Source: Sphingomonas ginsengisoli An et al. 2013 (lineage in GTDB: Bacteria; Pseudomonadota; Alphaproteobacteria; Sphingomonadales; Sphingomonadaceae). Taken from it: a stretch of 64,000 bases of DNA. The notes beneath the pieces were generated by a model. It did not search any database, had not been told where the DNA came from, and saw only the letters and a program-made list of their open reading frames with translations. Shown one piece after another: positions 1 through 64,000 of the stretch (the first letter of the stretch is position 1; every line of letters begins with the position of its first letter). The DNA lies in NCBI RefSeq assembly GCF_009363895.1, contig NZ_CP045434.1:2170001-2234000 (forward strand). The letters run 5' to 3'. The position numbers were made by a program, and so were the translations under genes.

Positions 1-336
1 ATGGAGCAACGCGCCGCTGCCTTCCTCGATGCCCTTCGAACAGAGGATAAGCGCGCGGCAGCCAGCGGGAGCGTGGGCGAGGACCGACCGCATGTGCTGG
101 GCGGGGGTGACCACCAGCCAGGCGGCGCAGTCGGCGAGGTCGGCGAGGTCGGCGGTGGCGCGGATCGCGGGGCTAAGTGCGCGGCCGGGAAGGAACAGGC
201 TGTTTTCGTGGCGGGCGTTGACCGACTCCACCACTTCGGGCTCGCGTGCCCACAGCAGCACCGGCTCGCCCTTCGCCGCGGCGACCTGCGCCAGCGCGGT
301 GCCCCACGCGCCGCCGCCGATGACGCCGACCTTCAT
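1..336 (-). CDS. gpsA: Glycerol-3-phosphate dehydrogenase [NAD(P)+], N-terminal part, cut by window edge
   Basis: Reduces dihydroxyacetone phosphate to sn-glycerol 3-phosphate, the backbone for phospholipid synthesis, in the cytoplasm. The visible 112 residues begin [17 protein letters not shown], a classic Rossmann GxGxxG/A dinucleotide-binding start (G4-T13), and continue through a WLVVTPAQ strand typical of GpsA. The ATG (334-336) overlaps the TGA of tsaD, so the two are translationally coupled, an order common in alphaproteobacteria. The gene runs off the left edge, so the catalytic C-terminal domain is not seen. Confidence 0.93.
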
Positions 337-1364
337 GCCTTCACTCCTGCGCCGCGGACCGTCTCGGCAGCGGGGTCGAGCGGCCAGCGCGCGCGGGCGG
401 GGGCGTCGAGCGGGTCGCAGCGGCCGGCGGCGAAGCGCTCGGCGCCGGCCCAGGCGATCATCGCGGCATTGTCGGTGCACAGCCAGCCGGGCGGGCTGGC
501 GAAGGCGCGGCCCTCGCTGGCGGCGAGTTGCTGGAGCGCGGCGCGGATGGCGCCGTTGGCGGCGACTCCGCCCGCCACCACGAGGGTCGGCGCGTCGCTG
601 ACGGCCAGCGCGCGGCGGGTGCGATCGATCAGGCAGTCGACCACCGCCTGCTGGAAGCTGGCGGCGACGTCGGCGGGGCGGTGGGTGCCCGCGGCGACCG
701 CGCGCTGCACCGCGCTCTTCAGCCCGGCGAAAGAGAAATGGGGTTCGGGCGAGCCGAGCAAAGGACGCGGCAGCGGGACCGCGGCGGCGTCGCCGTCTTG
801 CGCCAGCACCTCGATCGCCGGGCCGCCGGGATAAGGCAGGCCGAGCAGCTTGGCGGCCTTGTCGAACGCCTCGCCCGCGGCATCGTCGATGGTGGTGGCG
901 AGGCGGCGATAGTCGCCGACGCCGCGCACTTCGAGCAGCTGGCAATGGCCGCCGCTGGCGAGCAGGAGCAGATAGGGAAATTCGAGGTCGGGATCGGTCA
1001 GCCGCGGCGACAGTGCATGGCCTTCGAGATGGTTGACCGCGATCAGCGGCTTGCCCGCCGCAAGCGCGAGCCCCTTGCCGGCGAGCAGACCGACCATCAC
1101 CCCGCCGATCAGCCCGGGGCCGGCGGTGGCGGCGACCGCGTCCAACTGGTGCGGGGCGACCCCGGCCTCGGCGAGGACCTGCGCAATGAGGCCGGGGAGC
1201 ACCTCGACATGGGCGCGGGCGGCGATCTCGGGAACGACGCCGCCGAACGGGGCGTGGGCACTGTTCTGGCCGACCACGACCTGGGCGAGGATGCGCCGAT
1301 CGCCGGTGACCAGCGCCGCCGCACTGTCGTCGCAGGAGGATTCGAGGCCGAGGATGAGGGTCAT
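333..1364 (-). CDS. tsaD: tRNA N6-threonylcarbamoyladenosine synthase catalytic subunit TsaD
   Basis: Transfers the threonylcarbamoyl group to A37 of ANN-decoding tRNAs together with TsaB and TsaE. The 343-residue product has the usual family length. It starts [18 protein letters not shown] and contains the metal-binding NHLEGH motif of the Kae1/TsaD ASKHA fold; glycine-rich strands ([20 protein letters not shown]) follow. The frame stays open far upstream of the chosen ATG, but homology begins at MTLILG. It lies 51 bp from, and divergent to, hemC, and its stop overlaps the gpsA start. Confidence 0.95.
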
Positions 1365-1415
1365 GCTGCGCGAAGCCCTTTGCCCCAAGCGGCCGGCTTG
1401 CACTAGGGGGCGGGG

Positions 1416-2330
1416 ATGAAGGCTCCGCTCATCCTTGGCACCCGTGGTTCCCCGCTCGCGCTGGCGCAGGCGCGGATGGTGGCGAGCGCGCTCGAAGCAG
1501 CGCACGGCTGGGCGGCGGGCAGCGTCGAACTCAAGGCGGTGAAGACCAGCGGTGACCGCATCCAGGACCGCCCGCTGGCCGAGGTCGGCGGCAAATATCT
1601 TTGGACCAAGGAATTGGACCAGTTTTTGCTGGCGGGGGAGACCGACCTGTCGGTCCACTCGATGAAGGATGTCGAGAGCGAGCGGCCGCAATCGCTGCAC
1701 ATCGCCGCGATGCTGCCGCGCGCCGACGTGCGCGACCGGCTGATCGGGGCGGAGTCGATCGAAGCCTTGAGCCAGGGTGCGCGGGTGGGGACCTCGTCGC
1801 CGCGGCGGGCGGCGCAATTGCTGCGGCTGCGGCCCGACCTCCAGATCGTGCCCCTGCGCGGCAATGTCGCGACGCGGCTGGGCAAGGTCGGCGCCGAATG
1901 CGACGCGACGCTGCTGGCGGCGGCGGGGCTCGACCGGCTGGGGATGGCCGAAGGCGTGGCGATCGAGCCGACCGAGATGCTGCCCGCTCCGGCGCAAGCG
2001 GCGATCGGGATCGAGTGCCGCAGCGGGGACGAGCGGGTGCGCGACCTGCTGGCGGCGATCAATGACGGGCCGACCTGCGCCGCGGTCCACGCCGAGCGGG
2101 CGTTTGCGCGCAGCGTCGGCGGCTCGTGTCATTCGCCGGTGGCGGCGCTGGCATTGGTTGGCGGCGACGGTTCGCTGTGGCTGCGGGCGGAATTGCTGAG
2201 CAGCGACGGGGCCGAGCGGGTCGCAGGCGAGGTGCGGTTCGCAGCGGGCGATGACGCCGCGCCGGCGGGGCTGGCGCGGGAGTTGCTCAGCCAAGCGCCG
2301 GCGGCGGTGCGGAGCCTGTTCAGCGCATGA
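1416..2330 (+). CDS. hemC: Porphobilinogen deaminase (hydroxymethylbilane synthase)
   Basis: Polymerises four porphobilinogen molecules into hydroxymethylbilane in heme synthesis. The 304-residue protein carries [12 protein letters not shown] at the N-terminus, the HSMKD segment with the catalytic Asp, and VGGSCHSPV, where C238 would hold the dipyrromethane cofactor. It is the first gene of a run with hemD (ATGA overlap at 2327-2330). Heme genes hemE and hemJ lie elsewhere in the window next to the putative origin. Confidence 0.97.
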
Positions 2331-2986
2331 AGCTGGTCGTGCTGCGGCCCGAGCCGGGTGCCTGGGTAACAATGGCACGGGCGGCGGCGCTGGGGCTGAC
2401 GGCGGTGGCGCGGCCGCTGTTCCGGATCGAGTCGCTGGCGTGGGCGGTGCCGAATACGACCGACTTTGATGCACTGCTGCTGACCAGCGCCAATACGGTC
2501 CGCCAGGCAGGCGATGGACTGGCGAGGCTTAAGCGCCTGCCGGTGCTGGCGGTGGGCGAGGCGACCGCCGCAGCGGCGCGGGCGGCGGGGCTGCGGGTCG
2601 AGACGGTCGGGACGGGCGGCGTGGCCGCGTTGCTGGCCGAGGTGCCGGCCGAGCGGCGGCTGCTCCATTTGGCGGGGGAGGATCGGATCGGGGTGGAACG
2701 TGCGGGGATTCTCGCTGTGCCCGTCTATCGCTCGGTGGCGATCGAGCCGGCGCCTGCGTTGGCCGCCGAAGCGCCCGCGGTGCTGCTGGTCCATTCGCCC
2801 CGCGCGGGGCGGCGGGTGGCCGAGCTGGTCGCCGACCGCGAGCGCTTCGCCATCGCCGCGATCAGCCCGGCGGCCGCGGCGGCGTGCGGGGACGGCTGGC
2901 ACACGCTGGCCGCGGCCGACACGCCCGACGACGGCACGCTGCTTTCCCTCGCCGCGCGGCTGTGCCAACAATCGCCGCCGACATGA
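2327..2986 (+). CDS. hemD: Uroporphyrinogen-III synthase
   Basis: Closes and isomerises hydroxymethylbilane to uroporphyrinogen III. The family is poorly conserved. The call rests on the 219-residue length, the N-terminal VVLRPEPG start, the [11 protein letters not shown] strand-loop, the internal [16 protein letters not shown] motif and the position directly after hemC. The ATG overlaps the hemC stop, and its own TGA overlaps the ATG of the next gene. Confidence 0.9.
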
Positions 2987-3774
2987 CCGGCCCTTACCCC
3001 CGCCGCGGCCCCGGCGTCGCCACCTGGCTGCTGCTGATCCTCGTCCTGCTGCTCATCGGAGCGGCGGTGGCGGTGTGGACGCTGGCGCGCTGGCAGGCGG
3101 CGGCGCAATTCTTCGGCGTGACGCCAGTGCAGACCACGCAGACGGCGCCGCAGGCCGCGCTGGCGCGACCGGTTCAGGTGACCGCGGTCGTCCCCGCGCC
3201 GCCCGCGACCGCCGCACCGGCCGATGTCGCGGTGCTCGAGCAAAGGATCGCGCGGCTGGAGAGCACGACGCAGCAGGTGGCGGGCTCGGCGGGGCGTGCC
3301 GACGGGCTGCTGGTCAGCTTCGCCGCGCGGCGGGCGATCGATCGCGGGGTGCCGCTCGGCTACCTCGAGGCGCTGCTGAACGAGCGGTTCGGCCTCACCA
3401 ACCGGCAGGCGGTAGCGACGGTGATTACCGCCGGACGGACGCCAATCCGGCTCGACCAGCTCCAGGCGCAGTTCGAGGCGCTGGGGCCGCAACTGCAGGG
3501 TGGCGGCGACGTCGGCTTCTGGCAGGCGACCCGCGCGCAACTGGGGTCGCTGATCTCGATCCACCGCGCCGACCGGCCGAGCGCGCGCCCGTCGGCGACC
3601 TATGCCCGCGCCGCGGCGCGGCTGCAGGGGGGCCAGGTCGACCAGGCGCTGGCCGAGGCGATGCGGCTGCCGGCGATCGGGGTGGCGGGCGGCTGGGTCA
3701 ACGAGGCGCGGCGCTATATCGCAGCGCATCGCGCCTTGGACGAGATCGAAAGCGCGGCGTTGCTCAGCCGCTAG
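2983..3774 (+). CDS. Mitofilin-like (COG4223-type) inner-membrane protein
   Basis: A 263-residue protein with a short basic N-terminus, one strong transmembrane helix (about residues 11-35, WLLLILVLLLIGAAVAVW), an Ala/Thr/Pro-rich linker, a short coiled-coil-like stretch and an alpha-helical C-terminus. Alphaproteobacterial proteins at this place after hemCD belong to the mitofilin-related COG4223 group; that assignment is from context and architecture, not a catalytic motif. The ATG (2983) overlaps the hemD stop and fixes the start against a longer upstream reading. The role is not proven; envelope organisation is an inference. Confidence 0.7.
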   Translation: MTGPYPRRGPGVATWLLLILVLLLIGAAVAVWTLARWQAAAQFFGVTPVQTTQTAPQAALARPVQVTAVVPAPPATAAPADVAVLEQRIARLESTTQQVAGSAGRADGLLVSFAARRAIDRGVPLGYLEALLNERFGLTNRQAVATVITAGRTPIRLDQLQAQFEALGPQLQGGGDVGFWQATRAQLGSLISIHRADRPSARPSATYARAAARLQGGQVDQALAEAMRLPAIGVAGGWVNEARRYIAAHRALDEIESAALLSR

Positions 3775-3789
3775 CGGGGTGCGGGCGTC

Positions 3790-4834
3790 ATGGCGTCGTT
3801 GATCCGAGTACTGGCGGCCGTGCTCACGCTGGCGGTGGCGAGTTGCGGCCCGGTCGTGCCTCCGGTCCAACCAGGGGTAGCGACGGCGGTGGCGGCCCCG
3901 GCTCCGCTGGCCGCGCGGATCGCCGAGCTCGGGCGCGGGTTCGACGGGCGGGTCGGGATCGCGGTCGAGTCGGTCGAGCGCGGCTGGCGCACCGGGTGGA
4001 AGACCGACGAGCTCTATCCCCAGCAGAGCGTCAGTAAGTTCATGGTCGCGCTGACGGTGATGGACCGGATCGACCACGGCGCGCTCCGCCTCGACCAGCC
4101 GGTGACGCTGACCCGGAGCGACCTCACCGTCTTCCACCAGCCGATCCGAGACGTCATCCTCGCAAATGGCGGGAGCTATACGACGACGCTGCAGGATTTG
4201 CTCAACCGAGCGCTGACGCAGAGCGACAATACCGCCAACGACAAGTTGATGCGGCTGGCGGGCGGGCCCGAGGCGGTGCGCGGGTTCATCGCCGAGCGGC
4301 GGCTGGGCGAGATCCGTTTCGCCGATGGCGAGCGCGCGCTGCAGTCGCGGATCGCGGGGCTGCGGTGGCGCGACGATTATTCAATCGGCGATGCCTTCTT
4401 CACGGCGCGCGACAAGCTGCCGCTGAGTCAGCGCAGTCGACTGTTCGAGCGCTATATCGACGATCCTTATGACGGCGCGGCGCCGTTCGCGCTGGTGGAC
4501 ACGCTGGCGCGGCTCAAGCGCGGCGAGCTGCTCCAGCCGGCGTCGACCGCGCGGCTGCTGACGATCATGAGCGACACGGTGACCGGCAAGAACCGGCTGC
4601 GCGGCGGGCTGAAGGCGGGGTGGACGCTCGCCCACAAGACCGGGACGGGGCAGGAATTGGGCGGGGTGCAGGCGGGCTATAACGACATCGGCGTCCTGAC
4701 CGCGCCCGACGGCCGCAGCTATGCGGTGGCGGTGATGATGAAGCGCACCGCGGTGCCGCTGGCGGTACGGATGACGCTGATGAACGAGGTCGTGCGCGCA
4801 ATCATCGCCGCGCACGAGGCGACCGCCTTCCAGC

Positions 4835-4842
<8 letters not shown>
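3790..4842 (+). CDS. Class A beta-lactamase-like serine hydrolase, predicted lipoprotein
   Basis: Predicted envelope penicillin-recognising serine hydrolase. The N-terminus has a lipobox (VASC, C19), so the mature protein is probably lipid-anchored. Class A landmarks are present: S80-V-S-K83 (S70xxK73), S145-D-N147 (S130DN) and K283-T-G285 (K234TG). By spacing the general-base Glu is E181 in ERALQ, with Gln where class A enzymes have Asn170. The stretch between that loop and KTG is about 30 residues longer than in typical class A enzymes. It may hydrolyse beta-lactams or be a non-hydrolysing relative. The 3' end overlaps the convergent aceB by 8 bp. Confidence 0.82.
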
Positions 4843-6399
<1,557 letters not shown>

Positions 6400-6403
<4 letters not shown>

Positions 6404-6603
6404 TTGCACTTCAGCTCCGGTTCGGCGCAGATGGCGTAACGCTCGGTCGCGGCATGGCGGTCCTTGAAGGTCAGCCGCTGCCATTCCATCCGCGCCTTCA
6501 ACTCATTGGCGAAGGGGCCGCTGACCCGCTCGGTGCCCGGCTCGAGCGCCTGGAAGTCGCAATCCCGATACTCGCCCCCGATCACCCAAAAACGCTGTGC
6601 CAT
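6400..6603 (-). CDS. DUF4170 family small protein
   Basis: A 67-residue soluble protein (MAQRFWVIGGEYRDCDFQ...) with the look of the alphaproteobacterial DUF4170 family; no function is established. Two ATGs are in frame. The inner one (6603) sits 7 nt after an AGGAG ribosome site, while the outer one (6609) has only 1 nt spacing, so the inner is preferred. It sits between aceA (22 bp away) and aceB (GTGA overlap), which suggests co-expression with, and possibly a role in, the glyoxylate shunt. Confidence 0.82.
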
Positions 6604-6625
6604 GATCATTCTCCTGCGAAAGGGG

Positions 6626-7906
6626 TTATTCGGCGGCGACGAACTGCGCCGCTTCGGTCGATTCGGACAAAGCGGTGGTCGAGGCCTGGCCAGCGCTGAC
6701 CGCGGTGGCGATCGCGTCGAAGTAACCGGTGCCGACTTCGCGCTGGTGGCGGGTGGCGGTGTAGCCCTGCGCCTCGGAGGCGAACTCGGCCTGCTGCAAT
6801 TCGGAATAGGCCGCCATGCCGCGGTCGCGGTAGTTGGACGCCAGCTCGAACATGCCGTGGTTCAAGGCGTGGAAGCCCGCCAGCGTGACGAACTGATACT
6901 TGTACCCCATCGCGCCCAGCTCGCGCTGGAACTTGGCGATGGTGTCGGCGTCGAGCTTGGCCGCCCAGTTGAACGACGGGCTGCAGTTGTAGGCGAGCAA
7001 TTTGCCCGGATGCTCATTGTGGACCGCTTCGGCGAACTTGCGCGCGTCGGCGAGGTCGGGGTGCGAGGTCTCCCACCAGAGGAGGTCGGCGTGCTCGGCG
7101 AAGGCGAGGCCGCGGGCGATGCAATGGTCGAGGCCGCTGCCGTCGCGTAGCCGGAAGAAGCCCTCGGGGGTGCGCTCGCCGGTGATGAACTGGCGGTCGC
7201 GCTCGTCGACATCGCTGGTGATGAGCTTGGCACTCTCGGCGTCGGTGCGGGCGACGAGGACAGTCGGGACGCCGCAGACGTCGGCCGCGAGGCGCGCGGC
7301 GTCGAGGTTGCGGATCGCGGCCTGGGTCGGGATCAGCACCTTACCGCCGAGGTGACCGCACTTCTTTTCAGAGGCGAGCTGGTCCTCGAAATGGACCCCC
7401 GCGGCGCCCGCCTCGATATAAGCCTTCATGATCTCGAAGCAGTTCAAGGGGCCGCCGAAGCCGGCTTCGGCGTCGGCGACGATCGGCACGAACCAGTCGC
7501 GCTTGGCGCCGCCTTCCAGATGCTCGATCTGGTCGGCGCGCTGGAGGGTCTTATTGATCCGCTTGGCGAGCTCGGGCCCGGCGTTGGCGGGATAGAGCGA
7601 CTGGTCGGGATACATGGCGCCGGCGGTGTTGGCATCGGCGGCGACCTGCCAGCCCGATAGATAGATCGCCTGGAGGCCCGCGCGGACCATCTGCATCGCC
7701 TGGTTGCCGGTGACCGCGCCGAGCGCGCAGACCGGCTCGTCCTGGTGGAGCAATTCCCACAGCTTGAGCGCGCCGCGGCGGGCGAGCGTGTGATCGATCG
7801 GCACCGAGCCGCGCAGCCGCTCGACGTCGGCGGCGGTGTAGGGGCGTTCGATCCCGGCGAAGCGGCCGGGCGGCGCGGAAACCACGTCGGAAAAGTCGGT
7901 AGCCAT
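6626..7906 (-). CDS. aceA: Isocitrate lyase
   Basis: Splits isocitrate to succinate and glyoxylate, the first glyoxylate-shunt step. The 426-residue protein has the catalytic signature K181-K-C-G-H185 with C183 as the active-site cysteine, plus DAEAGFGG and the SPSFNW segment. The ATG at 7906 follows an AGGGGTGA ribosome site at about 9 nt; an upstream extension would cross the regulatory region. It is transcribed away from the RamB-type regulator and heads the operon with DUF4170 and aceB. Confidence 0.96.
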
Positions 7907-7993
7907 GTGCGAATCACCCCTGGAAAGCTGCGAATAGGTGGGCAGTGAAACGCGATTTCGCGGACAAGTTACTGGTGAGAAGTGCGAAGATGC

Positions 7994-8007
7994 CAAGTTT
8001 AGACTTG
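7994..8007. promoter_or_regulatory. Inverted repeat in aceA/regulator intergenic region (candidate operator)
   Basis: A perfect 5-bp inverted repeat, CAAGT-TTAG-ACTTG, in the 133-bp divergent gap between aceA and the RamB-like regulator. It is one of two palindromes here. Operator function is inferred from position only. Confidence 0.45.
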
Positions 8008-8014
8008 TGCAGCT

Positions 8015-8029
8015 TGTCAAAAGTTGACA
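8015..8029. promoter_or_regulatory. TGTCAA-N3-TTGACA inverted repeat (candidate operator of RamB-like regulator)
   Basis: A perfect 6-bp inverted repeat with a 3-bp centre, ending 10 bp before the GTG start of the regulator. Its TTGACA halves also resemble -35 elements. Its centre is about 21 bp (two helical turns) from that of the CAAGT repeat, as expected for cooperative binding on one DNA face. Autoregulation plus control of aceA is the likely meaning. Confidence 0.45.
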
Positions 8030-8039
8030 GCTTCTCAGC

Positions 8040-9449
8040 GTGGCTCAGCATAAGCTCTTCCTCGGCGCGCGACTGAAGCGGCTGCGGCGCGAGCGCGGGC
8101 TGCAGCAGAGCGCGATGGCCACCGAGCTCGGGATCAGCCCGAGCTATCTCAATCACCTCGAGCGCAACCAGCGGCCGGTGACCGCGGGCATCCTGCTGCG
8201 GCTTGCCGAAGCGTTCGACATCGACATCCGCGCCTTCGCCAGCGAGGGCGGCGAGAGCGGCGGCGCGGACCAGCTCGCCGAAGTATTCACCGACGCGATG
8301 TTCCAGGACTTAGGGATCAGCCGGCAGGAAATCCTCGAGACCGCCGACAATGCGCCCGCTTTGTCGGAGGCGGTGACCCGGCTCTACACCGCCTTTCGCG
8401 AACTTCAGCGTCATCCCCAGGGCGGCGACACCGAGGGCGACGAGCGCAGCGTGATCACCCCCGAGACGTGGGTGCGCGATTTCATCCAGGCGAGCCGCAA
8501 CCATTTTCCCGAGCTCGAGGAGGGTGCCGAGACGCTGGGCGGCGCGCTCGGCGATCCCTTGTCGGTGGCCGAGCCGCTGCGGCGGCGGCTGAAGGAAGCC
8601 TATGGGGTCGAGGTGCGGGTGGTCAGCCCCGAGGAGATGCAGGGCGCCAGCCAGGTCTATGACCCGCAGCGGCGCCTGCTGTCGCTGTCGTCGATGCTCC
8701 GGCCCGAGAACAAGACCTTTGGGATCGCCTATCAGCTGAGCCTGCTCGAGCTGCACCCGATCATCGGCCGGCTGCTCGAGGCGGCGCGGCCGCCCGACGC
8801 GGGGACGCGCCACCTGCTCCACGTCAGCCTCGCCAATTATGCGGCGGGGGCGATCCTGATGCCCTATGGCAAGTTCCTCGCCGCGGCCGAGCGCTATCGC
8901 TATTCGATCGACCGGCTGTGCGCCGAGTTCGGCGCCAACGTCGAGCAGGTCGCGCACCGGCTGACGACGATGAACCGGCAGGGCGCGCGCGGAGTGCCCT
9001 TCTTCATGCTGCGGATCGATCCGGCGGGGAACATCTCCAAGCGCTATGCCGGCGAGCGATTTCCATTCTCGCGATTCGGCGGCACCTGCCCGCGCTGGAA
9101 TTTGCACACCGCTTTCCAGCAGGCGGGGCAGGTGGTGACCCAGCTCATCGAGACTCCCGACGGCCATCGCTATTTCACGGTCGCGCGGACGATTGAGCGG
9201 CCGATCAAGACCGAGCTTCGTGGCGGGCTGCTGGCGATCGGGCTGGGCTGCGACATCGAACATGCGCACCGGCTGCATTGCGCCGAGGGGATCGACCTCG
9301 AGCGCGCGCCGGTGACTCCGGTCGGGCCGTCGTGCGGCATCTGCCCGCGGATGGACTGCGCCTATCGCGCGATGCCGCCCGCCGGGCGGCCGCTCGCGGT
9401 GCACGAGTATCGGAAGACCGTGTCGCCCTTCCCCTTCGTCGGGCCGTGA
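8040..9449 (+). CDS. XRE-family transcriptional regulator, RamB/ScfR-like (glyoxylate/short-chain acyl regulator)
   Basis: A 469-residue DNA-binding regulator. Residues about 8-62 form a Cro/CI helix-turn-helix ([17 protein letters not shown]...[12 protein letters not shown]). The rest resembles the IrrE-like plus DUF2083 architecture of RamB, PrpR and ScfR proteins and ends with clustered cysteines (CGICPRMDC). RamB controls aceA/aceB in actinobacteria, and this gene is divergent from aceA, so control of the glyoxylate shunt is a strong inference. It starts at GTG with no clear Shine-Dalgarno; an operator-like repeat abuts the start. Confidence 0.88.
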
Positions 9450-9483
9450 CGGGAAGCGGCGGCGACGCTAAGGCCCCCGCACG

Positions 9484-10548
9484 ATGACCGAACTGAACGA
9501 CACGCTGGCGCGGATTGCCGTCGCCGCCGACCTCCAGGCGCTCGATGCCGAGCGGGTGAGCGCGCTCGGCAAGAGCGGCTGGGTGACCGCGCTGTTGAAG
9601 ACGCTGGGTGGGCTGAGCCCCGAGGAGCGCCAGACCCGCGGGCCTGAAATCCAGGGCGTGCGGGCGAGCGTCGCCGACGCCATCGCGGCGCGCAAGGACG
9701 CCCTTGAGGCGGCCGAGCTGAGCCGCAAGCTGGCGACCGAGCGGGTCGACCTGTCGCTGCCCGCGCCCGAGCGGCCGGTCGGCAGCGTCCACCCGGTCAG
9801 TCAGGTGATGGAGGAACTGGCCGAGATCTTCGCCGACCTCGGCTTCGCGGTCGCCGAGGGGCCCGAAATTGAGAGCGACTGGTATAATTTCACCGCGCTC
9901 AACATGCCCGAGCACCACCCGGCGCGGGCGATGCACGACACTTTCTATTGCGAGCCGCGCGGGGACGAGCCGGCGCGGGTGCTGCGGACCCACACCTCGC
10001 CGGTGCAGATCCGCGCGATGGAGGCGCAAGGTGCGCCGCTGCGGGTGATCGCGCCGGGGCGAGTCTATCGCTCGGACAGCGACGCGACCCACACCCCGAT
10101 GTTTCACCAGATCGAGGGGCTGGTGATCGACCGCAACATTCACATGGGGCACCTCAAGTGGACGCTCGAGACTTTCCTCAAGGCCTTTTTCGAGCGCGAC
10201 GACATCGTCCTCAGGATGCGACCGAGCTATTTCCCCTTCACCGAGCCGTCGGCCGAGGTCGATGTCGGCTACAGCCATGAAAAGGGCCGCCGCGTGGTCG
10301 GCGGGTCGGAGGGCTGGATGGAGGTGCTCGGCAGCGGGATGGTCCATCCGCGGGTAATCGCGGCCGCCGGGCTCGACCCGAACGAGTGGCAGGGCTTCGC
10401 CTTCGGGACCGGGGTCGATCGGCTGGCGATGCTCAAATATGGGATGGACGACCTGCGCGCCTTCTTCGACGGCGATATCCGCTGGCTCAAGCATTACGGG
10501 TTCAGCGCGCTGGCCGTGCCCACCCTCGCTCAGGGAGTGGGGGCATGA
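9484..10548 (+). CDS. pheS: Phenylalanine--tRNA ligase alpha subunit
   Basis: Catalytic subunit of the alpha2beta2 enzyme that charges tRNA-Phe. The 354-residue protein has an N-terminal coiled-coil (about 1-90) and the class II catalytic core: [20 protein letters not shown] (motif 1 region), [13 protein letters not shown] (motif 2), [10 protein letters not shown] and [13 protein letters not shown] (motif 3). The stop overlaps the ATG of pheT (10545-10548). It is the first gene of a two-gene operon; rpmI-rplT, often adjacent in this class, is 44 kb away. Confidence 0.97.
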
Positions 10549-12917
10549 AGTTCACCCTGTCGTGGCTGAAGGACCACCTCGACACCGACGCCTCGGTCGA
10601 GACGATCGCCGAGACGCTGACCCGCATCGGGCTCGAGGTCGAAGAGGTCACCAATCCGGCCGAGAAGCTGGCGCCGTTCCGCGTGGCGCAAGTGCTGACC
10701 GCCGAGCGCCATCCGCAGGCGGACAAGCTGCAGGTGCTGAGCGTCGATGCCGGCGAGGGACCGATGCAGGTCGTCTGCGGCGCGCCCAATGCGCGGGCGG
10801 GGATGAAGGGCGTGTTCGGGCCGCCGGGCGCCTATGTCCCGGGCAGCGACATGACCTTAAAGGTCGCCGCGATCCGCGGGGTCGAGAGCCGGGGCATGAT
10901 GTGCTCGGTGCGCGAATTGCAGCTTGGCGAGGAGCATGACGGGATCATCGAGCTGCCGGCCGATGCGCCGGTCGGGGCGGCGTTCGCGGCTTATGCCGGG
11001 TTGGACGACCCCTTGTTCGATGTCGCGCTGACCCCGAACCGGCCCGACTGCCTCGGCGTGCGCGGGATCGCGCGCGACCTGGCGGCGGCGGGATTGGGGA
11101 TGCTCAAGGACAAGCCGGTGGCGGCCGTGGCCGCAAACGGCGCCAATCCGGTGCCGATCCGGGTCGAGGACGGCAGCGGCTGTTCGGCTTTTGCCGGGCG
11201 GCACATCCGCGGGGTGCGCAATGGCAAGAGCCCCGAGTGGCTGCGGCGGCAGCTGACCGCGGTCGGCTTGCGCCCGATCTCGGCGCTGGTCGATGTCACC
11301 AACTTCTTCTCGATCGACCGCGCCCGCCCACTGCACGTCTATGACGCGGCCAAGCTGCAGGGCGGGATCGTCGCCCGCCGCGGGCGCGACGGCGAGCGGT
11401 TCGTGGCGCTCAACGACAAGGAATATGCGGTCACCGGCAAGGATTGCGTGATCGCCGACGACCACGCCGTGCTCGGGCTAGGTGGCGTCATGGGCGGCGA
11501 GAGCACCGGCGTATCGGGCGGCACGACCGATGTGCTGCTCGAATGCGCGTGGTTCGATCCGGTCTCGATCGCCCAGAGCGGGCGGCGGCATCAGCTCAAC
11601 TCGGACGCCCGCGCAAGATTCGAACGCGGAGTTGACCCGACCAACTTGCCCGAGATGATCGAGGCGGCGACCGCGCTGATTGTCGAGCTGTGCGGCGGCG
11701 AGGCGTCAGACGTGACGTTTGCTGAGGCCGCCGACTGGCCGCAGGTGATCGCCCCGCGCACGGTGCCGTTCCGGCCCGAGCGGACCGCACAGCTTTGCGG
11801 GGTCGAGGTGCCCGTCGCCGAGCAGCACGACATTCTCGAACGGCTCGGCTTCACGGTCACCGGCGAGGGCGTCGTCCCGCCCGGCTGGCGGCCCGACATC
11901 GACGGCGAGGCCGACCTCGTCGAAGAAGTCGTCCGCATCCACGGCTTCGACCGCATCCCCGCGACCGCGCTGCCGCGCCGCGAGGGCGTCGCGCTGCCGA
12001 CCGCGACCCCGGCGCAGCGGCTCGAGCGGCGGGTGCGCCGCGCTGCCGCCGCGCGCGGGCTCGACGAGGCGGTGACCTGGAGTTTCATCGGCGAGGCCGA
12101 AGCCGCGCCCTTCGCCGACGGGGTCGACCCGTGGGTGGTCGCCAATCCGATCAGCGAGGATTTGAAGGTGATGCGGCCCTCGCTGCTGCCGGGGCTGCTC
12201 GCCGCCGCGCGCCGCAACCTCGACCGCGGCGCGAGCAGCGTTCGGCTGTGCGAGCTCGGCCGGCGCTATCGCGACGACGGCGAGCAGCCGACGCTCGGGC
12301 TGGTGCTGGCAGGTGAGGCTTCCACGCGCGACTGGCAGCGCGGCAAGGCGGTGCCGTTCGGGCCCTATGACGCCAAGGCCGAGGTGGTCGCCTTGCTCGA
12401 GGCCGCCGGGGCGCCGGTCGCCAATCTGATGGTCTTCCCCGACGCCGGGCCGACCTTCCACCCGGGTCGCTCGGCGACGCTGCGGCTGGGGCCGAAGACG
12501 GTGCTGGCGGCATTCGGCGAGGTGCATCCGGGGATCGCGCGGCAGTTCGACGTGCCGGCGACGACGCAGGCGGCCGAGCTCTACCTCCAGGCGATCCCGG
12601 CGCCGCGCAGCAGCAGCCGGGCGCGGGCCGCTTACACCCCGCCCGCGCTCCAGCCGGTCACCCGCGACTTCGCCTTCCTGGTTCCCGCCGACCTCACCGC
12701 CGACGCGCTGGTGCGGGCGATCCGCGGGGCGGAGAAGGTGCTGATCACCGGCGTCCGGGTGTTCGACCGCTACCAGCCTGCCGAGGGCGAGCTGAGCCTG
12801 GCAGTCGAGGTGGTGCTCCAGCCGACCGAGAAGACGCTGACCGAAGAGGAGATCGCCGGCGTGGGCGCGCGGATCGTCGCGGCGGCGGAGAAGCTCGGCG
12901 CGCGGTTACGCGGCTGA
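10545..12917 (+). CDS. pheT: Phenylalanine--tRNA ligase beta subunit
   Basis: Editing and tRNA-binding subunit of PheRS, 790 residues, the normal long bacterial form. It starts [15 protein letters not shown], followed by a tRNA-binding OB-fold (residues about 40-150, [20 protein letters not shown]), the B3/B4 editing module ([13 protein letters not shown]), B5 and a C-terminal FDX-ACB anticodon-binding domain ([20 protein letters not shown]). The start overlaps the pheS stop; an upstream in-frame extension lies inside pheS and is rejected. The 3' end overlaps the convergent plsC by 12 bp. Confidence 0.97.
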
Positions 12918-13595
12918 TTCGAAGGCGTTCAGGGCAGCGTGGACGCGCTGCTCGATCTCGTCGCGCTTGAGGCCGGCGGGGATCGTCTCGCCGACGCGCA
13001 GGTGGATGGTGCCGGGGCGCTTGAGCAGCCCCTTGGACCAGAGACGCCCGCTGTCGAGCGCGATCGGGACCACCGGCATTCCGAGCACGCGGTAGAGGCC
13101 GGCGAAACCCGAGCGGAGCGGCGGGGTGGTGCCGGGGGCGACACGCGTGCCTTCGGGAAAGATCACCACCGGGCGGCCGTCGGCCTTGGCCTGTTTGCCC
13201 AGCGCCATCATCTCGCGCAGCGCGCTGGCGCCGGCCTCGCGGTCGACGCCGATGACGCCGAATGCCTTCATCACCCAGCCGAGCAGCGGCGTGTCGACAT
13301 ATTGGCGCTTCATCACCACCACCGGCGTGTCGGCGAGGCGCAGCGCCTCGATCGTCTCGACCATCGCCTGATGCTTGATCGCGATCAGGAGCGGGCCGGG
13401 CGGGACATTGCCCTCGATCTCCCAGCGGATGCCGAGGAGGTCGTGGACGAGGTTGTGGTGGAAATCGGCCCAGCCGCGCACCACGCGCCGGAGCGCGCGC
13501 TGGCTGAACGGCGCGACGAGGAGGCTGGCGATGCAGTAGAAGACCGTCGCCGGGTAGAAGATCAGGAAATAGAGGACGGAGCGGAGGTGCTGCAT
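12906..13595 (-). CDS. plsC: 1-acyl-sn-glycerol-3-phosphate acyltransferase
   Basis: Acylates lysophosphatidic acid to phosphatidic acid at the inner membrane. The 229-residue protein has an N-terminal hydrophobic segment (about 5-35), an acyltransferase motif I read as KHQAMVET (HX4E rather than HX4D) and the substrate motif FPEGTR. The ATG at 13595 follows the YdcF-gene stop by 8 nt; an in-frame ATG at 13619 would overlap that gene. It is the last gene of the minus-strand ftsE-ftsX-ydcF-plsC run. Confidence 0.9.
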   Translation of the reverse strand: MQHLRSVLYFLIFYPATVFYCIASLLVAPFSQRALRRVVRGWADFHHNLVHDLLGIRWEIEGNVPPGPLLIAIKHQAMVETIEALRLADTPVVVMKRQYVDTPLLGWVMKAFGVIGVDREAGASALREMMALGKQAKADGRPVVIFPEGTRVAPGTTPPLRSGFAGLYRVLGMPVVPIALDSGRLWSKGLLKRPGTIHLRVGETIPAGLKRDEIEQRVHAALNAFESAA

Positions 13596-13603
13596 CGCGG
13601 GCC

Positions 13604-14137
13604 TTACATGTCGAGCCACACCGCGCCGCGGCGGAGGACATATTTGTTATATTCGCCGAACAGCGTGAGGAAGCGCGGGCGGGTCGGGACGGCGTCGGTG
13701 AGGAGGGTGTAGCCCGATCCGAGGTGGTGGCGGAATTCGTAAGCCGCGCGGCGCATGTGCCAGTCGCTGGTGACCAGCCGAACCGAGGTGAAATGGTGCT
13801 GCTTGAGCCAGCGCCCGGCCTCTTCGGCGTTGGAGCGGGTGTCGACGCTCTCCGAGCCCAAGTCGACGCAGCAGCGCAGCACGGGGCCGCTGTCCTTGCC
13901 GAGGCGCTTGACGAGGTCGGCGCGCGAGACGCTGGGGTCGGCGCCGGCGATCAGCATCCGCTGTGCCTGATGGTCGCGCATCACCGCGATCCCGCGCTCG
14001 ATCCGGTTGGGGCCGCCGGTCAGCACCACCACCGCCTGGGTCACCTGCGGTCCCGCCGGCTGGCCGAGCGTGACGCTGAACAGAGCGAAGCCGAGCGCGT
14101 AGAGGAGCAGGAACAAAGCGGCGAGGCGGAGGATCAT
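13604..14137 (-). CDS. YdcF/DUF218 family envelope protein
   Basis: A 177-residue protein with one N-terminal membrane helix (MILRLAALFLLLYALGFALF) and a DUF218/YdcF domain: VVVLTGGPNRIERGI, a central DTRSNAEEAGRWL segment and LVTSDWHMRRAAYEFRHH. The family includes SanA and ElyC and is linked to envelope or cell-wall metabolism. Its start overlaps the ftsX stop (14134-14137), so it is coupled to ftsEX, which fits a cell-wall role; the biochemical activity is unknown. Confidence 0.85.
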   Translation of the reverse strand: MILRLAALFLLLYALGFALFSVTLGQPAGPQVTQAVVVLTGGPNRIERGIAVMRDHQAQRMLIAGADPSVSRADLVKRLGKDSGPVLRCCVDLGSESVDTRSNAEEAGRWLKQHHFTSVRLVTSDWHMRRAAYEFRHHLGSGYTLLTDAVPTRPRFLTLFGEYNKYVLRRGAVWLDM

Positions 14138-15006
14138 AGGGTCGCCCGCAATGCCCGATGGATCGTCGCCCGCGCAACCAGCCGCGCGAGGAGAGCGCCG
14201 GCGAGCGGGAGCAATCCGAGGACAACGATGTCGAGCGGGCGCAGCGCGGGGCCGTTGGCGGCGAGCGTGAAGAAGGCGCCGCTTGTGACCAGCGTCAGGA
14301 AGATGAGGGTCAGCCCGAGGATCGTCCCCGAGATGCCGCCGATCAGCGCCTCGCGTGTCATCCGCCGCTGGAACAAAGCGGCGAGCTGGCGGTCGGTGGC
14401 GCCGATGCCGTGGAGCACCTCGATCGTTCCGCGGTGCGCATCATAGGCGCTGCGGGTGGCGAGCATCACCGCCGCCGCGCTGGCCGCCGCCATCAGCAGC
14501 ACCAATGCGAGCGCGATCCCGCCGAGAAAGCGCAGGCTCGAGAGCAGGGGGCCGAGCTGCTCGGGGTAAGAGGTGAGGCGCGCCGAGGGCGCGGTTTGGG
14601 CGAGCGCCTGGCGTAGCGGCGCGGGCGAGGCGCCGGGGGCGAGGGTCAAGTCGATCAGGCCGGGCAGCGGGAGGTCGGCGCTGGCGGCGAGGTCGGGACC
14701 GAGCCACTGGCCGACGAGGGAGCGGACCTCGGCTTCGGGGAGGGCAGTGGCGGCCTCGACCCCCTTCGCAGTGCGCAGCTTGGCGGCGAGCGGTTCGGCG
14801 GTGCGCGCGCCGCCGGGGAGCTGGATCGACCAGCGCTGCTCGGCCCCGGACGCGACCAGCCGCGCGGCGTTGGCGAGCGCCAGCCCGGCGGCACCGACCA
14901 GCACGGTGACGAACATCAGCACCCCGATCAGCCACGGCGCCAGCCGCGGCCCGCGGTCGGGCAGCAACTGCTGGTCGCCGGGCAAGGTGGCGGAACTCGC
15001 GGTCAT
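14134..15006 (-). CDS. ftsX: Cell division protein FtsX (permease subunit)
   Basis: Membrane partner of FtsE in the divisome, transmitting ATP hydrolysis to periplasmic murein hydrolases. The 290-residue protein has a cytoplasmic N-tail, TM1 (about 24-46), a periplasmic domain of roughly 110 residues and three C-terminal TM helices of the FtsX/MacB type (including ALALVLLMAAASAAAVML and ISGTILGLTLIFLTLV). Its ATG overlaps the ftsE stop. The C-terminus is followed immediately by the YdcF-type gene. Confidence 0.93.
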   Translation of the reverse strand: MTASSATLPGDQQLLPDRGPRLAPWLIGVLMFVTVLVGAAGLALANAARLVASGAEQRWSIQLPGGARTAEPLAAKLRTAKGVEAATALPEAEVRSLVGQWLGPDLAASADLPLPGLIDLTLAPGASPAPLRQALAQTAPSARLTSYPEQLGPLLSSLRFLGGIALALVLLMAAASAAAVMLATRSAYDAHRGTIEVLHGIGATDRQLAALFQRRMTREALIGGISGTILGLTLIFLTLVTSGAFFTLAANGPALRPLDIVVLGLLPLAGALLARLVARATIHRALRATL

Positions 15007-15722
15007 TCGGCCCCCGGCCGCCGCGGCGGATGCTTGAGCGCGCCGGTCGGGTCGACCAGCCGTCCGCCCTCGAGCCGCATCAGCTGCGCGCCCTTGGTGG
15101 CGGCGATCAGCGAGAGGTCGTGAGTGGCGACGAGGACGGTGGTGCCGAGCCGGTTGAGGCTCTCGAACAGGTGGAGCAACCGCTGCGCCATCTCGGCATC
15201 GACATTGCCGGTCGGCTCGTCGGCGACGAGCAGTTCGGGGTGGGCGACCACCGCGCGGGCGATGGCGACGCGCTGCTGCTCGCCGCCCGACAGCGTCGGC
15301 GGGGGCGCGGCGGCGCGGTCGGCGAGCCCGACCCAGTCGAGCAGTTCGCGCACGCTGGTATTTATCTCGGCCTCGGCGCGGCCGGCGATGCGCAGGGGAA
15401 GCGCGACATTGTCGAAGGCGGAGAGGTGGCGGACCAGGCGGAAGTCCTGGAAGACCACGCCGATGCGGCGGCGAAAGGCGGGCATCGCTTCGCGCGGGGC
15501 ATCGCTCAATTCCTCGCCGAACAGCCGGATACGGCCGCGGGTCGGCGCCTGGGCGAGGTAGAGCAATTTCATCAGCGAGGTCTTGCCCGCGCCCGACGGG
15601 CCGGTGAGGTAGGTGAAGCCGCCGGCGGGCAGCCGGAAATCGAGATCCTTGAGCACTTCGGCGCCGGTGCCGTAGCGCAGGCCGACGCTGTCGAACTCGA
15701 CGATGGCGCCCAGGCCGCTCAC
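15003..15722 (-). CDS. ftsE: Cell division ATP-binding protein FtsE
   Basis: ABC ATPase of the FtsEX complex. The 239-residue protein shows Walker A (TGPSGAGKTSL), the Q-loop region VVFQDFRL, the ABC signature LSGGEQQRVAIARA, Walker B (LLVADEPTGNVD) and the switch His (VATHD). It starts at GTG (15722) and heads the minus-strand ftsE-ftsX-ydcF-plsC run. It is divergent from the zinc-ribbon membrane protein, with nested inverted repeats between them. Confidence 0.96.
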   Translation of the reverse strand: MSGLGAIVEFDSVGLRYGTGAEVLKDLDFRLPAGGFTYLTGPSGAGKTSLMKLLYLAQAPTRGRIRLFGEELSDAPREAMPAFRRRIGVVFQDFRLVRHLSAFDNVALPLRIAGRAEAEINTSVRELLDWVGLADRAAAPPPTLSGGEQQRVAIARAVVAHPELLVADEPTGNVDAEMAQRLLHLFESLNRLGTTVLVATHDLSLIAATKGAQLMRLEGGRLVDPTGALKHPPRRPGAE

Positions 15723-15751
15723 TTCACTCGTCCCCTCTCCACGCTGCCCGA

Positions 15752-15812
15752 TTCTCTCGCATGGCGCCGCCGCCTTGCCAATGCCGCCGCCATGCGGTTA
15801 CCCGTGAGAGAA
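15752..15812. repeat. Nested inverted repeats in the ftsE divergent promoter region
   Basis: An outer TTCTCTC (15752-15758) pairs with GAGAGAA (15806-15812), and an inner GCATGGCG (15759-15766) pairs with CGCCATGC (15788-15795). Together they span most of the 115-bp divergent gap. This could be a regulatory cruciform or paired operators; function unknown. Confidence 0.4.
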
Positions 15813-15837
15813 CAATAGCGGCAAAGGGCCCGAAGCG

Positions 15838-16917
15838 ATGATCCTCACCTGTCCGGCTTGCGGGACACGCTATACGGTGAAGGACGGCGCCATCCCGCCG
15901 GGCGGCCGCCAGGTCCGCTGCGCCAATTGCAAGCATAGCTGGCACCAGGACCCCGAAGAGGGTTCGGCCGCAACCGATCAAGCGGCGGTGGCGCCGCCGG
16001 TGGCGCCGGTCGATGCGGCGGATAATCCCGCGCCGGTCAGCGACGTCGCTGCGGGCGCTGAAAATTATGGCCAGCGGGCGGCGGCTGCGCCGGAGCCAAC
16101 GGCCGAGCCCGAATCCGAGCATGATTATGCCGAAGTCAGCGAGGTGCCCGAGGAGGCGCCTGCTGACCACGGCTGGGAACATGCCCCTTCGGTCGAGGCC
16201 GAGCCGCAGACGATCACCTCGGCCGGGGAAGTGCCGGGCGCCAGAACCGAAGCGTTTGAAAGCGCGCCGGCGGTGGAAAGCGAAAGCGAAGCCGCCGAGC
16301 GCGAGGCTGACCAGCGTTATGCGATGGCGCAGGACCCGGGGCTGTCGACGCCGGCGCCGCCGCTCGACGAAGCGGCCGGCTGGACCGCGCCAGCCGCGGC
16401 CGCGCCCGTCGACGTCGATTTTGCGGCCTATGACAGCGGCAGCGAGGAATTCAGCGGCGGGCGCGGCAAGCTGATGATCGGGCTGCTGGTCGTGCTGGCG
16501 ATCATCGTCGCCGCGGTGGCGGCCTTCTGGTTCCTCGCCCCGACCTCGTTCAAGGAGCGGATCGGACTGGCGCAGGCGACCGACACGCCGCTGTTGATCC
16601 AGGTCGACCAGCGCAACCGGCGGACGCTGGCGAGCGGCAACCAGCTGCTCGAGGTGAGTGGCAAGGTGATCAACCCGACCGACCAGACCCGCCAGGTGCC
16701 GCCGCTGCAGGCGCAGCTGCGCAGCCTCGACCAGCAAGTGGTCTATCGCTGGACCATCCCGCCCCCCGCCCCGTCGCTCCAGCCGGGCGGCAGCGCGAGC
16801 TTCAACAGCGCCGAGCTCAATATCCCGCCGGCGGCGGCGTGCCTCGACGTGTCGTTCGACCGCAATCGCGCGCCGGAGAAGAAGTGCGTGCCGGAAGGCG
16901 CGACCCGCGCCGGTTAG
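15838..16917 (+). CDS. MJ0042-type zinc-ribbon membrane protein with acidic linker
   Basis: A 359-residue protein. Residues 1-36 form the MJ0042 zinc-finger signature (two CxxC pairs, CPACGTRY and CANCKHSW). A long Glu/Ala/Pro-rich linker follows (about 40-200), then one TM helix (about 216-237, IGLLVVLAIIVAAVAAFWFL) and a DUF3426-like C-terminal domain with a conserved PPLQAQLRSLDQQVVYRW segment. Such proteins are common next to ftsEX in sphingomonads. A cytoplasmic metal-binding sensor tied to an extracytoplasmic domain is the visible design; the function is unknown. Confidence 0.82.
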   Translation: MILTCPACGTRYTVKDGAIPPGGRQVRCANCKHSWHQDPEEGSAATDQAAVAPPVAPVDAADNPAPVSDVAAGAENYGQRAAAAPEPTAEPESEHDYAEVSEVPEEAPADHGWEHAPSVEAEPQTITSAGEVPGARTEAFESAPAVESESEAAEREADQRYAMAQDPGLSTPAPPLDEAAGWTAPAAAAPVDVDFAAYDSGSEEFSGGRGKLMIGLLVVLAIIVAAVAAFWFLAPTSFKERIGLAQATDTPLLIQVDQRNRRTLASGNQLLEVSGKVINPTDQTRQVPPLQAQLRSLDQQVVYRWTIPPPAPSLQPGGSASFNSAELNIPPAAACLDVSFDRNRAPEKKCVPEGATRAG

Positions 16918-16981
16918 GGCGTTGCGCGGGGGCGGTTGCGCAGGTTCGGCACCGCTGCTAGGGCCGCGCCGCCAAGAACAT

Positions 16982-17068
16982 GCGGTCGTGGCGGAATTGG
17001 TAGACGCGCAGCCTTGAGGTGGCTGTGCCCGAAAGGGCGTGGAAGTTCGAGTCTTCTCGACCGCACCA
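16982..17068 (+). tRNA. tRNA-Leu (anticodon GAG)
   Basis: An 87-nt tRNA with encoded CCA. The acceptor arms are GCGGTCG/CGACCGC with discriminator A. The anticodon stem CAGCC/GGCTG encloses loop TTGAGGT, giving anticodon GAG at 17016-17018. A long variable arm (GCCC-GAAA-GGGC) confirms a type II tRNA-Leu that reads CUC/CUU codons. Confidence 0.95.
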
Positions 17069-17077
17069 GCAACTCGG

Positions 17078-17101
17078 TAAGGCCGCCCACGGGCGGCCTT
17101 A
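17078..17101 (+). terminator. Hairpin downstream of tRNA-Leu
   Basis: A perfect 11-bp inverted repeat, TAAGGCCGCCC/GGGCGGCCTTA, separated by only AC, 10 nt after the tRNA CCA. There is no T-tract. It probably acts as a transcript 3' end or processing barrier. Confidence 0.6.
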
Positions 17102-17102
17102 G

Positions 17103-17220
17103 CTTTGTCCGGGGGACAAAGCGGCCGAGTTGCTCGCCGAAGAGCGGGCAATCTGCCGGGGACAGGTCAGCCGGTTTGCTCCGCCGCAGAGCGGGCAACT
17201 CGGCACCGCGCCCACCCTTC
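17103..17220. repeat. Small repeat cluster between tRNA-Leu and msrB
   Basis: A palindrome CTTTGTCC-GGG-GGACAAAG (17103-17121) is followed by two imperfect copies of a unit containing TTGCTC...GAGCGGGCAA (about 17130-17151 and 17179-17202), each able to fold. No coding potential is evident. It looks like a degenerate repetitive extragenic element. Confidence 0.45.
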
Positions 17221-17269
17221 TCCTTCCCGCCGCCGCACCCCACATATGCGGCCGAAGGAGATCCCCCCG

Positions 17270-17680
17270 ATGACCGACATGCCCAAGACCGAGCAGGAGT
17301 GGCGCGAGAAGCTCGGCCCCGACCGCTATCGAATCCTGCGTGAGGCCGGCACCGAGGCGCCGTGGACCGGCGACCTGCTCAAGAACAAGGAGCAGGGGCA
17401 ATATGTCTGCGGCGGCTGCGGCGAGCCGTTGTTCGCCAGCGACACCAAATATGACAGCGGCTCGGGCTGGCCGAGCTTTACCGCCCCCGCCGCGCCGGAC
17501 GCGGTCAAGGAAATCCACGACCACAGCCACGGCATGACCCGCACCGAGGTGCGCTGCGCCAAGTGCGAGGGCCATCTCGGCCACGTCTTCCCCGACGGGC
17601 CGGGACCCGAGGGCCTGCGCTACTGCATCAACTCGGCGAGCCTCGACTTCGCCGGCAAGAAGGATAAGCCCGCCGAGTGA
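17270..17680 (+). CDS. msrB: Peptide methionine (R)-S-oxide reductase MsrB
   Basis: Repairs methionine-R-sulfoxide in oxidised proteins. The 136-residue protein has zinc-binding CGGC and CAKC pairs, the SGWPSF substrate motif, [10 protein letters not shown] and the catalytic RYCINSASL motif. The ATG at 17270 follows GAAGGAG at about 9 nt; a longer reading from 17105 would run through the repeat cluster and is rejected. Confidence 0.96.
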
Positions 17681-17724
17681 CGCTTGCCGACCGGGTGGGC
17701 AGCCCCTAAGCCTTGCGCCCACCC

Positions 17725-19872
17725 ATGGCTGCGCCCCCTCGCCGACCCGCCCCGAGCAACGCGCGCCGCGAGCCGCCACCCCGACGCCGTGGCGGCTGGT
17801 TCGGGCGGCTGGTGAAGTGGGGGCTGGCGGCGGTGCTGGCCGGGCTGATCGCGCTGGCGATCGCGGTCGGCGTGGCGATGAGCGAATTGCCGTCCTACGC
17901 CGAGCTCGCCCAGCGCAAGGACCTCGGGCAGATGATCCGGGTCCATTCAGCCGACGGCAAGGTGCTGGTCTCGATCGGCCCGACCTTCGGCCAGTGGATC
18001 CCCTACGAACAGATTCCGGCGCCGATGCGCGCGGCGATGATCGCGGTCGAGGACAAGCGCTTCCGCAGCCATCCGGGCGTCGACCCGATCGGCATCGCCC
18101 GCTCGATCAAGGTGCGGCTGCAGACCGGCCATTTCAGCCAGGGCGGGTCGACCATCACCCAGCAGCTGGCGCGCAACATCTTCCTCACCAACAGCCGCAA
18201 CTTCGGGCGCAAGATTCGCGAGCAGATTCTGGCCCTTGCGCTCGAGCGCAAGTTCACCAAGGACCAGATCCTCGAGCTCTATCTCAACCGGGTCTATTTC
18301 GGCGGCGGCGCCTATGGGATCGACGCCGCCAGCCGGACCTTTTTCGGCCATCCGGCGACCCAGTTGAGCCTGGGCGAGGCGACGATCATCGCGGGGCTGG
18401 TCAAGGCGCCCTCCAATTATTCGCCGACCGCCGACGTCGAGGCCGCACGCGGCCGCGCCGGGGTGGTGCTCGAGACGATGGTGGAGAACGGCTTCATCAG
18501 CCGGGCGACCGCCGAGAGCGTCGACCCCGCGCGGATCGTCGTCCAGCCGACGCAGAAGCAGAACAGCGTCCGCTACTTCACCGACTGGGCGCTGCCCCAG
18601 CTCGACACGCTGATCGACGAGACCAGCGATCCGATCGACGTGTGGACCACGCTCGACACACGGATGCAGGCGGCGGGCGACAAGGCGATCGCGGCCAACA
18701 CCCCGGCCGGGGCGCAGGGCGCGCTGGTCGCGCTCGACCGCGACGGGGCGGTCCGCTCGATGATCGGCGGGCGCGACTATGTGAACAGCATCTACAATCG
18801 CGCGACCCAGGCGCAGCGCCAGCCGGGCTCGGCATTCAAGCTGTTCGTCTATCTCGCCGCCCTGGAATCGGGGATGAAGCCGACCACCACTTTGGTCGAC
18901 GAGCCGATCACCATCGAGGGCTGGACCCCGCGCAACTCGACTCGCAGCTTCCTTGGCACGGTCACGCTGCGCGAGGCGTTCGCCCGCTCGATCAACACGA
19001 TCAGCGCCAAGATCGGCGCGCAACTAGGCTTCTCGACCATCGCCGACATGGCGCACCGGTTCGGCATTTCGGGCCAGATCTCGACCTATCCGTCGATGGT
19101 GCTGGGCTCGTCCGAAGTGCGGCTGATCGACCTGACGCGCGCCTACGCCGCGGTCGAGAACAAGGGCGTGGGCATCAGCCCCTATGCGATCACCCGGGTG
19201 GTCACCGCCGACGGACGGCTTCTCTATCGCCACGAGAATGCCGAGGACCGGGTGCTGGTGGCGCCGTGGGTCGCGGCCGAGATGACCGACCTCCTCCAGA
19301 CCGCGGTGCTGTCGGGGACCGGCCGCGCGGCGCAGATCGGGCGCCCGGTAGCGGGCAAGACCGGGACCACCACCTCGAACAAGGACGGCTGGTTCCTCGG
19401 CTTCTCCTCGGGCCTGACCACCGGCGTGTGGATGGGTCGCGACGATGCCAAGACGATCCCCGGGCTGCAGGGCGGGACCGCGCCGGCGCGCGCCTTCCAC
19501 GATTTCATGGTGGTCGCGGTCGCCAATCGCCCGGTCGAGCAGTTCGAGACCGAAGTGCCGATGCCCGACTGGCAATTGTCGCCCGAGGAGGATCTGAACG
19601 CGACCTTCAGCGGTGACCAGCCGCTGGTCGACGCCGACGGCAACCCGCTGCCGAGCCAGCAGGCCGACCCGATGGGCGGCGGACAGAACAATCCCCCGCC
19701 GCCGAGCCAGCAGCAGCAACAGCAGCAGGGCTCGCCCGACCAGACCGAGCTCGACCGCATTTTCGGGGGGACACCGCCGCCCCGCGAGGGCGCGCCCCCG
19801 CCGACCGACCGCGCGCCGCCGCCGTCAGCCCCGACCGACCAGCCGCAGCGCCGGCCCGACCTCGCGCAATAA
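17725..19872 (+). CDS. Class A penicillin-binding protein (transglycosylase/transpeptidase, PBP1A-like)
   Basis: Builds and cross-links peptidoglycan. The 715-residue protein has a Pro/Arg-rich cytoplasmic tail, one TM helix (about 30-52), and a GT51 domain (AVEDKRFRSHPGVDPIG; GGSTITQQLARN). The transpeptidase has S369-A-F-K372, S422-I-N424 and K545-TG. The C-terminus is a Pro/Gln-rich low-complexity tail, as in many sphingomonad PBPs. A TTG four codons upstream (17713) is in frame but ATG is preferred. The 3' end overlaps the convergent metallopeptidase gene by 48 bp. Confidence 0.93.
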   Translation: MAAPPRRPAPSNARREPPPRRRGGWFGRLVKWGLAAVLAGLIALAIAVGVAMSELPSYAELAQRKDLGQMIRVHSADGKVLVSIGPTFGQWIPYEQIPAPMRAAMIAVEDKRFRSHPGVDPIGIARSIKVRLQTGHFSQGGSTITQQLARNIFLTNSRNFGRKIREQILALALERKFTKDQILELYLNRVYFGGGAYGIDAASRTFFGHPATQLSLGEATIIAGLVKAPSNYSPTADVEAARGRAGVVLETMVENGFISRATAESVDPARIVVQPTQKQNSVRYFTDWALPQLDTLIDETSDPIDVWTTLDTRMQAAGDKAIAANTPAGAQGALVALDRDGAVRSMIGGRDYVNSIYNRATQAQRQPGSAFKLFVYLAALESGMKPTTTLVDEPITIEGWTPRNSTRSFLGTVTLREAFARSINTISAKIGAQLGFSTIADMAHRFGISGQISTYPSMVLGSSEVRLIDLTRAYAAVENKGVGISPYAITRVVTADGRLLYRHENAEDRVLVAPWVAAEMTDLLQTAVLSGTGRAAQIGRPVAGKTGTTTSNKDGWFLGFSSGLTTGVWMGRDDAKTIPGLQGGTAPARAFHDFMVVAVANRPVEQFETEVPMPDWQLSPEEDLNATFSGDQPLVDADGNPLPSQQADPMGGGQNNPPPPSQQQQQQQGSPDQTELDRIFGGTPPPREGAPPPTDRAPPPSAPTDQPQRRPDLAQ

Positions 19873-20523
19873 GGCGCGCGCCGGGGCGACCGGCCCGCCG
19901 AACAGCCGCTCCTCGGCGCGGCGGAAGCTAAGCGAATGGTCCATGTGCAGCCGGTGCGCGACCTCATGCGCGACGACGAAGCGGCGGCATTCGGGCGGGG
20001 CGAGGATCAGTCGCCAGCTGTAGCGAATCGCGCCGGACGCGGTGCAGCTCCCCCAGCGGGTGGCGGCGTCGCCGACCGCGACCGAGCTGACCCCGACCCC
20101 CGCCGCCGCCGCCGCCGCGCTGGTCTCGGCGCTGAGCGTGTCGCGGGCGCGGGCGTGGAGCCAGCGCAGTACGGCCCGGGCGAGCGCCTCGGGCGGGCCG
20201 CCGACGTGGAGTTCGTCGCCGACCAGGGTGACGCTCCGCCGCCCGCCGACCGCGCGGATGGTGACTGGACGGCCCTCGAGCGGGAAGGTCGCGCCGTCGG
20301 CGAAGGGCGCGTCGCCCGGCGCGGCGGCGAGCTGGCGCTCGACCCAGGCGCGCTGTTCCCCCGCCCAGCGCAACGCGGCCTTGGCCGAGCCGCGCCGCGG
20401 CATGGTCAGTTTGAGCTGGCGCCGTTCGTGATCGACCCGGAGCCGCAGGCGGCGCGCGGCATGGTGGCGCACCAGCGCGATCGGGAGCGGCAGGTCGGGA
20501 TGGTCAAAGATCGCGGTCGACAA
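19825..20523 (-). CDS. YgjP/SprT-like zinc metallopeptidase (DUF45)
   Basis: A 232-residue protein with the DUF45/YgjP pattern: an N-terminal basic beta region (HHAARRLRLRVDHERRQLKLTM), RWGSCTASGAIRYSWRLILAP and the zinc motif HEVAHRLHMDHS (HExxH). Substrate unknown. No ATG fits between the homologous region and the upstream gene, so I chose TTG at 20523, which overlaps the 3' end of the UPF0260 gene; the start is uncertain. Confidence 0.82.
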   Translation of the reverse strand: MSTAIFDHPDLPLPIALVRHHAARRLRLRVDHERRQLKLTMPRRGSAKAALRWAGEQRAWVERQLAAAPGDAPFADGATFPLEGRPVTIRAVGGRRSVTLVGDELHVGGPPEALARAVLRWLHARARDTLSAETSAAAAAAGVGVSSVAVGDAATRWGSCTASGAIRYSWRLILAPPECRRFVVAHEVAHRLHMDHSLSFRRAEERLFGGPVAPARALLREVGPALRLVGRG

Positions 20524-20947
20524 GGTGATACTCGAGCTCGCCCGCGTCCGTTTCGCTGATCGTCCAGCCGCGGGTCGACATGCCGGCTTCGTGGACGGTC
20601 TCGCGCCTGCCGCTTTCAAGATAATGCCAGTCGGGGAGCGGCAGATTGTCGGCGCGCAGGCGGTAGGCGCAGGTCGAGGGCAGCCATTCGAGGCTGTCGA
20701 GCTTGGCGGGCGACAGTTGCACGCAGTCGATGACGTGGCGCGCGCGATTGGGATAGTCGCTGCACTGCCCGCTGCGCCGGTCGAGCAGCTTGCAGGCGAC
20801 GTTGGTGGGGTAAAGTTGGCCGGTGTCCTCGTCCTCGAGCTTGTGGAGGCAGCAGCGGCCGCAGCCGTCGCACAGCGCCTCCCACTGGCCCCGGTCGAGG
20901 GTCGCCAGCGGCCGGTTCCACCAGGGGTCTTGAGGAGGCTTGTTCAT
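20504..20947 (-). CDS. UPF0260 (YcgN) family cysteine-cluster protein
   Basis: A 147-residue YcgN/YkgJ-type protein with the N-terminal cysteine cluster CDGCGRCC plus further Cys (VACKLL, QCSDYP, IDCVQL, STCAYR), which suggests metal or Fe-S binding. The family is widespread but uncharacterised. It shares a start/stop overlap with the downstream metallopeptidase gene and is divergent from the ankyrin protein. Confidence 0.9.
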   Translation of the reverse strand: MNKPPQDPWWNRPLATLDRGQWEALCDGCGRCCLHKLEDEDTGQLYPTNVACKLLDRRSGQCSDYPNRARHVIDCVQLSPAKLDSLEWLPSTCAYRLRADNLPLPDWHYLESGRRETVHEAGMSTRGWTISETDAGELEYHLVDRDL

Positions 20948-21011
20948 TTCCCGGCCTGCTGTGGTCTGCTAGAGCGGCGCTTTCAAGGCGACGATCGAGC
21001 GGGTGGGCGAA

Positions 21012-21629
21012 ATGGGCAGGGTTTTGAGGCGGTTGATGGCGGCGGCGGGACTGGCGCTGCTGGTCCCGACGGTGGTGCAGGCGCAGGCGGCCAAGACCGC
21101 CTACGGTTCGGACGGCTATGCCTTCGTCGAGGCGGTCAAGTCGCGCGATGGCACCAAGGTCTTGAATTACCTCGAGGCCAATGGCGCGGCGATGATCAAC
21201 TTTCGCAACGACAAGGGCGAAAGTGCGCTGCACGTGGTGACCGCGCGCCGCGACACCGACTTCCTCACCTACTTCCTCGCCAAGGGCGGCGACCCGAACC
21301 TGCCCAATGGCTCGGGCGACACACCGCTGCACCTGGCGGCGCGCAACGGGTGGGACGACGGGGTGCAATTGCTACTCGCCTATCGGGCGCAGGTCGACCG
21401 GCCCAACAAGCTGGGCGAGACCCCGCTGATCGCCGCGGTCCAGGCGCGCCAGTTGGCGGTGATCAAGCGGCTGCTCGAGAATGGCGCCAACCCCGACAAG
21501 CGCGACAGCGCGAGCGGCCGCAGCGCGCGCGACTATGCCAAATTGGATGCCCGCTCGGCGACGATCCTGCAGTTGATGGACAGCATCAAGGCGCGCCCGG
21601 CGCGGGCGGTCGCCGGCCCCAAACTCTAA
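21012..21629 (+). CDS. Secreted ankyrin-repeat protein
   Basis: A 205-residue protein with a signal peptide (MGRVLRRLMAAAGLALL...VQAQA) and about four ankyrin repeats, seen as GESALHVVTARRDTDFLTYFLAKGGDPN, GDTPLHLAARNGWDDGVQLLL, GETPLIAAVQARQLAVIKRLLENGANPD and a degenerate last repeat. Likely a periplasmic protein-protein interaction module; its partner is unknown. ATG 21012 is preferred to the in-frame GTG at 21003 because it gives a compact signal peptide. Confidence 0.85.
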   Translation: MGRVLRRLMAAAGLALLVPTVVQAQAAKTAYGSDGYAFVEAVKSRDGTKVLNYLEANGAAMINFRNDKGESALHVVTARRDTDFLTYFLAKGGDPNLPNGSGDTPLHLAARNGWDDGVQLLLAYRAQVDRPNKLGETPLIAAVQARQLAVIKRLLENGANPDKRDSASGRSARDYAKLDARSATILQLMDSIKARPARAVAGPKL

Positions 21630-21641
21630 GCGCCCCAAGCT

Positions 21642-22139
21642 CTAGCGGTCGAAGCCGAGGCTGGGGTCGAGCTGCGCGCTCAGGCGGCGCGCGGCGCGGC
21701 GGGCGAAGCGCAGCGTCTCGGCCTTACGCCTAGCGGGCGCCAGCGGACGGTGCGCGGCGTCGCGGCAGATAGCGGCGTCATAGCGGTCGGCGACGATCAG
21801 CCCCGCCTCGCCGGGGAGGAAGCGCTCTTCCTCGCACAGCGCCGAGAGGTGCGGCGGAACCGCCCAGAAGAAGCGGTCGCAATAATCGAGATAGTCGTGC
21901 CATTTGGCGTCGGTGGTGAGGTCGGCCTTGCTGACCTTGATCTCGACGATGGTGAGCTGCCCCTTGGGGTCGATCCCCATCAGGTCGGCGCGGCGGCCAT
22001 TGGGCAGCGGCACTTCGCAGATGACGAACAGGTCCTGCCGGCAGAACAGGCGGGTGACCCCGCGCGCGACTTCGGCCGCGACCGGAGGCAGATCGTCGAA
22101 ACAGGGTGGCGGGCTGAGGGACTCGGGGGCGCTACTCAC
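21642..22139 (-). CDS. mmcB: MmcB family DNA repair protein
   Basis: A 165-residue protein of the MmcB family (PF06319), named in Caulobacter for a role in mitomycin C damage repair. It carries a restriction-endonuclease-like core: DLFVICEVPLPNGRRADLMGID, then the LTIVEIKVSKADL strand (D...ExK nuclease-type motif). It starts at GTG. A near-match to the alphaproteobacterial SOS box lies 13 bp upstream. Confidence 0.87.
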   Translation of the reverse strand: MSSAPESLSPPPCFDDLPPVAAEVARGVTRLFCRQDLFVICEVPLPNGRRADLMGIDPKGQLTIVEIKVSKADLTTDAKWHDYLDYCDRFFWAVPPHLSALCEEERFLPGEAGLIVADRYDAAICRDAAHRPLAPARRKAETLRFARRAARRLSAQLDPSLGFDR

Positions 22140-22151
22140 TGGCCCGCATTA

Positions 22152-22166
22152 GAACAAAGCGGGACC
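22152..22166 (-). promoter_or_regulatory. Possible LexA (SOS) box upstream of mmcB
   Basis: GAAC-N7-GACC on the plus strand, one base off the alphaproteobacterial LexA direct repeat GAAC-N7-GAAC (GTTC-N7-GTTC). mmcB is SOS-controlled in Caulobacter, so the position is meaningful, but the embedded word ACAAAGCGG recurs elsewhere in the window. Confidence 0.3.
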
Positions 22167-22179
22167 GTAGTGCCAGCGT

Positions 22180-22824
22180 TTAGCGAAAGAAGACGTGGTT
22201 GCCGATCGAGGCGACCTGGGTCGAGTTCCAGCCCGGATGGACGCGCTTGGCGTGGAAGAACATCGCCGAACGGGCGACGTCGTCGTGGAGCTTGCCGTCG
22301 ACGATGCGGGCGATGGCGACCGCGGTCTGCCACTGGCGGCTCGACTTGCTGACGGTCGGCCAGCGGCCGCCGCTGATGAAGCTGAACTGGCCGTGCTGCT
22401 TGAGCACGCCGCAATAGCTGGCGGGGAAGCGGCCGCGGCTGTGGGTGCGGTTGGCGATCACCTGACCGACCGCGAGCTGGCCGGCGAGCGGCTCGCTCTT
22501 GCTTTCGAAATAGACGCCGGCGGCGAGGCACTCGAGCTCGCGGCTGCCGGCGTCGCTGGCGCGCAGGTCGGCGACCTTGTCGGCGAGGCTCTCGCTGCGG
22601 TCGACGACCGGCTGGGCGGGCGCCTCGGGAGCGGCGGTGACCGGCGCAGCGATCAGCGGCTCACCGGGCTGAAGCAGGGGATCGGGGGTGTTGGTCGAAG
22701 CGACGGCAACGGTCGGCGTGACGGTGGCGGCGGTCGAAGCGGCGGCGGGCACAACCTGGGCGGGAGCAACCGTACCGCTGGCGAGAACAGCGCCAGCAAT
22801 CATCACGGCGAAACGATGCAACAT
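22180..22824 (-). CDS. Cell wall hydrolase (SleB-like), secreted
   Basis: A 214-residue protein with a signal peptide (MLHRFAVMIAGAVLASGTVAPAQ), an Ala/Thr/Pro-rich linker and a C-terminal Hydrolase_2 (SleB/CwlJ) domain beginning CLAAGVYFESKSEPLAGQLAVGQV, with the catalytic-type Glu in YFESKSE, then ANRTHSRGRFPASYCGVLKQ and FFHAKRVHPGW. Predicted to cleave peptidoglycan glycan strands in the periplasm. An upstream in-frame ATG (22926) would precede the signal peptide and is rejected. Confidence 0.88.
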   Translation of the reverse strand: MLHRFAVMIAGAVLASGTVAPAQVVPAAASTAATVTPTVAVASTNTPDPLLQPGEPLIAAPVTAAPEAPAQPVVDRSESLADKVADLRASDAGSRELECLAAGVYFESKSEPLAGQLAVGQVIANRTHSRGRFPASYCGVLKQHGQFSFISGGRWPTVSKSSRQWQTAVAIARIVDGKLHDDVARSAMFFHAKRVHPGWNSTQVASIGNHVFFR

Positions 22825-23000
22825 TCGAGACCAAACCTGATGCGGTTGATCGGCGTGGGTCGCACAACATCGAGCTGAAAAGCGCTCGCGCAACTTGGCC
22901 AATCCCCCGTCTCGCGTGCCCCCCAATCGCGGCCTGAAATGGCTGCGCGAAGAAGTGCCCCGCTGAACGAGTTCCTCCGTTCACCGCATCGGCGGCACGG

Positions 23001-23339
23001 TCAACTCGTCGAAGTCGTTTCAGCGATGAATCGTTCGCTCGACGGGATATCCAGTTCGATCACCCAACAATCGGGGTCGCGGGAGCGAGCGCGCGCTACA
23101 TCTTGTGCCGCCCCTGCCGAATCGCCCGGGCCGGCGCCGATCGCGGTCCAGCGGTAGGTCCAGTCGGCCTGCAGCCGCCGCTCGAGCAGGGCGCGATGGT
23201 CGCCGCGCTCGGTCACCACGAGGAGGATGGTGCCGCGGGTCGGATCGCCCTTGTGGAGGACGGTGCCGAACCCGCCGAGCGCCTCGGCGCGGCGGATGAG
23301 CGCGGTCGCTTCGACCCCGGGAGCGAGCCGGTCGTCCAC
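23001..23339 (-). CDS. DUF1491 family protein
   Basis: A 112-residue soluble protein (LAPGVEATALIRRAEALGGFGTVLHKGD...) typical of the alphaproteobacterial DUF1491 family; no function known. It begins at GTG 3 nt after the thioesterase stop, so it is probably co-transcribed with the ptsN-side genes. The 176 bp downstream (22825-23000) hold the probable promoter of the wall hydrolase; I see no gene there. Confidence 0.85.
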   Translation of the reverse strand: MDDRLAPGVEATALIRRAEALGGFGTVLHKGDPTRGTILLVVTERGDHRALLERRLQADWTYRWTAIGAGPGDSAGAAQDVARARSRDPDCWVIELDIPSSERFIAETTSTS

Positions 23340-23342
23340 GGG

Positions 23343-23804
23343 TCAGGCGCGGTAGCCGGGGAGGCCGGCGAGCGCGATGTGCGAGCGCATGAAAGTGCCG
23401 GTGCCCCGCGCGCATTCCTCGCCGCTCGCGTCGACGATCCGCGCCTCGGCGACGAACACCCGCCGCCGCCCGCTGATCCAGCGGCCGTGGGCTTCGGCCG
23501 GGCCGGCGGTCATCGGCTTGGTGAAGTGGAGGTTGAAGGCGGTGGTGAGGAGGAAGCGGTCGCTGACGAGGCTGTTGGCGGCGTAGAAGGCCGCGTCGTC
23601 GAGCATCTTGAAGTAGAGCGTGCCATGGGCCGCGCCGGCGGCGTGATAGGCGTCCTCGCGGACGGTGAAACGGATCGTCGCCTCGCCCTGGCGGGGGAGC
23701 GCCAGCTGCGATTCGAACAGGCAGTTGATCGGCGCGCTGTCGTACAGCGTTTCGAGCGCGCGCAGGTGCGCGGCGGCGCCCGTGTCAGGCGGCGTCGCGT
23801 TCAT
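23343..23804 (-). CDS. PaaI-family (hotdog) thioesterase
   Basis: A 153-residue hotdog-fold protein. The AHGTLYFKMLDDAAFYAAN helix and FNLHFTKPM strand resemble the PaaI/YigI acyl-CoA thioesterase pattern. Substrate unknown. The start overlaps ptsN by 20 bp, indicating one transcript. Confidence 0.85.
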   Translation of the reverse strand: MNATPPDTGAAAHLRALETLYDSAPINCLFESQLALPRQGEATIRFTVREDAYHAAGAAHGTLYFKMLDDAAFYAANSLVSDRFLLTTAFNLHFTKPMTAGPAEAHGRWISGRRRVFVAEARIVDASGEECARGTGTFMRSHIALAGLPGYRA

Positions 23805-24249
23805 CGACCCCCATCAGCACCGCCGCCAGCGCATCGCGCGAGCGGGCGCCGCGTAACTGTTCGAGCGTCGCGGCGTGGCGCAGCGTCCGGCTGACCGCCG
23901 CGAGGGCTTTCAAATGTTCGGCGCCCGCATCGGGCGGCGACAGCAGGAAGAAGATGAGATCGACCGGCTGGCTGTCGATCGCCTTATAGTCGATCGGCTC
24001 GGGCAGCCGCGCGACCATGCACCAGACCCGCGCCAGCCCCTCGATCTTGCCGTGGGGGATGGCGACGCCGTTGCCGAAGCCGGTCGAGCCCAGTTTCTCG
24101 CGTTCGTTGAGCGCGCTCGTCACCACCGCCGGGTCGAGCCCCAGCCGCTGCGCGGCGAACTGGCCGAGCAGCTGGAACAGCCCGCGCTTGTTGGTCGCGG
24201 GCAGGGCGGACTTGATCGATTCGAAATCGACGAACTCGGCTAGACGCAT
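23785..24249 (-). CDS. ptsN: PTS IIA-like nitrogen regulatory protein
   Basis: EIIA-Ntr, the end acceptor of the nitrogen PTS phosphorelay. The 154-residue protein has the phospho-acceptor H66 in GVAIPHGKIE and the FFLLSPPDAGAEHLKALAAVSR segment. It follows hpf in the familiar hpf-ptsN order, though rpoN, which often precedes them, is absent here. The ATG at 24249 matches the family N-terminus. Confidence 0.95.
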   Translation of the reverse strand: MRLAEFVDFESIKSALPATNKRGLFQLLGQFAAQRLGLDPAVVTSALNEREKLGSTGFGNGVAIPHGKIEGLARVWCMVARLPEPIDYKAIDSQPVDLIFFLLSPPDAGAEHLKALAAVSRTLRHAATLEQLRGARSRDALAAVLMGVDERDAA

Positions 24250-24322
24250 CGCTTGGCACTCGGGTGTGGCGCCGTCCGGAATGGGCGGGCGCCGGGCGCA
24301 ATTCCTGAAAAAGGTGGTGGGT

Positions 24323-24901
24323 TCAGCCGCGCGGCTCGACCCAGCCGATGGTCCCGTCCTCGCGGCGGTAGACCATGTTGAACGCACCCGTTCCGGAGTT
24401 GCGGAACATCAACGCACGAGTGTTGCGAAGGTCCATCAGCATCACCGCGTCGCCGACGCTGGCGTCGGGAATATCGACGCTGGTCTCGGCGATGATCGGC
24501 GGATGCTCCTGCGCGGGCGCGTCCTCCGGCGGCGGCGCGAAGATGGTGTAGCCGGCATTCTGTGCCACTTCGGTACCGTCGCCCTCGTCGGCGCCATTGC
24601 CTTTGCGCGCGCGCAGGCGGGCGACGTAGCGGCTGAGCTGGCGCTCGATCTTGCCGGCGGCGCCGTCGAAGGCGGTGTGGGCGTCCTGCGCCTTGCCGAA
24701 CGCTTTCAGCACCACGCCGTGGGTGACGGGCGCGACGATGTCGCAAGTGAAGCCGCGGTCGTGCGGGCCGCGGCCGAAGGTGACGTTGGCGCCGATCGCG
24801 CGCGAGAAATAGCGGTCCGCGACCGCCGAAATGCGCTCGGTGACATGCGCCCGCAGCGCGTCCCCCGTCTCGACCTGATGGCCCGACACCCGTACGTCCA
24901 C
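24323..24901 (-). CDS. hpf: Ribosome hibernation promoting factor, long form
   Basis: Long-type HPF that dimerises 70S ribosomes in stationary phase. The 192-residue product has an N-terminal ribosome-binding S30AE domain (VDVRVSGHQVETGDALRAHV...) and a C-terminal dimerisation domain (SVGDAVMLMDLRNTRALMFRN...DGTIGWVEPR). GTG at 24901 with GGGAG 9 nt upstream is chosen; an ATG upstream would lie in the end of dnaQ. Confidence 0.93.
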   Translation of the reverse strand: MDVRVSGHQVETGDALRAHVTERISAVADRYFSRAIGANVTFGRGPHDRGFTCDIVAPVTHGVVLKAFGKAQDAHTAFDGAAGKIERQLSRYVARLRARKGNGADEGDGTEVAQNAGYTIFAPPPEDAPAQEHPPIIAETSVDIPDASVGDAVMLMDLRNTRALMFRNSGTGAFNMVYRREDGTIGWVEPRG

Positions 24902-24934
24902 GTTCGCGGACTCCCTCTTTGTTGCGGCGGCGGT

Positions 24935-24952
24935 GCCCTGCAACAGCAGGGC
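24935..24952 (-). terminator. Hairpin between dnaQ and hpf
   Basis: A perfect 7-bp stem GCCCTGC-AACA-GCAGGGC in the 59-bp gap between dnaQ and hpf. There is no T-tract. It may partly uncouple the two genes. Confidence 0.35.
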
Positions 24953-24960
24953 TGGGGCCG

Positions 24961-25674
24961 TCAATGAGCGGGGCTGTTTTCCGCCGCTTGCAGCAGGTGC
25001 CACAGCGGGTCCTTCAACCCCGCGACGAACTGGGCATGACGCGCCAATTCTTCAACCGACGCCGCATGGGGGCGGGCCGGACGGACGGCACGCTGCGCCG
25101 GAGCGATCGTCGCGCCGGCGCCGGTGTCGGCGATCACCTCGCTGACGAGCGAGAGGCCGATCTGGCGGCCGCCGGTCAATTCGACATAGACTTGGGCAAG
25201 GAGCTGTGCGTCGAGCAGCGCGCCGTGAAGAACGCGCGCCGAGCGGTCGACCCCGAAGCGGGTGCAGAGCGCGTCGAGGCTGTGCTTGGCGCCGGGGTGT
25301 TTCGAGCGCGCCATCATCAGCGTGCAGATCATCCGGCTCATGCACACCGGATCGCGGCCGCACAGCGCCAGCTCGGCATTTAGGAAGCCGAAGTCGAACG
25401 AGGCGTTGTGCGCGATCAGCGGCGCGTCGCCGATGAAGGCGAGCAGTTCGTCGCAGCGCTCGGCGAAGCGCGGCTTGTCGGAAAGGAAAATCGCCGACAG
25501 TCCGTGCACCGCCTCGGCCTCCGACGGCATCGCGCGGTCGGGATTGAAATAGGCGTGGAAGCTTCGCCCGGTCTCGCAGCGGTTGATCATCTCGACGCAG
25601 CCGATCTCGACCATCCGGTCGCCGGTGGCCGGGTTTACGCCGGTGGTTTCGGTGTCGAAGATGATCTCGCGCAT
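24961..25674 (-). CDS. dnaQ: DNA polymerase III epsilon subunit
   Basis: The 3'-5' proofreading exonuclease of the replicase. The 237-residue protein has the DEDDh motifs: D7 and E9 in FDTETTG, ApLIAHNASFDFGFLN with the second Asp, and HGALLDAQLLAQVY with the last His/Asp. The C-terminal tail would bind the alpha subunit. It lies in the maf-aroE-coaE-dnaQ series that flanks the origin in Caulobacter-type chromosomes. Confidence 0.95.
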   Translation of the reverse strand: MREIIFDTETTGVNPATGDRMVEIGCVEMINRCETGRSFHAYFNPDRAMPSEAEAVHGLSAIFLSDKPRFAERCDELLAFIGDAPLIAHNASFDFGFLNAELALCGRDPVCMSRMICTLMMARSKHPGAKHSLDALCTRFGVDRSARVLHGALLDAQLLAQVYVELTGGRQIGLSLVSEVIADTGAGATIAPAQRAVRPARPHAASVEELARHAQFVAGLKDPLWHLLQAAENSPAH

Positions 25675-25686
25675 GGTCGCCCTAAA

Positions 25687-26280
25687 CTATGCGCCTTTGC
25701 CCGATTCCAGTCCAGCGAGGATCGCGGCGACCTGGGCCTCGGTGTGGGCGAGCGAGCCGCCGGTGTCGATCACCACGTCGGCCCGCGCGCGCTTTTCGGA
25801 ATCGGGGGTCTGGCGAGCGAGGATGGCGGCGAGCTTGGCGTCGGTCATCCCCGGGCGGGCGAGCACGCGGGCGCGTTGGATCTCGAGCGGGGCGGAGACC
25901 ACCACGACCTTGTCGAACGCGGTTTGGCCGCCGGTCTCGAACAGCAGGGGGATGTCGAACAGAAGCACCGGCGCGTCGGCGTGGGCGGCGATGAAACGCT
26001 CGCGCTCGGCTTGGACGGCGGGGTGGACCAGCGCCTCGAGCGCGGCGAGCTCGGCGGGCTGGCCGAGTACCGCCGCCGCCAGCGCCTCGCGCACGACCGC
26101 GCCGCCGTGGGTTGTGCCGGGGAAGCGCTGCTCGATCGCGGGCACCAGCGCGCCGCCGGGGCCCTGCAGCCGGCGGACGACGGCGTCGGCGTCGAAGACG
26201 GGGACGCCCGCCGCGGCGAACATCGCGGCGACGGTCGACTTGCCCATCCCGATCGAGCCGGTCAGCGCAAGACGGATCAT
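25687..26280 (-). CDS. coaE: Dephospho-CoA kinase
   Basis: Last step of coenzyme A synthesis. The 197-residue protein starts MIRLALTGSIGMGKST (P-loop), followed by DADAVVRRL and LLFDIPLLFETG, the CoaE substrate motif. The ATG overlaps the aroE stop (26277-26280), and dnaQ follows after 12 bp. Confidence 0.96.
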   Translation of the reverse strand: MIRLALTGSIGMGKSTVAAMFAAAGVPVFDADAVVRRLQGPGGALVPAIEQRFPGTTHGGAVVREALAAAVLGQPAELAALEALVHPAVQAERERFIAAHADAPVLLFDIPLLFETGGQTAFDKVVVVSAPLEIQRARVLARPGMTDAKLAAILARQTPDSEKRARADVVIDTGGSLAHTEAQVAAILAGLESGKGA

Positions 26281-27125
26281 GCGCGGAGCCGACGGTAGAG
26301 CTCGGCGTCGTCCTCCGCCGAGCGGGGCGGCGGGGCGCCGAAGAAGAGTGGAAAGGCGGCGGCGGCCTGCTCGACCAGCATCGTTAGGCCGCCGGTCGCG
26401 GCGAGCCCGCGGGCTTGCGCGGCGGTGACCAGCGCGGTGGGGTCTGGCGACGTGACCAGGTCAAACACCCACCCGCCCGGTGGCAGCCCGCCAAGGTCGA
26501 GGGTGAAGGGCGGCGCGCCGGTCATCCCGAGCGGGGTAGCGTTGATGAGGCCGTCGGTGGCGATCGGCGCATCGAACGGCTGCGGGCGCTGCTTGAGCCC
26601 GAAGCTGTTGGCGAGGTGGAACGCCTGCTCGGCATCGCGGGCGTGGATGGCGACGTTGGTGAAGCCGAGCGATTTCAGTGCGACCAGCACCGCGCGCGCC
26701 GCGCCGCCGGTGCCAAGCAGGGTCACCGAGTGGGTCGGACGCTGCTCGGCGAGGCGCTTCAGTACCAGCACGATTGCCCCGACGTCGGTGTTGGCGGCGG
26801 TGAGGCCGGTGGGATCGGGCATCAGCGTATTGCAGGCGCCGACCTGGACTGCCTCGTCGCGCGATTCGGTGGCGAGGAGCAAGGCGTCGAGTTTGAGCGG
26901 CATGGTGACGTTGCACCCGCGCCAGTGCGGGTCGGCGCGGCGCTCGGCTATAAAAGAAGGCAGCTCAGCGCGGGTGACCTGGGCGCGGCGATAGTCGGCG
27001 GCGATGCCGAGCTTTTCGAGCCAATAGCCGTGGATCAGCGGCGACTTGCTCTGCGCGATGGGGTCGCCGATCACTTCGGCAAAGCTTGTCCCGAGCGCAG
27101 CCGAGAGGGGTCGATCTGACGTCAT
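26277..27125 (-). CDS. aroE: Shikimate dehydrogenase
   Basis: NADP-dependent reduction of 3-dehydroshikimate in aromatic amino acid synthesis. The 282-residue protein shows GDPIAQSKSPLIHGYW (substrate SxS motif), NVTMPLKLDALLL with the catalytic Lys, LLGTGGAARAVL (nucleotide loop) and INATPLGMTG. The ATG overlaps the maf stop (27122-27125). Confidence 0.95.
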   Translation of the reverse strand: MTSDRPLSAALGTSFAEVIGDPIAQSKSPLIHGYWLEKLGIAADYRRAQVTRAELPSFIAERRADPHWRGCNVTMPLKLDALLLATESRDEAVQVGACNTLMPDPTGLTAANTDVGAIVLVLKRLAEQRPTHSVTLLGTGGAARAVLVALKSLGFTNVAIHARDAEQAFHLANSFGLKQRPQPFDAPIATDGLINATPLGMTGAPPFTLDLGGLPPGGWVFDLVTSPDPTALVTAAQARGLAATGGLTMLVEQAAAAFPLFFGAPPPRSAEDDAELYRRLRA

Positions 27126-27706
27126 GCCGTCAGCGCGCCCCGTCGCCGCAGCTCGCGGAGCAAGGGGAGCAGCGGCAGGCCCTTTATGGTGAAGTGATCG
27201 CCGTCGACGGTGTCGAACAATTGCAGGCCCGGGCCTTCGAGGCGGAAGACACCGACGCAATAGCTGACCTCGGGCCAGTCGCTGTCGAGATACTGCTCGA
27301 TGAACTCCTCGCTGAGCGGGCGGACCTGCAGCCGTGCGCTGTCGGCGTGCGACCACACGACCTCGCTGCCCCTGGCGAGCGCGACCGCGCTGGTGAGGAT
27401 CATCGTCTTGCCGGAGAAGAAGCGGAGGTGCTCGGCGGCTTGCCTACGGCCGCCGGGCTTGGAGAAGCGGCGGCCGTCGATCGAGAGGACACTGTCGCTG
27501 CCGATCACCAGTGCGACCGGATGCGCGGAGGCGACGCTCAGCGCCTTCAACTCGGCCAATCTGGTGGCGAGCGCGGCGTCGTCGCCGGCGAAACCCTGCT
27601 TGACCGCCGCCTCGTCGACACTCGGCGCCGCCACGCCGTATGGCACGCCGGCATTGGCCAGCAACGTGCCGCGGATCGTCGAGGTCGAGGCGAGGATGAG
27701 GTCCAT
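27122..27706 (-). CDS. maf: Maf-family nucleoside triphosphate pyrophosphatase
   Basis: Hydrolyses non-canonical or modified NTPs. The 194-residue product starts MDLILASTSTIRGTLL (the Maf SxxR motif). VIGSDSVLSIDGR and FFSGKTMILTSA follow, with a conserved EYC-like segment (WPEVSYCVGVF). ATG 27706 has AGGAAC 6 nt upstream. It is the first minus-strand gene left of the putative origin, and the left-hand operon starts here. Confidence 0.93.
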   Translation of the reverse strand: MDLILASTSTIRGTLLANAGVPYGVAAPSVDEAAVKQGFAGDDAALATRLAELKALSVASAHPVALVIGSDSVLSIDGRRFSKPGGRRQAAEHLRFFSGKTMILTSAVALARGSEVVWSHADSARLQVRPLSEEFIEQYLDSDWPEVSYCVGVFRLEGPGLQLFDTVDGDHFTIKGLPLLPLLRELRRRGALTA

Positions 27707-27995
27707 ATTTGTTCCTGTGGACAAGCCGTGTGCCCGGCCTAGCGCGACGCGGTGCATAGTCCAATCGGACGGTCCGCGCCCAGCTTCGGGGCAATCATGC
27801 GCGATTCCATCCACGGGCTTCCGGGACAATCCCCAGCCTGTGAGTCATGGGAGAGTCTCAGTCCGACTCGCCGGACTCGCTTGGGCGCGGTGGGATGGCG
27901 GCTGTTGGCAAAATCGGGACGCCCACCTATTCCCCGCGACCAAGCGGCCAACAACTTTCAACAATCATTAGATTCTTAAAGAGAGGAATAAGGGC
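27707..27995. other. Probable chromosomal replication origin (oriC) region, maf-hemE intergenic
   Basis: A 289-bp noncoding gap between divergent maf and hemE. It holds a DnaA-box-like 9-mer TGTGGACAA (27716-27724, one mismatch to TTATCCACA on the other strand), six GANTC sites (27803, 27842, 27853, 27865, 27874 and 27971) and an AT-rich stretch at 27951-27990 (29 of 40 A/T in a GC-rich window) beside hemE. In Caulobacter and Rickettsia the origin lies next to hemE with maf-aroE-coaE-dnaQ on the other side and parAB nearby, as here. Most genes point away from this gap on both sides. It must also hold the maf and hemE promoters. Confidence 0.72.
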
Positions 27996-29054
27996 GTGGC
28001 GAGCGGACCGGCGGGGATGACCGACAAGCCCCTGCTCAGCGTGCTGCGCGGTGAGCGGCGCGACCCGCCCCCGGCGTGGATGATGCGCCAGGCCGGGCGC
28101 TACCTTCCCGAATATCGCGCGCTCAGGGCCGACAAGGGCGGTTTCCTCGACCTCGTCTACGATCCCGAGGCGGCCGCCGAGATCACGCTTCAGCCGCTCC
28201 GCCGCTTCGCGCTCGACGCCGCGATCCTCTTTTCCGACATCCTGATCGTGCCCTTCGCGCTGGGCCAGCAATTGAGCTTCACCGCCGGCGAGGGGCCGCG
28301 GCTGGCGCCCCCGCTCGCCGAGGCCGCGCTGGATGGCCTCCAGCCGGTGCTGGAGCGCCTCGACCCGATCTACGCGACCGTGCGCCGGGTGAAGGCCGCC
28401 TTGCCGCCCCAGACCACCTTCCTGGGCTTTGCGGGGGCGCCGTGGACGGTCGCCACCTACATGGTCGCCGGCGAGGGCAGCCGCGAGCAGGCGGCGGCGC
28501 GGACGTTGGCCTATCAGGATCCGGGCCGGTTCGGGGCAATTATCGAGACAATCGAGGCGCTGACCCTCGATTATCTGATCGGCCAGGCCGACGCCGGGGT
28601 CGACGCGGTGCAGATCTTCGACAGCTGGTCGGGCAGTCTCGCGCCGAGCGAGTTCGAGCGCTGGGTGATCGCGCCGACCGCGCGGCTGGTCGAGAAATTG
28701 CGTTCGGCGCGGCCCGGACTGGCGATCATCGGCTTCCCCAAGGGCGCCGGCGGCAAGCTGCCGGCCTATGCGCGGGAGACCGGGGTCGACGCGCTCGGGC
28801 TCGACGAGACGGTCGATCCGGCCTGGGCGCACCAGGTGCTCCCCGAGGGGCTGCCGGTGCAGGGCAACCTCGATCCGCTGGCGCTGATCGCCGGGGGTGA
28901 GCCGCTCGGGACCGCGGTGGCGCGAATCCGGGCGGCGTTGGCCGAGCGACCCCACGTCTTCAACCTCGGTCACGGAATCCAGCAGACGACGCCGATTGCC
29001 CATGTCGAGCAGCTGATGCAGCTGCTAGGCAAGGCGCCGGGAGGGGTGCTCTGA
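27996..29054 (+). CDS. hemE: Uroporphyrinogen decarboxylase
   Basis: Decarboxylates uroporphyrinogen III to coproporphyrinogen III. The 352-residue protein has the signature WMMRQAGRYLPEYR, the AAILFSDIL metal/substrate loop, GFAGAPWTVATYM and FNLGHGIQQTTP near the end. The GTG at 27996 has AGAGG 9 nt upstream; an in-frame ATG at 28017 (MTDKPLLSVLRG) is a plausible alternative start. It directly flanks the putative origin and is followed by hemJ 2 bp later. Confidence 0.96.
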   Translation: MASGPAGMTDKPLLSVLRGERRDPPPAWMMRQAGRYLPEYRALRADKGGFLDLVYDPEAAAEITLQPLRRFALDAAILFSDILIVPFALGQQLSFTAGEGPRLAPPLAEAALDGLQPVLERLDPIYATVRRVKAALPPQTTFLGFAGAPWTVATYMVAGEGSREQAAARTLAYQDPGRFGAIIETIEALTLDYLIGQADAGVDAVQIFDSWSGSLAPSEFERWVIAPTARLVEKLRSARPGLAIIGFPKGAGGKLPAYARETGVDALGLDETVDPAWAHQVLPEGLPVQGNLDPLALIAGGEPLGTAVARIRAALAERPHVFNLGHGIQQTTPIAHVEQLMQLLGKAPGGVL

Positions 29055-29056
29055 CG

Positions 29057-29518
29057 ATGACGTTCCTGAATGACTATGTCGGCTGGCTCGGCAACGCCTA
29101 TCCGTGGGTCAAGGCCGCGCATCTGACCTTCGTCATCTTCTGGATCGCGGGGCTGTTCCTGCTCCCGCGCTTCTACGTCTACCATCATGCGACCCCGCCC
29201 GGCTCGGCCGAGGATCGCGCCTGGATCGAGCGCGAGCGCCGCACCCGCGCGATCATCCTCACCCCGGCGATGGTGATCGTCTGGGTGCTCGGGCTGGCGC
29301 TGGCCTTTCACCTGGGCGCGTGGGGTGAGGGCTGGTTTTCGGCCAAGCTCGCGCTGGTGGTCGCGCTGACCGGCTATCAGGGGTGGATGGGCGCTTACGG
29401 TCGCAAGCTCGCCAACGGCGCGCGCCCGCTGGAGAATCGCACGCTCAGGATCATGAACGAGATTCCGGGCATCGCCACCGCGCTGATCGTGGTGCTGGTG
29501 ATCGTGAAGCCCTTCTAG
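29057..29518 (+). CDS. hemJ: Protoporphyrinogen IX oxidase HemJ
   Basis: Oxygen- or quinone-linked oxidation of protoporphyrinogen IX in the inner membrane. The 153-residue protein has four TM helices, the conserved His in VKAAHLTFVIFW, LPRFYVYHH and the RxLxNGxRP-like segment GRKLANGARPLENRTLRIMNE. It overlaps nothing but follows hemE by 2 bp, a natural heme pairing. Confidence 0.93.
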   Translation: MTFLNDYVGWLGNAYPWVKAAHLTFVIFWIAGLFLLPRFYVYHHATPPGSAEDRAWIERERRTRAIILTPAMVIVWVLGLALAFHLGAWGEGWFSAKLALVVALTGYQGWMGAYGRKLANGARPLENRTLRIMNEIPGIATALIVVLVIVKPF

Positions 29519-29543
29519 TGACCGGGCGGCCACAGCACCCCAG

Positions 29544-29572
29544 TTGACTAAGGCCCAAGCGCACCATACCTC
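29544..29572 (+). promoter_or_regulatory. Candidate rho promoter
   Basis: TTGACT (29544-29549), a 17-bp spacer and a weak -10 TACCTC (29567-29572). It would give a leader of about 115 nt before the rho ATG. The -10 match is poor. Confidence 0.33.
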
Positions 29573-29580
29573 TGCCAAGG

Positions 29581-29639
29581 ATACGGCCGCACCGGTCCGT
29601 ATTCCTCCTCCTCAGCCGGTGTGACCGCTGTTCTAGCGG
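29581..29639 (+). promoter_or_regulatory. rho leader hairpins
   Basis: Two inverted repeats in the long rho 5' region: ATACGG/CCGTAT (29581-29602) and CCGCT-GTTCT-AGCGG (29625-29639). rho is autoregulated by leader attenuation in several bacteria; the link here is by analogy. Confidence 0.4.
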
Positions 29640-29693
29640 CTCGATCCAAGATCCACCTGGCTGACCATCTCCCCTACACCCAGGCATACACAC

Positions 29694-30950
29694 ATGCATT
29701 TGAAAGAATTGAAGAAGAAGACTCCCGCTGAATTGGTCGCGATGGCCGAGGAGATGGGAGTCGAGGGCGCCAGCACCCTGCGCAAGCAGGACCTGATGTT
29801 CTCCATCCTCAAGGTCCGCGCCGAAAGCGGCGCCGAGATCATGGGGACCGGCACCATCGAGGTGCTCAACGACGGATTCGGGTTCCTCCGCAGTCCCGAG
29901 GCGAATTATCTCGCCGGGCCCGACGACATTTACGTCACCCCGCAGGTCGTCCGCCGCTTCGGCCTGCGCACCGGCGATACGGTCGAGGGCGAGATTCGCG
30001 CTCCCAAGGACGGCGAGCGTTATTTCGCGCTGACGAAGGTCACCCAGATCAACTTCGACGATCCCGACCAGGTTCGTCACCGGGTCAATTTCGATAATCT
30101 GACCCCGCTTTATCCGAACGAGAAGCTCAAGCTCGACACGCTCGACCCGACCATCAAGGACAAGAGCGCGCGGGTGATCGACATCGTCGCCCCGCTCGGC
30201 AAGGGCCAGCGCGCGCTGATCGTCGCGCCGCCGCGGACCGGCAAGACCGTGCTGCTGCAGAACATCGCGCGGGCGATCACCGACAATAATCCCGAGGTGT
30301 TCCTGATCGTCCTGCTGATCGACGAGCGGCCCGAGGAAGTCACCGACATGCAGCGCAGCGTGAAGGGCGAGGTCATCTCCTCGACCTTCGACGAGCCCGC
30401 GCAGCGTCACGTCCAGGTCGCCGAGATGGTGATCGAAAAGGCCAAGCGGCTGGTCGAGCACAAGAAGGATGTCGTCATCCTCCTCGACTCGATCACGCGT
30501 CTCGGCCGCGCCTACAACACGGTGGTGCCGAGCTCGGGCAAGGTGCTCACCGGCGGTGTCGACGCCAACGCGCTGCAGCGTCCCAAGCGCTTCTTCGGCG
30601 CCGCCCGCAACATCGAGGAGGGCGGTTCGCTCTCGATCATCGCCACCGCGCTGATCGACACCGGCTCCAAGATGGACGAGGTCATCTTCGAAGAGTTCAA
30701 GGGCACCGGTAACAGCGAAATCGTGCTCGACCGCAAGGTCAGCGACAAGCGCATCTTCCCGTCGCTCGACGTCGGCAAGAGCGGCACCCGCAAGGAGGAG
30801 CTGCTGGTCGAGCAGAATATCCTCACCAAGATGTGGGTGCTCCGCCGGATCCTCATGCAGATGGGCACCATCGACGCGATGCAGTTCTTGCTCGACAAGA
30901 TGAAGGACGCCAAGTCGAACGAGGACTTCTTCGCCTCGATGAACCAGTAA
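29694..30950 (+). CDS. rho: Transcription termination factor Rho
   Basis: Hexameric RNA helicase that ends transcription. The 418-residue protein has the N-terminal Rho domain ([20 protein letters not shown]), the cold-shock RNA-binding fold ([20 protein letters not shown]), Walker A ([12 protein letters not shown]), Walker B ([15 protein letters not shown]) and the Q/R-loop region ending MNQ. The codon use is the more uniform, highly expressed type. A strong hairpin follows the stop. Confidence 0.98.
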
Positions 30951-30956
30951 GCTCAA

Positions 30957-30997
30957 GCCCGGCACCGGGCACGTTTCATGCGTGCCCGGTGCCGGGC
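30957..30997 (+). terminator. rho 3' hairpin, perfect 17-bp stem
   Basis: A 17-bp perfect inverted repeat with 7-nt loop TTTCATG starts 6 nt after the rho stop. Each arm also contains an internal palindrome GCCCGG-CA-CCGGGC, so cruciform or two-hairpin forms are possible. No T-tract follows. Confidence 0.7.
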
Positions 30998-31037
30998 TCG
31001 GGCTGGACGGACGGCGTCAGAAGATTAAAGCGCTGTC

Positions 31038-31691
31038 ATGTTGAATTTTGCGTCAATCTTCACGCCCGCTGGGCTGGCCGGCCTCGGCCAGATCATCGTC
31101 GGCGACCTGACGCTGGCCGGCGACAATGTCGTCATCATGGGCAGCCTCGCCTCGGGCCTGCCGCCCAAGGACCGCCGCAAGGTCCTCCTGTTCGGCGTCG
31201 GCATGGCGCTGGTGTTCCTGATCGGCTTCGCGCTGATCGCCACTCAATTGCTCAAGATTACCGGGCTGGTGTTCGCCGGCGGGCTACTGCTCCTTTGGGT
31301 CGCCTTCAACATGTGGCGCGGGTTGCACCCGGCCAAGCTCGTCGAGTGCGACGATCCCGACACGCCCGAGATCGAGGGGCCGCCGCCCTCCAAGACGCTG
31401 GTTCAGGCGGCGATTCAGATCACCATCGCCGACCTCAGCATGAGCGTCGACAATGTGCTGCTGGTCGCCTCGATCGCGCGCGAGAATCCGGCGCTGCTGT
31501 TCGTCGGCCTGTCCTGCTCGGTGCTGTTCATGGGGCTGGCGGCCAATTACGTCGCCAAGCTGATCGAGCGCTTCCCGTGGATCAACTATATCGGCCTGCT
31601 GGTGATCCTGTATGTGGCTGGCAAGATGATCGTCGAGGGCTGGCTCGGCGGCGACCATGTGCTCGGGCTGCGGACGGTGTTCGGGCTCTGA
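31038..31691 (+). CDS. TerC/YjbE family integral membrane protein
   Basis: A 217-residue protein with about seven TM helices. It has the paired acidic TerC motifs VGDLTLAGDNVVIM (TM1) and IADLSMSVDNVLLVA (mid-protein), each with two Asp in a membrane helix, consistent with metal-ion transport, such as Mn2+ efflux in TerC relatives. Substrate unknown. A cytoplasmic loop between the two halves is rich in Asp/Pro. Confidence 0.88.
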   Translation: MLNFASIFTPAGLAGLGQIIVGDLTLAGDNVVIMGSLASGLPPKDRRKVLLFGVGMALVFLIGFALIATQLLKITGLVFAGGLLLLWVAFNMWRGLHPAKLVECDDPDTPEIEGPPPSKTLVQAAIQITIADLSMSVDNVLLVASIARENPALLFVGLSCSVLFMGLAANYVAKLIERFPWINYIGLLVILYVAGKMIVEGWLGGDHVLGLRTVFGL

Positions 31692-31726
31692 CCGAGCCGG
31701 GCGCGGATGTGTAGCGATGGCCTTAA

Positions 31727-33004
31727 GTGACTGATCAGGAAACGATTTTCGCCCTGTCGAGCGGACGGCCGCCGGCGGGGATTGCGGTTATTCGCCTGAG
31801 CGGTTCGCGCGCGCACGCTGCGGCGGCCGCGCTGGCGGGGGCGTTGCCGCCGGCACGCGAGGCGCGGTTGCGCACGTTGCGGGCAAGCGACGGGAGCGTG
31901 CTCGACCAGGCGTTGCTGTTGCGGTTCGATGGGCCCGCAAGCGCGACCGGCGAGGATCTGGTCGAGTTCCACTGCCATGGCGGCCGCGCTGTGGTGGCGG
32001 CGGTCTGCGCGGCGCTTGCCGCTCAGCCGGGAGTGCGCGAGGCCGAGCCAGGCGAATTCACCCGCCGCGCGGTGGTCAACGGGCGGATCGACCTTACCGA
32101 AGCCGAGGGGCTTGCCGATCTGCTCGAAGCCGAGACGGAGTGGCAGCGTCGCGCGGCGGTCGGCGCTGCGGAGGGCAGCACCCGACGCCTGATCGAAGAC
32201 TGGCGCCGCCGCGTGATCGAGCTGTCAGCGCAGGCCGAGGCCGCGATCGATTACGTCGGCGACGAAGATGAGACCGCACTCGACGAGCCCGCCTTCAGCG
32301 CCGCCATTGTCGCGCTGGCCGATGAGTGGCGCGTCTGGCTGGCGCGGCCACGCGCCGACCTTCTTCGCGAAGGTGTGCGGATCGTGCTCGCCGGTCCGCC
32401 CAACGCGGGCAAGTCGAGCCTGTTCAATGCGCTGGTTGGGAGAGAGCGGGCGATCGTCACCGAGGTCGCGGGGACAACCCGCGATGCGCTCGAAGCGCCA
32501 ATTGCGATCGACGGGGTGCCGCTCGTGCTCGTCGACACCGCGGGACTGAGAGAAACAGGTGACCAGGTCGAGGCGATCGGGGTTGAGCGCGCTCACGCAC
32601 AGGTGGCCGGGGCCGGTATCGTCCTTTGGCTCGGCGCGCCCGACGAGGCGCCCGACCATTCGCGCGTCATCAAGGTGCATGCGCAAATTGATCGCCGCGG
32701 CTCCCCACCGCCAAGCAGTTTCGGCGTGTCGGCGTTGACTGGCGAAGGCATTGCTACGCTGCTTGCGGCAGTCCGCGATCAGGCGGCCAGCGCGTTTCCG
32801 CCGCCGGATCTCACAAGCCTCAATCGTCGGCAAGCCGATTTGCTAGCCGAGGCCTTGAACGCCTTAAGTTGCGTTTCGCACGACATCGTTATCGCGGCGT
32901 ATCAATTGCGTCTGGCCCGCGAGGCTCTGGATCGGATTACCGGGCAATCCAGCACGGAAGAAATGCTCGACTCGCTCTTTGGTCGGTTCTGTCTCGGTAA
33001 GTGA
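31727..33004 (+). CDS. mnmE: tRNA modification GTPase MnmE
   Basis: With MnmG makes the cmnm5 modification of wobble U34. The 425-residue protein has an N-terminal formyl-THF-binding domain ([19 protein letters not shown]), the G domain ([30 protein letters not shown]) and the C-terminal FCLGK motif with C422. It starts at GTG (31727). Its TGA is directly followed by a parS site. Confidence 0.96.
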
Positions 33005-33020
33005 TGTTTCACGTGAAACA
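33005..33020. other. parS centromere site 1
   Basis: A perfect 16-bp palindrome TGTTTCACGTGAAACA, identical to the bacterial ParB-binding parS consensus, between mnmE and mnmG. It starts on the base after the mnmE stop. Confidence 0.95.
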
Positions 33021-33041
33021 CGGCTGCGCTATGAGGCCCGC

Positions 33042-34721
33042 ATGTTTGACGTAATCGTCATCGGCGGGGGTCATGCCGGCTGCGAGGCCGCCGCTGCAGC
33101 CGCGCGCCGCGGGGCAAGGGTGGCGCTCGTGACGATGCAAGCCGACAATCTCGGCCAGATGAGCTGCAACCCGTCGATTGGCGGCGTCGGCAAGGGTCAT
33201 CTCGTCCGCGAGCTTGACGTGTTCGACGGGCTCATGGCCCGCGCCGCCGACCGCAGCGCGATTCATCGGCGCATGCTCAACCGGAGCAAGGGTCCGGCGG
33301 TGCAAGGGCCGCGGGTCCAGGCGGATCGGCGGCTTTATGCTGAGGCCATCAAGACATTGATGGCGGAGAGCGGTGTCGAGGTCGTCGTAGGAGAAGCGAC
33401 CGAGCTCCTCGTTCAAGGCCAGACGGTCGTGGGTCTCCGGCTCGCCGATGGCACGACTCTCGGTGCGCGGGCGGTCGTCGTCACCGCCGGGACCTTCCTC
33501 GACGCTGTCATCCATCTCGGCGAGCAAGCGACGCCGGCAGGACGGCGAGGCGAGCGGGCGGCAGTCGTGCTGTCGGGCCAGCTGCGCGCGCTAGGTCTGG
33601 CACAGGGGCGTCTCAAGACCGGGACGCCCCCGCGGCTCGACGGGCGCACAATCGACTGGGCGAGACTGCAGGAGCAGCCATCGGACCGCGACTGTTGGCA
33701 GATGAGCGCGCTCGACGACGGCGCCCGTCCGCCACAACTCGCCTGTGCGATAACCCGAACCACTGCAATGACGCACGATTTGATCCGCGCGGCCGAACAT
33801 CGCTCGCCGCTTTATTCGGGCGCGATTGCGGGGCGGGGACCGCGCTACTGCCCGTCGATCGAGGACAAGGTGCGGCGGTTCGGTGACCGCGATGGGCACC
33901 AGGTCTTTCTCGAACCCGAGGGGCTGGACAGCGAACTCGTCTATCCCAACGGCATCTCGACCTCGCTGCCCGAAGACGTTCAGCGCGACTTCGTCCGCTC
34001 GATCCCTGGGCTCGAACGCGCCGTCATTGTCCGTCCGGGTTATGCGATCGAATATGAGCATGTCGATCCGCGCCACCTCGATGCGCGGTTGCAGAGCAAG
34101 GCGATTAGCGGGCTGTTTCTCGCGGGACAGATCAACGGCACGACCGGCTATGAGGAAGCGGCGGCGCAGGGTCTGGTGGCCGGGATGAACGCAGCGGCGC
34201 ACGCGCGCGATATTGCCCCGGTTCTGTTCGACCGCCGCACCAGCTACATCGGGGTGCTGATCGACGACCTCATCGTCCAGGGCGTAAGCGAGCCCTATCG
34301 AATGATGACGGCGCGGGCCGAGCATCGGTTGGCTCTACGCGCGGACAACGCCACGGCGCGATTGGGAGAGGCGGCGATTGCCTCGTGCGCAGTTGGTGAG
34401 CGGAGGCGGCAGCAGATTGAAGACCACTTGCGCTTCCGCGGCACGACCGCCTTCGCGAATACGGAAGAGGGCCGCGCCGATGCTCTGTACGCGCCATACG
34501 TTGCGCGGCAGGAGCGCGAGTGGGCGGCGATGCGGGCGGCGCAGGCGACGATGATTCCGGCTGACCTCGACTTCGCGACCATTGCGGGAATGTCGATCGA
34601 AATGGCCGAGCGGCTGTCGGCAGCGCGGCCTGATAACCTCGACCAGGCTTCGCGCATTCCGGGAATCAGTCCCGCGGCCTTGTCCGCGCTACATCTGATG
34701 ATCGCGCGTCGGGCGGCATGA
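33042..34721 (+). CDS. mnmG: tRNA uridine-5-carboxymethylaminomethyl synthesis enzyme MnmG (GidA), short form
   Basis: FAD enzyme that partners MnmE. The 559-residue protein starts [20 protein letters not shown] (FAD-binding), with [61 protein letters not shown] and [17 protein letters not shown]. It is about 60-70 residues shorter than typical MnmG. The loss is mostly in the helical region after RADNATARL, while the C-terminal YVARQ...[14 protein letters not shown] is kept. There is no frameshift, so it may be a compact but functional form. The ATG at 33042 lies 37 nt after the mnmE stop. Confidence 0.95.
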
Positions 34722-35335
34722 TCGAGCAGGTTAGTGATGCCGCGCAGCGCGATGTTTCACGTGAAACATTCGAGAGGCTCGAGCGCTACGTGGCGCTACT
34801 CAGAGGGGGAAACGAGCAGCAAAATCTCATTTCGGCATCGACACTAGATAAGATTTGGTCGCGCCACATTATCGATTGCGCGCAGCTCCTTCGCTTCACA
34901 CCGCACGGAGCGATTGCCGATATCGGGTCGGGCGCTGGCCTTCCGGGGTTGGTCATCGCCATCCTCTCCGAGCAGCCGATCACTCTCATCGAGCCGCGCC
35001 GCCTTCGCGTCGAGTTTCTCGAACGCTGCATCGCTGACCTCAACTTGCCCCACGTGCGCGTCTTCCATGGCAAGGCGGAGCGCTTGAGCGGTCGGTTCGA
35101 CGCGATCACGGCGCGCGCGGTAGCATCGGTCGACAAATTATTTGCTGCCGCACACCATCTGTCGCATCCTGAGACCGTCTGGGTGCTCCCCAAGGGGCGC
35201 AATGGCGAAAACGAACTGGCCGCGGCGCAGGCCTCGTGGCAAGGTCGTTTCCGAACGGAGCGCAGCATCACCGAGGGGGACGCGGTGATCGTGGTGGCTT
35301 CCGAGGTCTCAGCCAGGCGGAAGGGGCGAGGATGA
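34718..35335 (+). CDS. rsmG: 16S rRNA (guanine527-N7)-methyltransferase RsmG (GidB)
   Basis: Methylates G527 of 16S rRNA using SAM. The 205-residue protein has the SAM-binding [17 protein letters not shown] motif, VFHGKAERL and [15 protein letters not shown]. The ATG overlaps the mnmG stop (34718-34721), and its stop overlaps the parA ATG. Codons 12-17 (encoding VSRET) carry a complete parS site. Confidence 0.96.
34753..34768. other. parS centromere site 2, inside rsmG
   Basis: The same perfect 16-bp parS palindrome TGTTTCACGTGAAACA as at 33005, here within the first 20 codons of rsmG and extended to an 18-bp palindrome (34752-34769). It lies 579 bp upstream of parA. Confidence 0.95.
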
Positions 35336-36117
35336 TCCGGATTGCGGTCGCCAATCAGAAGGGCGGGGTGGGCAAGACCACTACCGCCATCAATCTTGCG
35401 ACGGCGCTGGCGGCTACCGGTTGGCGCGTGCTGTTGCTCGACCTCGATCCGCAGGGCAATGCGTCGACCGGGCTGGGCGTCAGCCAGGCGGCGCGCGAGC
35501 GGTCGAGCTATGACGTGCTGATGGGCGATTCGACGCTCGAGCAAGCGGTGGTGCCCTCGCGGGTCCCGCGCCTCGACCTCGTCCCCGCGACGCAGGATCT
35601 GTCGGGCGCCGAAGTGGAGATGGTCGATCTCGAGCGGCGGACCCACCGCCTGGCCGATGCGCTCGACGCGGCGCCGGCGCGGTGGGACATCGTGCTGATG
35701 GACTGCCCGCCCTCGCTCGGCCTGCTGACGGTCAATGCGCTGATTGCCGCCAAACAGTTGCTGGTGCCACTGCAATGCGAGTTCTTCGCGCTCGAGGGGC
35801 TGAGCCAGTTGCTACAGACGGTCGAGCGGATTCGCACCCGCTTCAACCCCGACCTCGGCATCCTCGGGGTCGCGCTCACCATGTTCGATCGCCGCAACAG
35901 CTTATCGCGGCAGGTCGCCGAGGACGTCCGCGCCTGCCTCGGGTCGGCGGTGTTCGAGACGGTGGTGCCGCGCAACGTACGACTGTCGGAAGCGCCGAGC
36001 CATGGGCTGCCGGCGCTGATCTACGACCTGCGCTGTTCGGGTAGCGAGGCCTACGTCCGGCTGGCCAAGGAATTGATGGATCGCCTGCCGCAGCCGGCGG
36101 TCGGGGAGGCGGCATGA
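35332..36117 (+). CDS. parA: Chromosome partitioning ATPase ParA
   Basis: Deviant Walker ATPase that moves ParB-parS complexes. The 261-residue protein starts [21 protein letters not shown] (deviant Walker A), followed by DLDPQGNASTGLG and VLMDCPPSLGLLTVNAL (Walker B). The ATG overlaps the rsmG stop (35332-35335), and the stop overlaps parB. Confidence 0.96.
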   Translation: MIRIAVANQKGGVGKTTTAINLATALAATGWRVLLLDLDPQGNASTGLGVSQAARERSSYDVLMGDSTLEQAVVPSRVPRLDLVPATQDLSGAEVEMVDLERRTHRLADALDAAPARWDIVLMDCPPSLGLLTVNALIAAKQLLVPLQCEFFALEGLSQLLQTVERIRTRFNPDLGILGVALTMFDRRNSLSRQVAEDVRACLGSAVFETVVPRNVRLSEAPSHGLPALIYDLRCSGSEAYVRLAKELMDRLPQPAVGEAA

Positions 36118-36998
36118 ACGAACTTCGTCAGCGTGGTCTCGGCCGCGGGCTGTCGGCGCTGCTCGGCGATGCGCAGCCCGAGCTCGAGGCGGCGCGCGGG
36201 GGCGGGGTGCGTGAGATCGACGTCGGCGCGATCAGCCCCAACCCGCAGCAGCCGCGGCAGGCGTTCGACGATGCCGCGATCGCCGAGCTCGCCGCGTCGA
36301 TCGCCGAACGCGGGGTGCTCCAGCCGATCCTCGTCCGCGACCTCAAGGATGGGCGCTTCGAGCTGATCGCGGGCGAGCGGCGCTGGCGCGCCTCGCAGCG
36401 CGCGCAGCTGCACAAGATCCCGGCGCTGGTCCGCGAGTTCGACGCGGCGGCAAGCGCCGAGGTGGCGCTGATCGAAAACGTCCAGCGCGAGGATCTGAAT
36501 GCGCTCGAAGAGGCCGACGCCTACGCCAGCCTGATCGAGCGTTACGGTCATGGCCAGGATGCGGTCGCCAAGCTGGTCGGCAAATCGCGCAGCCATGTCG
36601 CTAACCTGTTGAGATTACGCGATCTTCCCGAATATGTTCGTGAGCTTCTCCGGCGCGGCGAGCTCAGCATGGGTCACGCGCGCGCGGTAGCCAGTGCCGA
36701 AGATCCCGAGGCGCTGGCGCGCGAAGTGATCAGCGGTGGCCTGTCGGTTCGCCAGACCGAGCAGCTTGCCAAGGCGGTCCGACCGGGCGCGGGGACCGAC
36801 CTGGCGCGCGGTTCGGCGCGCAATGGCGGGCAGGTCCAGGATGCCGACGTCGCCGCGCTCGAGCGGCAGTTGGGCGACGTGCTCGGCCTGCGGGTCAAGA
36901 TCGCGGCCAAGGGCAGCGCCGGGACGGTGACGCTGCATTTCTCGACGCTCGACCAGCTCGACCTCGTCTGCCAGCGACTGACCGGCGAGCCGATCTAG
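36114..36998 (+). CDS. parB: Chromosome partitioning protein ParB
   Basis: CTP-dependent clamp that loads at parS. The 294-residue protein has an N-terminal ParA-interaction stretch (LGRGLSALLG), the ParB/Srx CTPase motifs (GVLQPILVRDL, LIAGERRWRASQRA, ENVQREDLNALEEADAY), an HTH (GKSRSHVANLLRLRDLP) and a C-terminal dimerisation domain. Its two parS targets lie 1.3 and 3.1 kb upstream. It converges with holA 3 bp away. Confidence 0.96.
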   Translation: MNELRQRGLGRGLSALLGDAQPELEAARGGGVREIDVGAISPNPQQPRQAFDDAAIAELAASIAERGVLQPILVRDLKDGRFELIAGERRWRASQRAQLHKIPALVREFDAAASAEVALIENVQREDLNALEEADAYASLIERYGHGQDAVAKLVGKSRSHVANLLRLRDLPEYVRELLRRGELSMGHARAVASAEDPEALAREVISGGLSVRQTEQLAKAVRPGAGTDLARGSARNGGQVQDADVAALERQLGDVLGLRVKIAAKGSAGTVTLHFSTLDQLDLVCQRLTGEPI

Positions 36999-37001
36999 GC
37001 C

Positions 37002-38009
37002 TTAGCGCCGCCCGGCGCGGGCGAGCTGCAGCAATTCGGTGCCGAGCGTTGCCGCCGGGGGCGGTGCGGCGCCACCCTGGAGCAATTGCCGTTCGACCTG
37101 CGCCAGCCGGCTGAGCGCCTGCGCCAACCGGGGGCTCGACCAACGCGAGAGCATCCGTCCGACCAGCGCGCGGTCCTTCCAGAAGATGCCGGTGAGCACC
37201 GCGTCAATCGGTTGGCCGGCGTCGAGCCGGGCGCGCAGCGGGGCCAGCTGGAGCAGGCGGCGCTGGAGCGAGCGGGTCATCGGGATGGCGTCGTTGGCGG
37301 CTTCCTCGGCCACCCCCAACTCATCGGCCAGTTCGGCGAGGGCGCCGCTCAGCGCGAGGTCGCCAGCGCGCGCGAGGTCGCGGTCGGGGGCATCGGCGCC
37401 GAGCCGGTCGAGATGCTCGGGGGAGAGCTCCTGCGGGCGCTCGGGCGAGGCGTCGAGATAGAGCGCGAACTTGGTCAGCTCCTGCGCGACGATCGCCTGG
37501 TCAGCGCCAGCTGAGGCAGCGAGGCGGTCGGCGACGTCGCGCGACAGCCGCAGCCCGCGCGCGCGGCCGAGATCGGCGACTAAGCGGCCCATGTTGGCGG
37601 CATCGGGGGTGTAGGAGAGGTGCGACAAAGCGGCGGGATGGGCGTCGACCGCCTTCAGGAGGCCCGAGGTCTTCTTAAGCGCGCCGGCGATCAACACGGT
37701 CGGATGTTCGACCGCGGGGGCGGCGAGCAACGCTTCCACCGCCGCCAGTGATTCGTCGCCGGCGGGCTCGACCCAGATCAGACGCGCGCCGCCGAACATC
37801 GAGATGGCGCTGGCGCTGTCGCTGAGGAGGGCGGGGTCACTCTTGAGCTGGGCGCCAGTCAGCGGCTCCTTCTCGGCCCGGAGCGCGGCGAGCAGACGCG
37901 CCGCCAGCGCGCGCGAGGTGGATTCATCCTCACCGGCGAAGAGAAACAGGCGCGTGGCCGGGTCGGGCCGATCGACCGTGCGGTCGACCTGGCCCTTGGC
38001 GATCTTCAC
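37002..38009 (-). CDS. holA: DNA polymerase III delta subunit
   Basis: Clamp-loader subunit that opens the beta ring. The 335-residue protein has the HolA pattern: RLFLFAGEDESTSRALAARLLA, LSDSASAISMFGGARLIWVEPAGDE and LGRARGLRLSRDVADRLAASAGADQAIVAQELTKFALY. It starts at GTG and overlaps the lptE stop (ATG/GTG-type coupling at 38006-38009). It is third in the leuS-lptE-holA operon, a standard order. Confidence 0.92.
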   Translation of the reverse strand: MKIAKGQVDRTVDRPDPATRLFLFAGEDESTSRALAARLLAALRAEKEPLTGAQLKSDPALLSDSASAISMFGGARLIWVEPAGDESLAAVEALLAAPAVEHPTVLIAGALKKTSGLLKAVDAHPAALSHLSYTPDAANMGRLVADLGRARGLRLSRDVADRLAASAGADQAIVAQELTKFALYLDASPERPQELSPEHLDRLGADAPDRDLARAGDLALSGALAELADELGVAEEAANDAIPMTRSLQRRLLQLAPLRARLDAGQPIDAVLTGIFWKDRALVGRMLSRWSSPRLAQALSRLAQVERQLLQGGAAPPPAATLGTELLQLARAGRR

Positions 38010-38500
38010 CGACCGCCCGAGCGGGTCGCGAACAGACCGATGCGGGCGACGATCTGGTCGGCGACGATGACGCTTAGCCGCTCGAGCGCGCTCTGCTCGG
38101 CGGCGACGGTGGCATATTCGCTGCTGACGACGTCGATGCCCGAATCCGAGCCGGCGGTGGCGTCGAGCACGACCGCGCCGGTGGTCGCGTCGACCAGCCG
38201 GTAGCGCGCGCGCAGGGTGCGGCGTTCGCGGGTGACCGCCGAATCGCTGCGGATGCCGAAGCCTTCGATCGAATCGTCAAGCTCGACCTGGAGGCGGTAG
38301 CGCGGCGTGGGATCGGTGGTGCCGAGCCGGTCGACCAGCGCCGAGCGGACCAGATAGCCCGACTGGCCGGGGATCGGCTGCACCGCGACCGAGTGGAGCA
38401 GCTGCGCGACCGGGCCGGCCTCGCCCCCGGCATAGAGCGGGTGGAGGCCGCAGCCGGCGGTGGCGAAGGCCAGCGCAAAGAGAAGGGGAAGGCGGGTCAC
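38006..38500 (-). CDS. lptE: LPS assembly lipoprotein LptE
   Basis: Outer-membrane lipoprotein plug for LptD. The 164-residue product has a signal peptide with lipobox TAGC, then GLHPLYAGG, a typical LptE N-terminus, and a beta-rich domain with the [26 protein letters not shown]-terminal helix. It starts at GTG and overlaps the leuS stop (38497-38500). Confidence 0.9.
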
Positions 38501-41010
38501 AGGACGATGTTCACCAGACGGTCGGGCACCACAATCACCTTTTTCGGCTCGGCGCCGTCGAGGAACTTGGCGACCTTGTCGCTGCCGAGCGCCATCGCCT
38601 GCAGTTCCTCACGGGCGAGGCCGCGCGCGGCGGCGATCGTGTCGCGCAGCTTGCCGTTGACCTGCACCGCGACGGTGACCTGGTCGTCGACCAGCAACGC
38701 GAGATCGTGCGCGGGCCACGGCTGGTCGGCGATCATCCCGGCGCCGCCGAGGTTCGCCCAGGCTTCCTCGGCGAGGTGGGGGGCCATCGGCGCGACCAGC
38801 ATGAGCAGGGTGCGGACGGCCGTGCTGCGGTCAGCCGAGGGCGCGGCCTTCTCGATCGCGCTGGTGAGCTCGTAGAGGCTGGCGATAGCCTTGTTAAACT
38901 GGAGGCCCTCGATCGCCTGGGCAACCGCGGCGATGGTCTTGTGGACGCGGCGGCGCAGCGCGAGGTCGTCGCCGGTCGCGTCGGCCAAAGCGGCGGTCTG
39001 GGTCAGCTTCCACACCCGCTGGACGAAGCGGGCGGCGCCCTCGATCCCGCCAATCGACCATTCGAGATCGCGCTCGGGGGGCGAGTCGGAGAGCATGAAC
39101 CAGCGCACCGCGTCGGCGCCGTAGCGGTCGATGATCGTGTCGGGGTCGATCACGTTCTTCTTCGACTTGGACATTTTTTCGATCCGGCCGGGGGTGACCG
39201 GATGGCCCGATTCGATGTGCACCCAGTCGTCGCCGTTGCGCTGAACCTCATTGGGGCTAAGCCAGCTGCCGTCGCCGGCGCGATAGGTCTCGTGGGTGAC
39301 CATTCCTTGCGTGAACAGGCCCTTGAACGGCTCGGTCACGCCGATCTTGCCGATCCGCTCGAGCGCGCGGGTCCAGAAGCGGGCGTAGAGAAGGTGGAGG
39401 ATCGCATGCTCGACCCCGCCGATATATTGGCCGACGGGCAACCAGGCCTCGGCCTCGGCGCGGTCGAACGGCTGATCGTTCGGCTGGCTGGCGAAGCGGA
39501 TGAAATACCAGGACGAATCGACGAAGGTGTCGAGCGTGTCGGTCTCGCGCCGCGCCGCCGCACCGCACTGCGGGCAGTCGACCTTGGTCCAGGTCGGATG
39601 GCGGTCGAGCGGGTTGCCGGGGATGTCGAAGCTGACGTCCTCGGGCAGCACCACCGGGAGCTGATCGCGCGGGACGGGGACCGCGCCGCACGCGTCGCAG
39701 TGGATGATCGGGATCGGCGTGCCCCAGTAGCGCTGGCGGCTGACGCCCCAGTCGCGCAGGCGGTACTGGATCGTGCCCTGGCCCCAGCCGGCGGTCTCGG
39801 CACGGCGGATGACCTCGGCGGTGGCGGCCTCGCTGGTCAGCCCGTCGAGGAAGCGCGAGTTCACCGCGACCCCTGAGCCGACTTCGGCGGCGGTGATCGG
39901 CAGTCCAGCCTCGTTGGCGCTGGCGGCGACGACGCGGCGGATCGGCAGCTTGTACTTGGTCGCGAATTCGAAATCGCGGACGTCGTGCGCGGGAACGCCG
40001 AAGAGCGCGCCAGTGCCATAGTCCATCAGCACGAAGTTCGCGATCCACACCGGCAGGCGCCAGTCGGGATCGAGCGGGTGGAGCACTTCGAGCCCGGTGT
40101 CGAAGCCCAGCTTCTCGGCGGTCTCGATCTCGGCGGCGGTGGTGCCGCCCTGTTTGCAGCGCGCGATGAAGTCGGCGACCTCCGGTCGCTCGGCGGCGAG
40201 CGCCTCGGCGATCGGGTGGCCGGGCGAGATGGCGACGAAGCTGGCGCCGAAGATGGTGTCGGGACGGGTGGTGAAAACCTCGATCTCGCCCGCCGTATCG
40301 GCACGCTGGAAACGGAACTGGAGCCCCTGGCTCTTGCCGATCCAATTTTCCTGCATCAGCCGGACCTTGTCGGGCCACTGGTCGAGCGTGCCCAAGCCGT
40401 CGAGCAGCTCCTCGGCGAAGTCGGTGATCTTGAGGAACCACTGGCTCAGTTTGCGCCGCTCGACCGGGGCGCCCGAGCGCCAGCCCTTGCCGTCGATCAC
40501 CTGCTCGTTGGCGAGCACGGTCATGTCGACCGGGTCCCAGTTGACCTCCGATTCCTTGCGGAAGACGAGGCCGGCGGCGAACAGGTCGAGGAAGAGTGCC
40601 TGCTCATGCCCGTAGTAATCGGGTTCGCAGGTGGCGAGCTCACGGCTCCAGTCGAGCGCGAAGCCGAGCCGCTTCAGCTGGCCGCGCATGGTGGCGATGT
40701 TCTCGCGGGTCCAGCTGCCGGGATGGACCTTCTTTTCCATCGCCGCATTCTCGGCCGGCATCCCGAAGGCATCCCAGCCCATCGGGTGGAGGACTTCGAA
40801 GCCCTGCATCCGGCGGAAGCGCGCGAGCACGTCGCCCATCGTGTAATTGCGGACGTGCCCCATGTGGATGCGTCCCGACGGGTAGGGAAACATCTCGAGC
40901 ACGAAGGACTTGGGCTTGGGGCTGGCGCTGTCGGCGCGGAAGCAGCCCTCGGCCTCCCACCGCTCCTGCCAGCGGGAGTCGCTCGCCGCCGGGTCGAAAC
41001 GGTCGGTCAT
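38497..41010 (-). CDS. leuS: Leucine--tRNA ligase
   Basis: Class I synthetase charging tRNA-Leu. The 837-residue protein has the HIGH-like motif [15 protein letters not shown], the CP1 editing domain ([16 protein letters not shown]), the Zn-like [10 protein letters not shown] and [10 protein letters not shown] pairs, the KMSKS loop EKMSKSKKN and the anticodon-binding C-terminus. It heads leuS-lptE-holA. Confidence 0.98.
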
Positions 41011-41023
41011 GATTCCTCGAAGC

Positions 41024-41455
41024 TTAGCCGGAGACGGTGCCGCGGCGGATGTCGCGGGCGCGGGTCAGGATGATGTCCTCGAGCTTCTGCACGGTGGCGG
41101 CGGCGACCGGCGCGTCGACCCACTGGCCGCCCTGGTTGACCTGGCGGCTGGCGGCGACCCGCAGCGCGTCGGCGCGCAGGTCCTGGTCGAGGATCGAGAC
41201 GGTCAGCTTGACCCGCTCACCCGGCGCCTGGGGGTTGGCGTACCAGTCGGTGACGATCACTCCGCCATTGCTGTCGGCGGTGATCAGCGGCGCGAAGCTC
41301 AGCGTGTCGATCGCGGCGCGCCAGAGGTAGGTGTTGACGCCGATCTGGGTCAGCCGGGCGGGGGCGAGCCGGGTCGGCACGTCCCGGTTGCGCGCGCACC
41401 CGGTGGCAAGCAGCGCGAGGGGAATCAGCGCGGCGGTGAAAGTGGTGCGGACCAT
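41024..41455 (-). CDS. DUF3576 family lipoprotein
   Basis: A 143-residue protein with a lipoprotein signal ([12 protein letters not shown], lipobox at about residue 20) and a DUF3576 domain ([20 protein letters not shown]...GGVIVTDWY). It is alphaproteobacterial, often beside leuS, and of unknown function in the envelope. A good promoter lies 44 bp upstream. An upstream in-frame reading would cross that promoter and is rejected. Confidence 0.88.
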
Positions 41456-41498
41456 CGGTTTTCGTCTTTCTGCCTTGAAGCGGTCAGGGTTGGGCGGC

Positions 41499-41526
41499 GT
41501 TATAGATGCTGTGCCAATGCGGGCAA
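41499..41526 (-). promoter_or_regulatory. Candidate promoter for the DUF3576 gene (and possibly leuS operon)
   Basis: On the minus strand, TTGCCC (41526-41521), a 16-bp spacer and TATAAC (41504-41499), placing transcription start about 37 bp before the ATG. The -10 match is good; this is one of the clearer promoters in the window. Confidence 0.45.
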
Positions 41527-41648
41527 GCGGCACGTCGGTGGAACCGTTCTGTGGATTCAATGTCACATCGGCCGGCGAACTCGGAACTGTCGTGGAACAT
41601 TCATCTTCGCGAGGCTATATCCTCAACACAGGGAGTGGTGACTCGACG

Positions 41649-42362
41649 ATGAACCGGGGCAATTTCAGCAAAGGCAAGATTGCCGTGGCGCTCGCCGCGG
41701 CCAGCCTGCTGTTGCCCGCGACGATCGTCATCGCGGCCCCGTCCAAGAATACCAAGCCGCCCGCGCTCGCGCTGTCGTTCGAGCGGGGGTTCACGCCCTC
41801 GCAGGTCGATCCGCGACTCGCCGCGGCGTTGGCCAGCCGGCCGGCGCTCGCCAACGACTTCGGTTTCACCCCGGCTGCGGCCAAGCGCCGCCCGAATCAG
41901 GTCCGCGTCGCGATCCGCGCCGAGCTGCCCAACCGCTCGCTCAAGACGACCGAGCTGGTGACCCAGCCGGTCAGCCAGGGCGTCGCGCTGACCCCGGCCA
42001 GCTATAACCTCGGCGTCGCCGTGGGCTGGAAGCGCTTCGCCATCACCGGCGACGTCGCCCGCGCCAAGGCCGACGTTCCCGCGCTCGGCGCCAGCGAAGG
42101 TGCGGTGGTCGGCGTCAATTACAATCTGAAGCGCTTCACCGGCCGCGTCGCCGCGAGCGCCGACCGGACCGACCGCGCGGTCCCCGCGATCGCCTTCAAC
42201 AACAGCTACGCGCTGGACGTGGGCGGCGCCTATAACGTCTCGCGCAACATCGCGCTGACCGGCGGCGTCCGCTACAAGATTGAGCGCGAGAAGATCGCCA
42301 CCTTCTCCGACCAGCGCCGCGACAGCCAGGCTGTCTACGTCGGGACGGCGCTGAAGTTCTAA
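41649..42362 (+). CDS. Outer-membrane beta-barrel protein (porin-like), secreted
   Basis: A 237-residue protein with a signal peptide (IAVALAAASLLLPATIVIAAP) and a C-terminal half of short alternating beta strands ending in aromatic Phe (YVGTALKF), as in small outer-membrane barrels. Strands such as ASYNLGVAVGWKRFAITGDVA and GGVRYKIEREKIATF fit an 8-10-strand barrel. Substrate unknown. The start follows GGGAGTGG at about 9 nt. Confidence 0.78.
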   Translation: MNRGNFSKGKIAVALAAASLLLPATIVIAAPSKNTKPPALALSFERGFTPSQVDPRLAAALASRPALANDFGFTPAAAKRRPNQVRVAIRAELPNRSLKTTELVTQPVSQGVALTPASYNLGVAVGWKRFAITGDVARAKADVPALGASEGAVVGVNYNLKRFTGRVAASADRTDRAVPAIAFNNSYALDVGGAYNVSRNIALTGGVRYKIEREKIATFSDQRRDSQAVYVGTALKF

Positions 42363-42376
42363 GCCTGAGCCGCCGA

Positions 42377-42413
42377 GCGTAAGGCCTGCGCTGCGCGGCA
42401 GCGCGCCTTACGC
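42377..42413. terminator. Terminator hairpin after the beta-barrel gene
   Basis: GCGTAAGGC (42377-42385) pairs with GCCTTACGC (42405-42413), and inside them GCGCTGC pairs with GCAGCGC around loop GCG, giving 16 bp in two stems. It lies between convergent genes. Confidence 0.6.
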
Positions 42414-42460
42414 AAAGAGACGGCGAAGGCCGGCCAGCCGGCACGAAGTGACAGGACTGA

Positions 42461-42485
42461 CGTCACGGGATTTACTCCCGTGACG
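42461..42485. terminator. Hairpin at the convergent end of the ThiE-like gene
   Basis: A perfect 10-bp stem CGTCACGGGA-TTTAC-TCCCGTGACG, 12 bp beyond the stop of the minus-strand ThiE-like gene; a likely terminator for it. Confidence 0.6.
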
Positions 42486-42496
42486 GCCTCACCCCC

Positions 42497-43066
42497 TCAC
42501 AACCGAAACCGCCCCTTCGCCAGTGCGATCCAAGCGTCGATCCCCGCCCACCCGGAAAACCCCAGCGCCTTAAGCTTGCGCAACCGCCTCCAGTCGCGCG
42601 AGTCGATTCCACCGAGCGCATAGGCCGGTGCGCCGGCGATCCCCGCCAGCCGCGCCGCCTCCTTCTCGCCGAGCGGCACTGCCTCGGAATGCGAGCGGGT
42701 GGCGTAGACCGGCGAGACGAACACCAGTGCCGCGCCCTCGGCCGCAGCCGCCAGCGCCTCCGCTTCGTCATGCACCGCGCGCGAAAAAGGCAGACCAAGA
42801 CTGGGCCCGTCGGGATTGTGGACCAGCCGTGCGCCCAGCTCGCGGGCCAGCGCGGCGTCGCGCGCAACTCCGAGCGTGAGGCCGCGCTTGTGGGCGAGGT
42901 CGGCGATCTTCGACCCGATCACCCGCCGCCGCTGGGGCTCGGTGGCGTGATGGCGCAGGATGATCCCCGCGCTCGCATCACCCGCGCACTCGATCGCTGG
43001 CCAGAGCTTCTCGCCCATCCGCTCGTCGGTCATCAGCCAAGCGCCGGGCCAGCGTTGCGTCGTCAT
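42497..43066 (-). CDS. Thiamine phosphate synthase-like (ThiE/TenI superfamily) protein
   Basis: A 189-residue TIM-barrel of the ThiE/TenI type: IILRHH strand start, LGVARDAALARELGARLVHNPD, then LVFVSPVYATRSHSEA and APAYALGGID. No TPP riboswitch or thiamine gene is nearby, so it may be a ThiE paralogue or a TenI-like isomerase rather than the main synthase. It is divergent from the YggS-type gene. Confidence 0.78.
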   Translation of the reverse strand: MTTQRWPGAWLMTDERMGEKLWPAIECAGDASAGIILRHHATEPQRRRVIGSKIADLAHKRGLTLGVARDAALARELGARLVHNPDGPSLGLPFSRAVHDEAEALAAAAEGAALVFVSPVYATRSHSEAVPLGEKEAARLAGIAGAPAYALGGIDSRDWRRLRKLKALGFSGWAGIDAWIALAKGRFRL

Positions 43067-43089
43067 GGGGCTCGCTATAGCAGCGCGGC

Positions 43090-43743
43090 GTGACCGATGC
43101 TGCCACCCGCCTTGCCGCCGTCAACGATGGAATCGCCGCCGCCGCGCGAGTCGCCGGGCGCGATCCGCACGAGGTTACGCTGGTGGCGGTGTCGAAGACG
43201 CGCTCGGCGGCCGAGATCGAGTCGCTGATCGCCGCCGGGCAGCGGGTGTTCGGCGAAAGCCGCGTGCAGGAGGCGGAGGAGAAATGGCCCGCGCTCAAGG
43301 CCGCGCATCCCGACGTCGCGCTGCACTGCATCGGTCGGCTGCAATCGAACAAGGCCGAGGAAGCGGTGGCGCTGTTCGACGTGATCCATTCGCTCGACCG
43401 GGCGAGCCTGCTCGAGGCGCTGGTCAAGGCGAGCGACAAGGCCGCGCGCACGCCGACGGTCTACGTCCAGGTCAACATCGGCGACGAGCCGCAGAAGGGC
43501 GGGGTCGCGCTGGGCGAACTGGCGGAGTTTCTCGGGCAGGTCCGCGCCGGACCGCTGCCGCTCGCCGGGCTGATGTGCATCCCGCCCGCCGGAGTCGAGC
43601 CGTCGCCTTATTTCGCCCTGCTCGCCAAGCTGGTGCGGCGGCATGACGTCACGGGTTTGAGCATGGGGATGAGCGGCGATTATCGCGCGGCGGTGATGCT
43701 CGGGGCGACCGCCGTCCGGGTCGGGACCGCGCTGTTCGAGTAA
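43090..43743 (+). CDS. YggS/PROSC family PLP homeostasis protein
   Basis: A 217-residue PLP-binding TIM barrel: LVAVSKTRSAAEIESLIAAG with the PLP Lys, FGESRVQEAEEKWPALK, HCIGRLQSNKAEEA, VQVNIGDEPQKGG and LSMGMSGDYRAAVMLGATAVRVGTALFE. Involved in pyridoxal phosphate balance. It starts at GTG (43090) with a weak ribosome site. Confidence 0.93.
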   Translation: MTDAATRLAAVNDGIAAAARVAGRDPHEVTLVAVSKTRSAAEIESLIAAGQRVFGESRVQEAEEKWPALKAAHPDVALHCIGRLQSNKAEEAVALFDVIHSLDRASLLEALVKASDKAARTPTVYVQVNIGDEPQKGGVALGELAEFLGQVRAGPLPLAGLMCIPPAGVEPSPYFALLAKLVRRHDVTGLSMGMSGDYRAAVMLGATAVRVGTALFE

Positions 43744-43750
43744 TGAACCC

Positions 43751-44767
43751 TCAGTCGAGGTGGCCGCTCTTGCGCTGCTTCGTGGCGAGATAGTCGGCAT
43801 TGTGGGGGTTGGTCGGCATGTGGTGCGCGACCCGCTCGACGACCTCGATGCCCGCCGCGGCTAAGCCGGCGAGCTTGGCCGGATTGTTGGTCAGCAGCCG
43901 CACCCGGTCGATCCCGAGCGCCCGAAGCATCGCCGCCGCCAGCGCATAGTCGCGGACGTCGTCGGGGAAACCGAGCCGGCGGTTGGCCTCGACCGTGTCG
44001 AGCCCGCGGTCCTGGAGCTGGTAGGCGCGGATCTTGTTGCTGAGCCCGATCCCGCGCCCTTCGTCGCGAAGGTAGAGGAGGACGCCGGCGCCGGCCTCGG
44101 CGATCAGGCGCAAGGCGGCGTGGAGTTGCGGACCGCAGTCGCACTTCAAGCTGCCGAACACGTCGCCGGTCAGGCATTCGCTGTGGAGGCGGACGAGCGG
44201 CGGCTCGCCGCCGGGCGCCCCGACGACGATTGCGGCATGCTCGCTGCCGTCCTCGGTCGCGCGGAAGACCGCGACCTGGGTGTCGGCGTCGATGCCGTCG
44301 ATGGGCAAGCGGGCGCGGGCGGCCAGGGTGACCGCGCGGCGCTGGCTGGCGGCAAGGGCTTCGGCGGTGTCGAGGTGGAGAACCGACTGCGCGGCAGGCG
44401 CGATCCACAGCGCCGGCAGCAGTGCGGCGAGGCGGGCGAGGGTCAGCGCGGCGCGCGCGCTTGGCGGGTCGTCGAGGGTGCCGAGCGACAACGGGCCGAG
44501 CGGGCCGCGGCTGAAGTCGAGGCTGGGGTCGACCAGCTGGCGGACGTTGACGTCATGAAGCCAGTCCGAGCGGAGGATGCGCACCGGCTGCGCGGGATCG
44601 GCGGCCTCGCGGCGCTGGCCGAGGCCGAGCGCGGCGGCACGTTCGCCGCTGATGATGAGGTCGCCGCCGGGATCCTCGCCCGTCTCGACCGCGGCGACGG
44701 TGAGTTCGCCGATGGTGATCGCCTGCCCGGCCGCCAGCACGGCGATGGCCGCGCGGACCCGGTTCAC
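43751..44767 (-). CDS. ribA: GTP cyclohydrolase II with extended N-terminal domain
   Basis: Opens the GTP ring in riboflavin synthesis. The C-terminal ~195 residues are a standard Rib[22 protein letters not shown] holds the zinc cysteines, followed by [22 protein letters not shown] and the LLTNNPAK loop. An extra ~140-residue N-terminal domain of unknown function precedes it, as in many alphaproteobacterial RibA proteins. GTG at 44767 overlaps the xthA stop. Total 338 residues. Confidence 0.92.
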
Positions 44768-45555
44768 AGCGCGAACTCGACCACCAGCGGCACGTGGTCG
44801 GACGGCTTCTCCCACGCGCGGCACGGCTCATGGACGGCGTGGGCGGTCGCTTGGGGCGCGAGTTCGGGCGAGCACCACATGTGGTCGAGCCGCCGCCCGC
44901 GGTCGTTGCGGGTCCAGTCGAGCGAGCGATAGCTCCACCAGGTGAAATTGCGCTCGGGCGCGGGGATGAACTGGCGGCCGAGGTCGACCCAGTCGTGCGC
45001 CGCCTGAAGCCGGCCGAGCGCCTCGACCTCGATCGGCGTGTGACTGACGACGTCGAGCAGCGCCTTGTGGCTCCACACGTCGCTCTCGAGCGGGGCGACG
45101 TTGAAGTCGCCGACGATGACGGTCGGTTCCTTCAGTCCCTCGGACCAGCGGGTCATCCGCTCGAGGAAGTCGAGCTTCTGGCCGAACTTAGGGTTGAGGG
45201 TCCGGTCGGGAATGTCGCCGCCGGCGGGGATGTAGACGTTCTCGAGCCGGACGCCGCCCGGCAGCCGCGCACCGACGTGGCGCGCCTCGCCATTGTCCTG
45301 CCAGTCGTGGCTGCCCGGGTCGGCGAGCGGCAGGCGCGAGAGGATCGCCACGCCGTGGTGCATCCGCTGGCCGTTCAATTGCTGGTGGACGTAGCCGAGC
45401 CGCTCGAACAGCTCGGTCGGGAAGACGTCGTTGGCCGCCTTGGTTTCCTGCAGGCAGAGGACGTCGGGCGACTGCTCGAGCAGGAAGCGCTCGACGATGG
45501 CCGCGCGAGCGCGGACCGAGTTGATGTTCCAGCTGGCGATCTTGAGGTTGGTCAC
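44764..45555 (-). CDS. xthA: Exodeoxyribonuclease III
   Basis: AP endonuclease/3' exonuclease for base-excision repair. The 263-residue protein has the catalytic pattern [25 protein letters not shown] (Glu), [12 protein letters not shown] (Asp/Asn) and [10 protein letters not shown] (Asp-His). It starts at GTG. A structured region lies upstream (45592-45623). Confidence 0.95.
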
Positions 45556-45591
45556 GCCGTTCCTTTGCCGAACCGCGCCCGAATAGGCAAA

Positions 45592-45623
45592 GGCCCCCGC
45601 TCCGGGGGCATGGAGCGAGGGCC
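45592..45623 (-). terminator. Competing hairpins between lolA and xthA
   Basis: Read on the minus strand, GGCCCTCGCTCC pairs with GGAGCGGGGGCC (12 bp with one wobble). A 7-bp stem GCCCCCG-GAG-CGGGGGC can form instead from overlapping bases and is followed by CTTTGCC. The two forms exclude each other, so this may be a terminator with an alternative fold. The rest of the 212-bp gap (45556-45767) shows no gene. Confidence 0.4.
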
Positions 45624-45767
45624 GACCAAGCGTTCGTCACGCGAGGTGATCACCAGCGCCCGGGTAACAGGGGGAAACCCCGGCTCAGCCAGCGATCGGG
45701 ATCGATCTAGCAGGCTTACCCTGTCGGCAGCATTAACAGTTGCGTTCAGATACTGGGATTCGCCCTG

Positions 45768-46391
45768 CTATTTCCGGCGCTTGGGGTCGGCGTAAGTGAA
45801 AGCGTCGTCGCCGATCGGGACGTTGTAGCGCTGGCCGTCGAGCTTGACCGTGGTGCGCTTGCTCTGCGCGTCGATCGCGGTCCAGCCTTCGAGCCGCAGC
45901 CCGCCGGGGGCGTCGCCGGTCTTGACGAAAGCGAGGATGATTGTGCCGAATTCAGGCCGGCGGTTGTCGCGGGCCCGGACCAGCACGATGCGCGGATCGC
46001 TGTTGGGGACGATCGAGGCGATGCGCTTCAAGTCGGGCTGGGGCGACAGCAGCACCGACAGCGGCGAATTGCCGATTCCCCAGCTCGACTTCTGGCCGAC
46101 GTCATAGTCGATGAAGGTCAGTTTCCGGCCGTCGGCGACCAGCAGCATGTTGGCGCGGCCGCCATATTGGAAGCGGACCTTGCCCGGACGCTTGAGCTGG
46201 AGGGTGCCGCGGAGCTGGCGATTCTTCTGGTCGGTCTGGAGGAAGCTCGCGGTCATCGTCTGGGTGGCGGACAGCGAGCGCTCGACCTGGCCGAGCGCGT
46301 CGGCGGTCTGGGCCGGCGCGGGCGCGCTCGCGACCAGCGCCACGGCGGCGACCGGCGCGAGCAGCCGCGCGGCGGAAATCGAAATGGTCAT
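45768..46391 (-). CDS. Outer-membrane lipoprotein carrier LolA family protein
   Basis: A 207-residue periplasmic protein with a signal peptide (to about APAQT) and a LolA-type half-barrel: MTASFLQTDQKNRQLRGTLQLKRPGKVRFQYGG, LLVADGRKLTFID and GLRLEGWTAIDAQSKRTTVKL. It carries lipoproteins from LolCDE to LolB, or is a LolA-like protein. The ATG has AGGAG 6 nt upstream. It follows ftsK (86 bp), as in many alphaproteobacteria. Confidence 0.9.
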   Translation of the reverse strand: MTISISAARLLAPVAAVALVASAPAPAQTADALGQVERSLSATQTMTASFLQTDQKNRQLRGTLQLKRPGKVRFQYGGRANMLLVADGRKLTFIDYDVGQKSSWGIGNSPLSVLLSPQPDLKRIASIVPNSDPRIVLVRARDNRRPEFGTIILAFVKTGDAPGGLRLEGWTAIDAQSKRTTVKLDGQRYNVPIGDDAFTYADPKRRK

Positions 46392-46477
46392 GCGCACTCC
46401 TGAGAAAGGCTGGTCCGCGCGAATGGCGGTTTGGCGTTGAATGCGCTCTGAACCCCGCAGTTCCGCCGCGTTCAGGC

Positions 46478-48820
46478 TCAGAGCGGGTGGCCGTCCATGT
46501 CCATCAGCACTTCGCGGCGGCCGACATGGTCGGGCTGGCCGACCCGACCGTCCTTTTCCATTCGCTCGATCAGCCGCGCGGCGCTGTTGTAGCCGACGCG
46601 GAGCTGGCGCTGGAGGTAGGAGGTCGAGGCCTTCTGGCTTTCGGCGACGATCTGGATCGCCTTGCGGTAGAGTTGGCTCTCGGCATCGTCCTCGCCCGCC
46701 GGGGCGCCGTCGAGCAGATAGCCGCCGTCCTCGGGCTCCTCGGTGACCGCCTGGATGTAGTCGGGGGTGCCTTGGCGGCGCCAATGCTCGGCGACCGCGC
46801 GGACCTCCTCGTCGCTGACGAACGGGCCGTGGACGCGGAGGATCTGCTTGCCGCCGGGCATGTAGAGCATGTCGCCCTTGCCGAGCAGCTGCTCGGCGCC
46901 CTGTTCGCCGAGGATGGTGCGGCTGTCGATCTTGCTGGTCACCTGGAAGCTGATGCGTGTCGGCAGATTGGCCTTGATGACGCCGGTGATAACGTCGACC
47001 GAGGGACGCTGGGTCGCCATGATGAGGTGGATGCCCGCCGCGCGCGCCTTCTGGGCGAGCCGCTGGATTAGGAATTCGACTTCCTTGCCGGCGGTCATCA
47101 TCAGGTCGGCGAGCTCGTCGACCACCACCACAACCTGCGGCAGGACCCCATACTCAAGCTCTTCGGTCTCGTAGATCGGCTGGCCGCTGTCGGCGTCGTA
47201 ACCGGTCTGGACCCGCCGCCCGAGCTTGGTGCCGCGCGCCTTGGCGTCGAGCACCTTCTCGTTGAAGCTCTTGAGCGCGCGGACGCCGAGGCTGGCCATC
47301 ATCCGATAGCGCTCCTCCATCTGCTCGACCGCCCATTTCAAGGCGCGGATCGCCTTGGCCGGCTCGGTGACGACCGGGGAGAGGAGGTGGGGGATGTCGT
47401 CGTAGACGCTCAGCTCGAGCATCTTGGGGTCGATCATGATCATCCGGCACTCGTCCGGGGTCATCCGGTAGAGCAGCGAGAGGATCATGGCGTTCAAGCC
47501 CACCGACTTGCCCGAGCCGGTGGTGCCCGCGACCAGCAGGTGGGGCATCGGCGCCAGGTCGGCGATGACGGGATCGCCGGCGATGTTCTTGCCGAGGATC
47601 AGCGGCAGGCTCATCGACTGGTCCTCGAACGCCTGGCTGGCGATCAGCTCGCGCAGGGCGACCGTCTCGCGCTTCACGTTGGGGAGTTCGATGCCGATCA
47701 CGCTGCGGCCGGGAATGGTGGCGACGCGGGCCGACAGCGCCGACATGTTGCGGGCGATGTCGTCGGCGAGCTGGATGACGCGGCTCGCCTTGATCCCGCT
47801 GGCGGGCTCGAGCTCATACATGGTGACGACCGGGCCGGGGCGGACCTCGACGATCTCGCCGCGGACGTGGAAGTCCTCGAGCACGCCTTCGAGCAGGCGG
47901 GCGTTGCGCTCGAGCCCGGCCTTGTCGATCGGGGCGCGGCCGCCGGCGGGCGGAGCGGTCAAGAGGTCGATCGGGGGCAGCTGGAAGTTGTCGCCGAGCG
48001 CGAGGCTCTGCTGCTGGCCGCGGGTGGCAGCGGCCTCCCTGGCCTTGCCGCGCGCGGGCTTGAGCGCACCGCTCGGCTCGGCGACCGAGACTTCGGGACG
48101 GCCACGAGGCGGCATCGCGGCGGCTTCGTCGAGGCGCTTTTCGCGCGGAGCGGCGGTCTTGCGCGGCTTGACCGGACGGTCCTCACGCTCGGGCCGGCGG
48201 AAGCGCTCGGCGACCCAGCCGCGTTCCTCGTCGCGCAGGCCCAATGCGAGGAAGGCGAGGACGACCCCGGCCAGCGCCAGGATGACGATCAGGCCGAGCC
48301 GGAGCGGCCCCGCGATCGCCGGATTGCCGATCTGGTCGACCCCATATTCGAGGCCGTGGGCGCCGGCGAGGCCGAGCGCGCCGCCCCAGCCGCCGGGGAG
48401 CCCCGACACCGCCGAGCCGGCGGTCAGGCCGAGGGCGCCGCCGAGCAGCAGGGCGCCGAGGCCCGTGAACAACAATGCGCGGCCGATCCGCCCGGCGCTT
48501 TCGCCGCGCAGCAGGCGGATGCCGGCGATGGCGATCACCGGCAGGAACAGAATTGCGCCGACGCCGAACAGCAGCAGCAGGATGTCGGAAAGGTAGGCGC
48601 CGGGCGCGCCGAGCCAATTGTCGGGCGGGCCGCCGGCGGCGGTGCTCCAGCTCGGGTCGGTGCTCTGGTGGGTGAGCAAGGCGACCGCGAGCCCGAGGCT
48701 GGCGGCGAGCAGCAATGCGCCGAGGATGCGCAGCGCGAACGCCTTCACCGTGTCGGTCAGCCGGTCGCGCCAGTCCGGCTCCAGCTCGCGCCGCTGCGCG
48801 CGTCCCGCCACCGTCGCCAT
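46478..48820 (-). CDS. ftsK: DNA translocase FtsK
   Basis: Septal DNA pump that resolves and sorts chromosome dimers. The 780-residue protein has four or five N-terminal TM helices, a short linker (about 210-300), the motor with Walker A ([12 protein letters not shown]) and Walker B ([13 protein letters not shown]), and the gamma winged-helix domain ([27 protein letters not shown]). It starts at ATG 48820. It is a strong functional partner of the nearby origin and parS region. Confidence 0.96.
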
Positions 48821-48935
48821 TGTCCTTATCCCCACCCGAAACGATGACGTCATTGTGCCTGACGGCGGAGTCCGGGGTCAAGGACGGCCGCACGGCTGCA
48901 TTGCGTGCGTGGCCGCGCGGTGACAGAGCGGCGGC

Positions 48936-50153
48936 ATGATCAGCAGCGATGTGATAATCCTGGGCGGCGGACTGGTCGGGCTGACGCTGGCGGCGGCGCT
49001 CGACGCGAGCGGGCTCACCAGCATCGTGATCGACCCCGCCGACCCTGACCTGCGCAAGGACGCCGCCTTCGACGGCCGTACCAGCGCGATCTCCTCTTCG
49101 TCGCTGCGAATGCTGCGGACGATCGGGGTCGCCGACCATTTTCCCGCGCCGGGCAGCCCGATCAAAGCGATCCGCGCGTCGGACGGGCTGGCGCCGGGCG
49201 GGCTCACCTTCGAGGCTGAGCCCGACGAGCCACTCGGCTGGATGCACGAGAATCGCCACCTCCGCGCCGCGCTGCGGGGACGGACCGAGGCGGGACCCGG
49301 GATCACCCTGCTGTGGCAGACCAGCGCGACGACGATCGATCGCGGCGACCATGGGGTCGCGGTGACGCTGAGCGACGGGCGCGAAGCGCGTGCGCCGCTG
49401 CTGCTGGTCGCTGAAGGGCGCAACTCGCCGACCCGCGAGGCGGCCGGGATCCGGCTGGCGCGCTGGCGCTACGACCATGCGGCGATCGTTTCGACGCTGG
49501 CACACGAGCGTCCGCACGAGGACGTCGCCTACGAGATCTTCTTCCCCGACGGACCGTTCGCGCTGCTGCCGATGACCGACCTGGCCGACGGGTCGCACCG
49601 CTCGGCGCTGGTGTGGTCGGTGGCGGGCGCCGACTCGCCGGGCTGGCTGTCGCTGAGCGACGAGGATTTCGCCGCGGAAGTGCAGGCGGCGATGGGTGGA
49701 TTGCTGGGCAAGGTGCGGATGACCGCGCCGCGCTCGACCTATCCGCTCGGCTTTCACCATGCGGCGCGGATCACCGATCGCCGGCTGGCGCTGGTTGGTG
49801 ACGCCGCGCACGGCATCCACCCGATCGCCGGGCAGGGGCTCAACCTCGGCTTCCGTGATGTCGCGGCGCTGGCCGAGGTGCTGGTCGACGGGGCGCGGCT
49901 CGGGCTCGACCTTGGAGATGCGCAACTGCTCGCGCGCTATCAGCAGTGGCGCGCGCTCGACACGCTGTCGGTGGCGCTGGCGACCGACAGCCTCGCGCGG
50001 CTCTACGGAGTACCGGGCAAGGCGGCTTCGGCGGTGCGGCGGTTCGGCATGGCGCTGATCGACCGGGTCGGGCCGCTCAAGGAACGGCTCAACGCCGAGG
50101 CGCGGGGGACCAGCGGGGACCTGCCGCTGCTGCTGCGCGGGTTGCCGATCTAG
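48936..50153 (+). CDS. UbiH/COQ6-family FAD-dependent monooxygenase
   Basis: A ubiquinone-ring hydroxylase type protein of 405 residues: GGGLVGLTLAAALDASGLTS (FAD-binding start), the DGRTSAISSSSLRML loop, the middle strand VAEGRNSPTREAAGI and LVGDAAHGIHPIAGQGLNLGFRDV (FAD motif). It may be UbiH, UbiF or UbiI-like; the exact ring position cannot be told from sequence. Confidence 0.9.
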   Translation: MISSDVIILGGGLVGLTLAAALDASGLTSIVIDPADPDLRKDAAFDGRTSAISSSSLRMLRTIGVADHFPAPGSPIKAIRASDGLAPGGLTFEAEPDEPLGWMHENRHLRAALRGRTEAGPGITLLWQTSATTIDRGDHGVAVTLSDGREARAPLLLVAEGRNSPTREAAGIRLARWRYDHAAIVSTLAHERPHEDVAYEIFFPDGPFALLPMTDLADGSHRSALVWSVAGADSPGWLSLSDEDFAAEVQAAMGGLLGKVRMTAPRSTYPLGFHHAARITDRRLALVGDAAHGIHPIAGQGLNLGFRDVAALAEVLVDGARLGLDLGDAQLLARYQQWRALDTLSVALATDSLARLYGVPGKAASAVRRFGMALIDRVGPLKERLNAEARGTSGDLPLLLRGLPI

Positions 50154-50792
50154 CTATTGCAGCCGCGGGCTCTGCTCGCCGCCGCCGACCGCCAGGCGGA
50201 GGAATTGCATCAGCTGGACCAAAAGGTCGGCGCGCTCGGGCAGCAGCGCGGCCTCGAGCAAAGCCTGCTTGGCGCCGACGTCGAACGGCGCGACCTGGGC
50301 GATCGCGTTGACCAGCATCTCGTCGTCGAGGCGCTCGACCGCGCTCCAGTCGACCGTCAGCCCCATCGCATCGCCGAGCCGACGCGCCTCGCGCTCGACC
50401 TCGGCGCGCTGAGCAAGGCCGAGCGGGTCGGGGTCGCTGTCGTCGAACGCCGCGCTGTCGACGTCGGCCTGGCGATAGGGAGTGCCGACGTCGGCCTCGG
50501 CGATCAGCCGGAAGCGGGTCGAGCCCTGCAGCACTACGTTGAAGCGCCCGTCCTCCAGTTCCTCCAGCCCGACGATTTCGCCGATGCAGCCGACCCGGTA
50601 GAGCGGCGGATGCTGCGGATCGTCGCCCGAGCCCAAGGGCTGGATCATCCCGATCCGCGCCGCCCCCGCGCTCGCATCCTCGATCATCGTGCGATAGCGC
50701 GGCTCGAAGATGTGCAGCGGGATCTGGCTGCGCGGAAAGAGGATCGCCCCGCCGAGCGGAAAGAGCGGGAGCCGGAGCGGCGCGGCGCTCAT
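50154..50792 (-). CDS. LON substrate-binding domain protein
   Basis: A 212-residue protein with the Lon N-terminal (PUA-like) domain only: LPLFPLGGAILFPRSQIPLHIFEPRYRTMIED, then CIGEIVGLEELEDGRFNVVLQGSTRFR. It has no ATPase or protease domain, a stand-alone form often beside the thioredoxin gene. The ATG overlaps the stop of that gene (50789-50792). Confidence 0.9.
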   Translation of the reverse strand: MSAAPLRLPLFPLGGAILFPRSQIPLHIFEPRYRTMIEDASAGAARIGMIQPLGSGDDPQHPPLYRVGCIGEIVGLEELEDGRFNVVLQGSTRFRLIAEADVGTPYRQADVDSAAFDDSDPDPLGLAQRAEVEREARRLGDAMGLTVDWSAVERLDDEMLVNAIAQVAPFDVGAKQALLEAALLPERADLLVQLMQFLRLAVGGGEQSPRLQ

Positions 50793-51697
50793 GTGAACAG
50801 CAAGGCCGACAGCCGCCGCCGCTGGGTTCGCGCCCACGGGTCCTCGAGCCCCGCGGCTTCGAGCAACTGGAGGAAGCGGGCGCGGGCGGCGCCGTCGTTC
50901 CAGGCGGGGTCGCGCCCGACGATCTCGAGCAGCGCGTCGGCGGCGCCGTCGCGGTCGCCGTTGGCCATCCGTGCCCCGGCCAGCTCGAAGCGGGCCTGGT
51001 GGTCGTCGGGGTTGGCGGCGAGCCGCTGCTCGAGTTCCTCGGTCGGCTCGGCTGGGGCGGCGGCGGTCAGCGCCAGCGCGGCGCGGGCGCGGGCGAGCGC
51101 GGGGTCGCTGGCGGCGTCGGCCGGCGCGCCGTCGAGCAGCTCCTGCGCCTCGTCGGCGCGACCGGCGGCGATCAGCGCGCGCGCCAGCCCGCCGATCACC
51201 TGCGGATGCTCGGGCGCCATTTCGTGGATTTGGCGGAAGATATTCTCGGCCCGCGCCGCGTCGCCGCCGTCGAGCACTTCCTCGCCCATCGCGATCAGCG
51301 GCTCGATCTCGGCCTCGCGGGCCTGCTCCTCGCCGGGGACGTTAAGCTGGGCGATCAGCTGGTCGAGCGCCTTCTTGATCTGCCCTTCGCTGCGATAGGG
51401 GGTGAGGTCGGCGACCGGCTGCCCGCCGAAGAAGGCATAGACCGTCGGAATCGACTGGATGCGGAATTGCGCGGCAATGACCTTGTCCTGGTCGACGTCG
51501 ATCTTGACCAGGCTGACGCCCTTGCCGGCATAGTCGGCGGCGACCTTCTCGAGCGTCGGGCCGAGCTGCTTGCACGGGCCACACCATTCCGCCCAGAAAT
51601 CGAGGATGACGAGACCGCTCATCGACGGCTCGAGCACGTCCTTCTGGAACTTGGCGATGGCGTCGCGCTCGTCGGCGCTCAATCCCAGGGTGGCCAC
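50789..51697 (-). CDS. Thioredoxin-TPR co-chaperone (CnoX/YbbN-like)
   Basis: A 302-residue protein with a thioredoxin domain (about 15-115) with W38-C39-G40-P41-C42, followed by tetratricopeptide-type helices to the end (NIFRQIHEMAPEHPQVIGGLARALIAAGRADEAQELL...). This matches CnoX/YbbN, a holdase that hands clients to GroEL; the CxxC is retained. It starts at GTG. A LON-domain gene follows. Confidence 0.9.
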   Translation of the reverse strand: MATLGLSADERDAIAKFQKDVLEPSMSGLVILDFWAEWCGPCKQLGPTLEKVAADYAGKGVSLVKIDVDQDKVIAAQFRIQSIPTVYAFFGGQPVADLTPYRSEGQIKKALDQLIAQLNVPGEEQAREAEIEPLIAMGEEVLDGGDAARAENIFRQIHEMAPEHPQVIGGLARALIAAGRADEAQELLDGAPADAASDPALARARAALALTAAAPAEPTEELEQRLAANPDDHQARFELAGARMANGDRDGAADALLEIVGRDPAWNDGAARARFLQLLEAAGLEDPWARTQRRRLSALLFT

Positions 51698-51848
51698 GGT
51701 CGGAGTTCCTGTACGGTTACGGGGTCGCCCGGCATATGAGGCGCTGGGGGCGGGGCCGCAAGGCTGGCGCGGGAAGGGGTTGCGCGGCTGCCGACCCCCT
51801 GCTAGCTGCGCGCCCTCACCCAGCCGGTCTCCGGCTCATGGCGCCAGA

Positions 51849-51923
51849 GCGGGCGTAGCTCAGGGGTAGAGCACAACCTTGCCAAGGTTGGGGTCGAGGG
51901 TTCGAATCCCTTCGCCCGCTCCA
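51849..51923 (+). tRNA. tRNA-Gly (anticodon GCC)
   Basis: A 75-nt tRNA with encoded CCA. The acceptor is GCGGGCG/CGCCCGC; the anticodon stem CAACC/GGTTG encloses loop TTGCCAA, giving anticodon GCC at 51881-51883; the T-arm is GAGGGTTCGAATCCCTT. It reads GGC/GGU glycine codons. Confidence 0.96.
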
Positions 51924-51962
51924 GTCACCGTCCGGTGGTGACCAACACTCAGCGGTGAAACT

Positions 51963-52289
51963 TCACTCGGCCACGATCAGCAGCGTGTCGCCGCTTTTGC
52001 GCACGGCGGGCGGCAGAATCACGCCCTGCGCGCGGGCGACGCACAGGCCCGGCGCGATGGTGGCTGCGACCGGACGCCCCGAGTCCGCCAGTCTCAGCGA
52101 ATAGCCACTCGTGGGCGCGGCGACGCACAGCGTGCCTTCGCCGGGCCGCCAGGCGCGCGGGGCGACCGAAACGCGGATGGTGACCGTCCCGCTCGACAGC
52201 GCGCCCATCCGGCCGTCGGTCGCGGCGGCGCCCGGTGTCGCGGCCAGGGCAGCGCCGACGATCAGCAGGCAGGAGCAAACGCGCATCAT
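51963..52289 (-). CDS. Truncated SCPU/spore-coat-U-like secreted protein (mini-pilin)
   Basis: A 108-residue protein with a signal peptide (MMRVCSCLLIVGAALAA...GAAA). The mature N-terminus ATDGRMGALSSGTVTIRVSVAPR nearly matches the adjacent pilin (ATDGTLGATSTGTVTINASVAGR), and LCVAAPTSGYSLRL aligns with ICVWSNTSGRKYNI. It stops after about 85 residues, lacking the second half of the fold. It lies on the opposite strand to the pilus operon. It may be a duplicated, shortened subunit; function unknown. Confidence 0.72.
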   Translation of the reverse strand: MMRVCSCLLIVGAALAATPGAAATDGRMGALSSGTVTIRVSVAPRAWRPGEGTLCVAAPTSGYSLRLADSGRPVAATIAPGLCVARAQGVILPPAVRKSGDTLLIVAE

Positions 52290-52366
52290 CCATCTCCAGC
52301 CCCCCGGAGCATCATAGGACGAACACGCGGCCGTCAGGCGGATGCGGCCCAGTTCGTCGAACAGGG

Positions 52367-52385
52367 TTTACGCGTCGCTAACCAT
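52367..52385. promoter_or_regulatory. Possible CtrA site in the pilus operon upstream region
   Basis: TTTA-N7-CTAACCAT resembles the alphaproteobacterial CtrA consensus TTAA-N7-TTAACCAT with one mismatch per half. It lies in the 293-bp gap between the mini-pilin and the pilus operon, which also holds a short hairpin (52415-52428) and no gene. Confidence 0.3.
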
Positions 52386-52582
52386 TTCGGTCCTAACAGC
52401 TGATTCGAGGGGAGAAGCTGTCGCAGCTTGGGACAGCATCGAGCGCCCCGACGAAAAGGTGAGCGAACACAGCGCCTTAACCGGCGCGGGGAGGCGGTTG
52501 AGACTAATTTAACGCCTGTTTGGTCCAATGCGGACCAGAGCCGATCCACTTCCGGCGGCTCCTCGAGGTCTTGGGGAAAGAC

Positions 52583-53137
52583 ATGATTCGCAACCGTTTC
52601 GCCCGGCTCCTGCCGGTCGCCCTTCTTTTCGCCACGGCTGCCGCCGGGACCGCTCAGGCGGCTACCGATGGTACGCTCGGCGCCACGTCCACCGGCACCG
52701 TTACGATCAACGCGTCGGTCGCCGGCCGCGTTCAGATCAGCAAGCTCTCCGACGTCACCTTCTCGGCGGTAGACCCGGTCAACCCGGTGTCCAACTCGCA
52801 GAACATCTGCGTGTGGAGCAACACCTCGGGCCGCAAGTACAACATCACCGCGACCGGCAACGGCACGGGCAGCGCCTTCACCCTCGCGAGCGGCCTGCTG
52901 CCGACCGCGGCCTACACCGTCGAGTTCGCCAACACCTCGGGTGCGGCGGTGACCGCGCCACTGACCAGCGGCACCGCGCTGACCGGCCAGAGCACGCTGG
53001 CGACCTCGCCGACCTGCGCGTCGGGCGTCGCCACCAGCGCGACGCTGGTCGTCAAGATGAGCTCGGCTGTACTGCAGACGATGCAGGCGAGCGCGACCTA
53101 CACCGGCGTGCTGACGCTGGTCGTCGCGCCCGAGTGA
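52583..53137 (+). CDS. Spore coat protein U (SCPU) domain pilin, major subunit candidate
   Basis: A 184-residue secreted protein: signal peptide (MIRNRFARLLPVALLFATAAAGTAQA), then an SCPU (PF05229) fold with a paired-cysteine pattern (NICVWSNTSG and SPTCASG) and a C-terminal beta strand (YTGVLTLVVAPE) for donor-strand exchange. First gene of a pilus operon of the archaic/Csu-like or alpha type. The ATG at 52583 is chosen over an in-frame TTG upstream. Confidence 0.88.
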   Translation: MIRNRFARLLPVALLFATAAAGTAQAATDGTLGATSTGTVTINASVAGRVQISKLSDVTFSAVDPVNPVSNSQNICVWSNTSGRKYNITATGNGTGSAFTLASGLLPTAAYTVEFANTSGAAVTAPLTSGTALTGQSTLATSPTCASGVATSATLVVKMSSAVLQTMQASATYTGVLTLVVAPE

Positions 53138-53154
53138 GCCCGCTGGTTCCGTAA

Positions 53155-53691
53155 ATGGCGCTTCTGAGTTCGCCATCGCGGAACCGGCAAAAGCGGGGTG
53201 GCCGCTGGCTGCCCCGCTTTTTTCTTGCCCTGCTGGGGTTGCTGGTGGCCGGCTTGCCCGCCCCAGCCGCCGCGCAGGAGAAGTTCGTCAAGATCGGCAA
53301 CCTGACCGACTACAACTTCGGCACCATCACCAACCTCTCGGCCGACCGGACGCTCGCCAGCAGCGTCTGCGTCTACAGCGCCAAGACGACGCCGGGCTAC
53401 AACGTCACCGCAGTCGGCAACGGAGCGGGCGGCGCCTTCACCCTCGCCGGCGGGGGCGGCACGCTCGCCTACGAAGTACAGTGGAACATGTTGCCCGACC
53501 AGGCGACCGGCACCACGCTCAGGCCCAATGTCCCGCTGACCGGCCTGCTGACCACCGCGGTCCAGGCCAATTGCAACAATGGGCCGCCGAGCAGCGCGAG
53601 CCTGATCGTGCTGCTTCGCGCCACCGCGCTGCAGGCCGCGCCGAGCGGGGCGTTCAGCGGCATCCTGACGATCATCATCGGCTCCGAATGA
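53155..53691 (+). CDS. Second SCPU domain pilin subunit
   Basis: A 178-residue secreted protein with a long basic signal peptide (to about APAAAQ) and an SCPU fold: IGNLTDYNFGTITNLSADRTLASSVCVYSAKTTPGYNVTAVGNG, a second cysteine in QANCNNGPP and C-terminal GILTIIIGSE. It diverges from the first pilin and could be a tip or minor subunit. Its stop overlaps the usher ATG (53688-53691). Confidence 0.85.
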   Translation: MALLSSPSRNRQKRGGRWLPRFFLALLGLLVAGLPAPAAAQEKFVKIGNLTDYNFGTITNLSADRTLASSVCVYSAKTTPGYNVTAVGNGAGGAFTLAGGGGTLAYEVQWNMLPDQATGTTLRPNVPLTGLLTTAVQANCNNGPPSSASLIVLLRATALQAAPSGAFSGILTIIIGSE

Positions 53692-56204
53692 CGTCGGCGA
53701 CCTACCAGGCCGGCGCGCGCGCGCCGCTGCTCGCCGGTTGCGCGCTATTTGCGCTCGCGGCGACTCCGGCGTGGAGCGCGACCACCGCGGCGACGACTGC
53801 CGCAACCACGACACGCGCCACCGCCAGCGATGCCAGCAGCAATGTGTTCGACGCCAAGGTCAGCGCGCCCGGCGACTTCGCCGCGCTCGACGGCCCGCAC
53901 GACGCGCTGATGGACGTGAACCTCGGCGAGCGGCGGCTGGGCGAGGCCTCGGTCACGATCGACCACGGCACCGTCCGCTTCAAGGACCCCGCGGCGGTCG
54001 TCGCGCTGATCCCCGACCTCATTGATCCGGCGGCGATCACCGCCGCGCTCGCCGGCCCGCTCGACAGCCATGCCGGACTGGTCTGCGGCCAGCTCAACGA
54101 CCTCGATTGCGGGGTCCTCCGGCCGCCGGTCGCGGGCGTGATCCTCGACGAGGACCAGCTGCGCGTGACCGTGTTCGTCAATCCCCAGCTGCGAAAGGCG
54201 GTCGCCGAGGGCGCCACCGGCTTCCTGCCCCGGCCCGACAGTGGGCTGTCGCTGGCCAGCAACTTCGGCCTCAGCCTGTCGGGCACCGGCAGTCACACCC
54301 CGCTCTACCAGGCGCAGACCCGCAACGTCCTCGCGCTCGGCAGCGCGCGCATCCGCAGCAACGTGGCGCTGGCGTCGGGCTTCGGAGTGCTGGTCGACGA
54401 CCTCGTCGCCGAGGTCGATCGTCCCGATCAGCGCTTCTCGGCGGGGCTGTTCTGGGCGCCGGGCAACGATTTCACCGGCGAGCGCCGGATCCTCGGCGCC
54501 GGCTTCGAAACCCAGCTCGACACCCGCGCAGACCGCGAGCGGCTCGAGGGGACGCCTCTGTTCCTGTTCCTTCAGCAGCCGGCGCGGGTCGAATTGCTGG
54601 TCGACGGGCGGCTGGTCGACGCGCGCTACTACGAGGCGGGCAACAACCTCATCGATACCGCGCGGCTGCCGAGCGGGTCGTATAATCTGGTGCTCCGCAT
54701 CCAGGAGGGCAGCGGGCCGATCCGCGAGGAGCAGCGCTTCTTCGTTCGCAGCGCCGAGATGGCGCCGCTCGGTCGGCCCCTGTTCCACGCGATGGCGGGG
54801 CTGCTCGCCAACACCCGCCCCGGACGGCCGGTGAGCCTCGAGCGCCAGCTTTACTATAGCGGGGGCGCCAACGTCCGGCTGTCGCGCTGGCTCGGCGTCG
54901 AGGGGGGCGTCACCGGCACCTCGGACAAGGCGATCGGGCAGGCCGGCGCTTATGTCGCGACTCGGCTGGTGCGGGTCCGCGCGATCGGCTTCATGAGCAG
55001 TGCCCACGATCATGGCGGGCTGCTCCAGCTCGCCTCGGGCGACCTCGGCCGGGTTCAGTTCACGCTCGACCTCAGGCGGGTCGCCAGCCGCTCGGGCGAC
55101 ACCCTGCTGCCGCTCCAGGACGGCGGCTTCGGCTTTGCCGGGCGCCCGGTCGACAGCGTCGATCCGCGCGGCGGGAGCTATACGCAGCTGACCGGCAACC
55201 TCGGCCTGCAGTTCGGGCCGGTGACGATGCAGGTGACCGGCTTCTATCGCGGCCAGGCCGGCACGCGCGACTATAGCATTGGGCCGAGTGCGACCTGGCG
55301 GCTCGGACAGATCGGCGGGCTGCAGCTGACCATGTTGTCCGACCTCCAGCTTACCCGCGCCGGGATGGCCGGCTTCGTCGGCGCGCGGATGATCATGTCG
55401 CGCGGCGCCTTCACCACGGTCAGCAGCGGCGGCGGCGCTTATGGCCGCGGCGCCGACGGCAATCAGCGCGCCCGCGCGGTCACCAACGTGTCGAGCCAGT
55501 GGCAGACCCAGCCGTTCGACGACGCCCAGTTGGCGCTGACCGGCGGGCTCAACCGCGACCAGGCCGAGAGCAGCCTCCAGGGCAGCGCCAGCCTGCAGAG
55601 CCGTTTCGGCACCGCCCGCGCCGACGTCATCAAACGTTTGGGCGGCGACTTCGGCTATTCGCTCAGCATCCAGTCGGGCGGCGCGGCGCGCGGCGACGGG
55701 GTGGTGGTCGGCGGCCGCGACCTCACCGAAAGCGCGCTGATCGCCACCGTCCGCGGGCGCGGTGGCGCGTTCGAATTGCTGGTCGACGGGGTGCCGCGCG
55801 GGCGCATCATCAACGGCCGCAGCCTGCCGATCTTCCTCTCGCCCTACCGCAGCTACAAGATCCAGCTGAAGCCGTTGAGCGGGGGCGCGATCGACTTCGA
55901 CCCGGCACCGCGCACGGTCACCCTTTATCCCGGCAACGTCGCCCACGCGGTGTGGACCGCGCGCAAGCTGACCACTTTGTTCGGCAAGCTGGTCGACCGC
56001 GCCGGCCAGCCGCTCGCCGGTGCGCGCCTCGCCGAAGGCACCGAGGAGATGGTCACCGCCGACAGCGGCTGGTTCCAATTCGATCGCGGCGCGGCCAAGA
56101 CCTTGAACTTCGTCCGTCCGGACGGCAGCCCGTGCGCGGTGGCGCTGCCGGCGCTGCCCGCGGACAAGGATTATCTCAGCCTGGGAACGGTGACCTGCTC
56201 ATGA
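53688..56204 (+). CDS. Outer-membrane usher, TcfC/CooC-like
   Basis: An 838-residue outer-membrane pore for pilus export. It has a signal peptide, an N-terminal domain with two Cys (VCGQLNDLDCGVL), a middle ARVELLVDGRLVDARYYEAGNNLIDTARLPSGSY plug-like segment, a large beta barrel rich in alternating strands, and a C-terminal carboxypeptidase-regulatory-like domain (FGKLVDRAGQPLAGARLAEG). The middle pattern resembles alpha-type (TcfC/CooC) ushers more than FimD; that subtype is a judgement. The ATG overlaps the second pilin stop. Confidence 0.85.
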   Translation: MTSATYQAGARAPLLAGCALFALAATPAWSATTAATTAATTTRATASDASSNVFDAKVSAPGDFAALDGPHDALMDVNLGERRLGEASVTIDHGTVRFKDPAAVVALIPDLIDPAAITAALAGPLDSHAGLVCGQLNDLDCGVLRPPVAGVILDEDQLRVTVFVNPQLRKAVAEGATGFLPRPDSGLSLASNFGLSLSGTGSHTPLYQAQTRNVLALGSARIRSNVALASGFGVLVDDLVAEVDRPDQRFSAGLFWAPGNDFTGERRILGAGFETQLDTRADRERLEGTPLFLFLQQPARVELLVDGRLVDARYYEAGNNLIDTARLPSGSYNLVLRIQEGSGPIREEQRFFVRSAEMAPLGRPLFHAMAGLLANTRPGRPVSLERQLYYSGGANVRLSRWLGVEGGVTGTSDKAIGQAGAYVATRLVRVRAIGFMSSAHDHGGLLQLASGDLGRVQFTLDLRRVASRSGDTLLPLQDGGFGFAGRPVDSVDPRGGSYTQLTGNLGLQFGPVTMQVTGFYRGQAGTRDYSIGPSATWRLGQIGGLQLTMLSDLQLTRAGMAGFVGARMIMSRGAFTTVSSGGGAYGRGADGNQRARAVTNVSSQWQTQPFDDAQLALTGGLNRDQAESSLQGSASLQSRFGTARADVIKRLGGDFGYSLSIQSGGAARGDGVVVGGRDLTESALIATVRGRGGAFELLVDGVPRGRIINGRSLPIFLSPYRSYKIQLKPLSGGAIDFDPAPRTVTLYPGNVAHAVWTARKLTTLFGKLVDRAGQPLAGARLAEGTEEMVTADSGWFQFDRGAAKTLNFVRPDGSPCAVALPALPADKDYLSLGTVTCS

Positions 56205-56893
56205 TTCGACGCCTTTGTGTCTCTGCCGCGCTCGCCGGCGCGGCGCTGTTCGCGGTGCCGCAGGCCGCGTCGGCCGACATCGTGCTGAGCCAGCTCGTGC
56301 TCGACCTCGCGCCGGGCAAGCCGGCGCGCGGCGACATCGAGATTTGGAACAACGACAAGGAGCGCGCCTACGTCGTGGTCGAGCCCTATGAGGTGCTGAA
56401 CCCGGGCGCGGCGACCATGCAACGCCACGCCGATCCCGACCCCGAGAAGCTTGGCCTGCTGGTCACGCCGGCGCGGATGATCCTCGAGCCGGGCCAGCGC
56501 AAGCTGCTGCGCATCGCGGCGATCGGCGCGCTGCCGGCGCGCGAGCGGGTCTATCGGGTGACGGTCAAGCCGACCGTCGGCACGGTGCAGTCCAATGTCA
56601 CCGGGTTGAAGTTGCTGATCGGCTACGACGTGCTGGTGCTGCTGCGTCCGGCAGCGCCCGCAGTGACGAAGTTGAGCGGCCGGCGCAGCGGTGACAAGCT
56701 CACCATTCGCAACGACGGCACCGCCAGCGTCGAGCTGGCGGCCGGCAAGGCCTGCGTGGCCAAGAATGTCTGCAAGGAACTGCCGGGCAAGCGGCTCTAT
56801 GCCGGCGCCGAGTGGACGGTCGACGCGCCCGCCGGCACCAGCGTCGACTATGCGGTGCTGACCGCCACCGCCACCGGCCACCAGACCTTCTGA
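56201..56893 (+). CDS. Periplasmic pilus assembly chaperone
   Basis: A 230-residue secreted chaperone: signal peptide (to about ASAD), an N-terminal Ig-like domain (IVLSQLVLDLAPGKPARGDIEIWNNDKERAYVVVEPYEVL), the GVTPARMILEPGQRKLLRI-like segment (LVTPARMILEPGQRKLLRI) and a second domain with two Cys (ACVAKNVC). It is last in the operon pilin-pilin-usher-chaperone, with ATG overlapping the usher stop. It stabilises pilins before usher export. Confidence 0.85.
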   Translation: MIRRLCVSAALAGAALFAVPQAASADIVLSQLVLDLAPGKPARGDIEIWNNDKERAYVVVEPYEVLNPGAATMQRHADPDPEKLGLLVTPARMILEPGQRKLLRIAAIGALPARERVYRVTVKPTVGTVQSNVTGLKLLIGYDVLVLLRPAAPAVTKLSGRRSGDKLTIRNDGTASVELAAGKACVAKNVCKELPGKRLYAGAEWTVDAPAGTSVDYAVLTATATGHQTF

Positions 56894-56907
56894 CGCAGCA
56901 TAAAAGA

Positions 56908-56935
56908 AAGGCGCCCGGGTTGCCCCGAGCGCCTT
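56908..56935. terminator. Bidirectional terminator between the pilus operon and rplT
   Basis: AAGGCGC/GCGCCTT (7 bp) plus inner CGGG/CCCG around a TTGC loop. T-rich tails occur on both sides (TTCCTTAT on plus; TTTCTTTTAT on minus), so it can end both the pilus operon and the rpmI-rplT transcript. Confidence 0.8.
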
Positions 56936-56963
56936 CCTTATCAGTCGCAGTGCGGTGCGAGGA

Positions 56964-57335
56964 TCAGGCCGAGGCCTGCTCCGGCAGAGCGGTGCGCGCC
57001 TGGGCGATCAGCGCCGAGAACGCCGCACCCTCGTGCATCGCCATGTCGGCCAGGACCTTCCGGTCGAGGTCGATGTTGGAGAGCTTGAGCGCGTGCATGA
57101 ACTGACCATAGGTCAGCCCTTCGGCGCGGACCGCGGCGTTGATGCGCTGGATCCAAAGGGCGCGGAAGCTGCGCTTCTTCACCTTGCGATCGCGATAGGC
57201 GTACTGCCCGGCCTTCTCGACCGCCTGGCGGGCGATGCGGATGGTGTTCTTGCGACGGCCGTAATAGCCCTTCGCCTGATCCAACAAACGCTTGTGCTTG
57301 GCGCGGGTGGTAACACCCCGTTTGACGCGTGCCAT
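56964..57335 (-). CDS. rplT: 50S ribosomal protein L20
   Basis: A 123-residue L20: [26 protein letters not shown], then [21 protein letters not shown], which are conserved rRNA-binding segments; a basic protein of normal length. It follows rpmI by 13 bp. infC, usually upstream, is absent from this cluster. Confidence 0.98.
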
Positions 57336-57348
57336 CTGTCAGAACTCC

Positions 57349-57552
57349 TTACTTGAGACCGTAGGGGGCCCAAAGCTTCACCCGCGCCGTATCGGCGACG
57401 GCGAGCACTTCGGTTCCGCGGTTCTGACGGATGTACTTGGCGTTGTGGCTGATCAGCCGGTGGCGCTTGCCGGCGACTCCGTGCTTCACCTTGCCAGTGG
57501 CGGTGAGCTTGAAGCGCTTCTTGACGCCGCTCTTGGTCTTGAGCTTGGGCAT
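57349..57552 (-). CDS. rpmI: 50S ribosomal protein L35
   Basis: A 67-residue L35: [25 protein letters not shown]...[23 protein letters not shown], the standard sequence. The ATG at 57552 is the family start. It is first in the rpmI-rplT pair. The 241 bp upstream (57553-57793) hold a promoter-like pair and a short hairpin but no infC. Confidence 0.98.
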
Positions 57553-57639
57553 TTTCGTCTCCTGTGTAGTCCCTGAGCTTTCGCGCGGGACGACGGTTCT
57601 CACCTGACACGGCAGCCCTCACTGGCCGGCCCGGTGGTT

Positions 57640-57657
57640 TTTCCAACGATCTGGAAA
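57640..57657 (-). promoter_or_regulatory. Inverted repeat in the rpmI leader
   Basis: TTTCCA/TGGAAA with a 6-nt loop, just downstream of a promoter candidate on the minus strand. It could be a leader hairpin. Confidence 0.3.
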
Positions 57658-57665
57658 GCGAGGCG

Positions 57666-57694
57666 CCAATAGCGGCCCTTGTCGCCAAAGGCAA
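57666..57694 (-). promoter_or_regulatory. Candidate rpmI-rplT promoter
   Basis: On the minus strand, TTGCCT (57694-57689), a 17-bp spacer and TATTGG (57671-57666), giving a leader of about 105 nt before rpmI. The -10 is imperfect. Confidence 0.35.
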
Positions 57695-57793
57695 GGTAAG
57701 CGGGCGAAGCCTTCCGCGCGGTTAAATCGGGTTCATCGAGGGGCGCGCCCGCGCCTCGTTCGTTTTGGCATCACCAAACCAGGGAGAGTGATG

Positions 57794-58003
57794 ATGATCC
57801 GTTCGACGATACTGACCGCCGCGCTGGCCTGCGCCGCGCTCGCGATCCCCGCCACGGCCGACGCCAAGGGCTGCCTCAAGGGCGCCGCGGTCGGCGGTGT
57901 CGGCGGGCATATGATCGGCAGGGGCCACGCGGTGGCGGGCGCCGCCGCCGGCTGCATGGCGGGCCATATGCACGCCAAGCACAAGGCGATGAAGCACGCC
58001 TGA
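57794..58003 (+). CDS. Small secreted glycine- and histidine-rich protein
   Basis: A 69-residue peptide: signal peptide (MIRSTILTAALACAALAIPATADA), then KGCLKGAAVGGVGGHMIGRGHAVAGAAAGCMAGHMHAKHKAMKHA, with glycine-zipper-like repeats, two Cys and four to five His. Probably envelope-located; metal binding or membrane insertion are possible roles. ATG 57794 has GGGAG 7-8 nt upstream; in-frame GTG and ATG 3-6 nt earlier exist. Confidence 0.75.
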   Translation: MIRSTILTAALACAALAIPATADAKGCLKGAAVGGVGGHMIGRGHAVAGAAAGCMAGHMHAKHKAMKHA

Positions 58004-58008
58004 GGCGG

Positions 58009-58659
58009 CTACCAGGGGACGCGATTCCCCTGGAAGTCGAAGAACTCGCCCGAATCGGCGGTGGTGAGGCCGTCGATCACGCGGCGCATTCCGGCGATGC
58101 TCTCCTCCGGCTGGACCGGCGCATTGGGCCCGCCCATCCGCGTCTTGACCCAGCCGGGGTGGAGCACCGCGCAGGTCAGCTCGCGATTGGCGAGCGCGAG
58201 CGTCCGCCACGCCATGTTGAGCGCGGTCTTGCTCGACCGGTAGGCGAGGTAGCCGCCGCTGGTGTTGTCCTCGATCGACCCCATCCGGGTGCTCACCGCG
58301 ATCAGCTTGCCGCGCGCCTGGGCGACGTTGGGCAGCAGCCGCTGGGTGAGCAGGTAGGGCGCGACCGTATTGACCGCGAGCGCGTCAAGCCACTGGCGGG
58401 CGCCGTCGGCGTCGCGCGCCTCGGTCGGGCCATAGGTGCCGGCATTGGCGATCAGCAGGTCGAGCGGCCCGTCGAGCGAAAAAGCCGCGACCGCGTCGAG
58501 GTCGGCGAGGTCGAGCTGGCGCACCTCGGCGCCGAGCGCGGTGACCTCGGCCGCCGGCTCGCGCGTGGTCGCCACCACCTCCCACCGGTCGCGGGCGAAC
58601 TGGCGCACGAATTCGAGCCCGAGACCGCGATTGGCACCGGTGATGAGCACTCTGGGCAT
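58009..58659 (-). CDS. Short-chain dehydrogenase/reductase family protein
   Basis: A 216-residue Rossmann-fold SDR: LITGANRGLGLEFVRQFA (TGxxxGxG), IANAGTYGP (NAG) and the YxxxK catalytic pair in YLAYRSSKTALN; Ser in AVSTRMGS. It resembles C-factor-like SDRs. Substrate unknown. The coupled gene order with prs is incidental. Confidence 0.9.
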   Translation of the reverse strand: MPRVLITGANRGLGLEFVRQFARDRWEVVATTREPAAEVTALGAEVRQLDLADLDAVAAFSLDGPLDLLIANAGTYGPTEARDADGARQWLDALAVNTVAPYLLTQRLLPNVAQARGKLIAVSTRMGSIEDNTSGGYLAYRSSKTALNMAWRTLALANRELTCAVLHPGWVKTRMGGPNAPVQPEESIAGMRRVIDGLTTADSGEFFDFQGNRVPW

Positions 58660-58671
58660 GGGAAAATCCTC

Positions 58672-59604
58672 TTAGTCGAACAGGCTCGAAACGCTCGACT
58701 CGTCGGCAATTCTCCGCATCGCCTCGGCGAGCAGGGGGGCGATGGTCAGGCGGCGGATCTTGTCGTGCGCAGCACTGTCGCCGGCGTAGATCGAATCGGT
58801 CACCACCAGTTCGGTCAGTTCGCTCTGCGCGACGCGCGCCGCCGCCCCGCCCGACAGCACGCCGTGGGTGACGTAAGCGACGACCTCGGTCGCCCCCTGC
58901 TGCTTCAAGGCGGCGGCGGCGTTGCACAGCGTGCCGGCCGAATCGACGATGTCGTCGATCAGCACGCAGAAGCGGCCCGAGACGTCGCCGATAATGTTCA
59001 TCACTTCCGATTCGCCCGCGCGCTCGCGGCGCTTGTCGACGATCGCCAGCGGGGCGTTGTCGAGCCGCTTGGCGAGGCTGCGCGCGCGGACCACGCCGCC
59101 GACGTCGGGGGAAACCACGGTGATCGGCTGGTCGGCGAAGCGCGCCTGGATGTCGGCGCTCATTACCGGGGCGCCGAACAGATTGTCGGTCGGGATGTCG
59201 AAGAAGCCCTGGATCTGCCCGGCATGGAGGTCGACGCTCAGCACCCGGTCGGCGCCGGCCTTGGTGATGAGATTGGCGACCAGCTTGGCTGAGATGGGGG
59301 TGCGCGGCCCGGGCTTCCGGTCCTGGCGGGCGTAGCCGAAGTAAGGCACCACCGCGGTGATCCGCTTGGCCGACGCGCGGCGCAGCGCGTCGATGCAGAT
59401 CAGCAATTCCATCAAATTGTCGTTGGCGGGGTAGCTGGTCGGCTGGATCAGGAAGACGTCCTCGCCGCGGACATTCTCGTGGATCTCGACGAAAATCTCC
59501 TCGTCGGCGAAGCGGCGGACGCTGGCCTGTGTGAGCGGAAGCTCGAGATAGTCGCTGATCGCCTTGGCGAGCGGCAGGTTCGAATTGCCGGCGAGAATCT
59601 TCAT
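58672..59604 (-). CDS. prs: Ribose-phosphate pyrophosphokinase
   Basis: Makes PRPP from ribose 5-phosphate and ATP. The 310-residue protein has the conserved [42 protein letters not shown] and [18 protein letters not shown] (PRPP-binding DDIVDTAGT-like) motifs. ATG 59604 gives [13 protein letters not shown]; the longer upstream reading is rejected. Confidence 0.97.
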
Positions 59605-59690
59605 GATGTGAGCGGCCCCTTCGCGTGACGCCACCGCTCCTAGCGACCCCATGCGTTGGACGGAAGGGCGCGAACCGCTAGAGGCTGCGC

Positions 59691-61349
59691 ATGACCGATC
59701 GGCTGACCATCGCGCTCGCCCAGATGAATCAGACGGTGGGCGACCTCGCCGGCAACGCCGCCGCGATCCTGGCGATGCGCGAGGCGGCGGCTGGAGCCGA
59801 CCTGCTGCTGGTGCCCGAGCTGCAGCTGACCGGCTATCCGCCCGAGGATCTGGTGCTCAAGCCAAGCTTCCTCCGCCGCACCGCTGAGGAAGCGGCGAAG
59901 CTGGTGGCGGCGACCGCCGCGCCCGGCCCGGCGGTCGCCTTCGGCTCGATCGTGGTGCGCGAGGGGCGCGCTCATAATGCCATGATCGTCGCCGACGAGG
60001 GGCGCGAGCTGTTCGTCACCTTGAAACGCGAGCTGCCCAACTACGGCACCTTCGACGAGAAGCGCGTCTTTACCCCCGGCCCGCTGCCCGAAGTGTTCAC
60101 TTTCAAGGGCGTGCGGATCGGCATCCCGATCTGCGAGGACATCTGGCTCGAGGACGTCTGCCAGCATCTGGCCGCGGCGGGCGCCGAGCTATTCCTCGTC
60201 CCCAACGGCAGCCCTTACGAGCTCGACAAGGACGCCATCCGCCGGACACTGGTCGAGGAGCGCGTGCGCACCTCCGGACGGCCGATGGCCTATCTCAACC
60301 GGGTCGGCGGGCAGGACGAGCTGGCGTTCGACGGCTCGTCCTTCGTGGTCAACGCCGACGGCCGACTGGTGGTCCAGCTGCCCGATTGGAAGGAGCAGCT
60401 GGTCCTCACCGAATGGGCGCGCGAGGAGTCCGGCTGGACCTGCTACACCCGACTGCACAACCCGCTCGATCACTTCCCGCAGGACATCTACCACGCGATG
60501 ACCGTGGGGTTGCGCGACTATGTGAATCGCAACGGCTTCCCCGGCGTGCTGCTCGGCCTGTCGGGCGGAATCGATAGCGCGCTGTCGGCGGCGGTGGCGG
60601 TCGACGCGCTCGGCGCCGACCGGGTGTGGTGCGTGATGATGCCGTCGGCCTACACCCATTCGACCAGCGTCGAGGATGCGCAGGAGTGCGCGCGGCTGCT
60701 CGGTTGCCGCCATGACGTCATCCCGATCCTGCCCGCGATCGAGGCGGTCGCGGGGATGATGAAGCAGAGCTACGGCGACCGCCCGCCCGGCCTCGCTGAG
60801 GAGAATACCCAGGCGCGGCTGCGAATGGTGGTGCTGATGGGCCTGAGCAACAAGTTCGGTCACATGCTGCTGACCACCGGTAACAAGAGCGAGATGAGCG
60901 TCGGTTATTCGACCCTCTACGGCGATCTGGCGGGCGGCTATTCGGTGCTCAAGGACGCTTACAAGTCGACCGTCTTCGCGCTGTCGCGCTGGCGCAACGG
61001 CCATCGGCCCGAGGACGCGCTGGGGCCGAGCGGGCCGGTGATGCCGCAGCGGGTGATCGACAAGCCGCCCTCGGCCGAACTGCGCCCCGACCAGAAGGAC
61101 GAGGACAGCCTGCCGCCCTACAGCCTGCTCGACCCGATCCTCGAAGGGCTGGTCGACCAGGAGAAGAGCGTCGCCGAGGTCGTCGAAGCGACCGGAGCCG
61201 ACCGCGCGATCGTGGCGGAAATGGAGAAGCTCGTCCTTCGTGCGGAGTACAAGCGCCGCCAGGCCCCGCCGGGGGTCAAGATCGGCAGTCGCAACTTCGG
61301 CCGCGACCGCCGCTACCCGATCACCAACGCCTTTCGCACCGGTTCGTAG
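59691..61349 (+). CDS. nadE: Glutamine-dependent NAD+ synthetase
   Basis: Amidates nicotinic acid adenine dinucleotide to NAD+. The 552-residue protein has an N-terminal nitrilase/glutaminase domain ([13 protein letters not shown] with Glu; [14 protein letters not shown] with Lys; IPICEDIW with Cys) and a C-terminal synthetase with [20 protein letters not shown] (PP-loop) and [18 protein letters not shown]. It is divergent from prs. Confidence 0.96.
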
Positions 61350-61385
61350 CTGATAAGGTCACGCTTTTCCTGGCGGGGGCGTGGA

Positions 61386-62084
61386 ATGTTCCGGACGGTT
61401 CGACACTGGTGGAGCGAGGGCAGCGGCCAGCACACCGCGCGCCTGTTCGTGTTCGAACTCACCGTCGTCATCGCCGGCGTGCTGATCGCGCAGGGGTTGG
61501 CGAACGCGGTGACTGAACGAGGGCAGCAGGCGCAGATGGAAGACTCGCGCCGCCGCGCGAGGCGTCAGCTCGGCGATAATCTGGCTTATGGCCTTGCATG
61601 GAAGGCAGCTATTCCTTGCCTCGACCAGCGCATGCAGAACGTCATACGATCCGACCCGTTGCATCCGATGAGCAAGGAAATGCTGGAACGGCCGCGGATG
61701 GCGGCCTTCTATGTCGACGAAATCGACAACCAGTCCGAATTGTTGATGCGTCAGCGACATGGCGACGCCGACGCCGATAAGATTAAGCAGGCGTCAGCTG
61801 ACATCGCCCTTGCTCAGCATAATGTCGACGCGATCATCCATGCCTGGGGTAGACTCAGCCTGCTCGACCCGACCTTCGGTAAACCGAGTGACGCGGACCG
61901 AACGGTGGCGCGAGCAGCGGCGGCGGACGTCCGCGCCGAACTGCGAGGCTTGGATTTCCTGATCGGAGAACTCGGCAAGATCGCGCAAACGACAGGTGTC
62001 GCGTCGCACACCGAGGATCGCATTCGACCGGCTCGGACATGCGAAGAGATGTGGCGCAGCAATGCCACTTACGTTTCGCTGTGA
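61386..62084 (+). CDS. Unknown one-TM protein
   Basis: A 232-residue protein with an N-terminal helix (about 17-38, TARLFVFELTVVIAGVLIAQGL), then a highly charged helical region (ERGQQAQMEDSRRRARRQL) and further alpha-helix with a conserved-looking AIPCLDQRMQNVI stretch. I do not recognise a family with certainty; the layout (short N-tail, one TM, long alpha-helical cytoplasmic or periplasmic part) recalls DUF6090-like proteins. Base composition is slightly less GC-rich than its neighbours. The start at 61386 has a weak ribosome site. Confidence 0.6.
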   Translation: MFRTVRHWWSEGSGQHTARLFVFELTVVIAGVLIAQGLANAVTERGQQAQMEDSRRRARRQLGDNLAYGLAWKAAIPCLDQRMQNVIRSDPLHPMSKEMLERPRMAAFYVDEIDNQSELLMRQRHGDADADKIKQASADIALAQHNVDAIIHAWGRLSLLDPTFGKPSDADRTVARAAAADVRAELRGLDFLIGELGKIAQTTGVASHTEDRIRPARTCEEMWRSNATYVSL

Positions 62085-62133
62085 TCGACGAGTAGCTATG
62101 GCCCGAAAGCCGCGTCTGCTTTAGCCGGACCTC

Positions 62134-63450
62134 ATGACCTTCGTCACCCGTTTCGCGCCGTCCCCCACCGGTCGGCTCCACGCCGGCAACATTCGTACTG
62201 CGCTCCACAATTTCCTTTTCGCGCGCAAGCATGGCGGCCGGTTCCTGCTGCGGATCGACGATACCGATGCCGAGCGCTCGACCGCCGAGCATGAGCAGGC
62301 GATCCGCGACGACCTCGGTTGGCTCGGGCTCAGCTTCGACGACAGTGTCCGCCAGTCCGAGCGGTTTGCGCTGTACGGGCGCGAGTTCGAGCGGCTGCGC
62401 GAAGGTGGCCGCGTCTATGCCTGCTACGAAACTCCCGAGGAACTCGACCTTCGCCGCAAGATCCTGCTCGGGCGCGGGTTGCCGCCGGTCTACGAGCGAC
62501 CCGATGGCGAGAATGCAGCGGTCGAGGGGCGGGCCCCGCACTGGCGCTTCCGGCTCGACCATGACGCGCCGATCGGCTGGACCGACCTCATCCGCGGCGA
62601 GCAGAAGTTCGATCCCAAGCTGCTCAGCGATCCAGTCATCCGCCGCGCCGACGGGAGCTGGCTTTACCTGCTGCCGAGCGTGATCGACGATATCGACCTT
62701 GGCGTCACCCACATCGTCCGCGGCGAGGACCATGTCTCGAACAGCGCAGTGCAGCTGCAGATGTTCGCCGCGCTCGGCGCGCCGGCGCCGCAACTGGCGC
62801 ACGAGGCGCTGCTGGTCGCGGCCGAGGGCAAGCTGAGCAAGCGGCTCGGCGCGAGCGGGGTGCCCGCACTGCAGGAGGCGGGGCTCGAGCCGATGGCGCT
62901 GCTGTCGCTGCTCGCGCGGCTCGGTACCTCGCAGCCGGTCGAGCCGGTTGCCGACTTGGGCCAGCTCGCCGAGACGTTCGACTTCGCCCACTTCGGCCGC
63001 GCGCCGGCGCATTTCGATTTGCATGAGGTCGAGCTGCTCAACGCCCGCTTGCTCCACCAGCTGCCGTACGCGGCGGTTGCCGAGCGACTCCCTGCTGAGG
63101 TGAGCGAAGAGGATTGGCTTTTACTCCGCTCGGCGCTGCACCGGCTGGATGAGATCGGCGAGTGGCTGCCGGTGCTGGGTGGGGACATCGCCGCGCCCGA
63201 CCTCACGCCCGACGATCGCGCCTACCTCGGCGAGGCGTTGGCGCTGCTGCCATCACTCGGCTGGGACGACGACCCGTGGCACCAGCTCACCGCCGCACTC
63301 AAGGAGCGCACGGGGCGCAAGGGCAAGGCGCTGTTCCTGCCGCTGCGCCGCGCGCTGACCGGGCGCGACTCGGGGCCCGAGATGGCGCCGCTGTTCAAGC
63401 GGCTCGGTCCCGACCTCGCCAATGCCCGGCTGACCGCCGCCAGCATCTAA
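62134..63450 (+). CDS. gltX: Glutamate--tRNA ligase
   Basis: Class I synthetase for tRNA-Glu (438 residues). It has the HIGH-like motif FAPSPTGRLHAGNIR, LLRIDDTDAERS, the central zinc-lacking region HWRFRLDHDAPIGWTDLIRGE, KMSKS-like GKLSKRLG and a C-terminal anticodon-binding domain. It is shorter than E. coli GltX and similar to the second, non-discriminating type in alphaproteobacteria, which may also charge tRNA-Gln; that role is inferred. Confidence 0.95.
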   Translation: MTFVTRFAPSPTGRLHAGNIRTALHNFLFARKHGGRFLLRIDDTDAERSTAEHEQAIRDDLGWLGLSFDDSVRQSERFALYGREFERLREGGRVYACYETPEELDLRRKILLGRGLPPVYERPDGENAAVEGRAPHWRFRLDHDAPIGWTDLIRGEQKFDPKLLSDPVIRRADGSWLYLLPSVIDDIDLGVTHIVRGEDHVSNSAVQLQMFAALGAPAPQLAHEALLVAAEGKLSKRLGASGVPALQEAGLEPMALLSLLARLGTSQPVEPVADLGQLAETFDFAHFGRAPAHFDLHEVELLNARLLHQLPYAAVAERLPAEVSEEDWLLLRSALHRLDEIGEWLPVLGGDIAAPDLTPDDRAYLGEALALLPSLGWDDDPWHQLTAALKERTGRKGKALFLPLRRALTGRDSGPEMAPLFKRLGPDLANARLTAASI

Positions 63451-63466
63451 GCGCGTCATGAGACAC

Positions 63467-63507
63467 TGTTACATTTCGCTTGCACGACTCACGTGATGAT
63501 GTAACAT
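63467..63507 (+). promoter_or_regulatory. Promoter/operator candidate upstream of the TonB gene
   Basis: TGTTACAT (63467) and ATGTAACA (63499) form an 8-bp inverted repeat spaced 24 bp apart; each contains a TGTWACA core. A promoter candidate TTGCAC (63480)-16 bp-TAACAT (63502) overlaps the right arm. Likely a regulated promoter for tonB. Confidence 0.45.
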
Positions 63508-63512
63508 TAATT

Positions 63513-63527
63513 CTCCTCAGCGAGGAG
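63513..63527 (+). promoter_or_regulatory. Hairpin masking the tonB ribosome site
   Basis: CTCCTC-AGC-GAGGAG folds into a 6-bp stem whose right arm contains the AGGAG ribosome site (63523-63527), 7 nt before the ATG. This could control translation, for example with temperature or a trans-acting factor. Confidence 0.4.
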
Positions 63528-63534
63528 ACGTGCC

Positions 63535-64000
63535 ATGCTTGCCTATGCCGCACACCGCCGGGTTCACCGGCAACTCAGCCCCGCCACCCTGATCGCGATC
63601 GTCGGCGTCCATGCCGTCGCCCTGACGCTGGTCGCGCTCGCCAAGATGGACGTGGTGCGTATCCCGAACGTCATCACGACCACCTATCGCGTGCCGCCCG
63701 AGATCGATCCGCCGCCTGAGCAGACGGTCAAGCCGAAGCCGCAGCCGGTCACCCACCCGACCGAATCCAACATCGACCGTTTCAAGCCGATCATTCCCCC
63801 ACCGCCCAGCGGTGGCCAGACGCTCGACCCCGGGCCGATCGTGGTCGACCCCGGCCCGACCATCGGCCTGGGCACCGATACGGGAGCCGGGCCAGTACTG
63901 CCGCCCAAGCCACCGACGATCGTCATGCCCAAGCCGACCGCGCCGGTGCTCGCCACCCCCGCCGACCAGCTTCGCCCGCCCTATCCCGAGGAGAAGCGCC
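63535..64000 (+). CDS. Energy transducer TonB, N-terminal part, cut by window edge
   Basis: The visible 155 residues show a short N-tail, one TM helix (about 15-34, PATLIAIVGVHAVALTLVAL) and a Pro-rich periplasmic spacer (PPEIDPPPEQTVKPKPQPV...PPPPSGGQTLDPGP). This is the TonB architecture; the C-terminal beta domain is off the right edge. It transmits ExbBD force to outer-membrane receptors. The ribosome site is partly sequestered in a hairpin. Confidence 0.85.
   Translation, partial: MLAYAAHRRVHRQLSPATLIAIVGVHAVALTLVALAKMDVVRIPNVITTTYRVPPEIDPPPEQTVKPKPQPVTHPTESNIDRFKPIIPPPPSGGQTLDPGPIVVDPGPTIGLGTDTGAGPVLPPKPPTIVMPKPTAPVLATPADQLRPPYPEEKR

Follow-up and report, generated by a model that had tools for sequence, protein, structure and literature searches.

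Gene neighborhood and sequence elements of the maf-hemE gap

The DNA analyzed here (the window) is a 64,000-nucleotide stretch corresponding to bases 2,170,001-2,234,000 of a single-contig genome of 3,037,290 bp. It contains an intergenic gap of 289 bp (27707..27995; genome 2,197,707-2,197,995) between the divergently transcribed genes maf (27122..27706, minus strand, start at 27706) and hemE (27996..29054, plus strand, start at 27996), both identified by NCBIfam models. The initial annotation had proposed this noncoding gap at a switch in gene direction as the probable chromosomal origin of replication, and its boundaries hold as described. To the left of maf the NCBIfam models identify dnaQ (24961-25674), coaE (25687-26280) and aroE (26277-27125), all on the minus strand, while the plus strand to the right carries hemJ (29057-29518), rho (29694-30950), mnmE (31727-33004), mnmG (32979-34721), rsmG (34718-35335), parA (35236-36117) and parB (36114-36998). 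A TerC-family gene (31038-31691) is situated between rho and mnmE. The flanking order dnaQ-coaE-aroE-maf|hemE...parB given by the initial annotation is correct in its gene names and had left out hemJ and the TerC-family gene; the family matches of aroE, maf, hemJ and parA score under every curated cut-off shown. Among named hemE genes the nearest belongs to Sphingomonas sp. BN140010 (85% identical).

As is typical of the hemE-side oriCs of Alphaproteobacteria, the region is intergenic, directly adjoins hemE, is richer in A/T than the genome (gap GC 0.60 against a window GC of 0.694) and includes an AT-rich stretch, with 29 A/T among the 40 positions of 27951-27990 on direct reading. An apparent low-GC stretch turned out to consist of masked bases and was rejected as a feature. 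Close to maf lies DnaA box 1 (27716..27724), which on the minus strand reads TTGTCCACA and differs by one mismatch from TTATCCACA; it is followed by a largely conserved block, CTAGCGCG, on the plus strand (27739..27746). Three weaker boxes, each with three mismatches and named by their place in the alignment discussed below, occupy the middle of the gap: box 2 (CCATCCACG, 27807..27815, plus strand), box 3 (CAATCCCCA, 27827..27835, plus strand) and box 4 (TGACTCACA, 27839..27847, minus strand), the last two being nearly back to back. Counted against the DnaA consensus, the gap of this strain has a single box at up to two mismatches. Interspersed with the boxes are five GANTC (CcrM-type) sites starting at 27803, 27842, 27853, 27865 and 27874 (27803..27878), with a sixth at 27971. 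Further towards hemE are the plus-strand element TGTTGGCAA (27903..27911) and the AT-rich stretch proper (27949..27990, plus strand), a proposed unwinding region that would also form the hemE leader, in which C recurs every three and every four bases (C-spacing alone being scored, with z 7.6 at lag 3, 5.5 at lag 4 and 3.9 at lag 7).

The two sequence clues offered by the initial annotation, namely the 9-mer at 27716-27724 and the AT-rich 40-mer, are both present; taken alone they are no better than chance. The window has two one-mismatch DnaA boxes where 1.85 are expected, and when 150 kb are ranked by A/T content, the best 100 bp of the gap (0.50) come about 11th, in a tie with others. In a genome-wide scan exact TTATCCACA occurs at seven sites, none of them in the window. 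The exceptional clue within the window itself is the density of GANTC, which the initial annotation had not used: against a window mean of 0.54 per 300 bp, at least six sites per 289 bp are reached in just 12 of 6372 overlapping segments of the 64 kb, and all 12 overlap the gap.

Conservation of the gap and of its elements

To the genome under study we added 36 genomes of the same genus, of which 29 gave a locus and seven gave none. The gap is kept in 28 of these 29 relatives, with a length of 274-343 bp, and in the 29th it is cut by a contig end. The 28 relatives and our strain make up an alignment of 29 gaps, in which site counts were compared with those of dinucleotide shuffles (20 rounds). 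Invariant or near-invariant blocks in this alignment are TGTGGA by maf, TAGC.C, TCCAC, CTGTG, CG.ATC/CGACTC, TGTTGGCAA and CCC; five of the six columns of TGTGGA, which falls at box 1, are invariant and the sixth nearly so, and CTGTG, which falls at box 4, is invariant. DnaA boxes with at most one mismatch amount to 1.69 per gap versus 0.036 in shuffles, an enrichment of about 47-fold, and those with at most two mismatches to 3.21 versus 0.47. At the stricter setting 27 of the 29 gaps have at least one box and 14 at least two, so that the several DnaA boxes expected of a hemE-side oriC are found for the genus rather than for our strain alone. GANTC is likewise enriched 3.4-fold (5.17 per gap versus 1.51), and TGTTGGCAA, present once in every one of the 29 gaps (1.00 per gap versus 0.002), is kept more strictly than any DnaA box. 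CtrA sites (TTAA-N7-TTAA) with at most one mismatch are absent from the gap of our strain and found in one of the 29 gaps, at the shuffled rate (mean 0.03 versus 0.031). At two mismatches there are three in our gap and at least one in 18 of the 29, with a mean of 0.86 versus 0.51 and a largest shuffled round of 0.79. An IHF site with at most one mismatch occurs once in our gap and in four of the 29 gaps, equal to the shuffles.

Within TGTTGGCAA, the hexamer TTGGCA (27905-27910) is a putative -35 element, and TATTCC on the plus strand (27928..27933) is a possible -10 element; in all but one of the 29 gaps a spacer of 17 bp separates TTGGCA from TA. The whole unit (27903-27933) is likely to be the hemE promoter. 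Marczynski and co-workers are said to have described an essential hemE promoter in the Cori of Caulobacter. This recurrence of TTGGCA-17-TA ahead of hemE would also fit a gap that is a mere two-way promoter region for maf and hemE, at which DnaA acts as a transcription factor and replication does not start, and both DnaA and CcrM are described as affecting transcription in Caulobacter. We consider such a reading very improbable, as it leaves unexplained the linkage to parS, the place opposite dif and the inversions centered near the gap that are presented below.

A wider set of loci indicates how far these elements extend. Of the loci L096-L151 and L161, whose records mostly carry Sphingomonadales titles and which were taken for Sphingomonadaceae on that basis (a few titles being odd or those of MAGs), 56 of 57 had 400 nt upstream of hemE. 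At least one DnaA box is found there in 54 and at least two in 39, with peaks of place and strand that resemble those of the genus; a further peak near -60, formed by 8 loci, is absent from the genus. Among 20 loci of other Alphaproteobacteria five have a box. Whereas TGTTGGCAA is found in all 29 gaps of the genus, these 56 loci give 24 TTGGCA matches at the corresponding distance, 17 of which have TA at the 17-bp spacer.

As regards overall conservation, the gap has a mean identity of 0.655 and a longest invariant run of 9 in 11 genomes. Of two control stretches, that between hemJ and rho gave a mean identity of 0.592 and a run of 2, and that between leuS and a porin-like frame gave 0.824 and a run of 7, which went against the gap. 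The latter control was counted invalid because a DUF3576 gene lies inside it, and the former is weak because three of its 11 stretches measure 541-694 bp versus 150-193 bp in the rest. The DUF3576 gene occupies 41024-41566 on the minus strand, upstream of leuS, and is overlapped on the opposite strand by a weak porin-like ORF.

Loss of the DUF299 neighbor without change of layout

The initial annotation had remarked that the DUF299 gene situated beside hemE in Caulobacter is missing, and indeed the corresponding model PF03618 has no match in the whole 3,037,290-bp genome and none across the genus, for which 37 genomes including ours were searched. Of 24 genomes from other families of the order 23 have it, and in 22 of these 23 it lies at most 0.7 kb from hemE, the two being at opposite ends of one contig in G049. 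In loci L096-L151 and L161 maf and hemE are 1,088-1,427 bp apart, wherever both were found, and in the one case that was checked the intervening ORF is DUF299. The distance is 289-312 bp in L093-L095, of which L093 and L094 are genus members already counted (G036 and G029), and L095, a MAG titled Sphingomicrobium, has the same maf|hemE arrangement, so that the genus may be Sphingomicrobium.

From the missing gene the initial annotation had concluded that the origin would be unusually compact, and this conclusion does not stand. The distance between DUF299 and hemE was set aside as a measure, since first-start ORF calls are ambiguous (median 234.5 bp, range 7-405, in 54 loci), and the layouts were therefore compared by the positions of boxes relative to hemE and by the distance to maf. 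The minus-strand box peak lies at -300 to -281 in the genus and at -280 to -261 in the others, while plus-strand boxes at -200 to -161 are common to both sets, as are those on the minus strand near -180 to -141. With or without DUF299, the boxes thus keep similar distances from hemE; the gene was lost and the layout kept, and therefore the origin has not been compacted. This suggests that DUF299, a customary flank, can be lost without change to the origin layout.

Position relative to dif, parS and dnaA

A dif-like palindrome is located outside the window at genome position 657,834-657,861 (657.8 kb), and about 4 kb or less from it the sense of KOPS-like GGGNAGGG octamers switches from plus to minus. 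A pattern built from this site of our own genome has a best match with at most two mismatches in all 19 genomes tried, and the geometry was measured in 17 of these (G025 and G031 were left out), with single contigs treated as closed circles even though G004 and G028 have a second contig. Outgroups were left out because in these AT-richer genomes the pattern is at most modestly above its reversed control. In all 17 genomes the gap lies opposite the terminus, as expected of a hemE-side oriC: the arm from the gap to dif on the hemE side spans 0.474-0.531 of the chromosome (mean 0.502, sd 0.017), the genomes being related and not independent samples. Taken alone, this test does not separate the gap from places within about 40 kb. 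Judged by the sense of the KOPS-like octamers in 40 samples together with the window, the origin falls at about 2.13-2.18 Mb; the sense is mixed between 2.28 and 2.58 Mb, and of the octamers within 40 kb to the left of the gap four have the right-arm and two the left-arm sense, the octamer being hardly commoner than its reversed control (527 versus 452).

The two parS sites of the genome (33005..33020 and 34753..34768, both TGTTTCACGTGAAACA; two mismatches allowed in the scan) both lie 5-7 kb from the gap, and with parA and parB they form the nearby parABS system expected of this origin type. PMC8116508 proposes to use parAB for anchoring ori and notes that, in Sphingomonadales, dnaA has no conserved place near it. 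An origin at dnaA, an arrangement common in other bacteria, is scarcely credible for this genome: its single dnaA match (792,590-796,069, L001), at 794 kb, is 136 kb from the dif-like site and therefore near the terminus.

GC skew and inversions around the gap

The evidence that conflicts with the gap comes from GC skew. The initial annotation had named a skew switch located elsewhere as counter-evidence, and formally this is what is found: in 424 kb around the window the minimum is at 2,131,060, 67 kb left of the gap, and the displacement persists after gene-strand correction. Genome-wide (40 samples and the window) the minimum falls near 2.02-2.13 Mb. The strand-corrected codon-3 skew has its best change point at 2.130-2.135 Mb and fits the gap worse, although this fit and the coarse skew bins include some masked bases, read as zero GC; the corrected polarity is that of the right arm from about -67 to about +50 kb and of the left arm from there to about +150 kb. 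A skew change, which is a supporting rather than a defining sign of a hemE-side oriC, is hence not seen at the gap of our strain, and the relatives are mixed. Across the gap of ten relatives the corrected skew has the expected positive sign in four, is near zero in three and reversed in three (mean -0.001); the six beyond the four closest are those with a near-zero or reversed value. The local minimum within 40 kb on either side lies 2.9-8.4 kb right of the gap in G026, G009, G014, G017 and G004, which include the four close relatives with 4-8 kb, and 36-40 kb from it in the remaining five. The reversed cases are G019 (L201-L204), G011 (L209-L212) and G015 (L193-L196), in which skew-based origin finding may therefore fail. 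As the relatives disagree with or without gene-strand correction, raw GC skew was set aside as an arbiter; PMC1914354 also holds that skew is no good universal predictor of origins.

Inversions that swap material between arms around one center are a known mark of origins, visible as X-shaped alignments. To locate them we compared by blastn the 40 kb on either side of the locus in ten relatives, picked from those with hemE on a long contig, with 424 kb of our genome and kept matches of at least 500 bp. Inverted blocks on opposite arms are found in all ten. Measured from the gap, their centers fall at -0.2 to 5.1 kb for six relatives and at 10.8-11.3 kb for the four closest, i.e. near the gap and not at the skew minimum. 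In G022 a further 6.3 kb sits on the opposite arm without being inverted, and in the four closest relatives 26-31 kb are inverted on the same arm. The stretch from -26 to -60 kb of our genome is inverted relative to these four. The gene thiC, at -74 kb in our genome, was located in 17 genomes: in 14 it lies inverted on the right side and in three, ours included, on the left, and it points at the gap in all 17.

By skew alone, an origin at -67 kb is the simpler reading. The actual start would then be near 2,131,060, where the raw skew switches sharply, where the strand-corrected codon-3 change point falls (2.130-2.135 Mb) and which is also roughly opposite the dif-like site (0.515), and the gap would be a former or unused origin region. 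We regard this as improbable on several counts. No cluster of DnaA-like boxes was found there with the two patterns scanned, parS is about 72 kb away, and the inverted blocks center near the gap instead. As an antipode of dif, the nearby thiC performs worse than the gap in 13 of 17 genomes (RMS 107 versus 42 kb, the 107 being partly driven by one genome at 307 kb). Moreover, the stretch from -26 to -60 kb is inverted with respect to the four close relatives, whose minimum sits 4-8 kb right of the gap. The skew conflict is discounted because the sign across the gap varies among relatives and the flanking blocks are inverted; probably these blocks carried their own skew through the inversions and thereby displaced the skew signpost from the gap.

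The maf-hemE gap as probable chromosomal origin

Given the DnaA boxes and GANTC sites kept across the genus, the parS sites at 5-7 kb, the place opposite dif and the inversions centered near the gap, we consider it very probable that the maf-hemE gap is the chromosomal origin, belonging to the hemE-side type of Alphaproteobacteria. The proposal of the initial annotation is thus supported, with the corrections on compactness and skew given above. The place beside hemE is the expected one for the class; less usual are the loss of the customary neighbor and a skew signpost about 67 kb off.

Building on the observed sites, conservation and geometry, we predict the following course of DnaA binding, opening, methylation and transcription. 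DnaA would bind the one good box near maf and the three weak mid-gap boxes, with box 1 and the nearly back-to-back pair of boxes 3 and 4 serving as its seat, and its filament may then grow towards hemE and open the AT-rich stretch at 27949-27990. The promoter-like TTGGCA-17-TATTCC is aimed at hemE, and its transcript would run through this unwinding stretch. CcrM-type methylation of the six GANTC sites could report whether the origin has just been copied, and ParB bound to the two parS sites would segregate the new origins. A more far-reaching version of this scheme may be put forward tentatively, and we think it rather unlikely that all its parts hold together: in this family the origin would lack the CtrA brake and be timed by the GANTC cluster and an embedded, position-fixed hemE promoter whose transcription through the AT-rich leader helps opening, a variant, non-GAT trinucleotide track would mark the strand on which DnaA loads, and frequent origin-centered inversions in the genus would displace the skew switch, so that skew tools miscall the origin by tens of kb.

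These results place the origin for a genus in which the skew, in at least our own strain, points tens of kb away. They also offer a cheap way of placing origins that is independent of skew, using the distance to dif, parS and the center of inversions between relatives. Judging from site counts, GANTC methylation rather than CtrA would be the conserved control mark here.

Comparison with known origins

Among the literature matches listed, which came from searches that did not use maf|hemE by name, there is no paper on the origin of this genus. The origin can be set beside three described systems. The first is the BUS with DnaA-trios (PMC8287927), which it resembles in the succession of GC-rich DNA, a track of roughly three-base periodicity and AT-rich DNA; unlike the trios, the track here, read on the hemE strand, is of a CAA/CTA/CAT-like kind in which C recurs every three and every four bases, and 3'-GAT-5' is not plainly given. 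The second is the Cori of Caulobacter crescentus, which, according to PMC1914354 and PMC4468827, likewise lies beside hemE, has an AT-rich stretch of about 40 bp and moderate or weak DnaA boxes and is linked to parABS. Cori, with its five CtrA sites, has hemE on one side and COG1806/DUF299 on the other (PMC1914354, PMC4468827), whereas our gap has lost DUF299 and shows no enrichment of CtrA sites, and in both these respects the gap departs from the Caulobacter type in the strict sense. The third is the hemE-linked origin of the family itself: according to PMC4741004, DoriC predicts an oriC near hemE in most Sphingomonadaceae, and in Sphingopyxis granuli TFA and its relatives the intergenic region holds putative DnaA boxes that are conserved, together with a putative unwinding element. 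Unlike in Sphingopyxis, the left neighbor here is maf, not DUF299, and the boxes of our own strain are weaker; with the oriC of Sphingopyxis granuli TFA (PMC4741004) the maf-hemE gap shares the hemE flank, several putative DnaA boxes and a putative unwinding element.
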